64,000 nucleotides of DNA from Streptomyces luomodiensis (GTDB taxonomy: Bacteria; Actinomycetota; Actinomycetes; Streptomycetales; Streptomycetaceae): contig NZ_CP117522.1 in the NCBI RefSeq assembly GCF_031679605.1, forward strand, positions 8,184,001-8,248,000, read 5' to 3'. The notes below the pieces were generated by a model. It was not told where the DNA came from. It worked only from the letters and a program-made list of their open reading frames with translations, and ran no database searches. The translations under genes and the position numbers were made by a program. Below, one piece after another: positions 1-64,000 of the stretch (position 1 is its first letter; each line of letters begins with the position of its first letter).

Positions 1-1470
1 GGCTGCCCGGTCCCACGCCGAATGATCACCTGTGGGCTCATACTGCCTCAGCGGCTGGGTGCTGTGAAGCAGCGTGCGCAACTCGGCCAGACCGCCGCTG
101 ACGCTGCCGGCCGTACGGGCCTGCACCAGGACGTTTCCCAGCGCCGCCGCCTCGGCCGGGCCCGCGACCACCGGAAGCCCGCAGGCGTCGGCGGTGAGCC
201 GGCACAGGAGCTCGTTGCGCGCACCGCCGCCGACGATGTGCACCACGCCGACCGTACGGCCGGACAGCCGCTGGGCGTCCTCGATCGCCCGGCGGTGCGC
301 CAGGGCGAGCGAGTCCAGCACACAGCGGGTGGTCTCGGCGGGGGTGCGCGGGACGGGCTGGCCGGTGCGGCGGCAGGCGTCGGCGATGCGGTCGGGCATG
401 TCGTGCGGGGCGATGAAGGCCGGGTCGCCGGCATCGACCACCGAGCGCAGCGGAGTGGCCTCGGCCGCCTCCCGGAGCAGGGCGGTGAGGTCCGTACGGG
501 AGGCCAGACCGCCTCGGGCGTCCCAGCTGCGCACACACTCCTGGAGCATCCACAGGCCCATGATGTTGCGCAGATAGCGGACCGTGCCGTCCACGCCCAG
601 CTCATTGGTGAAGTTGGCCGCGCGGCTCGCCTCCGTGAGCACCGGCGCGTCCAGTTCGAGTCCGGCCAGGGACCAGGTGCCGGTGGCGATGTACGCGAAG
701 TCGGGCGTGGTGGCCGGGACGCCGACGACGGCGGACGCGGTGTCGTGCGAGCCGACGGCCGTGACGGGGGTGGGCGCCGTGAGACCCGTTTCGGCGAGGA
801 CGTCCTGGCGCAGGGTCCCGGCGGGGTCGCCCGGACGGCGCAGCGGAGGGAAGAGCGTGAGGTCGATCCCGAGGGCCTTGGCCACGGGGCGGGCCCAGTC
901 GCGGGTGCGGGGGTCGATCAGCTGGGTGGTGGAGGCGTTCGTCAGCTCGGTGCCGGCCTCGCCCGTCAGCCAGTACGCGATGAGGTCGGGGATGAGCAGC
1001 AGGCGGTGGGCGGCGGCGAGGGCGGGGGTGCCCTGGGCCGCCATGAGCTGGTAGATCGTGTTGAAGGGGAGGTGCTGGAGGCCGGTGGCGGCGTAGAGGG
1101 CCGGGGGCGGGAGCGCCGCCGCGGCCCTTTCGGCCGTGCCGGTGGTGCGGGTGTCCCGGTAGTGGACGGGGTTGGCCAGGAGGGTGCCGTCGGCGGCGAG
1201 CAGGCCGTAGTCGACCGCCCAGGTGTCGATGCCGACGCTGGTCAGGCCGCTGCCCCTGGTGTGTGCCGCGGCCGCCCCGAGGCCGTCCAGGACGCCCTGG
1301 TACAGGGACAGGACGTTCCAGTGCAGGGTGCCCAGGACACGGGTGGGCTGGTTGGGGAAGCGGTGCACCTCGTGGAGGGTCAGCCGGTCGCGGGCGACCT
1401 CGCCGACCATGACGCGGCCGCTGGACGCACCGAGGTCCACGGCGGCGAAGTGGTGTTCTTGGGCGGGCAC
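1..1470 (-). CDS. rhaB: Rhamnulokinase (3' end at window edge)
   Basis: This FGGY-family sugar kinase phosphorylates L-rhamnulose to L-rhamnulose-1-phosphate in the cytoplasm, the second step of rhamnose catabolism. The N-terminus carries the phosphate-binding signature AAVDLGASSGRVMVGEV, followed by VGIDTWAVDYGLL. Later come GSHDTASAV, ATGTWSLAG and the adenosine-binding VGGGARNELLCRLTADACG. All are characteristic of RhaB. About 490 codons are present, close to the usual family length, so only the last few residues and the stop are likely missing. GTG at 1470 is chosen because no in-frame ATG precedes the signature and an ACGAGG-like ribosome site lies just upstream. It is the last gene of the minus-strand run rhaI-rhaEW-rhaB. 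Confidence 0.9.
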   Translation of the reverse strand, partial: MPAQEHHFAAVDLGASSGRVMVGEVARDRLTLHEVHRFPNQPTRVLGTLHWNVLSLYQGVLDGLGAAAAHTRGSGLTSVGIDTWAVDYGLLAADGTLLANPVHYRDTRTTGTAERAAAALPPPALYAATGLQHLPFNTIYQLMAAQGTPALAAAHRLLLIPDLIAYWLTGEAGTELTNASTTQLIDPRTRDWARPVAKALGIDLTLFPPLRRPGDPAGTLRQDVLAETGLTAPTPVTAVGSHDTASAVVGVPATTPDFAYIATGTWSLAGLELDAPVLTEASRAANFTNELGVDGTVRYLRNIMGLWMLQECVRSWDARGGLASRTDLTALLREAAEATPLRSVVDAGDPAFIAPHDMPDRIADACRRTGQPVPRTPAETTRCVLDSLALAHRRAIEDAQRLSGRTVGVVHIVGGGARNELLCRLTADACGLPVVAGPAEAAALGNVLVQARTAGSVSGGLAELRTLLHSTQPLRQYEPTGDHSAWDRAA

Positions 1471-1531
1471 GTGGACCTCGTGGTGAGTGGTGTGATGACG
1501 GTGGTTTCGTACCGGCGGGGGACGGGGCCTT

Positions 1532-1566
1532 GGGGACGGGGACCGGGCCCCCGCGACCCCGTCCCC
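1532..1566. terminator. Intercistronic hairpin between rhaEW and rhaB
   Basis: GGGGACGGGG at 1532-1541 pairs perfectly with CCCCGTCCCC at 1557-1566 across a 15-base loop. No T-run follows on the minus strand, so it is more likely an attenuator or mRNA-stability element than a classical terminator. It would lower or uncouple rhaB relative to the upstream genes. Confidence 0.5.
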
Positions 1567-1576
1567 CTCGCGCGGG

Positions 1577-3616
1577 TCAGCGCAGGAACGCCGCCGCGAC
1601 CCCCGCGTCGACCGGGACGTGCAGACCCGTGGTGTGCGTCAGGTCGCCGCCGACGAGGGCGAAGACCGCGTTCGCCACGTGGGACGGGAGTACCTCGCGC
1701 TTGAGGAGGGTGCGCTGGGCGTAGAACTCGCCCAGCTTCTCCTCCGGGACGCCGTAGACCGCCGCGCGCTTGGCTCCCCAGCCGCCCGCGAAGATGCCGC
1801 TGCCCTGGACCACCCCATCGGGGTTCACACCGTTGACGCGGATGCCGTGTTCGCCCAGCTCGGCGGCGAGCAGGCGGACCTGGTGCGCCTGGTCGGCCTT
1901 GGTCGCGGAGTACGCGATGTTGTTCGGGCCCGCGAACACCGAGTTCTTGGAGGCGATGTAGACGATGTCGCCGCCCATGTTCTGGGCGATCAGCACGCGG
2001 GCCGCCTCGCGTGCGGCCAGGAAGCTGCCGCGCGCCATGATGGAGTGCTGGAGGTCCCAGTCCTCGGCGGTGGTCTCCAGCAGGGGCTTGGAGATGGAGA
2101 TGCCCGCGTTGTTGACCAGGATGTCCACCCCGCCGAAGGCCAGGGCCGCCTGGTCGAACGCCGCCTTGATCCGCTCCTCGTCGGTGACGTCCACGGTGAC
2201 GGCCGTGGCCTTGTCCGGGCCGCCCAGTTCGGCGGCCACGTCAGCAGCGGAGCCGGCGTTGATGTCCGCCACCACCACACATGCGCCCTCGGCCACCAGG
2301 CGGTGTGCGATCGCCTTGCCGATGCCCGACCCCGCGCCGGTCACCAGGGCGATCCGGGTGGCGAGGGGCTTGGCCTTCGGCATGCGCTGGAGCTTGGCCT
2401 CCTCCAGCGCCCAGTACTCGATGCGGAACTTCTCCGACTCCTCGATGGGCGCGTAGCGGGAGACCGCCTCGGCACCGCGCATCACGTTGATCGCGTTGAC
2501 GTAGAACTCGCCGGCCACCCGGGCCGTCTGCTTGTCCTTGCCGTAGCTGAACATCCCCACCCCGGGGACCAGCACGATCGCGGGGTCCGCGCCGCGCATC
2601 GCCGGGGAGTCGGGGGTGGCGTGGCGTTGGTAGTAGGCGGCGTAGTCGGTGCGGTAGGCGGTGTGGAGTTCCTTGAGGCGGGCGATCGTCTCGTCGAGCG
2701 GTGCGTCCGGGGGGAGGTCCAGCACCAGGGGGCGGACCTTGGTGCGCAGGAAGTGGTCCGGGCAGGAGGTGCCGAGCGCGGCCAGCCGCGGGTGTTCGGC
2801 GCGCGCGACGAAGTCCAGGACGGTGTCGGAGTCCGTGAAGTGGCCCACCTGGGGGCGGTCGGTGGAGACCAGGCCGCGGATGACGGGGGCCAGGGCCGCC
2901 GCGCGGGCGCGGCGTTCGGCGGGCGGGAGGGTGGTGTGGACGACCGGACCGAAGGGGTCGGCCTTGCCGCGCGCGGTGAGGAACTCCTCGGCGGTACGGA
3001 TGATGCGCAGCGAGTTGGCCTCGCACTCGGCGGAGGTGTCACCCCAGGCGGTGATGCCGTGGCCGCCGAGGATACAGCCGATGGCCTGCGGGTTGGCCTT
3101 CTTGATGGCGGCGATGTCCAGGCCCAGCTGGAAGCCGGGACGGCGCCAGGGCACCCACACCACCTGGTTGCCGAAGCACTCCTTGGTGAGGGCCTCGCCG
3201 TCGGCCGCGCAGGCCAGGGCGATACCGGAGTCGGGGTGGAGGTGGTCGACGTGGGCGGCGTCGACCAGGCCGTGCATGGCGGTGTCGATGGACGGCGCGG
3301 CACCGCCCTTGCCGTGCAGGCAGTAGTCGAAGGCCGCGACCATCTCGTCCTCGCGGTCCACCCCGGGGTAGACGTCGGTGAGCGCGCGGAGCCGGTCCAG
3401 GCGGAGTGCGGCGAGGCCGGAGTGGGTGAGGGTGCCCAGGTCGCCACCGGAGCCCTTGACCCACATCAGCTCGACGTCCTGGCCCGTGACGGGGTCGGGG
3501 GCGGTGCCCTTGGCGGAGGTGTTCCCGCCCGCGTAGTTGGTGTTGCGCGGATCGGAGCCGAGCCGGTGTGAGCGGTCCAGCAGCGCGGCCGCCTCGGGAT
3601 GCGGTTGTGCGGTCAT
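1577..3616 (-). CDS. rhaEW: Bifunctional rhamnulose-1-phosphate aldolase / lactaldehyde dehydrogenase
   Basis: This is a two-domain fusion of 679 residues. Residues about 1-390 are a class II aldolase/adducin domain (NTNYAGGNTSAKG near the start), which would split rhamnulose-1-phosphate into dihydroxyacetone phosphate and L-lactaldehyde. Residues about 425-679 are a short-chain dehydrogenase with the NAD motif VTGAGSGIGKAIA and the catalytic YSATK, which would oxidise the lactaldehyde. The same fusion is known as RhaEW (YuxG) in Bacillus subtilis. The start is ATG at 3616, preceded by GAAGAGGAC; a longer reading frame upstream lacks a matching ribosome site. It lies between rhaI and rhaB. 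Confidence 0.92.
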   Translation of the reverse strand: MTAQPHPEAAALLDRSHRLGSDPRNTNYAGGNTSAKGTAPDPVTGQDVELMWVKGSGGDLGTLTHSGLAALRLDRLRALTDVYPGVDREDEMVAAFDYCLHGKGGAAPSIDTAMHGLVDAAHVDHLHPDSGIALACAADGEALTKECFGNQVVWVPWRRPGFQLGLDIAAIKKANPQAIGCILGGHGITAWGDTSAECEANSLRIIRTAEEFLTARGKADPFGPVVHTTLPPAERRARAAALAPVIRGLVSTDRPQVGHFTDSDTVLDFVARAEHPRLAALGTSCPDHFLRTKVRPLVLDLPPDAPLDETIARLKELHTAYRTDYAAYYQRHATPDSPAMRGADPAIVLVPGVGMFSYGKDKQTARVAGEFYVNAINVMRGAEAVSRYAPIEESEKFRIEYWALEEAKLQRMPKAKPLATRIALVTGAGSGIGKAIAHRLVAEGACVVVADINAGSAADVAAELGGPDKATAVTVDVTDEERIKAAFDQAALAFGGVDILVNNAGISISKPLLETTAEDWDLQHSIMARGSFLAAREAARVLIAQNMGGDIVYIASKNSVFAGPNNIAYSATKADQAHQVRLLAAELGEHGIRVNGVNPDGVVQGSGIFAGGWGAKRAAVYGVPEEKLGEFYAQRTLLKREVLPSHVANAVFALVGGDLTHTTGLHVPVDAGVAAAFLR

Positions 3617-3671
3617 GTCGTCCTCTTCGTGTGTTGGCCCACTTCGGGTGTCGGCCCACCGAGCGGCGGGG

Positions 3672-4832
3672 TCATGCGCCCCAGCCCGCCTGCTGTCCTC
3701 CGACGCGCTCCGCCACGATCCGCTCCGCCCAGCCGGAGGCCCGGTACGCCGCCATCGGGTCGGGGTCGATGCCCAGTTCCTCGCGCACCTCGGCGAGGAG
3801 GGGGCGGACATCGGTGTTGTACGCGTCCATCAGGACCGCGTTGGCGCCGAGCACATCGCCCGAGCCCTGGGCGGCGGCGAGGGCGTCCCGGTCGACCAGG
3901 AGGGCCTTGGCGGTGGCCTCCTGGACGTTCATCACGGAACGGATGATCGCCGGGATCTTCGGTTCGATGTTGTGGCACTGGTCGAGCATGAAGGCGACCC
4001 CCGAGGTCAGCCCGCCGCCGCGGACCACCTCGTACATGATCCGGAAGAGCTGGAAGGGGTCGGCGGCGCCCACCATCAGGTCGTCGTCCGCGTAGAAGCG
4101 GGAGTTGAAGTCGAAGGCGCCGAGTTTCCGCTCGCGCAGCAGGAGGGCGACGATGAACTCGATGTTGGTGCCCGGGGCGTGGTGGCCGGTGTCCACGCAC
4201 ACCTGGGCCTTGGGGCCGAGCTTGAGGCAGTGGGCGTAGGCGGTGCCCCAGTCCGGGACGTCCGTGGTGTAGAAGGCCGGCTCGAAGAACTTGTACTCCA
4301 GCAGCATCCGTTGGCCCTCGCCGAGGCGGTCGTAGACCGCGCTCAGCGCCTCGGCGAGGCGGTCCTGGCGGGCGGCGATGTCGTCCTGGCCGGGGTAGTT
4401 GGTGCCGTCGGAGAACCAGAGCTTGAGGTCCCGGGAGCCCGTGGCGTCCATGATGTCGACGCATTCCAGGAGGTGGTCCAGCGCCTTGCGGCGGACCGCC
4501 GGGTCGGGGTGGGTGACCGAGCCCAGCTTGTAGTCGTCGTCCTGGAAGACGTTGGAGTTGATGGCGCCCAGTTTCAGGCCGCGCTCCCGGGCGTACGTGG
4601 CGAGCGCCCCGTAGTCCTCGACCGTGTCCCAGGGGATGTGCAGGGCCACGGTCGGGGCCACTCCGGTGAACGCGTGCACCTGCGCGGCGTCGTCCAGCTT
4701 CTCCTGGGGGGAGCGCGGGACGCCGGGCTGGGCGAAGACCTTGAAGCGGGTTCCGGAGTTGCCGTACGCCCATGACGGCGTCTCGACCGCCTGGCTCTTG
4801 AGGGCCGCCTTCACGGCCGGAACGTCAGACAT
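3672..4832 (-). CDS. rhaI: L-rhamnose isomerase
   Basis: This protein of 386 residues belongs to the Pseudomonas-type L-rhamnose isomerase family, a metal-dependent TIM barrel that converts L-rhamnose to L-rhamnulose. Barrel segments with likely metal ligands are visible: [12 protein letters not shown] (Glu), [13 protein letters not shown] (Asp, His), [13 protein letters not shown] (Asp, Asp). ATG at 4832 has GGAGA five bases upstream; a reading frame extending to 4964 crosses the promoter and is rejected. It is the first gene of the minus-strand catabolic operon and diverges from the ABC transporter across about 207 bases that hold two LacI-type palindromes. Confidence 0.93.
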
Positions 4833-4846
4833 GAGTCTCCTTGGCA

Positions 4847-4858
4847 TGAAACGATTCA
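4847..4858. promoter_or_regulatory. Putative LacI-family operator, rhaI side
   Basis: The 12-mer TGAAACGATTCA is a near palindrome (10 of 12 positions symmetric). It lies 14 bases before the rhaI start, where a repressor would block transcription. It resembles the second site at 4995-5006, suggesting one regulator acts on both divergent promoters, presumably a product of the lacI pair at 11.7-13.9 kb. Confidence 0.5.
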
Positions 4859-4994
4859 AGAAACCTAGCCGTGCAGCCGGTCGTGCGTCAAGAAGGGATG
4901 GCGTGTCAGGCGGGTCTGAAACGTGAGGAGTTTTATCCCGTGCGTACCCCCTTGACGGGCGCATAACGCAAGGCTAGCTTCCCGGAATCCGCAT

Positions 4995-5006
4995 TGAAAC
5001 ATTTCA
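4995..5006. promoter_or_regulatory. Putative LacI-family operator, transporter side
   Basis: TGAAACATTTCA has perfect TGAAA/TTTCA arms around a two-base centre. It lies about 34 bases upstream of the ABC ATPase start. A further TGAAACGT half-site occurs near 4917. Confidence 0.55.
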
Positions 5007-5039
5007 TTTGTTGCGTTGGGTAAGTGATCAGGAGACCCC

Positions 5040-6701
5040 GTGAGCCAGCCTGCTTCGACCGGTGTGCCGGTCCTCGCCCTCGAGGGGGTGAACAAATCCT
5101 TCGGCGCCGTACGGGCCCTCCGGGACGTCTCGCTCCAGCTCTTCGCCGGTGAGGCCCACGCCCTGGCCGGTGAGAACGGGGCGGGCAAGTCGACGCTCAT
5201 CAAGACCCTCGCCGGGGTGCACCGGCCCGACTCCGGCCGGGTGCTGCTCGACGGTGAGCCGGTGGTCTTCCACGGCCCCGCCGACGCCCGTGACGTCGGC
5301 ATCGCCGTCATCTACCAGGAGCCGACGCTCTTCCCCGATCTGTCCATCGCCGAGAACATCTTCATGGGCCGGCAGCCCCGCCGGGCCCTGGGCCGCATCG
5401 ACCACAAGGCCGTACGGAGCTCCACCGCCGCCCTGATGGCGCGGCTCGGCGACGACCTCGACCCGGACCGGCCGGCCAGGGGCCTGTCCATCGCCGATCA
5501 GCAGATCGTCGAGATCGCCAAGGCGCTCTCCTTCGACGCCCGGGTGCTGATCATGGACGAGCCGACGGCGGCGCTGACCGGAAGCGAGACCGCCCGGCTC
5601 TTCTCGGTCGTGACGGCGCTGCGCGCCGAGGGCGCCGCCGTGCTGTTCATCTCCCACCGCCTGGAGGAGATCTTCGAGCTCTGCCAGCGGGTCACCACCC
5701 TGCGGGACGGCCGGTGGGTGGCCTCCGAACCACTGGCCGGGCTGACCCAGGACGATCTGGTCCGCCGCATGGTGGGCCGGGAGCTGACCGAGCTCTACCC
5801 CAAACAGGACAGCCGGGTCGGGGAGACCGCGCTGTCGGTGCGGCGGCTGACCCGCGAAGGCGTCTTCCGGGACGTCTCGTTCGAGGTGCGGCGCGGTGAG
5901 ATCGTCGCGCTCGCCGGTCTGGTCGGCGCCGGGCGCACCGAGGTCGCCCAGGCCGTCTTCGGCGTGGACCGGGCGGACGCGGGCGAGGTGCGGGTCGACG
6001 GGACGGTGCTGCGGCCCGGTTCGCCGACCGCCGCCATGGACGCCGGGCTCGCGCTGGTCCCCGAGGACCGGCGCCAGCGCGGTCTGGTGATGGAGATGTC
6101 CATCGAACGGAACATCGGGCTGACCGGTCTCGACCGGCTGGGCCGCGCGGGGCTGGTCAAACGGGCTCTGGAGCGCGGCCGCGCGGCCGACTGGGCGGTC
6201 CGGCTCCAGCTGAAGTACGGCAGTCTCGCCGACCACGTCGGGGTGCTCTCCGGCGGCAACCAGCAGAAGGTCGTCCTCGCCAAGTGGCTGGCGACCGAGC
6301 CCACGGTGCTCATCGTCGACGAGCCCACCCGCGGGATCGACGTCGGCACCAAGGCCGAGGTGCACCGGCTGCTGTCGGCACTGGCCGCCGACGGGCTCGC
6401 GGTGCTGATGATCTCCTCCGATCTGCCCGAGGTGCTGGGCATGGCCGACCGGGTCCTGGTGATGCACGAGGGCCGGCTGGTCGCCGAGATCCCGCGCGCC
6501 GAGGCCACCGAGGAGTCCGTCATGGCAGCCGCGACCGGGCTCACGAATGGCGCCGATGGCGCCGGTGTCGCCGGTGAGGCCGCCGCGACCGGGCTCCCCC
6601 GCGCCACCGGCGCGAGCGGGCACCCCCACGCCACCGGTGACACGGGCGCCACCGGGCCCACCGGCGCCAACGGCGCCACCGCAGAAGGGACCCGCACGTG
6701 A
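5040..6701 (+). CDS. Sugar ABC importer ATPase (rhamnose, RhaT-like)
   Basis: This carbohydrate-uptake ATPase has two tandem nucleotide-binding domains. The first has Walker [10 protein letters not shown] (about residue 49) and Walker [14 protein letters not shown]. The second has the degenerate P-loop GLVGAGRTE, signature LSGGNQQKV and [14 protein letters not shown], as in RbsA/XylG-type proteins. It would energise import through the two permeases that follow. GTG at 5040 has AGGAG five bases upstream. The last roughly 40 residues are unusual: a low-complexity Gly/Ala/Thr tail with collagen-like [10 protein letters not shown] steps. The rhamnose substrate is inferred from the divergent rha genes and the downstream mutarotase. 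Confidence 0.9.
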
Positions 6702-7741
6702 GCGCGACCATCCAGAAACCCGGGCAACCCGCCGCCGCGCCGGAGACGGCCCGCTCGGCGCGTTCGCTCGTCGACGCCGTCTTCCGCGCGCGGGAGATCA
6801 GCATCGCCGGGGCCCTCGTCCTGCTGGTGCTGTTCACCTGGATCGCCGAGCCGCGCTTCCTCGATGGCCAGGGCATCAAGGACCTGCTGCTCAACGCGGC
6901 CATCCTGGTGCTGCTCGCGGTCGGGCAGTCGGTGGTGGTCATCACCCGCAACATCGATCTGTCGGTCGGCTCCGTGGTGGGGCTGTCCGCGTTCGCCTGC
7001 GGGAAGTTCGTCTCCGGCACCGACCACGGGGTGCTGACGGTCCTGGTCCTCGGCGTCCTCGTCGGCGCGGGCTGCGGCGTCGTCAGCGGGGCGCTGGTGA
7101 GCTTCGGGCGGGTGCCCGCGCTGGTGGTGACCCTCGGGATGCTCTACATCATCCAGGGCGTCGACTACTGGTGGGCGCAAGGAGCGCAGATCAACGCGGC
7201 CGATGTGCCGCAGTCCGTGCTGGACCTGGGCAGCGGCAGCGTGCTGGGCGTCCCGTATCTCCCGCTGATCTCCTTCGTGGTGCTGGCCGGCACCGCGTAC
7301 GTCCTGCGCACCTACCGCGGCGGCCGTGAGCTGTACGCCATCGGCTCCAGCCCGGAGGCCGCCCGGCTGGCCGGGGTGCCGATCCGGCGGCGGGTGCTCG
7401 GCGCGTATCTGTTCTCCGGCGCCGTCTCGGGCTTCGCGGGCGCGCTGTGGCTGGCCCGCTTCGGCACCGTCGTCGCGGACAACGCGCACGGCTGGGAGCT
7501 GACCGTGGTCAGCGCGGTGGTGGTCGGCGGCGTCGCCATCGTCGGCGGCACCGGGACGGTGTGGGGCGCGGCGCTGGGCGCGCTGCTGCTCACCACCATC
7601 AGCGGCGCCCTGGCCGTGCTGAAGGTCGACTCCTTCTGGCAGGACGCCATCGCGGGTGCGCTGCTGCTGGCGGCCATCAGCGTGGACCGGATCGTGAGGG
7701 TGCGCATGACCCGTGCGCTGAGGAAGAGGAGCGCACGATGA
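6698..7741 (+). CDS. Sugar ABC transporter permease 1
   Basis: This is a 347-residue RbsC-family inner-membrane permease with about nine hydrophobic segments. The family loop appears as [20 protein letters not shown] (about residue 85) and the ATPase-coupling loop as [19 protein letters not shown]. The GTG start lies inside the end of the ATPase gene (4-base overlap), so the two are translationally coupled. With the next permease it should form a heterodimeric channel for rhamnose or a related sugar, equivalent to RhaP or RhaQ of rhizobia; the substrate is inferred from context. Confidence 0.88.
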
Positions 7742-8724
7742 AGCTCAGCGCGATCAAGCTCAGGTGGGACACCGCCGTCGGGGTGCTGCTGGTGGCCGTC
7801 TTCATCACCGGCCTGGGCACCACGGACGGCTTCGCGAGCCACGACAACCTCGCCTTCGCCTTCAACGACATCGCCGAGGTGGCGCTGATGGCGCTGCCGA
7901 TGACGCTGCTGGTGGTGGCCGGGCAGGTGGACCTGTCGGTGGCCTCGATGCTCGGCCTGGCCAGCGCGCTCACCGGCGAACTGTGGGACGCGGGCTGGGC
8001 GTTCGAGACCATCGTGCCGATCGTGCTGCTGGTCGGGGTGGTCGGCGGGCTGATCAACGGCTGGCTGGTGACCCGGGTCGGGCTGCCCTCGCTCGCCGTC
8101 ACCATCGGCACGCTCGCCCTCTACCGTGGACTGGCCTCGGTGGTGCTCGGCACGGGCGCCATCACCGACTTCCCCGAGACGTACGCCAAGTGGGCCGTGG
8201 ACACCACCACCGTGCCCGGCACCTTCCTCACCTACCCCGTGGTGCTGTTCATCGTGCTGGCCGCCGTCGCCGCCGTGGTGCTGCACGCCACCGGGCTGGG
8301 CCGGTCGCTGTTCGCCATCGGGGCCCAGGAGGACGCCGCGTACTTCGCGGGCATCCGCGTCAAACGCGTCAAGCTGCTGCTGTTCGTCGTCAGCGGGCTG
8401 ATCTCGGCCTTCGCGGGGATCGTGTTCACCCTGCGGTACGGCAGCGCACGGGCCGACAACGGGCAGGGCTTCGAGATGCTCGTGATCGCCTCCGTCCTGC
8501 TGGGCGGCGTCGACTTCGACGGCGGCAAGGGCACGCTGTTCGGCGCCGTCGCCGGGGTGCTGCTCATCGGCGTCCTGAAGAACCTGCTGACCCTCAACGA
8601 CGTGGCCAACGAGGTCCAGGTGATCGTCACCGGACTGCTGCTGGTGGCCTCCGTCCTCACCCCCCGTCTGATCACCACCGTGAGCGCCTGGCGCCACCGG
8701 CGCGCCGCCGCCCAGGCCGGCTGA
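7738..8724 (+). CDS. Sugar ABC transporter permease 2
   Basis: This is a 328-residue RbsC-family permease, second half of the channel. It shows VVAGQVDLSVASMLGLASAL and the coupling loop SLFAIGAQEDAAYFAGIRV, with strongly hydrophobic helices throughout. ATG at 7738 overlaps the stop of permease 1 (ATGA). The reading frame could be extended upstream only through coding sequence of the first permease. Confidence 0.88.
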   Translation: MKLSAIKLRWDTAVGVLLVAVFITGLGTTDGFASHDNLAFAFNDIAEVALMALPMTLLVVAGQVDLSVASMLGLASALTGELWDAGWAFETIVPIVLLVGVVGGLINGWLVTRVGLPSLAVTIGTLALYRGLASVVLGTGAITDFPETYAKWAVDTTTVPGTFLTYPVVLFIVLAAVAAVVLHATGLGRSLFAIGAQEDAAYFAGIRVKRVKLLLFVVSGLISAFAGIVFTLRYGSARADNGQGFEMLVIASVLLGGVDFDGGKGTLFGAVAGVLLIGVLKNLLTLNDVANEVQVIVTGLLLVASVLTPRLITTVSAWRHRRAAAQAG

Positions 8725-8811
8725 TCCACCCAGGCGCGCCGCGCCACGCACGCACGGCACCGCATCACGCACGCACGCGCCACCCACGCACGCACCGCGA
8801 AAGGTCTCCTC

Positions 8812-9900
8812 ATGTTCCAGCGTTCCCCCGAACAGCACCGCCACCGCGCCGCCGCCACCGCCGCGGCGGTCTGCGCCCTGGCCGTGGCCCTGGCCGGCTG
8901 CGGCGGCACCACCAAGAAGGACAACGACAACGGCGGCGCCGCCAAGAGCGACGCCAAGGCCGACCCCGACGCGCCGCTGAAGAAGGGCCTCAAACTGGCC
9001 TACCTGCCCAAGCAGATCAACAACCCCTACGAGAAGATCGTGGACGAGGCGGGGATCGCCGCCGCCGGGGAGTTCGGCGGCAAGGGCAAGGAGGTCGGCC
9101 CGTCCGACGCCAGCGCCTCCTCCCAGGTGTCGTACATCAACACCCTGGTCCAGCAGCGGCAGGACGCCATCCTGATCGCGGCCAACGACCCCAACGCGGT
9201 CTGCGGCCCGCTCAAGCAGGCCATGAAGAAGGACATCAAGGTCGTGGCGTACGACTCCGACACCGCCCCGGCCTGCCGCCAGCTCTTCATCAACCAGGCC
9301 AGCTCCGAGGAGATCGGCCGCAGCCAGGTCCAGCACCTCGCCGAGCAGCTCGACTACAAGGGCGAGATCGCGATCCTGTCGGCCACCCAGAACGCGACCA
9401 ACCAGAACACCTGGATCGAGTTCATGAAGGACGAGCTGAGCAAGCCCGCCTACAAGAACATGAAGCTGGTCAAGACGGTGTACGGGGACGACGACGACCA
9501 GAAATCCTTCCAGGAGACCCAGGGCCTGCTCAAGGCGTATCCGAAGCTCAAGGGCATCATCTCGCCCACCACGGTGGGCATCGCCGCGGCCGCCCGCTAC
9601 ATCAGCGGCTCCTCGTACAAGGGCAAGGTCGTGCTGAACGGCCTGGGCACGCCCAACCAGATGCGCAAGTACGTCAAGGACGGCACCGTCGAGCAGTTCG
9701 CGCTGTGGGACCCCAAGAAGCTCGGCTACCTCGGTTCGTACGCCGCGGCCGCGCTCGCCTCCGGACAGATCACCGGGGCCGAGGGGGAGAAGTTCACGGC
9801 CGGGAAGCTCGGCGAGTACACGGTCGGCAAGGACGGCGAGGTCATCCTCGGCCCGCCCACCGTCTTCGACAAGTCCAACATCGACAAGTACCACTTCTGA
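8812..9900 (+). CDS. Sugar-binding lipoprotein of the ABC importer (RhaS-like)
   Basis: This is a 362-residue periplasmic-binding-protein-like lipoprotein. The N-terminus has a charged start, a hydrophobic core and the lipobox LAGC, with Cys near residue 30, followed by a Lys/Asp/Gly-rich linker. The mature part is a peripla_BP_4 fold, with KLAYLPKQINNPYE at the start, DAILIAANDPNAVC and GEIAILSATQNATNQNTW. The 87 bases upstream contain CACGCA-type short repeats and an AAGG ribosome site. It should deliver rhamnose to the two permeases. Confidence 0.88.
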   Translation: MFQRSPEQHRHRAAATAAAVCALAVALAGCGGTTKKDNDNGGAAKSDAKADPDAPLKKGLKLAYLPKQINNPYEKIVDEAGIAAAGEFGGKGKEVGPSDASASSQVSYINTLVQQRQDAILIAANDPNAVCGPLKQAMKKDIKVVAYDSDTAPACRQLFINQASSEEIGRSQVQHLAEQLDYKGEIAILSATQNATNQNTWIEFMKDELSKPAYKNMKLVKTVYGDDDDQKSFQETQGLLKAYPKLKGIISPTTVGIAAAARYISGSSYKGKVVLNGLGTPNQMRKYVKDGTVEQFALWDPKKLGYLGSYAAAALASGQITGAEGEKFTAGKLGEYTVGKDGEVILGPPTVFDKSNIDKYHF

Positions 9901-9911
9901 GGCGGCCGGTG

Positions 9912-10232
9912 ATGCGGCGGGTGTGTTTTCTGCTGAAGGTCCGCCAGGACCGGATCGAGGAGTACCGCGAGCGGCACGCGGCCGTCTGGCCCGAGATGCG
10001 GGCCGCGCTCTCGGAGACCGGCTGGCACAACTACTCGCTCTTCCTGCGCGAGGACGGGTTGCTCGTCGGCTATCTGGAGACCGAGGACTTCGAGGCGGCC
10101 CAGGCCGCGATGGCCGCCACCGAGGTCAACGCCCGCTGGCAGGCGGAGATGGCGCCCTTCTTCGAGGCGCTCGACGGCGCGCGACCGGATGAGGCGATGA
10201 AACCGCTCACCGAAGTGTTCCACCTCGCCTAG
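9912..10232 (+). CDS. rhaM: L-rhamnose mutarotase
   Basis: This 106-residue protein matches the RhaM/YiiL family, which interconverts alpha and beta anomers of L-rhamnose before isomerisation. Family marks include CFLLKVRQDRIEEYRERHAAVWPEM (the active-site His within RHAAVWPEM), NYSLFLREDGLLVGYLE and RWQAEMAPFFE. Length matches the roughly 104-residue Escherichia coli protein. It follows the binding protein by 11 bases and ends the transport operon. Its presence is the best evidence that the importer is for rhamnose. Confidence 0.93.
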   Translation: MRRVCFLLKVRQDRIEEYRERHAAVWPEMRAALSETGWHNYSLFLREDGLLVGYLETEDFEAAQAAMAATEVNARWQAEMAPFFEALDGARPDEAMKPLTEVFHLA

Positions 10233-10237
10233 GCGCC

Positions 10238-10262
10238 GGTCCGGGGCCCCGCGCCCCGGACC
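10238..10262 (+). terminator. Hairpin after rhaM
   Basis: GGTCCGGGGC at 10238-10247 pairs perfectly with GCCCCGGACC at 10253-10262 across a five-base loop, six bases after the rhaM stop. There is no T-run, as is common in streptomycetes. It probably separates the transport operon from the BNR/lacI genes. Confidence 0.6.
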
Positions 10263-10307
10263 CGCCGCACGGCCCCTCCACCCACGCCCAGGACGGAGAC
10301 GCTCAAG

Positions 10308-11726
10308 ATGAGATCACTTGCCGCCGTCGTGCTCGCCACCGCCCTGCTCGGCGCCGCGACCCCGGGCACGGCCGCCGCCGCGGCCGCCCCAGGGCCCGCG
10401 GTCAGCCGGCTCGCCGACACCCAGCTCGACCCCAGGGCCCTGTACTTCGAGTCGTACAACGGCCTGGTCAACAACAACGCCTTCCAGAAGAACGGGCTGC
10501 TCACCTACAAGGGCTATCAGTACGCCGTCTGGTACACCGGCGACCGCAGCGCGGTCGTCGCACGCCGCGCCCTCAGCGAGCGGAGCTGGCAGACCGTCAC
10601 GCTGCCGCACCGGCTCACCGCCGACGACTCGCACAACGTCATCTCCATGGGTGTCTCGCGGATCGACGGCCGGCTGCACCTGAACATGGACTCCCACAGC
10701 AGCGGCTTCTTCTACGTGAAGTCGGTGGCCGGGCTGCTGGACGACCCCGCCGGACACCCCTGGACCAGCGGCCAGTTCGGCGCCGTCCAGACCACCCTCG
10801 ACGGCCTCGCGCTCACCTCCCAGTTCACCTATCCCCAGTTCATCGCCACCCCCGAGGGCCGGCTCCAGCTCAGCTACCGCACCGGCGTCTCCGGCAACGG
10901 CCGCAACGCGCTCGCCGAGTACGACGGAAACACCTGGACCGACCTCGGCGCCTGGTCCTCCGCCACCGGCACCTACACCAGCGAGCACGGCTCCAGCACC
11001 GCCCGCAACATGTATCTGCACGGCATCGACTACGGGCCCGACGGCCGGTTGCACGCCTTCTACACCTGGCGCGAGCAGAACAACGCGGTGATGTGCACGA
11101 GCGGCGGCCTCACCAACCACGACACCGGCTACGTCTACAGCTCCGACCGCGGCCGCACCTGGCGCAACGCGGCGGGCGCCGTCGTCGGCACCACCGGCGG
11201 CTTTGACACGGTGGCGGTCGGCGACGCCGGAACGGTCGTCGATCCGCTCAACCCCGACCACTCGCTGATGAACCAGGAGAGCCAGGCCACCGACTCCGCC
11301 GGCCTGCCCCACGCCCTGATCAGCTATGTCCCCGGCCGCTTCGGCCAGTGCACCACCGACTACGTGGCCGACCGGACGTCCAACGGCCGCGTCTTCCACC
11401 TCTCCAAGGACGCGGCCGGCACCTGGAAGAAGACCGAGATCCCGGTGCCCCTCGGCTCCAGCCAGCGCACCCACCTGGTCTTCGACCGCTACGACAACGC
11501 CTACGCCGTGATGCCGTACGGCCGGATCGTGGCCGCGTCCAAATCCTCGGGCTGGACGGACTGGAAGACCCTCTTCGACGGCAGCGGTCTGAACGCCTTC
11601 GGCGAGGTCGTCGTGGACGACACCCGCCTCGCCCAGGACGGTGTCCTGTCGTTTCTGTACCAGCGGAAATCCAGCGGCACCACGCCCTCCGCCCTCCGCG
11701 TCATCGACTTCAAGCTCCCTTCTTGA
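10308..11726 (+). CDS. Secreted BNR-repeat protein, possible polysaccharide-acting enzyme
   Basis: This is a 472-residue exported protein. Residues 1-27 are a signal peptide (MRSLAAVVLATALLGAATPG, then an Ala-rich cleavage region). The mature protein looks like the BNR_4 group, a beta-propeller-type fold seen in some polysaccharide lyases and uncharacterised secreted proteins: GYQYAVWYTGDRSAVVARR, HNVISMGVSRIDGRLHLNMD, YVYSSDRGRTWRNAAG. The last segment is an Asp-box. By context it could release rhamnose-containing sugars from plant or algal polymers for the importer, but catalytic residues cannot be assigned. It is translationally coupled to the next lacI gene. Confidence 0.7.
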   Translation: MRSLAAVVLATALLGAATPGTAAAAAAPGPAVSRLADTQLDPRALYFESYNGLVNNNAFQKNGLLTYKGYQYAVWYTGDRSAVVARRALSERSWQTVTLPHRLTADDSHNVISMGVSRIDGRLHLNMDSHSSGFFYVKSVAGLLDDPAGHPWTSGQFGAVQTTLDGLALTSQFTYPQFIATPEGRLQLSYRTGVSGNGRNALAEYDGNTWTDLGAWSSATGTYTSEHGSSTARNMYLHGIDYGPDGRLHAFYTWREQNNAVMCTSGGLTNHDTGYVYSSDRGRTWRNAAGAVVGTTGGFDTVAVGDAGTVVDPLNPDHSLMNQESQATDSAGLPHALISYVPGRFGQCTTDYVADRTSNGRVFHLSKDAAGTWKKTEIPVPLGSSQRTHLVFDRYDNAYAVMPYGRIVAASKSSGWTDWKTLFDGSGLNAFGEVVVDDTRLAQDGVLSFLYQRKSSGTTPSALRVIDFKLPS

Positions 11727-12748
11727 TGGCGTCCGGGGTGGGCATCAAGGAGGTGGCACGCGAGGCCGGGGTCTCGGTCGGCACCGTTTCCAACGTCATC
11801 AACCGCCCGGAGTCGGTGTCCGAGGCCACCCGCGACCGGGTGCAGGCCGTGATCGAGCGGCTGGGCTACGTACGCCAGGAGTCCGCACGCCAGCTGCGGG
11901 CCGGCCACAGCCGCATCGTCGCGCTGCTGGTGCTGGACATGGCCAACCCGTTCTTCGCACAGATCGCACGCGGCGCGGAGCGCGCGGCGCGGGAGGCGGG
12001 GCTGGGGGTGATGGTGTGCAACAGCGCGCACAGCCCCGAGGCGGAGGCCGTCTACCTCGGCCTCTTCGCCGAGCAGCGGGTGCGCGGCGTGCTGATGACC
12101 CCGGCCGATATGACCGGGCGCAACCTCGCCTCCTTCCGGCGGCGGCCCATCCCCTTCGTCCTCGTCGACCGGGTGCTGCCCAGCGCCGAGGGCTGCTCGG
12201 TCTCGGTCGACGACGTCACCGGCGGCCAACTCGCCGTCCGCCACCTCCTCGGCCTCGGCCATCGCGCCATCGCCTATGTGAGCGGGCCGATGCGGCTGGC
12301 CCAGTGCCGCGACCGCCGCGAGGGCGCGCTGCGCGCCCTGCGCGCGGAGGGCCTCGGCGCGTCCGCGCTGCGCCATGTCGAGGTGGAGCGGCTGGATGTG
12401 GTCTCGGGCCGGGACGCGGGCGCGCGGCTGCTGGGCATCTCACCGCGGCCGACGGCGGTGTTCTGTGCCAACGACCTGCTGGCGCTGGGGGTGCTCCAGG
12501 CGCTGTACGGGGCGGGGGTGTCGGTGCCGGGGGAGGTGGCGTTGGTGGGGTACGACGACATCGAGTTCGCGGCGGCGGCCGCGGTGCCGCTGACGTCGGT
12601 ACGGCAGCCGGCGTTCCGGATGGGACACGCGGCGGCCGAACTGCTGATCGAGGAGACGGGGAAGCGCGCCGGGGACCACCGTCACCAGCGGATCGTCCTC
12701 CAGCCCGAACTCGTCGTCCGCGGATCGAGCCTGGCCCGGTCACGCTGA
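11726..12748 (+). CDS. LacI-family transcriptional regulator 1
   Basis: This is a 340-residue LacI/GalR repressor. The N-terminal helix-turn-helix IKEVAREAGVSVGTVSNVINRPE is followed by the hinge VIERLGYVRQESARQLRAG and a sugar-binding domain ending with FCANDLLALGVLQAL and ALVGYDDIEFAAAA. ATG at 11726 overlaps the BNR stop. It likely controls the rha genes through the TGAAA palindromes near 4.85 and 5.0 kb; this is inferred from position and family. It is a close paralogue of the next gene. Confidence 0.9.
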   Translation: MASGVGIKEVAREAGVSVGTVSNVINRPESVSEATRDRVQAVIERLGYVRQESARQLRAGHSRIVALLVLDMANPFFAQIARGAERAAREAGLGVMVCNSAHSPEAEAVYLGLFAEQRVRGVLMTPADMTGRNLASFRRRPIPFVLVDRVLPSAEGCSVSVDDVTGGQLAVRHLLGLGHRAIAYVSGPMRLAQCRDRREGALRALRAEGLGASALRHVEVERLDVVSGRDAGARLLGISPRPTAVFCANDLLALGVLQALYGAGVSVPGEVALVGYDDIEFAAAAAVPLTSVRQPAFRMGHAAAELLIEETGKRAGDHRHQRIVLQPELVVRGSSLARSR

Positions 12749-12856
12749 GCCGCTGTGTGCGGCGGCCCGGGGGCGGCGCGCCTGGTCCGTGGCTGGGCGG
12801 CTGTGTGCGGCGCGGCCCGGTCCTGCCCGACCGGTCGAACAGGGCACTACCATGGT

Positions 12857-12880
12857 CCCGCGACCGTGGTGGGTCGCGGG
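12857..12880. promoter_or_regulatory. Inverted repeat upstream of second lacI
   Basis: CCCGCGACC at 12857-12865 and GGTCGCGGG at 12872-12880 form a perfect nine-base inverted repeat with a six-base spacer in the gap between the two lacI genes. It could be an autoregulatory operator of a different type from the TGAAA sites, or a transcript hairpin. Confidence 0.4.
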
Positions 12881-12908
12881 AAGGCGGATGGTCGGGGTCG
12901 TGGGACGC

Positions 12909-13928
12909 ATGGTGGGGATCAAGGACGTCGCGCGGCAGGCGGGAGTGTCGGTCGGCACCGTATCGAACGTGATCAACCGGCCCGAGATGGTCGCCGAGGC
13001 CACCCGCGACCGGGTGCAGGCCGTGATCGAGCGGCTGGGCTACGTACGCCAGGAGTCCGCACGCCAGCTGCGGGCCGGGCGCAGCCGGATCATCTCGCTG
13101 CTGGTGCTGGACATGGCGAACCCCTTCTTCGTGGACGTGGCGACCGGCGCGGAGCGCGCGGCGCGCGAGGCCGGACTGGGCGTGATGGTGTGCAACAGTG
13201 CCCAGAGCCCCGAGGAGGAGGCCGACTACCTCGGCCTCTTCGCCGAGCACCGGGTCCGGGGCGTGCTGGTCACCCCGGCCGATGTCACCGGCACCAACCT
13301 GGAGAGCTTCCGGCGCCATGACATCCCGTTCGTCTTCGTGGACCGCGAGGTGCCCAGCGCCGACGCCTGCTCGGTGTCGGTCGACGACATCGCGGGCGGG
13401 GCGCTCGCCGGCCGCCACCTGATCGCCCAGGGACACCGCTCCGTGGTCTACGTCAGCGGCCCCATGCAACTCCCGCAGTGCCAGGACCGGCGCGCCGGGC
13501 TGCTCCGCGCGTTCGCGGAGGAGGGGCTGCCGGCGGAGTCGATGGTGCACATCGAGGCCGAGCTGCTGGACGTGGCGTCGGGCCGGGACGCGGGCGCGCG
13601 GCTACTGGGCATCTCACCGCGGCCGACGGCGGTGTTCTGCGCCAACGACCTGCTGGCGCTGGGCGTGCTCCAGGCGCTCTTCGCGGCCGGCGTCTCGGTG
13701 CCGGGGGAGGTGGCGTTGGTGGGATACGACGACATCGAGTTCGCGGCGGCGGCCGCGGTGCCGCTGACGTCGGTACGGCAGCCGGCGTTCCGCATGGGGC
13801 GTGCGGCGGCCGAACTGCTGATCGAGGAAACCAGTGAGGAGGCGACCGGCCATCAGCACCGCCGGATCGTCCTCCAGCCGGAACTCGTGGTACGGGACTC
13901 GACGTTCGCCCCCAGACCGGCGGTGTGA
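12909..13928 (+). CDS. LacI-family transcriptional regulator 2
   Basis: This is a 339-residue LacI/GalR protein, a tandem paralogue of the preceding gene. The helix-turn-helix IKDVARQAGVSVGTVSNVINRPE and hinge are almost identical, and long DNA stretches match base for base (for example around 12440-12640 and 13590-13790). The middle of the sugar-binding domain differs more (SFRRHDIPFVFVDREVP). ATG at 12909 is preferred because it starts just before the DNA-binding helix, as in relatives; ATG at 12888 is possible. A longer frame to 12789 has no support. It may sense a different sugar or form mixed dimers with its neighbour. Confidence 0.87.
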   Translation: MVGIKDVARQAGVSVGTVSNVINRPEMVAEATRDRVQAVIERLGYVRQESARQLRAGRSRIISLLVLDMANPFFVDVATGAERAAREAGLGVMVCNSAQSPEEEADYLGLFAEHRVRGVLVTPADVTGTNLESFRRHDIPFVFVDREVPSADACSVSVDDIAGGALAGRHLIAQGHRSVVYVSGPMQLPQCQDRRAGLLRAFAEEGLPAESMVHIEAELLDVASGRDAGARLLGISPRPTAVFCANDLLALGVLQALFAAGVSVPGEVALVGYDDIEFAAAAAVPLTSVRQPAFRMGRAAAELLIEETSEEATGHQHRRIVLQPELVVRDSTFAPRPAV

Positions 13929-14210
13929 CGCGGTCTCCGGGCGGCACGGTGGCGGGCCCGTCTCCCGCGGCGCCGTCGGGCCCGCGCCCGCCGCGTTCCG
14001 GGCGCCGCTCTCGGCCGCGCCGCGTGATCGGGCGGTCCGCCCGCCGTGTTGTCGGCCCCGTCCCCGCCGTGTTGTCGAGACGGTCCCCCCGCAGCGTTGT
14101 GGGTGCCGTCCCCGACCGCGCCGCCGGGCGCGTGCCGGGTCCGCGCATCTGCGCGCTGCGGATGTTCGGGTGGCCGCGGACCTTCGCAGCCCGAGCCCCC
14201 GCCGGATCCG

Positions 14211-15593
14211 CTACGAGGAAGACCCCAGCGCGTGGCCCCGACCGGCGGCCACCGGTGCCGGGGCAGAGACCCGGCCAGGGGCGGTGGCCGGGTTCGGGGC
14301 GTGGGGCGCGCTCGTGACGGTGGCTGCATCCGGGGCGTGGTGTGCGCCCGAGTCGTTGGCCGGGGCCGTGGCCGTGATGGTGGCTGAGCCCAGGGCGTGG
14401 TGTGCGCCCGAGTCGTTGGCCGGGGCCGTGGCCGTGATGGTGGCTGAGCCCAGGGCGTGGTGTGCGCCCGAGACGGTGGCCGGGGCCGTGGCCGAGACGG
14501 TGGCCGAGGCCGTGGCGAGGGGTGCCGTCGGGACTCCCTCCAGCAGTGCCCGGATGTCCCGGACGGCCGCCCGGCCCGCCCGGTTGGCGCCGACCGTGCT
14601 GGCCGACGGCCCGTAGCCGACCAGATGCACCCGCGGATCGCGGACCGCCCTGGTCCCCTCGACGGCGATCCCACCACCCCGCTCGCGCAGCCTCAGCGGG
14701 GCAAGATGGTCGATCGCGGCGCGGAAACCGGTGGCCCAGAGGATGATGTCCGCCTCGACGTGGCGCCCATCCGCCCAGGTCACCCCGTCCGGGGTGATCC
14801 GCTCGAACATCGGCAGCCGCTCCAGCACCCCCTTCTCCCGGGCGCGCCGCATCGCCTCCGTCATGGGCAGCCCGGTCACGGACACCACGCTCTTCGGCGG
14901 CAGTCCCCGCCGCACCCGCTCCTCGACCAGCGCCACGGCCGCCCGCCCCTGTTCCTCGCCGAACGGCCCCTCACGGAACACCGGCGGGCGCCGCGTCACC
15001 CAGGTGGTCTCCGCCGCGACCTCCGCGATCTCCAGCAGATGCTGTACCCCGGAGGCGCCGCCCCCGACGACGATCACCCGCCGCTCCGCGAATGGCTCGG
15101 GCCCCGGGTACTGGGCGGTGTGGAGCTGCCGTCCCCGGAAGGTCTCCTGTCCGGGGTAGCGCGGCCAGAACGGCCGGTCCCAGGTCCCGGTCGCGTTGAT
15201 CAGCGCCCGCGCGGACCACGTTCCGGCCGAGGTCTCGACGTGGAGTCGGCCATCGTCCCCGTCGCGTACGGCGGCGACGTGCACGGGCCGGACGACCCGC
15301 AGATCGAAAGTGCGCTCGTACCGGGCGAAGTACGCGGGGACCACCTCGGACGAGGGCCGCTCGGGATCCGCGTCGTCGCTGGTCAGCCGCATGCCGGGCA
15401 GGTCGTACATCCCGTGCACCTTGCCGTACGTCAACGACGGCCACCGGAACTGCCACGCCCCGCCGGGCGCGGGCGCGTGGTCGAGCACGACGAAGCCCGA
15501 GCCCGGCTCGTACCCGGCCCGCCGCAGGTGGTAGGCCCCGGACAGCCCCGCCTGCCCGGCGCCGATGACCACGACGTCCACGTTGTTGTTCAT
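14211..15593 (-). CDS. Flavin-containing monooxygenase (CzcO/FMO type) with repetitive C-terminal tail
   Basis: This NAD(P)-binding FAD oxygenase has 460 residues. The FAD motif VIGAGQAGLSGAYHL is at the N-terminus, the FMO-like FRGRQLHTAQYPG about residue 145, the NADPH motif VVGGGASGVQHLLEIAE about 165, and the closing VHLVGYGPSASTVGANRAGR about 340. Together these suggest oxidation of an organic substrate. The core ends near residue 360. The last 90-100 residues are an Ala/Thr/Pro/Ser/His-rich tail encoded by 60-base tandem repeats, which the family does not normally have. It is convergent with lacI2; a 282-base gap at 13929-14210 shows only GC-rich short repeats. The native substrate is unknown. 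Confidence 0.82.
   Translation of the reverse strand: MNNNVDVVVIGAGQAGLSGAYHLRRAGYEPGSGFVVLDHAPAPGGAWQFRWPSLTYGKVHGMYDLPGMRLTSDDADPERPSSEVVPAYFARYERTFDLRVVRPVHVAAVRDGDDGRLHVETSAGTWSARALINATGTWDRPFWPRYPGQETFRGRQLHTAQYPGPEPFAERRVIVVGGGASGVQHLLEIAEVAAETTWVTRRPPVFREGPFGEEQGRAAVALVEERVRRGLPPKSVVSVTGLPMTEAMRRAREKGVLERLPMFERITPDGVTWADGRHVEADIILWATGFRAAIDHLAPLRLRERGGGIAVEGTRAVRDPRVHLVGYGPSASTVGANRAGRAAVRDIRALLEGVPTAPLATASATVSATAPATVSGAHHALGSATITATAPANDSGAHHALGSATITATAPANDSGAHHAPDAATVTSAPHAPNPATAPGRVSAPAPVAAGRGHALGSSS
14341..14520. repeat. 60-bp tandem repeat coding the monooxygenase tail
   Basis: Bases 14341-14400 and 14401-14460 are identical over all 60 positions. A third, diverged unit occupies 14461-14520. 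Because 60 is a multiple of three, the repeat keeps the reading frame and encodes a 20-residue unit on the minus strand containing NDSGAHHALGS. Perfect identity indicates recent expansion or replication slippage. Confidence 0.9.
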
Positions 15594-15600
15594 GCTTCTA

Positions 15601-15804
15601 CTAACTCTGCTCGGCCGTGGTCTCTTCCCCGTCCTCCTCCAGCCGCCGCCCCCGGCTCTCGGCCACCCGCAGCGCGTCATGCAGCGCCTCGGCGAGCCGG
15701 TGCCCCACGAAGCGGAGCTCACGGGCGCCGGCCCGGTGGTCCCGGAGCAGCGGCCGCGCGTGTCCCAGGAGATCGGCCGCGGTGCGGAGCCGCACGGCCT
15801 CCAT
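15601..15804 (-). CDS. Small hypothetical protein upstream of the monooxygenase
   Basis: This reading frame encodes 67 residues, highly charged and probably helical (Arg/Glu/Ala-rich, LRTAADLLGHARPLLRDHRAG). It ends seven bases before the monooxygenase start, suggesting translational coupling. The ribosome site is weak and no family is recognised. It could also be a chance frame in GC-rich DNA. Confidence 0.4.
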   Translation of the reverse strand: MEAVRLRTAADLLGHARPLLRDHRAGARELRFVGHRLAEALHDALRVAESRGRRLEEDGEETTAEQS

Positions 15805-16052
15805 CTACGGTCCGTCGCGTGCAACTCGGCTCTGACGCGCAGCGGCAACCCGATGGAACTCTGGACCATGGGGGGCGGCGCCGCCGCCGACTGACGGGCC
15901 GGCGGACGTGGCGCCGGTGGCGACCTCCGCGCTCGGTGGCCGAGGCCCATCCGGACTGCGGCTAGCTGGCGGCTGGGCACGCCCCCTCCGGTGCGGCGCC
16001 CCGCCCCTCCCGGTACCCCCCTAAAAACGCTTGATCTGACGCAACTCATTTG

Positions 16053-16235
16053 TCAAATGGTGCCCAGGGGCGCCCCCTGCTCCGCTGCTAACAAGGCCAG
16101 TGCGCCGACGAACGCGATCTCCACCGAGATGGGTGGCTGCCGGCCCCAGCAGCGGAGTCTGTTCCCCGAGCCGGTGCCGACGTCGGACAGTGTGCGGCGC
16201 ATCGCGTCGACGGCGTAGGCCAAGGGGTTCGCCAA
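16053..16235 (-). pseudogene. Remnant of ABC-2 permease C-terminus
   Basis: On the minus strand, about 60 residues start with LANPLAYAVDAMRRTLSD and continue to VEIAFVGALALLAAEQG. This matches the last transmembrane part of drug-exporter ABC-2 permeases, including the intact one at 21541-22413 (LANPLSYATDAMRQTL). No start or upstream body of the gene is present, so it is a decayed fragment. Confidence 0.65.
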
Positions 16236-16385
16236 CACCGCGCCGCAGCCGGACGTGTCCCGGACAAGCCCCAGGCACGCCAATGACCAGTACGGACAAG
16301 CTGCACGATGTCCCGGACGCTTGAACCTGTTGCGCCGTACGCGACAGCCGCAGCACGCTTCCGTGGCATGCAGCCCGCCGCTGCC

Positions 16386-16484
16386 GCAGAGGGGCTGACC
16401 GGGGAGAGCGGGCTGTAGTAGCTGACCAAGCGCGTGCTGGACTCCGCCCTGGAGGGCGAGATCAGCAGCGGGGGTACGGCGTGA
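16386..16484 (+). pseudogene. IS256-family transposase N-terminal remnant
   Basis: The plus strand reads GLTGESGL, two stops, then LTKRVLDSALEGEI. Streptomyces IS256/MutL-type transposases carry a similar stretch with two glutamines where the stops are. Both CAG codons appear to have become TAG. Nothing of the catalytic domain remains. Confidence 0.6.
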
Positions 16485-16599
16485 CCGGATAGTGGCGTCC
16501 GCGGCCTTCAGACCGCACCGGTGAACGAACGTCTGTCGCTCGATACCAGTGTTGACGCTGTCAGGCGGCGAGAGCGGGCCTGGGTGAGTGGGCTCCGCC

Positions 16600-16742
16600 G
16601 CCGTACGGACTTCCGGGTGAGACGGCGGGTCATCAACGTGATGGACACCCAGGCGATGAGCGTCTCGCTGACCTGCGGCAGCCTCTCGTGGCCCCGGCAG
16701 CGTCGGCGGGCTCGCATGATCCACGACAGCGAGCGTGCCACT
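16600..16742 (-). pseudogene. IS5-like transposase C-terminal remnant
   Basis: The minus strand encodes ARSLSWIMRARRRCRGHERLP then QVSETLIAWVSITLMTRRLTRK. This resembles the C-terminus of IS5-family transposases, which contain the final catalytic Glu region and end in TRRLT. The upstream part of the gene is absent. Confidence 0.6.
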
Positions 16743-16801
16743 CGACATGCACCGGAGGTCTGTCTGATGAATGGACCTCGGTCATACATATGGGGGAGAA
16801 C

Positions 16802-17674
16802 ATGCGCTATGAGGAGGCTCCACACCGCCGTTTCCGCGAGCACCCGGCTGTGCCGGATGCTCCATCCCTTGTCCCGGCACAGCCCGACGTTGCTCTACCC
16901 GATCCCCGATTACGCGGTGAGGTGCTCTGCTACCGCGTTTTTCCGTGCGCTGACGGTGTCCCGCACTCTCTCACCACCGACGGCCGCGTTCGCATGATCT
17001 TGCTCGCCGAGCGCGGTACGGAACGCCACCCGGATGTTCCCCCAGTGCTGATCGACTCGTTGCTGTCCGGGCTGAAAACCCCTACAGGCGACACGTTGGG
17101 GGACGGAGAACACGGGACCGGCGTGGAGGTGGCCCTGGAACCATGGGCCGTGTTCCGTCTTTTCGGCACATCGCCGGAGGACCTGGGGGCCGCGATCAAC
17201 GACCGGGACCGTTTCCCGGGTTCCCTCGTCCACGCCGTGGCGAGGAATGTCTCCGGCACCAGGGACTGGGCGGCCCGCCGCGCCGTGATCGACGCGGCCC
17301 TCGTGGAGCGCCAGGCAGCGAATCCGCCGTGCCCGGTGCCGCTGCGGCAGGCCTGGCGGCGGCTCGTGGAGACCGGAGGCAGGATTCCCATCAGGCGGTT
17401 GGCCGCCGATGTCGCCTGGAGCCAGAACCAGCTGGCGCGCCGTTTCCGGGAGCAGATCGGGCTCTCTCCGAAAGTCGCGGCCCGTGCACTGCGCCTGCGT
17501 CGTGCGCTGCGCCTGCTGGCAACCGGTCAGGCCGCCGTCCGCGCCGCCATGGACTGTGGTTTCTGCGACCCGGCCCATCTGAGCCGGGAATGCACCGCCC
17601 TGACCGGGCGACCGCCGAGCCAACTGCTCGCCGCCCGCTCGGTATTCCACCAGAGGACCGTACGAAGACGGTGA
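16802..17674 (+). CDS. AraC-family regulator of the lasso cluster
   Basis: This 290-residue protein has a C-terminal AraC double helix-turn-helix (about 195-280): IPIRRLAADVAWSQNQLARRF, RLRRALRLLATGQAA and CGFCDPAHLSRECTALTGRPP. The N-terminal part resembles the cupin-like sensing half seen in streptomycete AraC proteins. ATG at 16802 follows a strong GGGGGAG site; longer frames begin in the upstream transposon debris. Codon 37 is TTA (16910-16912), so translation should need the bldA leucyl-tRNA. It lies 95 bases before the precursor gene and in the same direction, so it is probably the cluster activator. Confidence 0.85.
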   Translation: MRYEEAPHRRFREHPAVPDAPSLVPAQPDVALPDPRLRGEVLCYRVFPCADGVPHSLTTDGRVRMILLAERGTERHPDVPPVLIDSLLSGLKTPTGDTLGDGEHGTGVEVALEPWAVFRLFGTSPEDLGAAINDRDRFPGSLVHAVARNVSGTRDWAARRAVIDAALVERQAANPPCPVPLRQAWRRLVETGGRIPIRRLAADVAWSQNQLARRFREQIGLSPKVAARALRLRRALRLLATGQAAVRAAMDCGFCDPAHLSRECTALTGRPPSQLLAARSVFHQRTVRRR

Positions 17675-17769
17675 TTTCCTCCAAGTGCACACGCTTCCCG
17701 AGTGGCAGATTAGTCATCGGCCGAGAATTGGAAGGAAATCGGCCGGGAACCGACAAAGGAGAAAACGGA

Positions 17770-17898
17770 ATGAATGGCACCGAACTCGCGTATGAGGCTC
17801 CGATGATCGCGGAGGCCGGCGGCTTCGCCGAGGAAACCCGTATCACCTGCTGCGGACGCTGGTTCGACGGGATCATCGGCTACTACTTCGACCTCTGA
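17770..17898 (+). CDS. Lasso peptide precursor
   Basis: This is a 42-residue precursor. The leader carries the actinobacterial lasso motif YxxPxLxxxGxFxxxT as YEAPMIAEAGGFAEET (with Ile at the Leu position). The conserved Thr occupies the penultimate leader position, as in lariatin, so cleavage is predicted after Arg24. The core would be 18 residues, starting ITCCGRWFD and ending GYYFDL. Asp9 would close a nine-residue macrolactam ring with the Ile1 amine. Ile at position 1 and adjacent cysteines inside the ring are unusual. ATG at 17770 has a strong AAGGAG site. The gene is followed at once by the maturation genes, which makes the call firm despite its size. Confidence 0.9.
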   Translation: MNGTELAYEAPMIAEAGGFAEETRITCCGRWFDGIIGYYFDL

Positions 17899-17920
17899 TC
17901 GGAACGCCTGGTCCACCGAG

Positions 17921-17972
17921 GCGCTGACCCGGCCGGGAGTGGATACTCCCGCCTTCCCGGCCGGGTCGGCGC
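17921..17972 (+). terminator. Strong hairpin between lasso precursor and biosynthetic genes
   Basis: GACCCGGCCGGGA at 17926-17938 pairs perfectly with TCCCGGCCGGGTC at 17955-17967. Five further pairs (one G-U) extend the stem to 17921/17972, giving 18 base pairs around a 16-base loop. It begins 22 bases after the precursor stop and has no T-run. Such elements commonly give high precursor mRNA and low enzyme mRNA. Confidence 0.7.
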
Positions 17973-18018
17973 ACCATCTCGCAGGTCGAACCGTCAGTGC
18001 GGGGAACAGGATATCGGT

Positions 18019-19899
18019 ATGGAATTCGTGATCCTTCCAGATCACCCAGTGAGCGAGGAAATCAAAGAACTCGTACCCCGCTCGGCGCGGTCCCGGGTAA
18101 TCGTCCACCCCTCCGGTCGGCCATGGCTTGTGGGATGCTGGTCCGAGACGGACATCGTGACGGCCGAAGCCAGGGACGCCCGGATTGCTCTCTTCGGGCC
18201 GGTTTCCGCGACAGCGGAAGCGCTGTCGCGACGGCTGCAGCGGGTGCGCTCGGTCAGCGATGCCGACCAGGTGGCCCGAGCGTTGCACGGATGCTTTCAT
18301 CTGGTCGCGTCGGTCGGCGGCCTCGTACGGGCCCAGGGCAGCATCTCCGGGGCATGCCAACTCTTCTACGGCTCCGTCAAGGGCGTGACCATCGCGGCGG
18401 ACCGTCCGCAGACGCTGGCTGCCATGGCCGGAACCGGCGTCGACGAGGAACTGCTGGCCATGCAGTTGCTGGCCCCCTTCGGGCCCCCCTGGCCATTGAG
18501 TACGCGGTCGGTATGGCGCGGTGTACGGGCGTTGGGTCCGGGACAGCATCTGGAGATCCGGCCCAATGGGTCGGAACGCACCAGGACGCACTGGACGCCT
18601 CCCGAACCGGTCGTTCCTCTCGCGGTGGGGGCGGGTGCCGTGCGTGAGGCACTGGAGAACGCCGTCGCGGTGCGGATCCGCGGAAGCGGCACCATCAGCG
18701 CGGACTTGTCGGGCGGCAAGGATTCCACGAGCCTGTGCTTTCTGACTGCGCGACAAGACGTCTCCCTCGCAACCCTGCACCTGTGCTCGTCGGACCGCGC
18801 CAACGAGGACAGGCTTTGGGCCGAACGCAGCGCAGCCCTGTTGCCGGACGCCGAACACGTGACTGTTCCCATGGGTGACACTCCGGGGTTCTTCGCGGAA
18901 TCGGCTCTGGCCGCCAGGCAGGAGCTGGAAGCACCGCTGACCATGACCCGCAGGCCCATGCTCGAGTACATCGCGGGCTTCGCCGCCTCGCGCGGAGCCA
19001 CCCGGCACCTCCAGGGCATCGGAGCAGACGAACTGTTCCGGCCGAGCCTGATGTCACTGCACGCCCTTGTCCGCAGCCGGCCGTTGGCGGCTGTGCCGCA
19101 TGTGCGGGCGGTGAAGTCGATGCGCCGCTGGAACGCCGTCACGACGGTGCGCAGTCTGATGGGCCACCGGACATACCCCCAGTGGCTGGCCGCATCCGCC
19201 GACCAGATCACCGGGGAACGCGTCCTGGGCACCGGAGTCGGCTGGGAGGTGGCATCGAGGGTGCCGCCGTGGACCACTCCAGAGGCGGTTGACGCGATTC
19301 GCCGCCTCCTGCGCCGTACCGCCGCCGAGGAACCGGAGCCGTTGTCCCCGCTGCCGGTGCACCATGAGATGCTGCGGCTGATGCAGGCGAACGGCACGAT
19401 CGTCCGGGCGTCGTCCCGGGTGGTGGCGGACCACGGAGTGTCGTTCCAGGCTCCCTTCCTCGATGACCAGGTGCTCACTGCGGCCATGTCCATCCGCCTG
19501 GTGGACCGGCACCGGGCGGACCTGGTCAAGCCGATCCTCACCGCCGCCATGCGCGGCATCGTGCCGGACGGCATCCTTGACCGGCAGACCAAGGGAGACT
19601 TCGGCCCCGACCTCTACGTGGGCTTGCGCCACCATCGGGGCCATCTCCTGGAGATCTTCCAGGACTCCCTTCTCGCCCGCATGGGACTGATAGATGCCGC
19701 AGGCCCTCGTGCCGCCCTGCGCACCATGCATGCGGACGCCGGCCTCCTCATGCCCCTCGACATGACGCTGGCCAATGAACTGTGGCTGCGCTCACTGCCG
19801 TCCCATGTCTCGGTTCCGAACGGGTCCCCGCTCACGCGGACAAGCAGCAGCCACACAGTGCAGAACACCAAGCCTGTCCTCGCCGAAGGAAGACCATGA
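18019..19899 (+). CDS. Lasso cyclase (asparagine-synthetase-like, C protein)
   Basis: This 626-residue ATP-dependent enzyme adenylates the core Asp side chain and closes the macrolactam ring. The N-terminal half is a degenerate glutaminase-like domain without a Cys nucleophile at position 2. The ATP-pyrophosphatase motif LSGGKDSTSLCFL is near residue 230, and a synthetase-type HLQGIGADELF near 335. Length fits lasso C proteins. ATG at 18019 lies 120 bases after the precursor, behind the hairpin. The next gene overlaps its stop. Enzymes of this family use the free N-terminal amine, here presumably of Ile. Confidence 0.93.
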   Translation: MEFVILPDHPVSEEIKELVPRSARSRVIVHPSGRPWLVGCWSETDIVTAEARDARIALFGPVSATAEALSRRLQRVRSVSDADQVARALHGCFHLVASVGGLVRAQGSISGACQLFYGSVKGVTIAADRPQTLAAMAGTGVDEELLAMQLLAPFGPPWPLSTRSVWRGVRALGPGQHLEIRPNGSERTRTHWTPPEPVVPLAVGAGAVREALENAVAVRIRGSGTISADLSGGKDSTSLCFLTARQDVSLATLHLCSSDRANEDRLWAERSAALLPDAEHVTVPMGDTPGFFAESALAARQELEAPLTMTRRPMLEYIAGFAASRGATRHLQGIGADELFRPSLMSLHALVRSRPLAAVPHVRAVKSMRRWNAVTTVRSLMGHRTYPQWLAASADQITGERVLGTGVGWEVASRVPPWTTPEAVDAIRRLLRRTAAEEPEPLSPLPVHHEMLRLMQANGTIVRASSRVVADHGVSFQAPFLDDQVLTAAMSIRLVDRHRADLVKPILTAAMRGIVPDGILDRQTKGDFGPDLYVGLRHHRGHLLEIFQDSLLARMGLIDAAGPRAALRTMHADAGLLMPLDMTLANELWLRSLPSHVSVPNGSPLTRTSSSHTVQNTKPVLAEGRP

Positions 19900-20153
19900 C
19901 CTTTTCCCTCGCGCCGCACATGACCATGACCGAGACCGACACCGGCATGGTGCTGCTGGACGAACGCAGCGGGCGCTACTGGCAGATGAATGACACCGGC
20001 GCGCTCGTGCTGCGCTGTCTCCTCGACGGCGGATCGGCGGAATCCGCCACCTCCGAGCTACGCAGGCGCTTCCCCACCGCCACTGACGACTTCGCCGCCG
20101 ACGTCGAGAAGCTGATCGCCGCCGTGCGGACCGCAGGGGTGGTGATCGCATGA
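19896..20153 (+). CDS. Lasso leader-recognition protein (PqqD-like, B1)
   Basis: This is an 85-residue PqqD/RRE protein that binds the leader peptide and presents it to the protease and cyclase. The family pattern is visible: GMVLLDERSGRYWQMNDTGALVL, then alternating hydrophobics to the C-terminal helix DDFAADVEKLIAAVRTAGVV. ATG overlaps the cyclase stop (ATGA) and its own end overlaps the protease start. A separate B1 and B2 pair is the usual actinobacterial arrangement. Confidence 0.93.
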   Translation: MTFSLAPHMTMTETDTGMVLLDERSGRYWQMNDTGALVLRCLLDGGSAESATSELRRRFPTATDDFAADVEKLIAAVRTAGVVIA

Positions 20154-20572
20154 CCGCCAGGGCACTGAGTCTTGAGCCGTCCACGGCTCCGCCGTGGCGT
20201 GTGCGCCCGGTCGCACTGTGCGTTGTCGGGGTCGCCCGGTTGCTCGCCAAGCTGCCTCCGCGACGGCTGCGGCAGGTGATGGAGACGGTGCGGCGTGGTG
20301 CCAGGCCCGCGAACGAGGCGGAGACCCTGCGGGCTCGCAACGCCGTGGTGGCTATGAGCGTGCCCTGCGCCGGGCCAAGGTGCCTGCAGCGGTCCATCGC
20401 CACCGCGCTGCTCTGCCGTACGCGAGGGGCGTGGCCGGACTGGGTCACGGGAGTGCGCACTCAGCCTTTCAGAGCCCATGCCTGGGTGGAAGCGGACGGC
20501 AAGCCGGTCGGCGAGAGCACCGACGAGGTGAGGCACTTTCACATCCTCATCAGGGTGCCGGGCCGGCGATGA
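20150..20572 (+). CDS. Lasso leader peptidase (transglutaminase-like, B2)
   Basis: This 140-residue protease removes the leader after the conserved Thr-x step. The core has the expected Cys in GPRCLQRSIA (Cys78), His in FRAHAWVEADG (His110) and a downstream acidic residue (Asp116), consistent with the Cys-His-Asp triad of B2 proteins. The N-terminal 60 residues are a hydrophobic/basic lead typical of the family. It overlaps B1 and the ABC ATPase by four bases each, forming one translation-coupled unit. Confidence 0.92.
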   Translation: MTARALSLEPSTAPPWRVRPVALCVVGVARLLAKLPPRRLRQVMETVRRGARPANEAETLRARNAVVAMSVPCAGPRCLQRSIATALLCRTRGAWPDWVTGVRTQPFRAHAWVEADGKPVGESTDEVRHFHILIRVPGRR

Positions 20573-21537
20573 GCGCGACTCCGGACACCGAGCCGACCTT
20601 ACTCACCGAGGACCTCCGCAAGACATACGGCACCGTTGAGGCCGTACGGGGTCTGAATCTCACCGTTCGCCGCGGCGAGATCTTCGGATTCGTCGGCCCG
20701 AACGGAGCGGGCAAGAGCACGTCGGTCGGAATGTTGAGCACGCTCCTGCGCCCCACCGCGGGATGGGCCATGGTTGCGGGATACGACGTGCGATACGAAC
20801 GGCACAAGGTACGCGGCAGCATCGGCATCGTCTTCCAGGAGACCACCCTCGACACGGATCTGACCGCAGAGCGCAATCTTCGCTTCCACGCTGATCTCTA
20901 CTGCTTGCCCGGACGCGAGGGGCGGCGCAGGGCACTGGCCATGCTCGACCTGATGGGACTGGCCCAGCGGCGCTCAGACCGGGTACGGACCTTCTCCGGT
21001 GGTATGCGCCGCAGACTGGAAATCGCCCGCGGGCTGCTGCACGGTCCCAAGGTCCTGTTCCTGGACGAGCCGACCACCGGGCTGGACCCGCAGACCCGGG
21101 CGGTCATCTGGGAACACCTCCACCGGCTCCGCACGGAAGAAGGGACCACCGTCTTCCTGACCACCCACCACCTGGAGGAAGCCGAGCACTGTGACCGGAT
21201 CGCCATCATCGACGGCGGCCGTGTGGTCGCACAGGGTTCACCCGCCGAACTCAGGTCAGTCATCGGTGCCGACACGATCCTCCTGCGCACCGGACACGAC
21301 GAGGCAGTGGTGCGGGCGCTGCGCGAGCGCTTCGCTCTGGAAGGAGTGGTTACGCCACAAGGCGTCCGCGTGGAGGTTAAGGATGCCGCGGCGTACATCC
21401 CTCGTCTGTGCGCCGGGCTTGACATCCCCCTGCACTCGGTGACCGCCGCTCCGCCGAGCCTGGACGACGTCTTCCTGCACTACACCGGTCGCACGATAAG
21501 GGAGGTCGGCGCCGACCTCCCGATGAGGAAGGGATAG
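20569..21537 (+). CDS. ABC exporter ATPase of the lasso cluster
   Basis: This 322-residue DrrA-type ATPase has Walker A GPNGAGKST (about residue 45), Q-loop VFQETTLD, signature FSGGMRRRLEIARGL, Walker B VLFLDEPTTGLDPQ and the switch His in TTHHLEEAE. With the following permease it should export the mature lasso peptide and give self-resistance. Codon 11 is TTA (20599-20601), a second bldA-dependent codon in this operon. The start overlaps the B2 stop. Confidence 0.92.
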   Translation: MSATPDTEPTLLTEDLRKTYGTVEAVRGLNLTVRRGEIFGFVGPNGAGKSTSVGMLSTLLRPTAGWAMVAGYDVRYERHKVRGSIGIVFQETTLDTDLTAERNLRFHADLYCLPGREGRRRALAMLDLMGLAQRRSDRVRTFSGGMRRRLEIARGLLHGPKVLFLDEPTTGLDPQTRAVIWEHLHRLRTEEGTTVFLTTHHLEEAEHCDRIAIIDGGRVVAQGSPAELRSVIGADTILLRTGHDEAVVRALRERFALEGVVTPQGVRVEVKDAAAYIPRLCAGLDIPLHSVTAAPPSLDDVFLHYTGRTIREVGADLPMRKG

Positions 21538-21540
21538 ACC

Positions 21541-22413
21541 ATGGCGCGTACCGAAGCTTCTCCCGAGTCCCGGCTGGAGGCGCCGTGGGACGGGCCCCCG
21601 GCCGGCTTCGGCGGCCTCGCTGGGGACTTGCGCGCGGTCAGGGTGATGTGGCAGCGCGAGCTCATCCGGCTCTCGCGCAATCGGATCGGCAGCGTCATGA
21701 GCCTCCTCACCCCCCTGCTGTTCCTGCTGGTGCTCGGAACAGGGATGAACTCCGTGACAGCCAGGGCGGGCGCCGACGGCACCGACTACCGCACGTATCT
21801 CCTGCCCGGAGCCGTACTCATGGTCGTGATGGCGCCCGCGCTGAACACCGGGATGTCGATCGTGTGGGACCGGCACGCCGGCTTCCTGCGCGAGATGCTC
21901 GTAGCGCCAGTACACCGCACCGCGTTGATCAGCGGAATCTGCCTGGGCGGCGCCACAGCGGCAACTGTCCATGGGGTACTGCTGCTCATGGCGGCCGCGC
22001 TCTTCGGCGCCACGTTCGCTCCGCTACTGCTGGTGCCGCTCGTCATGGAACTCCTCGCGATCACGCTGGCCTTCACCGCACTAGGCGCACTGGCTGCCGT
22101 CAGCGTCGAACGCATGGAGACATTCCAGTCCGTTGTCGGAATCGCCATGACCCCGTTGATCTTCCTGTCCGGGGCCTTCTTTCCCAGCAACGGCCTCCCC
22201 GGCTGGCTCCAGGGCGCTGTGCTGGCCAACCCACTCAGTTACGCGACGGACGCGATGCGCCAGACTCTGGCCACCGACGGTTCCGGCAACACAGGGGCGG
22301 GACTGCACTGGGCGGGATGGCAGGTGCCCGTGATGCTTGAAGTCGCGGCACTCAGCCTGCTCGCTCTGACAGCGTTGGCCGCCGCCGCACGACGGTTCTC
22401 CCGGACCGACTAG
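21541..22413 (+). CDS. ABC-2 permease of the lasso cluster
   Basis: This 290-residue membrane subunit has six hydrophobic segments (SLLTPLLFLLVLGTGM, YLLPGAVLMVVMAPAL, MAAALFGATFAPLLLVP, GIAMTPLIFLSGAFFP, the last helix before RRFSRTD). The family motif PLSYATDAMRQTL precedes the final helix. It starts three bases after the ATPase. The stop TAG is immediately followed by the left edge of the IS630-like fragment, so the lasso operon ends exactly at an insertion boundary. Confidence 0.9.
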   Translation: MARTEASPESRLEAPWDGPPAGFGGLAGDLRAVRVMWQRELIRLSRNRIGSVMSLLTPLLFLLVLGTGMNSVTARAGADGTDYRTYLLPGAVLMVVMAPALNTGMSIVWDRHAGFLREMLVAPVHRTALISGICLGGATAATVHGVLLLMAAALFGATFAPLLLVPLVMELLAITLAFTALGALAAVSVERMETFQSVVGIAMTPLIFLSGAFFPSNGLPGWLQGAVLANPLSYATDAMRQTLATDGSGNTGAGLHWAGWQVPVMLEVAALSLLALTALAAAARRFSRTD

Positions 22414-22414
22414 T

Positions 22415-22940
22415 GTCCTGCGCCGGTAGTCCGTCGTCAGATCTCGCATGAGTTCTTCTGCCGGGGTGCCGGTGCCGCGTCGTGGTCCGAAGCTGGAGCC
22501 GCTGCTGTTGGCGGATGATGAGCGTGCTGTGCTGGAACGCTGGACGCGGCGGGCGAACTCCGCCCAGGCTCTGGCGTTACGGGCTCGCATCGTGTTGGCC
22601 TGCGCAGGCCCCGACATCCCTCCCATCGTCCAGGTGGCCCGGGACCTGCGGATTGCCGCGGACACGGTGCGCAAGTGGCGGCGGCGGTTCCTGGCCGAGC
22701 GGCTGGACGGCCTGGCCGACGAGCCCCGGCCGGGACGACCGCCGACCATCAGCGTGGATCAGGTGGAAGCGGTCGTGATCGCCACCCTGGAGGAGATCCC
22801 GAAGAACGCCACCCAGTGGTCGCGCGAGTCGATGGCCGAGCACAGCGGCCTGTCGAAGTCCACCGTCGGCCGCATCTGGCGGAAGTTCCAGCTCAAGCCG
22901 CATCTGACGGACACCTTCAAGCTGTCCACGGGTGTCGAGT
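22415..22940 (+). mobile_element. IS630-like element, truncated copy 1
   Basis: The reading frame from 22448 begins with an IS630-type transposase N-terminus: [54 protein letters not shown], then WSRESMAEHSGLSKSTVGRIW and FQLKPHLTDTFKLST. At about 22935 the homology stops and unrelated sequence follows to 23107, so the DDE catalytic half is lost. About 200 bases (22562-22768) recur inverted at 25560-25771. The 22941-23055 stretch that follows holds no gene I can recognise. Confidence 0.8.
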
Positions 22941-23055
22941 CCGAGCGGCTCGTGGCCGTCCCGCCGTACGACCTGGCCGGAGCGTTGGCCGTTCAACCGT
23001 GCCCACAGCCAGGCCACGGGCGACAGGACGACCCGCAGATCAAGATCTTCCCGCG

Positions 23056-23622
23056 CTACCAGCTGCGTGCGGTGCGGTGCAGATCCTCGAAGCTTGCGTG
23101 CAGGTGATGCCCGAGCGTGCCATGCTGCGGGTCGGCCAGCCACCGGGCTGAGGCGAGCTGGTAGGCGGCGACGGAGACGGTGGCGGTCAGCGTGGCCGCC
23201 GGGTCGGAGATTCCCCGCGTGCGCAGTGCGCCGGCGATCGCCTCGCCGAGGGCCGCCAGTTTCGCCCGTTCGCGTTCCCGCAGATCGGTATGTGCGTCGA
23301 GGATGTGCCTGCGGCGCTGTGCTGCGTCCCGGCGCTGGTCGAACCAGTGACTGCGGGCCGTGAACGCCGCGGCGATCGCGTCGAGCGGGGACTGCTCCGC
23401 GGGTGCCGCGCCCACCGCTTCACAGACCTCGGCGATGAACCGGTCCTGGTCGGGGAAGAGCACCTCGCGCTTGTCGGCGAAGTGGTTGTAGAAGGTGCGC
23501 TCGGTCAGGCCGGCTCGCGTCGCGATCTCGGCGACTGTCGTGCGTTCGTAGCCGCGCTCGGCGAACAACTCGATCGCGGCTTCCTGCAGTCGTTCCTGCG
23601 TGCCGGCCGGCCATCGTCCCAT
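23056..23622 (-). CDS. TetR-family repressor
   Basis: This 188-residue regulator has an N-terminal helix-turn-helix EAAIELFAERGYERTTVAEIATRAGLTERTFYNHFADK (given here only as motif; key residues Gly-Tyr, Thr-Thr-Val, Thr-Phe-Tyr). The C-terminal ligand domain is all-helical. ATG at 23622 directly precedes this motif and is preferred over a longer frame. It diverges from the oxidoreductase gene, with a palindromic operator between them, so it most likely represses both genes until an unknown ligand binds. Confidence 0.88.
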   Translation of the reverse strand: MGRWPAGTQERLQEAAIELFAERGYERTTVAEIATRAGLTERTFYNHFADKREVLFPDQDRFIAEVCEAVGAAPAEQSPLDAIAAAFTARSHWFDQRRDAAQRRRHILDAHTDLRERERAKLAALGEAIAGALRTRGISDPAATLTATVSVAAYQLASARWLADPQHGTLGHHLHASFEDLHRTARSW

Positions 23623-23663
23623 GGCACGCAGAGTAACGACTGCAGAGACTGCAATCAAGGTGT

Positions 23664-23692
23664 ACGGTGATTTCAGAAACTGTAATCACCGT
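23664..23692. promoter_or_regulatory. Palindromic operator for the TetR regulator
   Basis: ACGGTGATT at 23664-23672 and AATCACCGT at 23684-23692 form perfect nine-base arms. The inner TCAG/CTGT continues the symmetry with a single mismatch around a three-base AAA centre. It is 42 bases upstream of the tetR start and 73 upstream of the oxidoreductase start. Confidence 0.7.
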
Positions 23693-23764
23693 GGCGCTGC
23701 GGGACAGAGGCTGCGGCGATGACGACGTCAGTCCTATGGACCGGAACAGGCGAAGGAGCTCGGG

Positions 23765-24718
23765 ATGAACGCTGCCGGAACGCGGGTCGGAGTGTTCCTG
23801 GGAGGTGGAGGCACGTCCGCGCAGGAACCCGGCATGACCAACCTTGTGGACCGGGCCGTGGAGTTCGCGCACGAGGTGGCCGACGCCGGCGTGCAGACCG
23901 TGTGGTTCGGGCAGGCGTCGGCTTACGACGCGCCCCAGCTCGCGGCGCTGGTGGGCCGGGCGGAGCCCAGGGTCCACGTAGGCACCTCGGTCGTGCCGAT
24001 GTATCCCCGCCATCCTCTGCTGCTCGCGGCGGCGGCGAAGACGGCGCAGGCATCTACCGCAGGGCGTTTCCGGCTCGGTGTCGGGCTCGGCGCACGCACT
24101 GTGCTCGAGCCGCAGTTCGGCCTGCCGTATCCGCCGCAGATCCAGCACCTGCGCGAGTACCTCACCGCGCTGCGCCCGCTGCTGGACGGCGACGACACCG
24201 CCTTCGAAGGGGAGACGCTGGCGTCCCGCCCGGTCGGCTCGACGGCCGTGGCCGGGGCTTCCCCGGCGGTCCCGGTCCTGGTGGCCGCGATGGGGCCGCG
24301 GGCCCTCGCGGCTGCGGGCGAGTTGGCCGAGGGAACGATTCCGTTCCTCGCCGGGCCTCGCACGCTCGCCGAACAGATCGTGCCGGTCATCACCGAAGCC
24401 GCCGCCGCGGCCGGGCGGCCGGCCCCGCAGATCGTGGCCGGGGTGCCCGCGGTGGTCACCGACGATGCCGCAGCCGCCCGCGACCGCGTATCAGCTGCCC
24501 TCGGCTTCTACGACAGCATCCCGTCCTACCGGAAGGTCATCGCGACCGAGGGATTGTCGAACGCGGCGGACCTGCTGATCGCCGGCGACGAGGACACCGT
24601 CGCCGCCGGTTTGCGCCGCTATCTCGACGCCGGGGCCACCGAGGTCATGATCACCCACACCGACCTCTTCGATGCGGAAGACCGCGCGCGGACCTGGGCC
24701 ATCGCCCAGCGTCTGTGA
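23765..24718 (+). CDS. Luciferase-like (LLM) F420-dependent oxidoreductase
   Basis: This 317-residue TIM-barrel flavin/F420 enzyme belongs to the bacterial luciferase-like superfamily. Typical features are [21 protein letters not shown] near the start, [17 protein letters not shown] (about residue 76), [17 protein letters not shown], and the C-terminal [17 protein letters not shown] at 23765 is preceded by AAGGAG. The substrate is unknown; divergence from a TetR gene suggests induction by a small molecule, for example in detoxification. The 312 bases after it (24719-25030) hold no clear gene. Confidence 0.87.
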
Positions 24719-25030
24719 ACCGGGACCGAACCGGCCGCACCGCCCCCGGCTCCTTCTGCCGTGACCGCGGTGTGGTTCCCGGCCGCCCGGCCCCGCCGCG
24801 CCCGCGGAAAGGGAGTACCGCCGGCCAGGTTCCAGCGGAGCAGGACGAGCGGCGGTCCGCTCGAACAGCGCCGACACGACGTCCGGCCTGATCAAAAGCG
24901 GCACCGAGGGCGCCGGCCCCGCCCCGCAGGAATCCACCTGCACGCGCAACGGGCCGGGAAACAACCGTTCCCGGCGCGCACCAGGAAGCCCGGCCAGGAC
25001 GCCGGGTCTGTCGCGTTCACAGGAGACACG

Positions 25031-25423
25031 ATGCCCAACGAGCTGAACCACATCATCGTCCACTGCCGCGACCGGCGTGAGTCCGCCGCGTTCCTGGCCG
25101 AGCTGATGGACGCCCCCGCCCCCTGCGACTGGGGCCTGTTCACCCAGGTGGACACATCGAACAACGTCGGCATCGACTTCGCCGACGCCCTGGTCCCGCC
25201 GGACCGCATCAACGAGAGCCACCTCGCCTTTCTCGTGACCGACGACGAGTTCGACTCGATCCTGGAGCGCCTGAAGGAGAAGTCGATCAGGTTCTGGGCG
25301 GACCCGCACAAGTCCAAGGAGGGCGAGATCAACCATCTGTTCGGCGGTCGCGGGGTCTACGCGCTCGACCCCGGCGGCACGGTTCTGACCGAGTTCATCA
25401 CCGCCCCCTACCCCTACTGCTGA
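25031..25423 (+). CDS. VOC-superfamily (glyoxalase/dioxygenase fold) protein
   Basis: This 130-residue protein is a single VOC module pair: [21 protein letters not shown] at the start, a middle [23 protein letters not shown], and the closing [19 protein letters not shown] with the family-typical terminal Glu. Candidate metal ligands are the first His, the His in ESHLAF and the final Glu. AGGAG precedes ATG at 25031. It may be a metal-dependent lyase or a drug-binding resistance protein; nothing local decides between them. Confidence 0.8.
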
Positions 25424-25480
25424 GAGCTGCCCCGTGCGGCACCCGCACAGTTCACGGCAGGGCAGCTCGTGTTCGATCCA

Positions 25481-25559
25481 GTTGTCTCCGAAGGAGATGA
25501 GGACGGAGCCCTCGGCGTGCTTGCTCCAGCCGCGTTCGATGGTGACGGGACGCCACTGT
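25481..25559 (-). pseudogene. Ribonuclease PH N-terminal fragment
   Basis: The minus strand encodes [20 protein letters not shown] then SFGD, which matches the highly conserved N-terminus of ribonuclease PH ([24 protein letters not shown]). The homology starts and stops abruptly, and the right side joins an IS630 shard. It is therefore a captured fragment, not the functional gene. Confidence 0.75.
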
Positions 25560-25771
25560 GCGGGGACCTGATCCACGCGCTGATGGTCGGCGGTCGTCCC
25601 GGCCGGGGCTCGTCGGCCAGGCCGTCCAGCCGCTCGGCCAGGAACCGCCGCCGCCACTTGCGCACCGTGTCCGCGGCAATCCGCAGGTCCCGGGCCACCT
25701 GGACGATGGGAGGGATGTCGGGGCCTGCGCAGGCCAACACGATGCGAGCCCGTAACGCCAGAGCCTGGTCT
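25560..25771 (-). mobile_element. IS630-like element, truncated copy 2 (inverted)
   Basis: About 200 bases are almost identical to 22562-22768 in inverted orientation and encode the same [20 protein letters not shown] stretch on the minus strand. Both ends are cut: the transposase start and everything after PPTIS are missing. The two copies enclose the tetR/LLM/VOC genes. Confidence 0.85.
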
Positions 25772-25834
25772 GACGCTTCCGGCGCCCTGGCAGGCCAGGC
25801 TCCAGGCAGGTGAAAACGAGGGCCTCGCCGACAC

Positions 25835-26090
25835 GCTGACGAGTGTGTCTCCGAGATCATCGGCACGCTCGGCGGCTCCGAGGGCGCGGGCTCCGTGCTG
25901 CGGGACGCGCGGGAGCGCCTGGTCAAGCTTGGCGGGCCGTTCATTCCTATTCGCTGCGGTGGGCCGCCCCTTCGAGGGCCTGCCGGTGGGGCCGGGTGAC
26001 CGGTTCGCGTTCGAGTTCACCACGACCATCAGCGACGACGGCGTCCACCCCGCCTACGCGCTCACCGGCGAGCTGCACCGGGGCAGCGGC
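25835..26090 (+). pseudogene. Probable methyltransferase remnant
   Basis: The plus strand reads [19 protein letters not shown] then [16 protein letters not shown], resembling the SAM-methyltransferase segment that follows motif II in PRMT-like enzymes. In another frame, [19 protein letters not shown] and [12 protein letters not shown] could be the C-terminal part after a frameshift. No start codon or SAM-binding motif I is present. The assignment is tentative. Confidence 0.4.
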
Positions 26091-26125
26091 CCGGCGGCTG
26101 ATCGTGGTGGTCGGCCGGGGGCGCC

Positions 26126-26404
26126 TCATCCGCCGGGGGTGCCGTCGGCCGCGACGATCAGATTGAGCACGGTGATGTGCTGTCCGCAGTTCGGGCACTC
26201 GTGGTCGGTGCTGAGCGGGGGCACCGGCGACCGGCGGTGGACCCGGTCCGTGGCGGCCGGAAGATCCGGGGTGTCCGCGCTGCGGCGGTTGGCCCGCCAC
26301 CACCGGTTCTTGCATCTGGAGTCGCAGAACCTGCGCGTCGGGTTCCTGCTGGTCCAGGTGAACTCGGCGCCGCATTCGGCACACCGCCGGGCTGCGGTGA
26401 CCAT
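26126..26404 (-). CDS. Small double zinc-finger protein
   Basis: This 92-residue protein has two cysteine clusters. The first is CAECGAEF...FCDSRCKNRWW (about residues 9-38), resembling zinc-ribbon fingers of replication- or phage-related proteins; the second is CPNCGQH (about 73-79). GAGGAGG six bases upstream of ATG at 26404 is a strong ribosome site, supporting a real gene. It diverges from the LmbU-like regulator. Its function is unknown; nucleic-acid binding is the reasonable guess. Confidence 0.65.
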   Translation of the reverse strand: MVTAARRCAECGAEFTWTSRNPTRRFCDSRCKNRWWRANRRSADTPDLPAATDRVHRRSPVPPLSTDHECPNCGQHITVLNLIVAADGTPGG

Positions 26405-26617
26405 GTAGCCTCCTCGGTCGGCTCGCGGTGAGACAGATTCCGCATCCATGCGTCCAGTAGAGCCCTGCCGGGGTTTCGGCGCCGTAACGCCGACGGCCGG
26501 CCCGGCGTCGTCCGTCGGTGTCGCGGCGCGATCCGGCCGGATGCGGTGAAACCTCGCCGAAACCGCCCCCTGTGGAGGATGGGCGCGCCGACGACGAGGG
26601 CAGGTGAGGTGTGCACG

Positions 26618-27223
26618 ATGTCCATCCCCGTACATGGACGGACGACCACGCGAAGAACCGGATTGTCACTCCCTCCCGATCTGTCGCTGTCCGAGTGGCG
26701 CCACCTCGGTCAGCAGATCCACACCATCGCCGACTCCTCGGCATGGTGGCTGGGCGACTGGCTCATCTTCGGCCAGGAGCACTACCCCGACCGCTACCGC
26801 CGGGCGCTGAAGCAGACCTCGCTCGACTACCAGACCCTCCGCAACTACGCGTGGGTGGCCCGGAAGTTCGAGCCCGGTCGACGGCGGGCCAGGCTGAGCT
26901 TCCAGCATCATGCCGAGGTGGCCGCCGTATCCGAGGCCGAGCAGGACGTATGGCTGACCCGGGCCGAGGAGGGGGGCTGGACCCGGAATGAGTTGCGTCG
27001 GCGCATGCGGATGCGGCGTCAAACTCCTGAGGAACCGGACGAGCGGGCCGTCGTGCACGTGAGCGTCGTCGCCGAACGCAGAATCCGTTGGCAGCGCGCC
27101 GCGGAGATCGCCGGGCTCGATTTCCGGGAGTGGATCATCCGGATGCTGGACGAGGCGGCGGCCGACGACCCCGTTCCGGGTATTCCTGGCCCCGCGACCG
27201 ACCCTCCTGCCTTGGGGGTGTAA
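26618..27223 (+). CDS. LmbU-family transcriptional regulator
   Basis: This 201-residue protein matches LmbU/NovE/HmtD, DNA-binding regulators found in antibiotic clusters of actinomycetes. The hallmark block is LSLSEWRHLGQQIHTIADSS followed by AWWLGDWLIFGQ, YRRALKQTSLDYQTLRNYAWV and RKFEPGRRR (about residues 22-95). The C-terminal half is charged and helical. ATG at 26618 follows GGTGAGG. It is the first gene on the left that looks like part of the NRPS cluster. It probably acts with the StrR-like regulator that follows in the same direction. Confidence 0.85.
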   Translation: MSIPVHGRTTTRRTGLSLPPDLSLSEWRHLGQQIHTIADSSAWWLGDWLIFGQEHYPDRYRRALKQTSLDYQTLRNYAWVARKFEPGRRRARLSFQHHAEVAAVSEAEQDVWLTRAEEGGWTRNELRRRMRMRRQTPEEPDERAVVHVSVVAERRIRWQRAAEIAGLDFREWIIRMLDEAAADDPVPGIPGPATDPPALGV

Positions 27224-27264
27224 GGAACTCCGCATAACGCCGCGACAACTCTGCGTAGAGCCTC

Positions 27265-27308
27265 CGCCCATGGTTTCTGTCCCGCCGGCGGGACAGAAAC
27301 CATGGGCG
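27265..27308. terminator. 44-bp perfect palindrome after the LmbU-like gene
   Basis: The 22 bases at 27265-27286 are the exact reverse complement of 27287-27308, with no spacer. The centre is GCCGGC and the arms contain CATGGTTTCTGTCCC. It starts 41 bases after the lmbU-like stop. In RNA it would form a very stable hairpin; no T-run follows. It could be a bidirectional terminator or, as DNA, a binding or cruciform site. Confidence 0.7.
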
Positions 27309-27569
27309 CCGCGGCATGGGCTGTGGAATCATTTTCCACGCGGCCGGAGAACGAGACGCCGCGTGAATAGCCGGTGCAGCGGCGGTGCTTGAGCCTCATG
27401 GGATACGTCCTGTCTCGCTGGTCCCAACAAGCACGTCAGAAGGGCACGCCACCGCCGCTGCCCGGAGGGCGCCACGCCGTGTGGATACGGGGTGTCAAAC
27501 CGCCGGACCGCTGTTAGAGTCGGCGACAGAAGACGAACGGCCTTTTCGCGATTGTGCGAAGTGGAGCAA

Positions 27570-27691
27570 CGGGGGGTGGCCGACTTTGTTCGGTCACGGT
27601 CGGCGATCTTCGGTGCGGCGTTCAGAGTTCGTCTGCCACCCCCCGTATGGAATTCCTTTCGAGGCGAGCTCGCCTTGGAGCGGGGGGTGGC
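27570..27691. repeat. Three copies of CGGGGGGTGGC before the StrR-like gene
   Basis: CGGGGGGTGGC occurs at 27570-27580 and 27681-27691 on the plus strand, and inverted at 27635-27645. All three lie in the leader or start region of the regulator gene. Spacings of 65 and 46 bases between starts and a shared 11-mer suggest a regulator-binding array or an RNA structure that hides the start site. Confidence 0.55.
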
Positions 27692-28664
27692 GATGTTCGA
27701 GCAAGAACTCGAGGAAGTGGTTGTCGAAGTCGACATCGCGTCGATATCGACAGCTGAATCACCCAGAAGTTCAGGGGAGGATCCGGAGCACATACAAGCG
27801 CTGGCGGAAACCGAAGCGCCGTTACCGCCCATCATCGTTCACCGGTCCACGATGCGGGTGGTCGACGGCGTGCACCGGCTACGGGCCGCGGAGCTCCGCG
27901 GCGACAAGAAGATCAGGATCAGGTTCTTCGACGGCAGCAAGGCCGACGCGTTCGTCCTCGCCGTCGGATCGAACATCACTCATGGACTGCCACTGTCGAT
28001 GGCGGACCGGAAGTCCGCGGCCGCGCGCATCATCGTGTCGCACCCCCAGTGGTCGGACCGGATGATCGCGTCGGTGTCGGGCATCTCGGCGGGCACCGTG
28101 GCCGAGATCCGCCGCCGGACGTCGGCCCAGGACGTGGACGGCGGCAGCCGGATCGGCCAGGACGGCCGGGTCCGTCCCATCAACAGCGCCGCGGGGCGCG
28201 AACTGGCGAGCAGGCTCATCACGGCGAACCCGGGCCTGTCGCTGCGGCAGATCGCCCGCGCCGCGGGGATCTCCCCGGAGACGGCCCGGGACGTCAGAAA
28301 CCGTATGAGCAGGGGCGAGGACCCCCTGCCGAAGTCGCGCGGCGCGGCCAAGGCGACCGCGGGCCGAGCGGCCGAGGCGGCGCTGGACCGGGCCACGGCG
28401 GGCGCGGCCGCCGCCGCGGTGGTCCCGATGGCCGAGCGCCTCGCGGCCGTGCACCGCCTCACCTCGGACCCCGCCCTGCGGTTCAACGAAACGGGCCGCA
28501 GGCTGCTCCGGCTGCTCAACGTCAACATGCTCAAGCCGGAGGAATGGCAGGAAATCATCGCGAACGTACCGCCGCACTGCAGCAGCATCGTCGCCAGCCT
28601 CGCCCGTGAGTGCGCGGGGATGTGGGACGAGATCGCGGTGCGGGTGGATCTCCAGCTCGCCTAG
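27687..28664 (+). CDS. StrR/Bbr-like pathway-specific activator (ParB-domain)
   Basis: This protein of about 325 residues belongs to the StrR family (StrR, NovG, Bbr, Tei15*), which activates aminoglycoside, aminocoumarin and glycopeptide clusters. The ParB-like block reads LPPIIVHRSTMRVVDGVHRL, RAAELRGDKKIRIRFFDG and HGLPLSMADRKSAA. A helix-turn-helix follows: SDRMIASVSGISAGTVAEIR (about 125-150), with a second candidate LSLRQIARAAGISPETARDV. GTG at 27687 is chosen because GGAG lies six bases upstream; ATG at 27693 is nearly equivalent. The TTA codon at 27822-27824 makes translation bldA-dependent. The exact boxes at 28697, 32318 and 41447 match the known target of this family. Confidence 0.9.
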   Translation: MAMFEQELEEVVVEVDIASISTAESPRSSGEDPEHIQALAETEAPLPPIIVHRSTMRVVDGVHRLRAAELRGDKKIRIRFFDGSKADAFVLAVGSNITHGLPLSMADRKSAAARIIVSHPQWSDRMIASVSGISAGTVAEIRRRTSAQDVDGGSRIGQDGRVRPINSAAGRELASRLITANPGLSLRQIARAAGISPETARDVRNRMSRGEDPLPKSRGAAKATAGRAAEAALDRATAGAAAAAVVPMAERLAAVHRLTSDPALRFNETGRRLLRLLNVNMLKPEEWQEIIANVPPHCSSIVASLARECAGMWDEIAVRVDLQLA

Positions 28665-28696
28665 ACCAGCTCGGACCAGGGCCCCCCACCCGGGGC

Positions 28697-28725
28697 GTCC
28701 AACCAGCGAGGCTCTCCGGTTGGAC
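28697..28725. promoter_or_regulatory. StrR/Bbr-type box 1 (GTCCAA-N17-TTGGAC)
   Basis: GTCCAA at 28697-28702 and TTGGAC at 28720-28725 with a 17-base spacer match the Bbr consensus exactly. It lies 32 bases after the StrR-like stop and in front of no forward gene, between convergent transcription units. Confidence 0.65.
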
Positions 28726-28794
28726 AGCTCCGGCCCACCAGGTCACGCCGACATACTCACATGCCCACATGCCGGCATTCCGGCATTCCGGTAC

Positions 28795-28838
28795 ACCGAA
28801 CCGGCCAGGACAGAAAGATCCGTCCTGGCCGGTTCGGT
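28795..28838. terminator. Bidirectional terminator hairpin
   Basis: ACCGAACCGGCCAGGAC at 28795-28811 pairs perfectly with its complement at 28822-28838 (17 base pairs, 10-base loop). It lies between the convergent StrR-like gene and hmo and would stop transcription from both sides. Confidence 0.75.
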
Positions 28839-28870
28839 ATGCGGTATGTGCGGTGTGCGGTAGCCGTCGT

Positions 28871-31091
<2,221 letters not shown>

Positions 31092-31237
31092 CTAGGCGGC
31101 CCTTCGGGCGTCCAGCCATCGCAGTCATTCCAGGGGTTATCGGACTCGTGGACGCCGGACCTTCTCCATAAACTGTGCCGCCTTCATAATCTGTGTGCCG
31201 CGCATGTGTTTCCGGGCGCGGTTCCCTTGGACGGGTG

Positions 31238-32365
31238 ATGCTTGTGATGCGCACCATGGCTGTCATCGGCACCGGCCTGATCGGTACCTCGGTCGCGCTC
31301 GCCGCCGCCGCGCAGGGCGTGTCGGTGTATCTCTCCGACCGCGACAGGACCGCCGCCAGGACCGCCGCCGCACTCGGCGCGGGCCGCGCGCAGGAGCCGC
31401 CCGAACCGGTCGACCTGGCCGTGCTCGCGGTGCCGCCGAGCCAGGTCGCCGCCGTTCTGATCGCCTGTCAGGGCCGCGGCCTGGCCCGCGCCTACACCGA
31501 TGTGGCGAGCGTGAAGGCCGGGCCGGAGCAGGCCGTGCTCGGCCGCGCCCCGGACCCCGCCGCCTACGTCGGCGGTCATCCGCTGGCCGGCCGGGAGCGG
31601 TCCGGGCCGCTGGCGGCGCGGGCCGAGCTGTTCCGGGGCCGGCCCTGGGCGCTGACGCCGCACCCGCTGACCTCGCGCGCGGCCCTGGACCGGGGCCTGG
31701 AGCTGGCCGAGCTGTGCGGCGCCGCCCCGGTGGTGATGCGGAGCCGGGAACACGACGAGGTGGTGGCGCTGACCTCGCACGTTCCGCATCTGCTGGCCGC
31801 TGTGATGGCGGCCCGGCTGCGCGACGGCCCGGCCGGGGTGCCGCTGCTGGCCGGGCAGGGCCTGCGCGATGTGACCCGGATCGCCGCCGGCGACCCCCGG
31901 CTGTGGGGCGACATCCTGCGGTCCAACGCGCGGGCCATGGCCGGGGTGGTGCAGGAGCTACGAGCGGACCTCTCCCGGGTGGCGGCGGCGCTGGACGTGC
32001 TCGCCGAGGCCGACGACGGGGCCCGCGACCAGGGCGTACGGACCCTGGAGGAGCTGCTCGCCCGGGGCGTCGCCGGGCTCGCCCGGCTCCCGCGGCCGGG
32101 CGCCGGGCCGCCCGAGGGGCGGGCGGCGCTGCGGGTCCTGGTCCCGGACCGGCCCGGCGAGCTGGCCCGGTTGCTGGGCGCCGTCGCGGCCTTCGGCGTC
32201 GCCGCCGACGACATCGCCGTGGAGGCCGCGGAGGAGAGCGGGCTGAGCGTGCGCATCCCCGTTCCCACGGCCGACGCCGAGCGGATCGAGGCCGGGCTCG
32301 ACGCCGTCGGATACGCCGTCCAAGTGCGCAGTCCGGCCAATTGGACGGCGTTGTCGAAACGCTGA
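31238..32365 (+). CDS. Prephenate dehydrogenase
   Basis: This 375-residue TyrA-type enzyme produces 4-hydroxyphenylpyruvate from prephenate and so feeds both tyrosine and Hpg. NAD motif MAVIGTGLIGTSVALAAAA is at the N-terminus, GGHPLAGRERSGP about residue 110, the central helical domain holds SHVPHLLAAVM and a C-terminal ACT-like domain begins at LRVLVPDRPGELARLLGAV. Dedicated copies are common in glycopeptide clusters. ATG at 31238 is chosen; 31247 or 31256 are possible. A StrR-type box overlaps the last codons. Confidence 0.9.
   Translation: MLVMRTMAVIGTGLIGTSVALAAAAQGVSVYLSDRDRTAARTAAALGAGRAQEPPEPVDLAVLAVPPSQVAAVLIACQGRGLARAYTDVASVKAGPEQAVLGRAPDPAAYVGGHPLAGRERSGPLAARAELFRGRPWALTPHPLTSRAALDRGLELAELCGAAPVVMRSREHDEVVALTSHVPHLLAAVMAARLRDGPAGVPLLAGQGLRDVTRIAAGDPRLWGDILRSNARAMAGVVQELRADLSRVAAALDVLAEADDGARDQGVRTLEELLARGVAGLARLPRPGAGPPEGRAALRVLVPDRPGELARLLGAVAAFGVAADDIAVEAAEESGLSVRIPVPTADAERIEAGLDAVGYAVQVRSPANWTALSKR
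32318..32346. promoter_or_regulatory. StrR/Bbr-type box 2 (GTCCAA-N17-TTGGAC)
   Basis: GTCCAA at 32318-32323 and TTGGAC at 32341-32346 with exactly 17 bases between. It lies inside the 3' end of the prephenate dehydrogenase gene and 79 bases before hpgT, so it should drive the hpgT-dpgABC-halogenase operon. Confidence 0.8.
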
Positions 32366-32424
32366 CGAGCGTGTGAAGCTAAGGCATCCGAGCCACCCTC
32401 ATCCATTGTCGCCGGGGGAAATTC

Positions 32425-33786
32425 ATGGCAGGAACCACCGTTGCCGCGCAAACCCGTTCGCGGGAATATCTGGAAATGGCGGAGCTGCACGGCAGCGTTT
32501 CCGAGCCGGTGCTGGACACGATGAACTTCCTCAATGAGGTGACCCATCGCTATCCGGACGCCATTTCCTTCGCCCCGGGCCGGCCGTACGACGGCTTCTT
32601 CGACACCGAGCAGGTCTTCGGCCACATTCGCCGGTATCTGGACCACCTGGCGGAACAGGGGAGCACGCAGGCCGACATCCGCACCGCGCTGTACCAGTAC
32701 GGGCCGACCGCGGGGCTGATCCGCCGGATCGTCGCGGACGCGCTGCGCGCGGACGAGGACATCGACGTGCCGGCCGAGTCCATCGTGGTGACCGTCGGCG
32801 CCCAGGAGGCCATGCTGCTGGTGCTGCGCGCGCTCATCACCGGCCCCGACGACGTACTGCTGGTCTCCAGCCCCTGCTACGTGGGGATCACCGGCGCGGC
32901 CCGGCTGCTCGATGTGGCCGTGCGCCCGGTGGAGGAGCGCGAGGACGGCTTCAGCGCCGCCGACCTGGAGGCCGCGGTGCTGGCGGAGAAGGCACGCGGC
33001 CGCCGCCCCCGCGCCTTCTACGTGGTGCCCGACCACTCCAACCCGTCCGGGAACACCATGGGGCCGAAAGCCCGGGAAGAGCTGCTGGAGCTCGCCGGGC
33101 GCCACGACTTCCTGATCCTGGAGGACAGCCCGTACCGGCAGGTGAGCCCCGGCACCCCCGAGCCCACGCTGAAGTCCCTGGACCGGGCCCGCCGCGTGGT
33201 GCATCTGGGCTCGTACTCCAAGACCGTCTTCCCCGGCGCCCGGGTCGGCTTCGTCGTCGCCGACCAGCGGGTCCGGGACGCCTCGGGCGGCGAGCGGCTG
33301 CTGGCGGACGAACTCGCCAAGATCAAGAGCATGGTGACGGTGAACACCTCGTCGCTGAGCCAGGCCGCCGTGGCGGGCGCGCTGCTCGGCGCCCGTGGCC
33401 GGCTGTCGGAGCTCAACGCCGAGGCGGCCGCCTACTACGGCCAGGCGATGCGCGAGGTGCTGCGGCAGCTGGACGCCCGGCTGCCCGCCGCCCGCCGGGA
33501 GGCCCTCGGGGTGCGCTGGAACGAGCCCGGCGGCGGCTTCTTCCTCACCCTGCGGGTCCCGTTCCGGGTGGACAACACCGTACTGACCACGTCCGCACAG
33601 GACTTCGGCGTGATCTGGACGCCGATGACGCACTTCCATCCCGGCACCGGCGGCCACCACGGCATCCGGCTGTCCATCAGCTATCTGACACCCGCCGAGA
33701 TCGAAGAGGGCACGGCGAGGCTCGCCCGCTTCATCGAGGCGCACAGCGCGCAGCCGCGCACCAGCGGTACCCAGCGAGAAAGGTGA
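32425..33786 (+). CDS. hpgT: 4-hydroxyphenylglycine aminotransferase
   Basis: This 453-residue class I PLP aminotransferase transfers an amino group to 4-hydroxyphenylglyoxylate (and, in known systems, to the 3,5-dihydroxy analogue), completing Hpg and Dpg. Features: ISFAPGRPYDGFFDTE (substrate loop), YQYGPTAGLIRRIVAD, PDHSNPSGNTM, the PLP Lys in SYSKTVFPGARVGFVV and the terminal Arg region GIRLSISYLTP. ATG at 32425 follows GGGGGAAA. It is physically separate from hmaS-hmo and starts the operon behind box 2. Confidence 0.92.
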   Translation: MAGTTVAAQTRSREYLEMAELHGSVSEPVLDTMNFLNEVTHRYPDAISFAPGRPYDGFFDTEQVFGHIRRYLDHLAEQGSTQADIRTALYQYGPTAGLIRRIVADALRADEDIDVPAESIVVTVGAQEAMLLVLRALITGPDDVLLVSSPCYVGITGAARLLDVAVRPVEEREDGFSAADLEAAVLAEKARGRRPRAFYVVPDHSNPSGNTMGPKAREELLELAGRHDFLILEDSPYRQVSPGTPEPTLKSLDRARRVVHLGSYSKTVFPGARVGFVVADQRVRDASGGERLLADELAKIKSMVTVNTSSLSQAAVAGALLGARGRLSELNAEAAAYYGQAMREVLRQLDARLPAARREALGVRWNEPGGGFFLTLRVPFRVDNTVLTTSAQDFGVIWTPMTHFHPGTGGHHGIRLSISYLTPAEIEEGTARLARFIEAHSAQPRTSGTQRER

Positions 33787-33838
33787 GACACGTGTCCGGA
33801 CTGAGTCGCAAGCGACGGCCTCGGAGCAAGCCGCGCAT

Positions 33839-34930
33839 GTGGGGGTGGACCTTCAGATGACCCTGGCAGCCGAGTCGCGGCCCCGCGCCCTCGGCGTGGG
33901 CACGGCGGTGACGTCCACGTCGTACACCCAGCGGGAGGTGCTCGACGCCTTCCGGATCACCGACCCCAAGATCCGTTCCGTCTTCCTCAACAGCGCCATC
34001 GAGCGCCGCCACCTGACGCTCCCGCCGCCGGACGGCACCGGCGGCCGCGTCCACGAACCGCAGGGCGACCTGCTCGACAAGCACAAGGCCAAGGCCATCG
34101 AGATGGGCGCCGAGGCGTTGCGCGCCTGTCTGAAGCGGGCCGGCGCCGACCTGTCCGAACTGCGCCACCTGTGCTGTGTGACCTCCACCGGACTGCTCAC
34201 CCCGGGACTGAGCGCCCTGCTCATCAAGGAACTCGGCATCGACCGGCACTGCGGCCGCTCCGACATCGTGGGCATGGGCTGCAACGCCGGCCTGAACGCG
34301 CTGAACGTGGTCGCGGGGTGGGCCGCGGCCCACCCCGGCGAACTCGCCGTCGTGCTCTGCGCCGAAGCCTGCTCCGCCGCGTACACGATCGACTCCACGA
34401 TGCGCACCGCCGTCGTCAACAGCCTCTTCGGCGACGGTGCGAGCGCCATCGCGCTCCGCTCGGGCCCGGACGGTGTGACCGGCCCCGAGGGGCCGCGCAT
34501 CATCAAGTTCGCCAGCTGCCTCATCCCCGACGCCTGCGACGCCATGCGCTACGACTGGGACCGGGACCAGGGCCGCTACAGCTTCTACCTGGACCCGCTG
34601 ATCCCCTATGTGGTCGGCGCCCACGCCGAACTGGCCGTGGACCGGCTGCTGGCCGGCACCGGCCTGCGCCGCAGCGACATCGCCCACTGGCTGGTGCACT
34701 CGGGCGGCAAGAAGGTCATCGACGCCGTCGTGGTCAATCTCGGGCTGACCCGGCACGACGTCCGGCACACCGTGGGCGTGCTGCGCGACTACGGCAACGT
34801 GTCCAGCGGCTCGTTCCTGTTCTCCTACGAACGGCTCCTGGACGAGGGAATCGCCCAACCGGGCGAGTACGGACTGCTGATGACCATGGGGCCCGGCTCC
34901 ACGATCGAGACGGCGCTGGTCCAGTGGTGA
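33839..34930 (+). CDS. dpgA: 3,5-dihydroxyphenylacetyl-CoA synthase (type III PKS)
   Basis: This 363-residue chalcone-synthase-like enzyme condenses four malonyl-CoA units toward 3,5-dihydroxyphenylacetyl-CoA. The active-site Cys is in VGMGCNAGLNALNV (about residue 144), the His in LVHSGGKKVID, and the Asn in DYGNVSSGSFLF, the normal triad. ATG at 33839 is preferred by analogy with DpgA proteins starting MxVDxxM; the ATG at 33857 is an alternative. It is followed by dpgB after a 14-base gap. Confidence 0.92.
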   Translation: MGVDLQMTLAAESRPRALGVGTAVTSTSYTQREVLDAFRITDPKIRSVFLNSAIERRHLTLPPPDGTGGRVHEPQGDLLDKHKAKAIEMGAEALRACLKRAGADLSELRHLCCVTSTGLLTPGLSALLIKELGIDRHCGRSDIVGMGCNAGLNALNVVAGWAAAHPGELAVVLCAEACSAAYTIDSTMRTAVVNSLFGDGASAIALRSGPDGVTGPEGPRIIKFASCLIPDACDAMRYDWDRDQGRYSFYLDPLIPYVVGAHAELAVDRLLAGTGLRRSDIAHWLVHSGGKKVIDAVVVNLGLTRHDVRHTVGVLRDYGNVSSGSFLFSYERLLDEGIAQPGEYGLLMTMGPGSTIETALVQW

Positions 34931-34944
34931 CCACGGAGGGTGTC

Positions 34945-36939
<1,995 letters not shown>

Positions 36940-36943
<4 letters not shown>

Positions 36944-38478
36944 GCAGTGAGGATCGCAAGGCGTACGAGGGACACAACGAACGCACGGACCGTGGGGAAC
37001 ACACTGAATACGACGTCGTGGTGGTCGGGGGCGGTCCCGGCGGTTCGACCCTGGCCGCGCTCGTGGCCATGCAGGGCCACCGCGTCCTGATCCTGGAGAA
37101 GGAGACCTTCCCGCGGTACCAGATCGGCGAATCGCTGCTGCCGTCGACGATCCACGGCGTCTGCAAGCTGACCGGGGTGTCGGAGAAACTGGCCGCGGCC
37201 GGCTTCACGCCGAAGAAGGGCGGCACGTTCCGATGGGGCGCCAACCCCGAACCGTGGACGTTCTCCTTCTCGGTGTCCCCGAAGATCGCGGGCGCCACCT
37301 CGCACGCGTACCAGGTCGAACGCTCGAAGTTCGACAGCATTCTGCTGGAACACGCGGTGGAGAAGGGCGCCGAGGTCCGCTTCCAGGCGGCGGTCTCCGA
37401 TGTGATCGAGGACAGCGAGCGGGTCACCGGGGTGCGGTACACCGACGCCGGCGGGGTCGAGCACGAGGTGCGCGCCACATACGTGGTGGACGCGTCGGGC
37501 AACGGCAGCCGGCTGCACAAGCGGGTGGGCGGCACCCGGGAGTACTCGCAGTTCTTCCGCAGCCTCGCGCTGTTCGGCTACTTCCGGGGCGGTAAGCGGC
37601 TGCCCGCCCCCAACTCGGGCAACATCCTGTCCGTGGCGTTCTCCAGCGGCTGGTTCTGGTACATCCCGCTCACCCCCGACCTCACCAGCGTCGGCGCGGT
37701 CGTCCGGCGGGAGAACGCCGACAAGGTCCAGGGCGATCCGGAGCAGGCCCTGCGGGCACTCATCGACGAATGCCCGATGATCAAGGACTATCTGGCGGAC
37801 GCCACCCGGGTGACCGACGGCCAGTACGGCCAGCTGCGGGTGCGCAAGGACTACTCGTACCACCAGACCTCGTTCTGGCGGCCCGGCCTGGTGCTCATCG
37901 GTGACGCCGCCTGCTTCGTCGACCCGGTCTTCTCCTCCGGTGTCCACCTGGCCACCTACAGCGCCCTGCTGGCGGCCCGCTCGATCGGCAGCACCCTGGC
38001 CGGACTGGTCTCCGAAGAGGCCGCGTTCACCGAGTTCGAGGCCCGCTACCGCCGCGAGTACGGCGTCTTCTACGAGTTCCTGATGTCCTTCTACGACATG
38101 CACGTCGACGAGAACTCCTACTTCTGGTCGGCGAAGAAGGTCACCCGGAACCAGCACACCGAACTGGAGTCCTTCGTCGAACTGGTCGCCGGCATCTCGT
38201 CCTCGGAGTTCGACCTCGACGGGGCCGAGTCGGCCGCACTGCGGATGAAGTCCAAGTCGGCGGAGTTCGTCTCCGCCATCGAGGAGATGTCCACCGACAG
38301 CGAGGGCAACATGACCCCGCTGTTCCGCTCCTCCGCGGTGCGCCAGGCGATGCAGGAAGGGGCGCAGGTGCAGAGCCGGGCGTTCCTCGGCGAGGACCTC
38401 GGCCCGGACGTGCCGATGTTCCCCGGCGGGCTGATCACCTCCGACGACGGCATGCTCTGGCAGCCCGGACCGGCCTGA
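36940..38478 (+). CDS. FAD-dependent halogenase
   Basis: This 512-residue flavin halogenase has the FAD motif VVGGGPGGSTLAALVAMQGH (about residue 26), the halogenase signature GWFWYIPL (WxWxIP type, about 237), and GDAACFVDPVFSSGVHLATYSAL. It most resembles halogenases acting on carrier-bound phenolic residues (glycopeptide BhaA type, CmlS type) rather than free tryptophan. It should chlorinate an Hpg, Dpg or Tyr residue. It needs a flavin reductase encoded elsewhere. The extended C-terminus (about 400-512) is typical of this subgroup. Confidence 0.9.
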
Positions 38479-38480
38479 CC

Positions 38481-39341
38481 ATGCCCGTCCACCGGATCAA
38501 CGGGATCCAGCTGCACTACGAGGAGCACGGAACGGGGGACCCGGTCGTCATGGTGACCGGCACCGGGGCCCCCGGCCGGATGTGGCGCACCCACCAGGTC
38601 CCCGCGCTCAAGGCGGCCGGCTTCAAAGTGATCACCGTCGACAACCGGGGCATCCCGCCCAGCGATCCCGGCACCGAGGGCTTCACCCTCGACGACATGG
38701 CCGCGGACATCGCGGGCCTCATCGAGCACCTCGGCGCGGCCCCGTGCCGGGTCGTGGGCTTCTCCCTGGGCGGCATCATCGTCCAGGAACTGCTGCTCGC
38801 CCGGCCGGAACTCGTCCGGGCGGCCGTGCTGATGGCGACCAGCGGCCGGGCCGACACCTTCGCCACCGCCCAGGCGATCGCGGAGATGGACCTGGCCGAC
38901 AGCGGGGTGAAACTCCCGCCCCGCTACGCCGCCTACGTCAACGCGCTACAGAGCCTGTCCCCGCAGACCCTGGGCGACGAACAGCGGCTCCGCGACTGGC
39001 TCGACATCTTCGAGCTCTCCGCCGTCGACCTGGCCTCCGTCCGTGGCCAGCTCGGCCTGCAACTCATCCCCAACCGGCTGCCGGCGTACGCGGCCATCCG
39101 CTGCCCGTGCCTGGTGCTGAGCTTCCAGCACGACCTGATCGTGCGGCCGCAGCTCACCCGCGAGGTCGCCGACGCCATCCCCGGCGCCCGCCACACCGAG
39201 ATCCCCGGCTGCGGACACTACGGCTACCTGGAGAAACCGGCCGCGGTGAACGCCGCGCTCATCGACTTCCTCACCGCGCCCCTCGCCGATGGGACACCGG
39301 CCCGGACCCATGAGCGGGCGGGTGCGGAAAGCCGACCGTGA
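38481..39341 (+). CDS. Alpha/beta hydrolase (possible proofreading thioesterase)
   Basis: This 286-residue alpha/beta hydrolase starts two bases after the halogenase. The nucleophile elbow is GFSLGGIIVQE (Ser about residue 96), the acid lies in SFQHDLIVRP and the His in GCGHYGYLEKP, a complete Ser-Asp-His triad. Similar stand-alone hydrolases in NRPS clusters remove misloaded groups or cleave an intermediate. Its last 71 bases overlap the 3' end of the sensor-kinase gene on the other strand. Confidence 0.82.
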   Translation: MPVHRINGIQLHYEEHGTGDPVVMVTGTGAPGRMWRTHQVPALKAAGFKVITVDNRGIPPSDPGTEGFTLDDMAADIAGLIEHLGAAPCRVVGFSLGGIIVQELLLARPELVRAAVLMATSGRADTFATAQAIAEMDLADSGVKLPPRYAAYVNALQSLSPQTLGDEQRLRDWLDIFELSAVDLASVRGQLGLQLIPNRLPAYAAIRCPCLVLSFQHDLIVRPQLTREVADAIPGARHTEIPGCGHYGYLEKPAAVNAALIDFLTAPLADGTPARTHERAGAESRP

Positions 39342-40584
39342 AGACGAGGCCACCCTCCGGGCGGGCCTCGACGCCGAGGGTGGCGTCGTGCGCGACCGCG
39401 ATGGCCTGCACGATCGACAGCCCCAGACCGAGGCCGTCCCGGTTCGTCCGGGGGTCGCCGAGCCGCTGGAACGGCTGGAACATCTGGTCCACCGCGCCCG
39501 GCGGCACCACCGGACCGGAGTTGGCCACCGTCAGCACCGCCCGGCCGGACCCCTCCGCCACGGCCACCTCCACCCAGCCGTGCGGCTCGTTGTGCCGCAG
39601 TGCGTTGTCCACCAGATTGACCACGAGCCGCTCGGCCAGCGGCCGGTGGCCCGCCGCGACCGCGGCCGACGGCGAGCAGCGCAGGGTGACCAGCCACCGC
39701 TCCGCGTCCGCCCGGCGCGCGGTGACGACCTCCTGCGCGAGCCGGCCCAGGTCGAACGGCCGGCGCACCTCGATGCCCGCGTTGCCGCGGGCCAGCGTGA
39801 GCAGCGCCTCGATCAGCCGCTCCTGCTGGGCGCCCGCGGCGAGAATCCGCTCATGCGCCGCGCGCAGCGACGCCACGTCCGCGTCGGGATCCGACAGGGC
39901 GAGCTGCCCCAGCGTCCGCTGCCGGGCGAGCGGGGTGCGCAACTCGTGCGAGGCATTGGCGACGAACCGGCGCTGCGCCTCGAACGAGGACTCCAGCCGG
40001 CCGAGCAGACCGTCGAACGTGTCGCCCAGCTCCTTGAGCTCGTCGCTCGGGCCCTCGAGGGCCAGACGCCGGTGCAGACTCGTCGCCGAGATGTCCCGGG
40101 CCGCGGCGATGACCGTACGCAGCGGCCGCAGTATCCGCCCGGCGACCACCCAGCCCAGCGCGATCGAGATCATCGACATCAGCGCGAGCGCGATGGCGGA
40201 CTGAACGAGGAGGTCGTGCAGCACGGCGTCCCGCTGAAGCTCCATGAGCTCCCGCGCCGGGCCCGGAAGGATGTCGCGGACACTCTCCCCACTGTGTCCC
40301 TGGGGCGGCGGCACCGGCGCGGCGGGCCCGGCGGTCTCGCCCTCCCGCGGACGACCGCCGCCCGGGGCGGGCTGGACCCCGGAGAGGGAGCCGTTGGCGT
40401 TGAGCACCAGCAGATACGTGACCGTCAGCAGCGCCGCCCCGGAGAGCAGGAACAGCGCCCCGTACAGCAGGGTCAGCTTCAGCCGGACCGTACGCCGCGG
40501 CAGCAGCGGACGCGCGAGCCGGCCGGTGAGCCGGGGAAGCGGCGGAGACATGAGCCGGCCGGTGAGCCGGGAGAGCGGCGGCAT
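39271..40584 (-). CDS. Two-component sensor histidine kinase
   Basis: This 437-residue kinase has two membrane segments (about 35-60 and 128-150) around a roughly 65-residue extracellular loop. A HAMP linker follows (GRILRPLRTVIAAARDIS), then H-box FVANASHELRTPLARQRTL (phospho-His about 216), N-box LVVNLVDNALRHNEPHG and G-box DGLGLGLSIVQAIA. The N-terminus holds two copies of RLTGRL. It resembles VanS/CutS-type kinases; in peptide-antibiotic clusters such pairs often sense envelope stress or the product. The ligand is unknown. The response regulator ends 9 bases upstream. Confidence 0.88.
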   Translation of the reverse strand: MPPLSRLTGRLMSPPLPRLTGRLARPLLPRRTVRLKLTLLYGALFLLSGAALLTVTYLLVLNANGSLSGVQPAPGGGRPREGETAGPAAPVPPPQGHSGESVRDILPGPARELMELQRDAVLHDLLVQSAIALALMSMISIALGWVVAGRILRPLRTVIAAARDISATSLHRRLALEGPSDELKELGDTFDGLLGRLESSFEAQRRFVANASHELRTPLARQRTLGQLALSDPDADVASLRAAHERILAAGAQQERLIEALLTLARGNAGIEVRRPFDLGRLAQEVVTARRADAERWLVTLRCSPSAAVAAGHRPLAERLVVNLVDNALRHNEPHGWVEVAVAEGSGRAVLTVANSGPVVPPGAVDQMFQPFQRLGDPRTNRDGLGLGLSIVQAIAVAHDATLGVEARPEGGLVFTVGFPHPPAHGSGPVSHRRGAR

Positions 40585-40593
40585 CGGCGGGCC

Positions 40594-41247
40594 TCAGATC
40601 CGGTAGCCGCGCTTGGCGACGGTCTCGATCACCGGCGGATCGCCCAGCTTGGCCCGCAGCCTGCTGATGGTGATCTTCACGGCGCTGGTGAACGGATCGG
40701 CGGCCTCGTCCCAGACCCGCTCCAGCAGCTCCTCCGCCGAGACGGCCCGGCCCTTGGCCGACAGCAGCAGCTCCAGCACACCGAACTCCTTGGGCGCCAG
40801 CTCCAGCGGCCGGCCCGCCCGGGTGGCCTTGCGGCGCGCCGTGTCCACCACGAGATCTCCGTGGCGCACCACCGGCGGCACGGCCGGATGCGCCCGCCGG
40901 GCCAGCGCCCCGATCCGGGCCACCAGCACCGGGAAGTCGAACGGCTTGGCCAGATAGTCGTCGGCCCCCAGATTCAGCCCGTCGACGAGATCCTCCGCCG
41001 AGGCGGCGGCGGTCAGCATCAGCACCCTGCTGCGGCAGCCCGACGTGATCAGCTCGGAACAGATCTCGTCGCCGTGCACCCCGGGCAGATCCCGGTCCAG
41101 CACGATCACGTCGTAGTCACTGAGCAGAGCGCGCTCCAGACCGCTCTCCCCGTCGTACGCCACGTCGACGGCCATCTGCGCCCGCCGTAAGCCGACCGCC
41201 ACCGCCTGCGCCATTTCCTGGTCGTCCTCCACCACGAGCACGCGCAC
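40594..41247 (-). CDS. OmpR-family response regulator
   Basis: This 217-residue regulator has a receiver domain (VRVLVVEDDQEMAQAVAV; phospho-Asp in DVIVLDRDLPGVHG, Thr in MLTAAAS, Lys in YLAKPFDFP) and a winged-helix domain (LELAPKEFGVLELLLSAKG, ITISRLRAKLG, VAKRGYRI). GTG at 41247 has GGAGGGGGAG upstream; the longer frame runs into the repeat array. It is transcribed with the kinase and divergently from the mbtH-ABC-NRPS operon. Confidence 0.9.
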   Translation of the reverse strand: MRVLVVEDDQEMAQAVAVGLRRAQMAVDVAYDGESGLERALLSDYDVIVLDRDLPGVHGDEICSELITSGCRSRVLMLTAAASAEDLVDGLNLGADDYLAKPFDFPVLVARIGALARRAHPAVPPVVRHGDLVVDTARRKATRAGRPLELAPKEFGVLELLLSAKGRAVSAEELLERVWDEAADPFTSAVKITISRLRAKLGDPPVIETVAKRGYRI

Positions 41248-41267
41248 TCGCTCCCCCTCCTCGGTCC

Positions 41268-41298
41268 GTCCAACCGGCCATGACCACACCACTTGGAC
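41268..41298. promoter_or_regulatory. Variant StrR-type palindrome (GTCCAA-N19-TTGGAC)
   Basis: GTCCAA at 41268-41273 and TTGGAC at 41293-41298 have a 19-base spacer, two more than the Bbr consensus. It lies 20 bases upstream of the response-regulator start, on the other side of the tandem array from box 3. Confidence 0.5.
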
Positions 41299-41346
41299 AA
41301 CGAGATCCAGAATGCGCCGGACACGGTTTCCACGGGGTTTCGGCCG

Positions 41347-41458
41347 CAGTCCACGTGCTGTCGCCCAAGTGCCCCTGTCCAAGTGCCCTTGCCTAAGCGC
41401 CCTTGTCCAAGTGCCGTTGTCCAAGTGCCGTTGTCCAAGTGCTGTCGTCCAAGTGCCG
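41347..41458. repeat. 14-bp tandem array containing GTCCAA half-sites
   Basis: Eight consecutive 14-base units run from 41347 to 41458, with consensus TTGTCCAAGTGCCG. Five carry an intact GTCCAA and the others are one or two changes away. The last intact GTCCAA (41447-41452) is the left half of box 3. The array fills much of the 317-base divergent promoter between the response regulator and mbtH. Confidence 0.85.
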
Positions 41459-41475
41459 AGAATACGCGGTTGGAC
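41447..41475. promoter_or_regulatory. StrR/Bbr-type box 3 (GTCCAA-N17-TTGGAC)
   Basis: GTCCAA at 41447-41452 and TTGGAC at 41470-41475 with exactly 17 bases between. It lies 90 bases before mbtH and should drive the mbtH-ABC-NRPS operon. Confidence 0.8.
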
Positions 41476-41564
41476 GCCGCTTCAATAGTCGACCTTGCTG
41501 CTTCCGACAGGCCCCCGTTACTTTGAATTCCGGCCTCACCCCGGAGCAGTTGAGAGGAGCGGTG

Positions 41565-41771
41565 ATGACCAACCCGTTCGACGACGAAAACGGTTCGTTT
41601 CTGGTCCTGCTGAACGACGAGGGCCAGTATTCGCTGTGGCCCGCCTTCGCCGAGGTACCGGCCGGATGGCGGGTCGTATTCGGCGAGGACGCCCGCAAGA
41701 ACTGCCTGGACTACATCGAGGAGAACTGGCGGGACATGCGCCCCAAGAGCCTCATTGACCAGCTCACATAG
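41565..41771 (+). CDS. mbtH: MbtH-like protein
   Basis: This is a 68-residue MbtH-family chaperone that binds and activates NRPS adenylation domains. It shows the family pattern [20 protein letters not shown] then [16 protein letters not shown], and [17 protein letters not shown] with the conserved tryptophans. GAGAGGAG precedes the ATG. It heads the exporter-NRPS operon behind box 3. Confidence 0.96.
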
Positions 41772-41801
41772 TTCGGAACCATCGAAGCCGAGGAGAGCGT
41801 C

Positions 41802-43826
41802 GTGTCCATAGGCGGCCCAGGGCCGATGATGATTCGCGCGGTGGGCCCCGACCCATCCGTGACCAAGCAGAAAATAAAACCCGGGACCGCGAAACGGATA
41901 CTTCCGTATACCCGGCCGTACCGTGTCAGCATAAGTCTGCTGCTGCTCATGACCGTGCTGAACGCCGCCATTGTGGTGGCCACTCCCATCCTCTTCAAAT
42001 ACCTCATCGACAATGGCATCGCCCAGCACGACTCGGACGTTGTCGTGGGTATCGCGGTGGCGGTCGGCGGACTGGCGGTGCTCGGCGCGCTGCTGGGTTT
42101 CGGGGAGGCGTGGTACTCGGCCCGGGTCAGCGAAGGGCTCGTCTACGAACTGCGCACCGAGGTCTTCGACCACGTACAGCGCCAGCCGCTGGCGTTCTTC
42201 ACCCGGGCCCAGACCGGCGCCCTGGTCAGCCGGCTCAACGCGGATGTGGTCGGCGCCCAGCAGGCCCTGACGTCGCTGCTGTCCACGGTCGTCTCGGCCG
42301 CGCTGACACTGCTGTTCGTCCTCGTCACGATGTTCTACCTGTCCTGGGTGATCACCGTGATCTCCCTGGTCGTCCTGCCCTTCTTCATCCTGCCCGGCAA
42401 GGTCGTCGGACGCCGGCTACAGCGGCTCACGCGGTCCCAGATGGAGCGGAACGCCGAGATGGGCGCGCTGATGAACGAGCGCTTCAACGTGACCGGCGCG
42501 CTGCTGGCCAAGCTGTACGGCCGGCCGAGCCGCGAGATGCGCCAGTTCACCGGGCTGGCCGGGAAGGTCCGCGACCTCGGCGTCGTGACCGCCGTCCACG
42601 GCAAGCTGCTCTTCTTGTCGATGGTCCTCCTCAGCGCGCTCGCCACCGCCGTGGTCTACGGCGTCGGAGGGCGCCTCGTCATCGACGGGGCCTTCGAAAT
42701 CGGCACCCTGGTGGCCCTGGCCACCCTGCTCACCCGGCTCTTCGGCCCGATCAACCAGCTCTCCAGCGCCCAGGCCAACGTGGTCACCGCGCTCGTCAGC
42801 TTCGACCGGCTCTTCGAGATCCTCGACCTGAAGCCGCTCATCGCCGAGAAGCCCGACGCCACCGCCCTGCCCCGGGACGGCCGCGCACCGGAGATCGTCT
42901 TCGACGGCGTCTCCTTCTCCTACCCGGCCGCCGCGGACGTCTCGCTCGCCTCCCTCGAGTCGATCGCCATGCCGCAGCCGGAACGCACCAGGAACGAGCG
43001 GACCCTGCGCGACCTGAGCTTCCGGCTGCCTGCCGGGAAACTCACCGCCCTCGTCGGCCCCTCCGGCGCCGGCAAGACCACCATCACCCACCTCGTGCCC
43101 CGGCTGTACGACCCCGTCGAGGGCACCGTCCGCATCAACGGGCACGACCTGCGGGACCTCACGCTGGAGTCGCTCTACGACACCATCGGCGTCGTCACCC
43201 AGGACGCCTATCTCTTCCACGCCACCATCGGGGACAACCTCCGCTACGCCCGCCCGGAGGCCACCGAACAGGAGATGATCGACGCCTGCAAGGCCGCCCA
43301 GATCTGGGGCCTGATCGAGTCGTTGCCCCATCGCTTCGACACCGTCGTCGGCGACCGCGGCTACCGGCTCTCCGGTGGCGAGAAACAGCGCATCGCCATG
43401 GCCCGCCTGCTGCTCAAGGCGCCCCCGGTCGTCGTCCTCGACGAGGCGACCGCACACCTCGACTCCGAGTCCGAGGCCGCCCTGCAACGGGCGCTGGAGA
43501 CCGCGCTGGCGGGACGCACCTCACTGGTGATCGCCCACCGGCTGTCCACCATCCGCGACGCCGACCAGATCCTCGTCATCGACGACGGCCGGGTACAGGA
43601 GAGCGGCACCCACGAGGAACTCCTCGCCCTGGACGGCCTCTACGCGGAGCTGTACCGAACCCAGTTCGCCGGCCACACGCCGGCCAACGGCCACCGGCCC
43701 GCTCCCGAACCGATCGGGCCCCGTGGGCCGTACCCGGGCGGCCCCCGTGGGCCGTTCCCGGCCGGCTCGGGGGGCGGGCCTTTCCCGGGGCCGGGACCTG
43801 GCCCCGTCCCCTTCCCGGGTCCGTAG
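41802..43826 (+). CDS. ABC exporter, fused membrane and ATPase domains
   Basis: This 674-residue half-transporter (MdlB/MsbA type, probably a homodimer) exports the peptide. It has six membrane helices in residues about 45-310 (ISLLLLMTVLNAAIVVATPIL; ALTLLFVLVTMFYLSWVI). The ATPase domain has Walker A GPSGAGKTTI (about 420), signature LSGGEKQRIAMARLLL, Walker B VVVLDEATAHLD and IAHRLSTI. Glycopeptide clusters carry a similar exporter just before the NRPS genes. The last 40-45 residues are an unusual Pro/Gly-rich tail. GTG at 41802 has GAGGAGAG upstream. Confidence 0.92.
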   Translation: MSIGGPGPMMIRAVGPDPSVTKQKIKPGTAKRILPYTRPYRVSISLLLLMTVLNAAIVVATPILFKYLIDNGIAQHDSDVVVGIAVAVGGLAVLGALLGFGEAWYSARVSEGLVYELRTEVFDHVQRQPLAFFTRAQTGALVSRLNADVVGAQQALTSLLSTVVSAALTLLFVLVTMFYLSWVITVISLVVLPFFILPGKVVGRRLQRLTRSQMERNAEMGALMNERFNVTGALLAKLYGRPSREMRQFTGLAGKVRDLGVVTAVHGKLLFLSMVLLSALATAVVYGVGGRLVIDGAFEIGTLVALATLLTRLFGPINQLSSAQANVVTALVSFDRLFEILDLKPLIAEKPDATALPRDGRAPEIVFDGVSFSYPAAADVSLASLESIAMPQPERTRNERTLRDLSFRLPAGKLTALVGPSGAGKTTITHLVPRLYDPVEGTVRINGHDLRDLTLESLYDTIGVVTQDAYLFHATIGDNLRYARPEATEQEMIDACKAAQIWGLIESLPHRFDTVVGDRGYRLSGGEKQRIAMARLLLKAPPVVVLDEATAHLDSESEAALQRALETALAGRTSLVIAHRLSTIRDADQILVIDDGRVQESGTHEELLALDGLYAELYRTQFAGHTPANGHRPAPEPIGPRGPYPGGPRGPFPAGSGGGPFPGPGPGPVPFPGP

Positions 43827-43892
43827 CCCGACACCCTCACCACCACCCGTCACCGCCCCCGCCACCGCGTACCGCAGCAGAGGGAGACGTCC

Positions 43893-46800
43893 ATGCATGG
43901 CACGACCGAATCCTGGCGCTCGCTCGGCGAGTTGTTCGACGCCCAGGCGGCTGTCTCTCCGGATGCGGTGGCGGTGGTGGGTGCGGGTGGTGAGGTGTGG
44001 TCGTACGGGGAGTTGCGGGAGCGGTCGGATCGGGTGGCGGGGGTGCTGGCCGCGCGGGGTGTGGGGCGCGGTGATCTGGTGGCGGTGGTGTTGGAGCGGT
44101 CGGTGGATGTGGTGGCGGTGTGGTTGGGGGTGGTGAAGGCGGGGGCGGGTGTCGTGCCGGTGGATCCGGCGTATCCGGCCGAGCGGATCGGGTGGATGCT
44201 CGAAGACGCGGAGCCTGCGCTCGTTCTGTGTTCGGAGGGGACGCGGGCGCTGGTCCCGGCTGGGGTGGAGTGCTGGGCGTGGGATCCGTCCGGGACGGCT
44301 GAACCGGCGCCTGTGGTCTCGGTGGGTGCGGATGATGTGGCGTATGTGATTTATACGTCGGGTTCGACGGGTCGTCCCAAGGGTGTGGTGGTGACGCATC
44401 GTGGTATCGGGAATTTGGCGGCGGCGCAGATTGAGCGGTTTGCGGTGGGTGCTGATGCGCGGGTGTTGCAGCTGGCGTCGCTGAGTTTCGATGCGGCGGT
44501 TTCCGAGATGTGTATGGCGCTGCTGTCGGGTGCTGCTGTGGTGGTGGCGGGTGGGGACAGGTTGCCGCCGAATGGTGCGTTGGGTGAGGCGGTGGCGGAG
44601 TTCGGGGTGACGCATGTGACCGTGCCTCCGTCGGTGCTGGCGACGGTGGAGGAGTTGCCGGAGAGCCTGCGTACGTTGGTGGTGGCGGGTGAGGTGTGTC
44701 CGTCGGGGCTGGTGGAGAGGTGGGCTCGCGGACGGCGGATGATCAACGCGTACGGGCCGACCGAGATCACCGTCTGCGCGACGATGAGTGAGCCCTTGGA
44801 GGCGTCCGGGCCGGTGCCGATCGGCCGTCCGATCACCGGCACACGGGTGTTCGTGCTGGATGAGCACCTGCGGCCGGTCCCCGAGGGCGTGCCGGGCGAG
44901 CTGTACGTCGCGGGCCCGGGGCTCGCACGCGGCTACCTGCGCCGCCCCGGGCTGACGGCGGAGCGTTTCGTGGCGTGTCCGTTCACGGGGGGACGGATGT
45001 ACCGCACCGGCGACCTCGCCACCTGGACGGCGGACGGCGAGCTGGTCTTCCGCGGCCGCGCCGACGAGCAGATCAAGGTACGCGGCTTCCGCGTCGAACC
45101 CGGCGAGGTCGAGACCGTCCTCACCCGCCACGCGAGCGTCGGCCAGGCGGCGGTGACGGCCCGCGAGGACCGCCCCGGAGACAAGCGGCTCGTCGCCTAC
45201 GTCGTCCTCGACGGCGCGGCCGGCGCCGCCGAGCTGCGCGACCACGTCGCGGCCCACCTGCCGGACTACATGGTGCCCAGCGCGGTCGTCCTGTTGGACA
45301 CGCTGCCGGTCACGGTGAACGGCAAGCTCGACCGTGCCGCCCTCCCCGCCCCCGACCACACCGAGGCGGCGAAGGGCCGTGGTCCGCGGACGCCCGCCGA
45401 GGCGATCCTCTGCCGCCTCTACTGCGAGGTCCTCGGCCTGGAACGGGTCAGCGCGGAGGCGTCCTTCTACGAGCTCGGCGGCGACTCGATCCTGACGATG
45501 CTGCTGGTGTCGGTCGCCCGGCGTGCCGGGCTGGTGATCGCCCCGTACCAGGTGTTCGAACTCTCGACCCCGGCCCGCCTCGCCCGGATCGCCGAACCGC
45601 TGCGCGAGGACCCCGCGAGGTCCCTGGCCGCGCAGGCGCGCAGCGCGGAGCGGCGTGCGGAGCTGCCCGCGTGGACCGAACTGCTCGCCCCCGGTGACCC
45701 GTTGCTCACCACCCGCCCCGCCGACCCGGCCCGCGACGCGGACGCTCCGGTGCGGCACGCCTCCGTACGCATCCCGGCCCGCACCACGGTGGCCGCCCTG
45801 ACCGGCCTCCCGGCGGCGTTCCACACCGATGTCGACACCGTCCTGCTGACCGGCCTGACCGCGGCCCTCGCCGCCTGGCGCGACGGCCAGGACCGGACCG
45901 GCGGTTTCCTCGTGGACGTGGCGGCGCCGGACCACGGGCGTGGCGCCCTGGCGGGCGGTGCCGATCTCTCCCGAACCGTGGGCTCCTTCGCCCACCGCCA
46001 CCCCGCCCGGCTCGACACCGGGACCCTCGACCTCGCGGCGATCCGCGCCGGCGGCCCCGCCGCGGGCCGGGCCGTGAAACGGATCAAGGAACAGCTGCGG
46101 GCCGTCCCCGGCGACGGACTGGGCTACGTCCTGCTGCGCCATCTCAACCCCGACACCGCCGCCACCCTCGCCGCCCTGCCCGCCCCGCAGCTCGGCTTCA
46201 CCGGCCCCGGTGACGGTTCCCGCCTCGGTGACGGTCCCGGCCTCGGTCCCGGCCTCGGTCCCGGCGGCGGCGACCGGCCGCCCGCCCACCCGCTCGAAGC
46301 CTCGGCACGGGTCGAGGGAGCCGAACTCGTCCTCAGCCTGGCCTGGCCGGAGCCCCTCCTCGACGCGCCTGCCGCCCGGCGCCTGCTCGACGGCTGGGCG
46401 GCGATGCTGACCGGCCTCGCCGCTCACACCGGCGGTGGCCACACCCCGTCCGACTTCCCGCTGACGACGCTCGACCAGGCCCAGATCGAGGAGCTCGAAG
46501 CCGAGGTGCCGGGTGGCCTGGTCGACGTACTGCCCCTGTCACCGCTCCAGGAGGGCCTGCTCTTCCACGCGATGTTCGACGAGCGGGAGCGGGACATCTA
46601 CGTGGAACAGAAGGTCCTGGAGCTCGAAGGGCCGCTGGACGTCGCGGCGTTGCGTGCCACCTGGCAAGCGCTCGTCGAACGGCACGGCAGCCTGCGCACC
46701 GGCTTCCGCCGACCGGTCGGCGTGGACGAGCCCGTCCAGGTGATCGCCCGCCAGGTCGACGTGGTCTGGCGCGAGGTGGACCTCTCGCACCTCACCCTCC

Positions 46801-49800
46801 AGGATGCGCGGGACCGGGCCGACCGGCTGGAGAGCGCGGAACGGGCCCGCCGCTTCGACCTCGCGACCCCGCCGCTGGCACGCATCCTGCTGGTCAAGAC
46901 GGGCCCCGACCGCCACCGCATGGTCGTCACCCTGCACCACATCGTGCTCGACGGCTGGTCGCTGCGCATCCTCATCCGCGAGCTGTGGGCCGTCTACGCG
47001 GCGGGCGGCCACGCCCGCGACCTCGCGCCGACCACCCCCTACGGGGACTACCTGGCCTGGCTCCGCCGCCAGGACCGAGAGGCGGCGCGCACCGCCTGGC
47101 GGCGGGCGCTCGACGGCGTCACCGAGCCGACGACGGTTGCCGCACTCGACCCGAACGCCGAGCCGGTCCTCACCCGCAAGGCCCTGGCCGAGACCGACGG
47201 CCATCTCCCCGGCGCGCTGCGTGAGCTCGCCCGTGGCCACGGCGTCACCCTGAACACCGTGCTCCAGGTGGCCTGGGCCCAGGTCGTCGGCGCGCTCACC
47301 GGCCGGCGCGACGTGGTCTTCGGCGCCGCCGTGGCGGGCCGCCCGCCGGAACTCGCGGGGATGGCGGACATGCTGGGACTGTTCATCAACACCATCCCGG
47401 TACGGGTCCGGCTGCACCCGGCCGACACCATCGCCGACCTGCTCACCGTGGTACAGGCCCAGCAGTCCGCACTGCTCGGCCACCAGCACCTCGGCCTCAA
47501 GGAGATCCAGCGCCTGGCCGGTCCGGGCGCCACCTTCGACACCCTGATGGCCTTCGAGAACTTCCACGCGGGCGAGACCGGACCGCCCGCCCCCCTGCGG
47601 CTGACCGCCGGCACGACCCGGATGGCCACCACCTTCCCGTTGACGCTGGGAGTGGATCCGGCGGATGAGCTGAAGTTCTGGCTGGACTACCGCCCGGACG
47701 CGTTCGACGAGAACGCGGCCCAGGGCGTGGTGCGGCGGCTGGTGCGGGTGCTGGAACAGATGGCGGCCGACCCGGCACGGCGGGTGAGTGAGATCGATGT
47801 GCTGGGTGGTGCGGAGCGGGAGCGGGTGGTGGTGGGGTGGAACGCCACGGGTGGCGTGGTGCCGGTGGGTGCGTTGGGGGAGCTGTTCGACGCCCAGGCG
47901 GCTCGGACTCCGGACGCGGTGGCGGTGGTGGGTGCCGGTGGTGAGGAGTGGTCGTACGGGGAGTTGCGGGAGCGGTCGGATCGGATGGCGGGGGCGCTGG
48001 CCGCGCGGGGTGTGGGGCGCGGTGATCTGGTCGCGGTGGTGCTGGAGCGGTCGGTGGATGTGGTGGCGGTGTGGTTGGGGGTGGTGAAGGCGGGGGCGGG
48101 TGTCGTGCCGGTGGATCCGGCGTATCCGGCGGAGCGGATCGGGTGGATGGTCGAGGACGCGGGGCCGGTGCTGGTGGTGTGTTCGGAGGGGACGCGGGGG
48201 GTGGTGCCGGCTGGGGTGGAGTGCTGGGTGTGGGATCCGTCCGGGACGGCTGAATCGGCGCCTGTGGTCTCGGTGGGTGCGGATGATGTGGCGTATGTGA
48301 TTTATACGTCGGGTTCGACGGGGCGTCCCAAGGGTGTGGTGGTGACGCATCGTGGTCTCGGGAATTTGGCGGTGGCGCAGATTGAGCGGTTTGCGGTGGG
48401 TGCTGATGCGCGGGTGTTGCAGCTGGCGTCGTTGAGTTTCGATGCGGCGGTTTCCGAGATGTGTATGGCGCTGCTGTCGGGTGCTGCTGTGGTGGTGGCG
48501 GGTGGGGACAGGTTGCCGCCGAATGGTGCGTTGGGTGAGGTGGTGGCGGAGTTCGGGGTGACGCATGTGACGGTGCCGCCGTCGGTGCTGGCGACGGTGG
48601 AGGAGTTGCCGGAGAGCCTGCGTACGTTGGTGGTGGCGGGTGAGGTGTGTCCGCAGGGGCTGGTGGAGAGGTGGGCTCCCGGACGGCGGATGATCAATGC
48701 GTACGGGCCGACCGAGGTCACCGTGTGCGCGACGATGAGTGAGCCTCTCGATATGGGTGGCCCGGTGGTGATCGGGCGCCCGATCCGCAATGCGAAGGCG
48801 TTCGTGCTGGACGTGCATCTGCGGCCGGTGCCGGTGGGTGTGGTGGGTGAGTTGTATGTCGCGGGTCCGGGGCTTGCGCGCGGGTACTTACGTCGTCCGG
48901 GGTTGACGGCGGAGCGTTTTGTGGCGTGTCCGTTCACGGGTGGGCGGATGTATCGGACCGGCGATCTCGTGCGGTGGACGGTTGGCGGTGAGTTGGTCTT
49001 CGTGGGCCGTGCGGATGAGCAGGTGAAGGTTCGTGGGTTCCGGGTGGAGCCGGGGGAGATCGAGGCGGTGCTTGCGGCGCACGGGGGTGTGGGTCAGGTG
49101 GCCGTTGTGGTGCGGGAGGACCGTCCCGGTGACAAACGGCTCGTCGCGTACGTCGTCGCTGCGGAAGGGGAAGCGGACCCGGCCGGGCTGCGGGAGTACG
49201 TGGCCGAGCGGCTGCCGGACCACATGGTCCCCGCCGCGGTCGTCGCCCTGGATGCCCTGCCGGTCACGGTGCACGGCAAGCTGGACCGCGTCGCCCTCCC
49301 CGCCCCCGACTTCGCCGACGCCGCCGGCCGCGGCCCCGCCACACCGGCCGAGGAGATCCTCTGCGGCCTGTACTGCGAGGTCCTCGGGCTCGAACGTGTC
49401 GGTGCCGAGGTGTCGTTCTTCGACATCGGCGGCGACTCGATCCTCGCCATGAAGCTCATCGCCCGGATCGGCGCCGTCCTCGACACCGAGCTGAACATCG
49501 GTGAGCTGTTCGCCGCCCCGACCGTCGCCGGGGTCGCCCGCCTCGTCGCGGCGGAGGGCGGTACGGCCGCCCGGCCCGCGCTGACGCCGCGGCCGCGGCC
49601 GGAGGTGCTGCCGCTCTCGTACGCCCAGCGGCGCATGTGGTTCCTCAACCAGCTCGAAGAGACCAACCCGGGTGCCGGCGCGGTCTACAACCTTCCGCTG
49701 GCGCTGCGCATATCGGGAGACCTGGACGTCGCCGCGCTGGAAGCCGCCCTCGGCGACGTCGCCGACCGGCACGAGAGCCTGCGCACGGTCTTCCCGGAGA

Positions 49801-52800
49801 CGGATGGCGAACCGCGCCAGCAGGTACTGGTGGGCGAGGCGGGCCGGCCCCGGCTGGTGGTCATGGAGATCAGCGAGGAACTCCTCGCGGCGGAGCTCGG
49901 GGTGCACGCGGACCGCGGCTTTGATGTGACCGTCGATCTGCCCTGGCGGATCCGGCTGCTGAACACGGGCCCGGCGGAGTATGTGCTGCTGATCGTGGCG
50001 CATCACATCGCCGTCGATGGCTGGTCGATGGGTGTGCTCGCGCGGGACATCGGTGTGGCGTATGCCGCCCGGCGGGCGGGTGGTGCGCCGGGGTGGCAGC
50101 CGCTGCCGGTGCAGTACGCGGACTACGCGCTCTGGCAGCGCGAGGTGCTGGGTGATCCGGAGGACCCGGACAGCGTGATCAGCGGTCAGCTGGGCTACTG
50201 GCGGCAGGCGCTGGCAGGGGTGCCCCAGGAGCTGGCGCTGCCGACCGACCGGCCCCGGCCGGCGGTGTCCTCCTTCCGGGGTGGCGAAGTGCCGATCCGG
50301 ATCAGCGCGGAGACCCACACCCGGCTGCTCGAGGTCGCCCGTCGCGGTCGCGCGACCATGTTCATGGTCGTGCACGCCGCCCTCTCCGTGCTGCTCAGCC
50401 GAGTGGGTGCGGGCACCGACATCCCCATGGGCGTGCCGATCGCCGGCCGCGGTGACCCGGCGCTCGACGACCTGGCCGGGTTCTTCGTCAACACCCTGGT
50501 CGTCCGCGCCGATCTGAGCGCGAACCCATCCTTCACCGAGCTGCTGGAGCAGGTACGGACGTCGGACCTGGCCGCGTACGCCCATCAGGACGTGCCGTTC
50601 GAGCGGCTCGTCGAGGATCTCAACCCGTCCCGCTCGCTCTCCCACAACCCGCTGTTCCAGGTCCTGCTGGCGATGCAGAGCGTACCGGCGGCGCAATGGG
50701 GCCTGCCGGGACTGCGGGTCCGGCGGATACCGGCGGCCGGCCAGGTCCCGGCGCGCTTCGATCTGTCGGTCGACCTGGCCGAGCATCGTGATGGGGCGGG
50801 GGCTCCGGCGGGGTTGGGCGGGGCGTTGTTGTATGCGGTGGATTTGTTCGACGAGGGTACGGCGCGGGGGTTGGTGGAGCGGTTGGTGCGGGTGTTGGAG
50901 CAGGTGGGGGCTGATCCGTGGGTGCGGGTGAGTGAGGTTGATGTGTTGGGTGTGGGTGAGCGGTCGCGGGTGGTGGAGGAGTGGAATGCCACCGGGGCCG
51001 TGGTGCCGGGTGGGTCGGTGGTGGAGCGGTTTGAGGGGTGGGCCAGGGTGGCGCCGGATGTGGTGGCGGTGCGGTGTGGTGAGGAGGTGTTGTCGTATGG
51101 GGAGTTGGATCGGCGGGCGAATCGGTTGGCGCGTTTTCTGAGTGGTGTTGGTGTGGGTCGGGAGTCGCGGGTTGCGTTGTGTTTGCCGCGGTCGGTGGGT
51201 GTGGTGGTGGCGGAGTTGGCGGTGTGGAAGGCCGGTGGTGCGTTTGTGCCGTTGGATCCGGAGTATCCGGTGGACCGGCTGGGGTTCGTGATCGCGGACA
51301 GTGGCGCGCAGGTGGTGTTGGGTACGGCGGAGAGCCTCACCGATGTCCCGCTCGGCGACGCTCGTGCTGTTCTTCTTGAGGATGTTGGCGGGGTTTCGGA
51401 TGAGCCGTTGGGGACGGTGATTCTTCCGGAGCAGTTGGCGTATGTGATCTATACGTCGGGTTCGACGGGGCGTCCGAAGGGGGTGGCGGTTGCGCATGGT
51501 GGGGTGGCGAATCTGGCTGAGGTGATGCGTCCGGTGTTGGGGATGGACGCGGGTGTGGTGGCGTTGCAGTTCGCCTCGTTCAGTTTCGATGCGGCTGTTT
51601 TGGATGTGGTGGTGACGTTGGCCTCGGGGGGCACTTTGGCTGTGGCGACGGCGGAGGAGCGCAGGGATCCGCAGGCGTTGGCGGGGATGGTGGGTCGGTG
51701 TGGGGTGTGGGTGGCGAGTGTGGTGCCGTCGTTGTTGGGGGTGCTGGACCCGAGCGCTGTGGCGGGGGTGGGGAATTGGGTGTTGGGTGCGGAGCGGTTG
51801 AGTGCGGAGCTGGCGGGGCGGTGGTCGGCGGGTGCGCGGGTGTGGAACACCTACGGCCCGACCGAGGCCACTGTCATCACGACCGCCACCGCCGGCCCGC
51901 TGGACCCCGCGTTGGAGGATGCTCCGCCGATTGGCCGTCCCCTGCCCAACGTCCGTGTCTATGTCCTGGACGAGTTTCTCAAGCCGGTGCCCGTAGGCGT
52001 CGTGGGCGAGGTGTATATCGCTGGTGCCGGTCTGGCGCGGGGGTATATCGGTCGTGCGGGGTTGTCGGCGGAGCGGTTTGTGGCGTGTCCGTTCGCGGTT
52101 CCGGGTGGGCGGATGTATCGCAGTGGTGACCTGGCGAAGTGGACGGCTGATGGTGAGCTGGTCTTCGCGGGGCGGGCTGATGAGCAGGTGAAGATCCGTG
52201 GTTTCCGCGTCGAGCCCGGCGAGATCGAGGCTGTGGTGGCGGCCTGCGAGGGTGTGGGTCAGGTCGCGGTGGTGGTCCGTGAGGACGGTCCGGGGGACGG
52301 GCGGCTGGTCGCCTATGTGGTCCCCAGTGGTGAGCTTGACGTGGCGGTGGTGCGGGAGTTCGCCGCCGACCGGTTGCCGGAGTACATGGTCCCGTCGGTT
52401 GTCGTGCTGGAGGCGTTGCCGCTGACGGTCAACGGCAAGCTGGACCGTTCCGCGCTGCCGGCCCCGGACACGGCCGGTATGGCCGGGGGCCGCGCGCCCG
52501 CCACCCGCACCGAGGAGATTCTCTGCGGGTTGTTCGCGGAGGTGCTGGGGCTGGATGAGGTGAGTGCGGATGCGTCGTTCTTCGAGTTGGGTGGTGACTC
52601 GATCATGTCGATGCTGCTGGTGTCGAGGGCGCGTAAGGCGGGTTTGGTGGTGTCGGCGCGGCAGGTGTTCGAGCGGCGGAGTCCGGCGGAGTTGGCTGTG
52701 GTGGCCGGTGATGTGGCGGTTGCCGACGCCGTGGTGGGGGGCGGTGATCCGGGTTCGGGTGAGGTGCCGTTGACGCCGGTGATGCTGGAGTTGTTGGGGC

Positions 52801-54242
52801 GGGCCGGGGCGGAGCGTGTGGGTGGGGTGTATCAGTCGACGGTGGTGGTGGCTCCGGCGGGGATGCGGCTGGAGACGTTGACCGAGGCCGTTCAGGCGGT
52901 GGTCGATCACCATGACATGCTGCGGGCGCGGCTGGAGGTCGAGTCCGGGCCTCGTCTCCTGGTTCCCCCGGCCGTGTCGGTGGCTCCGTGGGTGCGTCGG
53001 GTCGACGCGGCCGGAGCCGGGGCTGGTGGCGGTCTTGACCGTCTCATCGCCGAGGAGTCGCGGGCCGCCGCGGATCGGCTGGATCCGCGGGCGGGTGTGA
53101 TGGTGCAGGTGGTCTGGTTCGACACCGGCCCGGACACCCCCGGACGGCTCCTGCTCAGCGTCCATCACCTGGCGGTGGACACGCTCTCCCTCCGTATCCT
53201 CGTCCCGGACCTCGCACAGGCATACGCAGACCTGGTTGCGGGCCGCGAGGTGGTGCTGGAGCCGGTGCCCACCTCCTTCCGGCACTGGGCCCGCGCCCTG
53301 AAGACCGAAGCCACCAGCCGCCCGAGGCTCGCCGAACTCCCCGCCTGGACCCGACTGCTGCGTGGCGCGGAGGCACCGCTCGGCGGCCGGTCCCTGGACC
53401 CGGCTCGCGATGTAGGCGCCACGTTGCGGCGGGTTTCCGTGACGGCCTCCGCGGAGCTCACCGGCACCTTGCTGACGGCGGTCCCGGCCGCCTTCCACGC
53501 CGGGATCGACGATGTGCTGCTCACCGCCCTGGCCTCCGCGGTCGCGGAGTGGCGGCGGCATCGCGGGCAGGACACGGGGGGCGGGGTTCTGGTGGATGTG
53601 GAAGGCCACGGCCGGACGGCCGGCGGTCTCGATCTGGTCCGTACGGTGGGCTGGTTCACCAGCAGCCACCCGGTGCGGATCGACCCCGAGACGCTGGACT
53701 TCGCCGGGCTGCGCGACGGCGGGCCGGTGGCGGGACGGGTCGTCAAGCGGATCAAGGAACAGCTCCGCGCGGTCCCGGGCGACGGCCTCGGCCACGGTCT
53801 GCTCCGGTATCTCAATCCCGAGACCGCACCCACGCTCGCCGCGCTGCCGACGGCCCAGATCGGCTTCAACTACCTGGGCCGCTTCGCCGACGGGACACCG
53901 GATCGGACGGCGGCCTGGTCCGCCGCCCCGGAAGGCGGTCTCGGCGGCGGAGCGGGCGACGAGGTCCCGTCGGCCCACGCCCTGGAGGCCGTCGGCCTGG
54001 TCCGCGACCTGCCGGACGGCCCGCTGCTCACGCTCACGCTCGCCTGGCCCCGAGACCTCCAGCACACCGAGGACATGCGGCAACTCGCCGACGGCTGGCT
54101 GGCGATGCTCACCGGCCTCGCCACCCACACCACCGGCTCCGGCGGTGGCCACACACCGTCGGACTTCTCACTCATCACGCTCGACCAGAACCAGATCGAC
54201 GCGCTCGAAGCGGAACTCGCGGACAAGGGGGGAGCACGATGA
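43893..54242 (+). CDS. Nonribosomal peptide synthetase 1 (modules 1-3)
   Basis: This is a 3449-residue NRPS. Domains by residue: A1 (15-485), T1 (LGGDS about 530), E1 remnant (about 585-845), C2 (876-1310; HHIVLDG about 1015), A2 (1325-1805), T2 (1845), C3 (1905-2335; HHIAVDG about 2038), A3 (2365-2850), T3 (2895), E3 (2955-3415). It starts directly with A, so module 1 loads the first residue with a free amine. Specificity codes read by alignment to GrsA: A1 and A2 DASTVAAVCK (Tyr-type); A3 DALSVGTVIK (no match I know). C2 resembles condensation domains that follow epimerases. E3 has HHLAVDT instead of HHxxxDG. Codon 1666 is TTA (48888-48890). ATG at 43893 follows AGAGGGAG. ATGA overlap with NRPS2. 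Confidence 0.95.
43930..44800 (+). repeat. Near-identical A-domain DNA block shared by modules 1, 2 and 6
   Basis: DNA of A1 from about 43930 to 44800 recurs in A2 at about 47881-48751 and in A6 at about 62214-63084. Long exact runs occur, for example around GCGTATGTGATTTATACGTC (44340, 48291, 62624). Flanking C and T domains are much less alike, so A-domain cores were duplicated or converted separately from the rest of each module. Confidence 0.85.
45640..46430 (+). other. Truncated epimerisation domain in module 1
   Basis: This part of NRPS1 aligns only with the C-terminal half of E domains ([47 protein letters not shown]). The N-terminal half with the HHxxxDG active site, about 170 residues when compared with E3, is missing. 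The EGHGRE motif has become APDHGRG and the last motif NYLG is lost. It should be catalytically dead. Confidence 0.8.
50935..52240 (+). repeat. Near-identical A-domain DNA block shared by modules 3 and 4
   Basis: About 1.3 kb of A3, from the GATGTGTTGGGTGTGGGTGA region at about 50940, recurs in A4 at about 55541-56840, with a constant offset near 4601. Most differences are single bases and one short patch near 51600-51670 / 56200-56270. The block includes all positions of the specificity code. Confidence 0.85.
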
Positions 54243-57200
54243 CTCAGATGCGCGTCCAGGACGTCTGGCCGCTGTCGCCGTTGCAGGAGGGCCTGCTGTT
54301 CCACGCGGTGTACGACGAGCGGGGCACCGATGTCTACGTCGAGCAACTGGTGCTGGACCTGGCCGGAAACGTCGACCTCTCCACGATGCGGACCTCATGG
54401 CAGGCGCTGCTCGACCGGCACGACAGTCTGCGCGCCGGTTTCCGGCAGCTGGCCGGGGTGGCACAGCCGGTGCAGGTCATCGCCCGGGGCGTGACGCTGC
54501 CGTGGCGTGAGGAGGATCTGTCCGGGCTGGACGCGGAGGTGGCCTGGGCGGAGTCGGAGCGGCTGGGGGTCGAGGAGCGGGAGCGGCGTTTCGATCTGGC
54601 GGTGCCGCCGCTGCTAAAGGTGTTGGTGGTCAAGGTCGGGCCGGAGCGGTACCGGATGATGGTCACGTTGCACCACATCCTGCTGGACGGCTGGTCGTTG
54701 CCGGTGCTGATGCGGGAGCTGTGGACGTGTTACGAGGCCGGTGGCAGCGCCCACGGCCTGCCACCCGTCACCCCGTACCGCGACTACCTCGCCTGGCTCG
54801 CCCGCCAGGACAACGAAGCCGCACGTGACGCCTGGCGGCAGGAGCTGGCGGGTGCCGATGAGCCGACACTGGTGGCCCCGGGTGACCGGTCCGCCGCCCC
54901 TGTCGCCTCCGGCAAGGCGGCCACCGACGCCGGCGCCGCGCTCGCCACCCGGCTGCGGGACCTCGCCCGCCGCAGCGGCCTGACCCTGAACACCGTGATC
55001 CAGGCCGCCTGGGCCGTCGTACTCGGCCGCCTGACCGGCCGCCGCGACGTGGTGTTCGGCGCGACGGTGGCGGGACGGCCGGCGGATCTGCCCGGTATGG
55101 AGAGCATGCTGGGGCTGTTCATCAACACGGTGCCCGTACGCGTGCGCCTGGACCCGGCACGGTCGGTCGCCGAGACGCTGACGGAGCTACAGGACCGGCA
55201 GTCGGCACTGCTGGACCACCAGCACCTGAGCCTGACCGAGATCCAGCGGCTGGCCGGACCCGGCGCCACGTTCGACACCATCATGGCGTTCGAGAACCAC
55301 CCCATCGGGGCGCAGGAGTCCACCGGGGCCACCACCGGAGTGCGGATCACCGGCACCGCGATGCGCGAGTCCACCAACTTCCCGCTGTCGCTCGGCGTAC
55401 ACCCGACGGAGGAGCTGCGGCTGCGGCTGGACTACCGGCCGGACCTGTTCGACACCGAAGCGGCCCAGGCACTCCTCGATCGCGTGGTGCGGGTCCTGGA
55501 GCAGATGGCGGCAGATCCGGAAGCGCTGGTCGGTCGGCTGGATGTGTTGGGTGTGGGTGAGCGGGTGCGGGTGGTGGAGGAGTGGAATGCGACGGGGACT
55601 GGGGTGCCGGGCGGGTCGGTGGTGGAGCGGTTTGAGGGGTGGGCCTCGGTGGCGCCGGATGTGGTGGCGGTGCGGTGTGGTGAGGAGGGGTTGTCGTATG
55701 GGGAGTTGGATCGGCGGGCGAATCGGTTGGCGCGTTTTCTGAGTGGTGTTGGTGTGGGTCGGGAGTCGCGGGTTGCGTTGTGTTTGCCGAGGTCGGTGGG
55801 GGTGGTGGTGGCGGAGTTGGCGGTGTGGAAGGCGGGTGGTGCGTTTGTGCCGTTGGATCCGGAGTATCCGGTGGACCGGCTGGGGTTTGTGATCGCGGAC
55901 AGTGGCGCTGAGGTGGTGTTGGGTACGGCGGAGAGCCTCACCGATGTCCCGCTTGGCGACGCTCGTGCTGTTCTTCTTGAGGATGTTGGCGGGGTTTCGG
56001 ATGAGCCGTTGGGGACGGTGATCGTGCCGGAGCAGTTGGCGTATGTGATCTATACGTCGGGTTCGACGGGTCGTCCGAAGGGTGTGGCGGTTGCGCATGG
56101 TGGGGTGGCGAATCTGGCTGAGGTGATGCGTCCGGTGTTGGGGATGGACGCGGGTGTGGTGGCGTTGCAGTTCGCCTCGTTCAGTTTCGACGCCGCCGTT
56201 CTGGACGTTGCGGTCACCCTCGCTGCCGGTGGCACTTTGGCCGTTGCCACGTCCACGGAGCGTGGTGATCTGGAGGCGTTGGCGGGGATGGTGGGCCGGT
56301 GTGGGGTGCGGGTGGCGAGTGTGGTGCCGTCGCTGCTGGGGGTGTTGGACCCGGGCGCTGTGGCGGGGGTGGGGAATTGGGTGTTGGGTGCGGAGCGGTT
56401 GAGTGCGGAGCTGGCGGGGCGGTGGTCGGTGGGTGCGCGGGTGTGGAACACCTACGGTCCGACCGAGGCGACCGTCATCACCACCGCCACCGCCGGTCCG
56501 CTGGACGCGGGGCTGGAGGAGGCCCCGCCGATCGGCCGTCCCCTGCCCAACGTCCGTGTCTATGTCCTGGATGCGTTCCTCAAGCCGGTGCCCGTAGGCG
56601 TCGTGGGCGAGGTCTATATCGCTGGTGCCGGTCTGGCGCGGGGGTATATCGGCCGTGCGGGGTTGTCGGCGGAGCGGTTTGTGGCGTGTCCGTTCGCGGT
56701 TCCGGGTGGGCGGATGTATCGCAGTGGTGACCTGGCGAAGTGGACGGCTGATGGTGAGCTGGTCTTCGCGGGGCGGGCTGATGAGCAGGTGAAGATCCGT
56801 GGTTTCCGTGTCGAGCCCGGCGAGATCGAAGCCGTTCTCAGTGGCCACCCGGCCGTGGCCCAGGCTGCCGTGGTCGTCCGTGAGGACCGTCCGGGGGAGC
56901 GTCGTCTCGTCGCTTACGTCGTCCCCGATGGCGAGCTCGACCTGGCGGTCCTGCGTGGCCTGGCCGCCGACCGGCTGCCGGAGTACATGGTCCCGGTGAT
57001 CGTGCGCCTTGACGCCCTGCCACTCACCGTCAACGGCAAGCTGGACCGTTCCGCACTCCCCGCCCCCGACACCACCGGAACGACCGGGGGCCGCGCCCCC
57101 GCCACGCCCACCGAGGAGATCCTCTGCGGGCTCGTCGCCGAAGTCCTGGGCCTGAACCAGGTCGGGGCCGACGCCTCCTTCTTCGAGCTCGGCGGCGACT

Positions 57201-60200
57201 CCCTGCTGGCCATGCGGCTCATCGCCCGTATCCGCCGCGTCCTCGACACCGAACTGCGCATCGCCGACCTGTTCGCCACCCCGACCGCCGCCGACACCGC
57301 CCGTCGGATCGACACCGAGCACGGCGACGCGCGGCCGCCGCTGAAGCCGCAGCCGCGCCCCGAGCTGCTGCCGCTGTCGTACGGCCAGCAGCGGATGTGG
57401 TTCCTCAACCGACTGGCAATGACCGGCGAGGGCACCGGGGACGCCGAGGGCACCAAGGCCACCGGGGACGCCGAGGGCACCAAGGGCACCGGGGCCACCG
57501 AGGACACCAAGGCCACCGGGGCCACCGGGGCCATCGAGGGCACTCGGGGCATCGAGCGCGCCGAGGGTGTCTACAACATGCCGCTCGCGCTGCGGCTCTC
57601 CGGCGGTCTCGACACCGGCGCGCTGGAAGCGGCCCTCGCCGACGTGGCCGACCGGCACGAGAGCCTGCGCACGGTCTTCCCCGAGACCGACGGCGTACCG
57701 TGGCAGCGGGTGCTGGACGGCCCCGAGGCGCATCCGCCGCTGGTCGTGGTGGAGATCCCCGCCGACCGGGTCGACGCGGAGCTGAGCGAGCACGCCGGGC
57801 GCGGCTTCGATCTGCGCGCCGAACTCCCTTGGCGGGCACGGCTCTTGGTCACCGGACCCACGGAGTACGTGCTGCTGATCGTGGCACACCACATCGCGGT
57901 CGACGGCTGGTCGATGGGTGTCCTCGCACGGGACCTGAGCACGGCCTACGCGGCCCGGCGGCAGGGCCGGGCGCCGGCGTGGGACCCGCTGCCCGTGCAG
58001 TACGCCGACTTCGCCCTCTGGCAGCGGCAGCTGCTGGGCGAGCGGGACGACCGCGACAGCCTGCTGAGTGATCAGCTCGCCTACTGGCACGACGCCCTGG
58101 CCGGCGCGCCGCAGGAGCTGGCGCTGCCCACGGACCGACCGCGCCCGGCGGTGTCGTCGTACGCGGGCGGCCTGGTCCCCGTCCGGATCGACGCCCGTAC
58201 CCACGCCCGCCTCGCCGAGGTCGCCGAGCGCCACGGGGCCACGGTCTTCATGGTCGTGCACGCCGCGCTGGCGGCGCTCCTCGCCCGCATGGGCGCCGGC
58301 ACCGACATCCCCATCGGCACGGCCACCGCCGGCCGTGGCGACGCGGCGCTGGACGGGCTGACCGGCTTCTTCGTCAACACGCTCGTACTGCGCACCGACC
58401 TGAGCGGCGACCCCGCCTTCACCGAACTCCTGGCCCGGGTACGCGGGACCGACCTGGCCGCGTACGCCCACCAGGATGTGCCCTTCGAGCACCTCGTCGA
58501 GGACCTCGCGCCGTCACGCTCGCTGTCCCGCAACCCGCTGTTCCAGGTCATGCTGTCGCTGCGGAACGTCCCGCCCGCGCAGTGGGACCTGCCCGGCCTC
58601 CAGGTCCGGCTGACCCCGCCCGGCTCTCTCGCCGCCCGCTTCGACCTGTCGTTCGACCTGTCCGAACACCGTGACAGCGACGGCAGCCCGGCCGGTATCG
58701 GCGGCGACATCCTCTATGCCACCGAACTGTTCGACGAGGACACCGTCCAGGACCTGGCCCGGCGGCTGGCGCGGGTGCTGGAACACATCGCCGCCGACCC
58801 CGCCGTGCCCCTCAGCCGGCTGCGCGTCCTGGACCCGGCCGAGCGGCGCACCGTCGTCCAGGACTGGAACCGCACGGCCCGGGAGGTGCCGGAGGGCACG
58901 CTGGCCGAGCTGTTCGAGGCACAGGTGCGCCGGACCCCCGACGCGGTGGCCGTCGTCGGGGCCGGGCGCGGCCTGACCTACGCACAGCTGGAGGCGGAGA
59001 GCAACCGGCTGGCGCACGAGCTGATCGCCCGTGGCATCGGTCCGGAGGACCTGGTCGGCGTGGCCATGGAGCGGTCCGTCGAGCTCATGGCCGTGCTGCT
59101 GGCCGTGGTCAAGGCGGGCGCGGGCTATCTGCCCGTCGACCCCCGCTACCCGGCGCCCCGGATCGCGTTCATGCTGGCCGACGCCCGGCCGCAGCTGATG
59201 CTGTGCACCGGCCGGACCGAGGCCGCGCTGGTCGCCGCCGAGGCCACGTTGGGTGCCGAGGCCACGTTGGGCGTCGAGGCTACGTTGGGCGCCGCCGAGG
59301 CCGTGCGCGGCGCCGCCGATGCCGTGTCGGGCGCCGAGCCGCTGCCCCGGCTGGTCCTCGACGCCCCGGAGGTGGCCGCCGCACTGGCGGACCGCCCGGT
59401 CACCGCCCCCGGCGACGCGGACCGCGTCCGCCCGCAGCGGCTGCGCCACCCCGCGTACGTCATCTACACCTCCGGCTCCACCGGCACCCCGAAGGGCGTC
59501 GTGGTCACCCACGGCGGCGTGGGCAGCCTGGCGGCCAGCCATATCGCCCGGTTCGGGTCCGCACCTGGCGCGCGTGTCCTCCAGTTCGCCTCGCCGAGCT
59601 TCGACGCCGCGTTCGCCGAGTTCTGCACCGCCCTGCCCGCCGGGGCCACCCTCGTCATGGCGGACCGGGACATGCTGCCGCCGTACGGGTCGCTGGCCGC
59701 CGTGGCCGCCGAGTTCGGCGTGACACATCTGACCGCGCCGCCGTCCGTGCTCGCCGCCGCCGAAGAACTGCCCGCCACCGTGACCACCGTGGCGGTGGCG
59801 GGCGAGGTGTGCCCGCCCGCGCTGGTCGCCCGGCTGGCGCCGGGCCGGCGGATGCTGAACGCCTACGGACCCACCGAGGCCACCGTCTGCGTCACCCTGA
59901 GCGACCCGCTCACCCCGGCCGACGCCGATGCCCCGGTGCCGATCGGCCGGCCACTCGAGAACGGGCAGACCTACGTCCTGGACGAGTTCCTGCAACCCGT
60001 CGCCGCCGGTGTCACCGGAGAGCTCTATCTCGCCGGCCCTGGCCTGGCCCGTGGCTACCTCGGCCGCCCGGCGCTGACCGCCGAGCGCTTCGTGGCCTGC
60101 CCGTTCGCCGCCGCCGACGAACCCGGCACCCCCGGCGGACGGATGTACCGCACCGGTGACCTGGCCTACTGGACCCCGGACGGCCGGCTCGTCGTCGTCG

Positions 60201-63200
60201 GCCGGGCCGACACCCAGATCAAGATCCGTGGCTTCCGGGTGGAACCCGGCGAGATCGAGGCCGTCCTGGACACCCACCCGGCCGTCGGCCGGTCCGCCGT
60301 CGTGGTCCGCGAGGACCGCCCCGGGGACCGGCGGCTCGTCGCCTACGTCGTCCCCGAGGACACCAAGGGACCGGCCGGCGGGCTGCGGGAGTACGTGGCC
60401 GAGCGGCTGCCGGACCACCTGGTCCCCGCCGCGGTGATGGCGCTCGACACCCTCCCCCTCACCGTGAACGGCAAGCTCGACCGCGACGCCCTGCCCGCCC
60501 CCGACTACGCGGGCCTGACCGGCCGGCACGCGCCCGCGACCCCCATCGAGGAGGCGCTGTGCGGACTGTTCGCCGAGATCCTCGGCCTCGACCGGATCGG
60601 CGTCGACGCGTCGTTCTTCGCGCTGGGCGGTGACTCGCTCCAGGCCACGCGGCTGATCGCCCGGATCCGCGCCGTCCTGGACGCCGAGCTGAGCATCCGG
60701 CAGCTGTTCGCCGAGCCCACCGTCGCCGGGGTCGCCCGCCGGCTCACCGGCGGGGGCGAGGTACGGCCGCCGCTCACCCCGCAGCCCCGGCCGGAGGCCG
60801 TACCGCTGTCGTTCGGGCAGCGGCGGATGTGGTTCGTCAACCAGATGGAGGAGGCAGGGCAGGGCGGCGAGGCCGCGTACAACCTCCCGCTGCGCTATCG
60901 CATCTCCGGCGACCTCGACGTGCCCGCGCTGGAAGCCGCCCTGGGCGACCTCGCGGACCGGCACGAGAGCCTGCGCACCCGCTACCCCGAGACGGACGGC
61001 GTACCGCGCCAGCACGTCCTCGACCGCCAGGCCGGCCGCCCGCCACTGGTCGTCCTCGACACCCCCGCCGACCGGGTCGAGCAGGTGCTCGCCGCACAGA
61101 CCGAGGAACGCTTCGACCTCAGCGCCGACCTCCCGTGGCGCATCAGGCTGCTGAAGACGGGACCCGAGGAATACGTGCTGCTGATCGTGGCGCACCACAT
61201 CGCGGTCGACGGCTGGACGATGGACCTGCTCCTCAAAGACCTGCGGCTGGCCTACGCGGCCCGGCGAGCAGGCCACGCCCCCGGCTGGCAGCCGCTGCCG
61301 GTGCAGTACGCCGACTACACGCTCTGGCAGCGCCGGCTGCTCGGTGACCTGACCGCCCCCGACAGCCTGATCAGCGCCCAGTTGGACTACTGGCGGCAGA
61401 CCCTGGCCGACGCGCCCCAGGAACTCGCACTGCCCGCCGACCGGCCCCGTCCCGCCATCTCCTCGTACCGTGGCGGGGCGGCCGGGGTGCGGATCGGCGT
61501 GCCCACCCATGCCCGGCTGGCGGAGGTCGCGCGACGCGGCGACGCCACCATGTTCATGGTTGTGCACGCGGCGCTGACGCTGCTGCTGTCCCGGCTGGGC
61601 GCGGGCACCGACATCCCCATCGGCACGGCGACGGCGGGCCGTGGGGACGCGGCGCTGGACGGGCTGGCCGGTTTCTTCGTCAACACGCTCGTGCTGCGCA
61701 CCGACCTGAGCGGCGACCCCACCTTCGAGCAGCTGCTGGCCCGGGTGCGGGACACCGATCTGGCCGCCTACGCACACCAGGACCTGCCCTTCGAGCACCT
61801 CGTCGAAGACCTCAACCCCGTGCGCTCGCTGGCCCGGCACCCGCTGTTCCAGGTCATGCTCTCCGTGCAGACGATGCCACCCCAGCGGTGGGAGCTGCCC
61901 GGCGTCGAGGTGCGGCCGATGACACCCGGGGCAGCGGCGGCCCGGGTCGACATGTCGCTGACCCTGGCCGAGCACCGGGACGGCGAGGGCAACCCGGCCG
62001 GGATCGACGGCCATCTGCTGTACGCCACGGACCTGTTCGACGAGGCCACGGCGTGCGCGGTGGCGGAGCGGCTGGTGCGGGTGCTGGAACAGATCGCCTC
62101 GCATCCGGCGGCTCGGGTGAGCGAGCTCGATGTGCTGGGTGGTGCGGAGCGGGAGCGGGTGGTGGTGGGGTGGAACGAGACCTCTGCCGAGGTGCCGGTG
62201 GCTTCCTTGGGGGAGTTGTTCGATGCCCAGGCGGCTCGGACTCCGGGTGCGGTGGCCGTGGTGGGTGCCGGTGGTGAGGTGTCGTCGTACGGGGAGTTGC
62301 GGGAGCGGTCGGATCGGGTGGCGGGGGTGCTGGCCGCGCGGGGTGTGGGGCGCGGTGATCTGGTGGCGGTGGTGTTGGAGCGGTCGGTGGATGTGGTGGC
62401 GGTGTGGCTGGGGATTGCCAAGGCCGGGGCGGGGTTCGTGCCGGTGGATCCGGCGTATCCGGCCGAGCGGATCGGGTGGATGCTCGAAGACGCGGAGCCT
62501 GCGCTCGTTCTGTGTGCTGAGGGGACGCGGGCGCTGGTCCCGGCTGGGGTGGAGTGCTGGGCGTGGGATCCGTCCGGGACGGCTGAACCGGCGCCTGTGG
62601 TCTCGGTGGGTGCGGATGATGTGGCGTATGTGATTTATACGTCGGGTTCGACGGGGCGCCCGAAGGGTGTGGTGGTGACGCATCGTGGTCTCGGGAATCT
62701 GGCGGTGGCGCAGATCGAGCGGTTTGCGGTGGGTGCTGATGCGCGGGTGTTGCAGCTGGCGTCGTTGAGTTTCGATGCGGCGGTTTCCGAGATGTGTATG
62801 GCGCTGCTGTCGGGTGCTGCTGTGGTGATGGCGGGCGCGGACAGGTTGCCGCCGAATGGTGCGTTGGGTGAGGCGGTGGCGGAGTTCGGGGTGACGCATG
62901 TGACCGTGCCGCCGTCGGTGCTGGCGACGGTGGAGGAGTTGCCGGAGAGCCTGCGTACGTTGGTGGTGGCGGGTGAGGTGTGTCCGCAGGGGCTGGTGGA
63001 GCGCTGGGCTCCCGGACGGCGGATGATCAACGCGTACGGGCCGACCGAGGTCACCGTGTGCGCGACGATGAGTGGGCCTCTCGATGTGGGTGGCCCGGTG
63101 GTGATTGGGCGCCCGATCCGCAATGCGAAGGCGTTCGTGCTGGATGTGCATCTGCGGCCGGTGCCGGTGGGTGTGGTGGGTGAGTTGTATGTCGCGGGTC

Positions 63201-64000
63201 CGGGGCTTGCGCGCGGTTATCTGCGTCGCCCCGGGTTGACGGCGGAGCGTTTTGTGGCGTGTCCGTTCACGGGTGGGCGGATGTATCGGACCGGTGATCT
63301 CGTGCGGTGGACGGCCGATGGTGAGTTGGTTTTCGTGGGCCGTGCGGATGAGCAGGTGAAGGTTCGTGGGTTCCGGGTGGAGCCGGGGGAGATCGAGGCG
63401 GTGCTCGCGGCGCACGGGGGTGTGGGTCAGGTGGCCGTTGTGGTGCGGGAGGACCGTCCCGGTGACAAACGGCTCGTCGCGTACGTCGTCGCTGCGGAAG
63501 GGGAAGCGGACCCGGCCGGGCTGCGGGAGTACGTGGCCGAGCGGCTGCCGGACCACATGGTCCCCGCCGCGGTCGTCGCCCTGGATGCCCTGCCGGTCAC
63601 GGTGCACGGCAAGCTGGACCGCGTCGCCCTCCCCGCTCCCGACTTCACCGACGTCGCGGAGGGGCGCGCTCCCGCCACTCCCACCGAGGAGATCCTCAGC
63701 AGCCTCTACCGCGAGGTCCTCGGGCTGGAGTGGGTCAGCGCCGACGCCTCCTTCTTCGAGCTCGGCGGCGACTCCCTGCTGGCCATGCGGCTCATCGCCC
63801 GCATCCGTGCCGTCCTCGACACCGACGTCAGCATCGGTGACCTGTTCGCCGCCCCGACCGTCGCCGGCGTCGCCCAGCTGGTGGGCGAACTCGGCGGCGA
63901 GACCCGGGCGCCGCTGACGGCGCGGCCCCGGCCGGATGTGCTGCCGCTGTCGTACGAGCAGCAGCGGATGTGGTTCCTCAACCGGCTCGAGAACACCGGC
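54239..64000 (+). CDS. Nonribosomal peptide synthetase 2 (modules 4-7, truncated by window)
   Basis: This reading frame is open from the ATG at 54239 to the window end (3254 codons). Domains by residue: C4 (8-430; HHILLDG about 145), A4 (455-935), T4 (982), C5 (1045-1510; HHIAVDG about 1218), A5 (1540-2080), T5 (2130), C6 (2185-2625; HHIAVDG about 2319), A6 (2650-3125), T6 (3174), start of C7 (3233). C4 resembles D-accepting condensation domains, fitting the E domain that ends NRPS1; C5, C6 and the C7 start resemble L-accepting types. Codes: A4 DALSVGTVIK (same as A3), A5 DAATAAAVCK (Tyr/aromatic-like), A6 DASTVAAVCK (Tyr-type). C5 and A5 each carry an extra low-complexity insertion. No thioesterase or further tailoring is in view. 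Confidence 0.95.
57415..57570 (+). repeat. Short in-frame repeat inserted in C5
   Basis: Directly after the C-domain motif WFLNRL, about 45 extra residues of Gly/Thr/Ala/Glu/Lys repeats are present ([20 protein letters not shown]). They are coded by tandem copies related to GGGGACGCCGAGGGCACCAA. C3 and C6 have only about 10 residues at this place. Confidence 0.8.
59234..59345 (+). repeat. Short in-frame repeat inserted in A5
   Basis: Three direct copies of GAGGCCACGTTGGGCG-like DNA (with G-to-T variants) and further related units encode [20 protein letters not shown]. They lie between core motifs A2 and A3 of A5. A1-A4 and A6 lack it. Confidence 0.75.

Follow-up and report, generated by a model that had tools for sequence, protein, structure and literature searches.

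In the 64,000-nucleotide stretch of Streptomyces luomodiensis DNA that was analysed (the window), the intergenic region between a response-regulator gene on the minus strand and an mbtH gene on the plus strand (41248-41564) contains a row of short repeats that look like one half of an activator-binding site. This raises the question of whether the array is a part of the control of the surrounding antibiotic cluster or an accident of DNA copying. The original prediction had described eight 14-base units at 41347-41458, most of them with GTCCAA, which run into an operator-like box (box 3) whose left half is the last unit. The description was borne out with a shift of 2 positions (Table 1; the unit register was set by eye): eight units stand head-to-tail, GTCCAA is exact in units 3, 5, 6, 7, and 8, the hexamer has one change each in units 1 and 2 and two in unit 4, and the left half of box 3 coincides with unit 8. 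TRF gave the array a score of 123 at a period of 14 (86% match) and of 134 at a period of 28 (82%), and the array has the tandem units expected of a minisatellite or VNTR. When triple half-sites with 14-bp spacing and at most 3 mismatches were searched for, the 10.04-Mb genome yielded 6 overlapping matches, all within the array, and the reversed-pattern control yielded 0 in the same genome; the array is thus not a product of chance. Tandem arrays as such are common in these regions, where 46 rows of period 10-30 and at least 4 copies, some of them overlapping, were counted in 1.03 Mb. A coding reading was dismissed because the 14-bp step breaks any frame, and an RNA reading because the window has no Rfam match at gathering scores. 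A search of the open-licence literature on tandem-repeat or minisatellite promoters led nowhere.

Table 1 Features of the window discussed in the text
Feature	Position	Strand	Remark
14-bp array, eight units, consensus GTCCAAGTGCCGTT	41349..41460	+	5/8 units with exact GTCCAA
Box 3, GTCCAA-N17-TTGGAC, StrR/Bbr-type operator match	41447..41475	+	left half is array unit 8
Putative mbtH promoter, TTGCTG-N18-TACTTT	41495..41524	+	hexamer spacing from box 3
N19 palindrome, GTCCAA-N19-TTGGAC	41268..41298	+	just upstream of response-regulator start
Second N17 operator-like box	28697..28725	+	between 3' ends of StrR-like and FMN-dehydrogenase genes
Third N17 operator-like box	32318..32346	+	final bases of prephenate-dehydrogenase ORF, upstream of aminotransferase ORF
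MbtH-like protein gene	41565..41771	+	first gene after array; Pfam PF03621; start by eye
OmpR-type response regulator	40594..41247	-	divergent from mbtH; Pfam PF00072 and PF00486
Sensor histidine kinase	39271..40584	-	Pfam; best NCBIfam model VanS-O, below cut-off
StrR/Bbr-like activator	27693..28664	+	ParB-type N-terminal domain and central HTH

Besides the StrR-like activator, the cluster encodes an FMN dehydrogenase and a glyoxalase/dioxygenase-superfamily protein, which have a place in a hydroxyphenylglycine route, as well as a prephenate dehydrogenase, an aminotransferase, a chalcone-synthase-type PKS, a halogenase, the two-component pair, MbtH, an ABC transporter, and a three-module NRPS; a long open frame after the NRPS extends past the window edge. 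The existing annotation of the StrR-like protein lists PF02195 and HTH domains, a fresh Pfam scan gave HTH and not PF02195, and the relatives of the protein are named ParB N-terminal domain or streptomycin biosynthesis protein. Its AlphaFold model (mean pLDDT 78.9, pTM 0.44) is nearest to structures of the clamp proteins ParB, Noc, and KorB (Foldseek, best E 9.4e-07). Since the rmsd is above 12 and the TM by query 0.21-0.35 in the 25 matches with E up to 0.001, this agreement is at best one of single domains. ParB sites are palindromes, unlike the half-sites of the array, and the predicted ParB-like fold leaves room for half-site capture by the activator. Our search of the open-licence literature for StrR together with ParB and CTP found no papers. 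In agreement with the model, a ParB-like N-terminal domain of StrR proteins has been published, and its role and DNA-binding mode are stated as open in the passages of that article considered here (PMC10886168).

Researchers have proposed the site GTCCAaN17TtGGAC for the glycopeptide activators Bbr, Dbv4, and Tei15*, and the site of AoStrR1 is given as GTCCAN18TTGGAC, in the passages of the source that were covered (PMC7852140). Three boxes of the window (41447, 28697, and 32318) match exactly the operator consensus of the glycopeptide StrR-type activators (Bbr, Dbv4, Tei15*/Tcp28, AoStrR1), and, as in the glycopeptide setting, they belong to a peptide cluster that includes a StrR-like gene. 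Box 3 has the two inverted halves at N17, a putative cognate activator is encoded within the same cluster, and the box is intact in all nine genomes (9/9) that were found with this promoter; judged from its sequence, box 3 is a predicted operator of a known kind, the StrR/Bbr type. The streptomycin StrR consensus, GTTCGACT-N11-AGTCGAAC, was ruled out as the site, as it had 0 matches in the window at up to 3 mismatches.

The array, unlike the glycopeptide operators, consists of left halves alone, set in direct orientation at 14-bp steps and without right halves of their own. The view that a StrR/Bbr-type half-site has been copied into the units, which lead into a full-operator match, was supported, and so was the remark that direct half-sites are not the binding mode of this family, at least by the published inverted site in the passages cited above. 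A half-site matrix built from 17 distinct operators outside the species, with the window and Streptomyces sp. S465 left out, scored units 3, 5, 6, 7, and 8 at 16.2, like other operator halves; the score fell to 7.7 for units 1 and 2 and to 1.1 for unit 4. When dimer sites were scanned over spacings from N8 to N48, box 3 reached 32.1 and the N19 palindrome 28.3; units 7 and 6 also reached 32.1, solely through the right half of box 3, at N31 and N45. All other pairings in the region scored 11.6 or below, and the best array pairing apart from box 3's right half was one of 11.6 (N20). Units 1-7 have no inverted partner half at 17 bp, exact TTGGAC does not occur within 41349-41446, and hidden dimer sites inside the array were ruled out by the spacing scan.

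These scores bear on the proposal that the array is a selected regulatory platform, whose unit number tunes the mbtH-NRPS operon by raising local activator or by titrating it. Five of the eight units do carry a perfect half-site that scores like a real operator half, and the array adjoins the operator directly; three units are broken, however, one of them down to the score of 1.1, there are no right halves in the array, and lone half-site binding by the StrR/Bbr-type family is not described in the literature passages covered. Moreover, extra half-sites are not a trait of StrR/Bbr-type boxes: after boxes with identical 30-bp flanks had been merged, 29 were kept, and within 60 bp of 27 of them (the array-bearing two excluded) there were 2 additional half-sites against about 0.9 expected (0.98 for all 29 boxes), which is no clear excess. 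We consider such a platform possible but rather unlikely, whether it would capture the activator through single half-sites, contacts with the box 3 dimer, or alternative pairing with box 3's right half.

A further point against the platform comes from the distribution of the array. A halogenase-based search of genome contigs gave 50 loci, and 6/50 (L007-L012) have the same two-component/mbtH layout, with regulator and MbtH above 96% identical. Their intergenic regions measure 317 bp in L007 (S465), 276 bp in L008 (S. antioxidans), 222 bp in L009, 221 bp in L010, 222 bp in L011, and 213 bp in L012, and only L007 carries the array. From a genus sample of 392 genomes came a further close relative (G096, L060) and, at a greater distance, a cluster in which box 3 stands before mbtH (G280, L077), both without the array; the remaining box-3 matches in this sample were the window, S465, S. 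iranensis (no difference from L010 over 300 bp), and S. antioxidans (the same sequence as L008). The array is thus present in two of the nine genomes with the box-3/mbtH promoter, the window genome and S465, which is labelled as the same species, and absent from the other seven, which are six close relatives and the more distant cluster. No array was found in L032 (N17 box) and L041 (N16 box), which are distant clusters with a GTCCAA/TTGGAC box before mbtH. The box-3 pattern occurred in 2/296 relatives, the window's own included, and in 4/392 genomes of a second genus draw, which largely repeated the first and gave none new; the three-half-site pattern in 394 family genomes was the window's own only, in a partial sample whose draw omitted the array-bearing S465. 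Because the genome samples are partial, array-bearing relatives may have been missed. Of the 2 additional half-sites counted near other boxes, one lies 13 bp upstream of the L077 box and overlaps a stop codon (by eye).

The original prediction had suggested comparing unit number between related strains and had named absence from producing relatives with the same expression as evidence against itself. The comparison gave a difference across lineages, 8 against 1, and none within the species, where both genomes have 8 units, and absence as such holds for seven of the nine genomes with the promoter. The idea that cluster control needs the array was not supported: these seven genomes have the same operator and promoter without it, extra half-sites are scarce at other boxes, and the N19 palindrome is not conserved. 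A -10-like hexamer is conserved downstream of box 3. In L077 it reads TATTGT, at 44 bp, and in the other genomes with this promoter, namely the window, L007-L012, and L060, it reads TAC(T/C)TT, at 43 bp. A sigma-70 consensus scan returned no promoter at its threshold, so that we infer the mbtH promoter from these hexamers. Box 3 separates the array from this promoter, and the box-to-promoter spacing is unaffected by the array.

A tree of five concatenated cluster genes, which is unrooted and was built without L060 and L077, places the window and S465 (1.3% apart) about 9% from L008-L012, with L008 nested among array-less species. Because the window and S465 split off and L077 is also array-less, the simplest reading would be a gain of the array on the window's lineage. 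It could be argued instead that an ancestral array was lost or decayed in the other species, since L008 has an insert of about 55 bp (about 14470-14529) upstream of box 3, at the very insertion point of the array, and some 14-mers of this insert match array units at 10/14 (by eye). However, the likeness of the insert to the array is no better than that of shuffles (907/2000), and it has an 8-bp period of its own, a periodicity reached by only 4/5000 shuffles; on these two grounds the insert was ruled out as a decayed array. With L008 nested among array-less species and L077 without an array as well, we regard loss or decay as very unlikely. Because of its own period and its lack of likeness to the array, the L008 insert appears to be a second repeat, without GTCCAA, that grew at the same point, and this independent repeat suggests that the insertion point tolerates repeats.

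As for how a gained array would have grown, the unit CCGTTGTCCAAGTG is repeated and then followed by a closing CCG, which fits slippage between CCG triplets 14 bp apart. The left CCG is kept in L009-L012 and L060, where the right side is CAG, and the right CCG is kept in L008 and L077, where the left one is not. The ancestral CCG-N11-CCG seed is therefore a putative one, pieced together from different relatives; the complete seed was found in none of the array-less genomes examined, which counts against the slippage explanation.

The two array-bearing strains allow the turnover of the array to be compared with that of its surroundings. Between the window and S465, units 1-7 differ at 7/98 positions and the intergenic flanks at 1/219 (Fisher p 0.0014), and the array shows the higher turnover than its flanks that is typical of a minisatellite or VNTR. 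Six other regions of the 21.5-kb alignment likewise reach 7 differences in 98 columns, and the divergence of the array is raised but not unique. Like bacterial minisatellites and VNTRs, the array has short head-to-tail units, occurs in one lineage only, is more variable than the intergenic flanks, and has putative microhomology at the unit ends; unlike them, its unit holds an operator half-site, and its unit number is the same in the two available strains.

All seven differences fall at positions 8 and 11-14, and GTCCAA is hit by none of them (0/7). The naive probability of this avoidance, (8/14)^7, is about 0.02, but it is unreliable because the units copy from one another and the differences are not independent. 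Within units 1-7 of the window, the 10-bp half-site has 5/70 changes against 8/28 in the linker (p 0.008, likewise not independent), and by variable columns the half-site has 4/10 against 4/4 (p 0.085). The sparing of GTCCAA between strains and the low variation of the half-site are the main hint that the half-sites matter, and they speak for the platform, as does position 8, the site of two of the seven differences, which is T or C in other operators too. Against selection, three of the eight hexamers are broken in both strains, two at one base and one at two. In a bolder form, the array would be a selected, fast-evolving antenna, in which direct half-sites catch the ParB-like StrR activator and pass it to the operator, and slippage in unit number and type tunes the output of the antibiotic cluster; we hold this to be improbable.

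The other operator-like boxes place box 3 in context. The window holds three exact N17 sites and one N19 site, and GTCCAA-N16-20-TTGGAC occurs at 6 places in the whole genome, four of them inside the window. In 53 sources (the window, the 50 halogenase loci, L060, and L077), a tally of spacings from 8 to 26 gave 28 sites with N17, 2 each with N16, N18, and N19, and 1 each with N9 and N26, so that N17 is the rule. The two with N19 are the site at 41268 in the window and its counterpart in S465. The N19 palindrome, which had been pointed out as flanking the array on the response-regulator side, is real as sequence and is intact in the window and S465 only; in 6/6 close relatives outside the species (L008-L012 and L060), its counterpart has CTGGAC as the right half and spacings of 14 to 23 bases, and it is therefore not a conserved operator. 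Next to this palindrome, within 41268-41320, lies a CCAGAATG stretch that L007-L012 and L060 have conserved and that is a possible regulator site. The box at 28697-28725 lies between convergent 3' ends and not ahead of any gene start; it is intact in L007, L009, L010, and L011 and not intact after the L008 StrR-like gene. In L041 and L019, where a box also stands after the StrR-like gene, a gene start in the same direction comes next (by eye), which suggests that the window's box may have been stranded by rearrangement. Elsewhere, L015 has a big tandem array at 16055-16821, with a 24-bp unit in about 24 copies at 16063-16635 and further rows around; an N17 box at 15959 precedes its start by about 70 bp, and its consensus unit is without GTCCAA.

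The array could also be thought to serve the divergent response regulator, whose GTG start at 41247 was assigned by eye and whose best NCBIfam model, vanR-O, scored below cut-off. OmpR-type response regulators bind direct repeats, and the repeats of the array do adjoin a divergently transcribed gene of this family; however, the usual repeat step is 10-11 bp and not 14 bp, five array-less species carry regulators 96.3-97.7% identical to the window's, and what is repeated is clearly the left half of box 3. We find a platform for this regulator hardly credible.

Altogether, we think it probable that the array is a young, species-level minisatellite that arose by slippage on the left half of box 3, and that box 3 works as the operator of the mbtH-transporter-NRPS operon. 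As the published consensus and the conservation of the box suggest, the StrR/Bbr-like activator of the cluster would bind GTCCAA-N17-TTGGAC as a dimer, upstream of the mbtH promoter. The array would have grown from the left half of this operator through replication slippage, in which a direct repeat CCG-N11-CCG around the half-site (CCGTTGTCCAAGTGCCG) probably produced the exact 14-bp step. It would have originated in the lineage that leads to the window's species, at the promoter-distal flank of box 3, which would leave the promoter spacing undisturbed. Because the units are left halves only, with one right half in common, normal binding of activator dimers to them is not expected. Any effect of the array is probably weak, with the activator held near box 3 or slightly mopped up, and a mild antenna or titration effect is possible. 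Because the examined related species have the docking site without the copies, the array would be a recent copying accident and not a required switch. If it is neutral, it would be a clear natural example of operator half-sites multiplying by slippage, in which sister species still preserve the state without an array. A functional array would give an antibiotic cluster a promoter element that can be tuned; it would also mean that a StrR-family activator can use half-sites, which bears on how these ParB-like proteins bind DNA.
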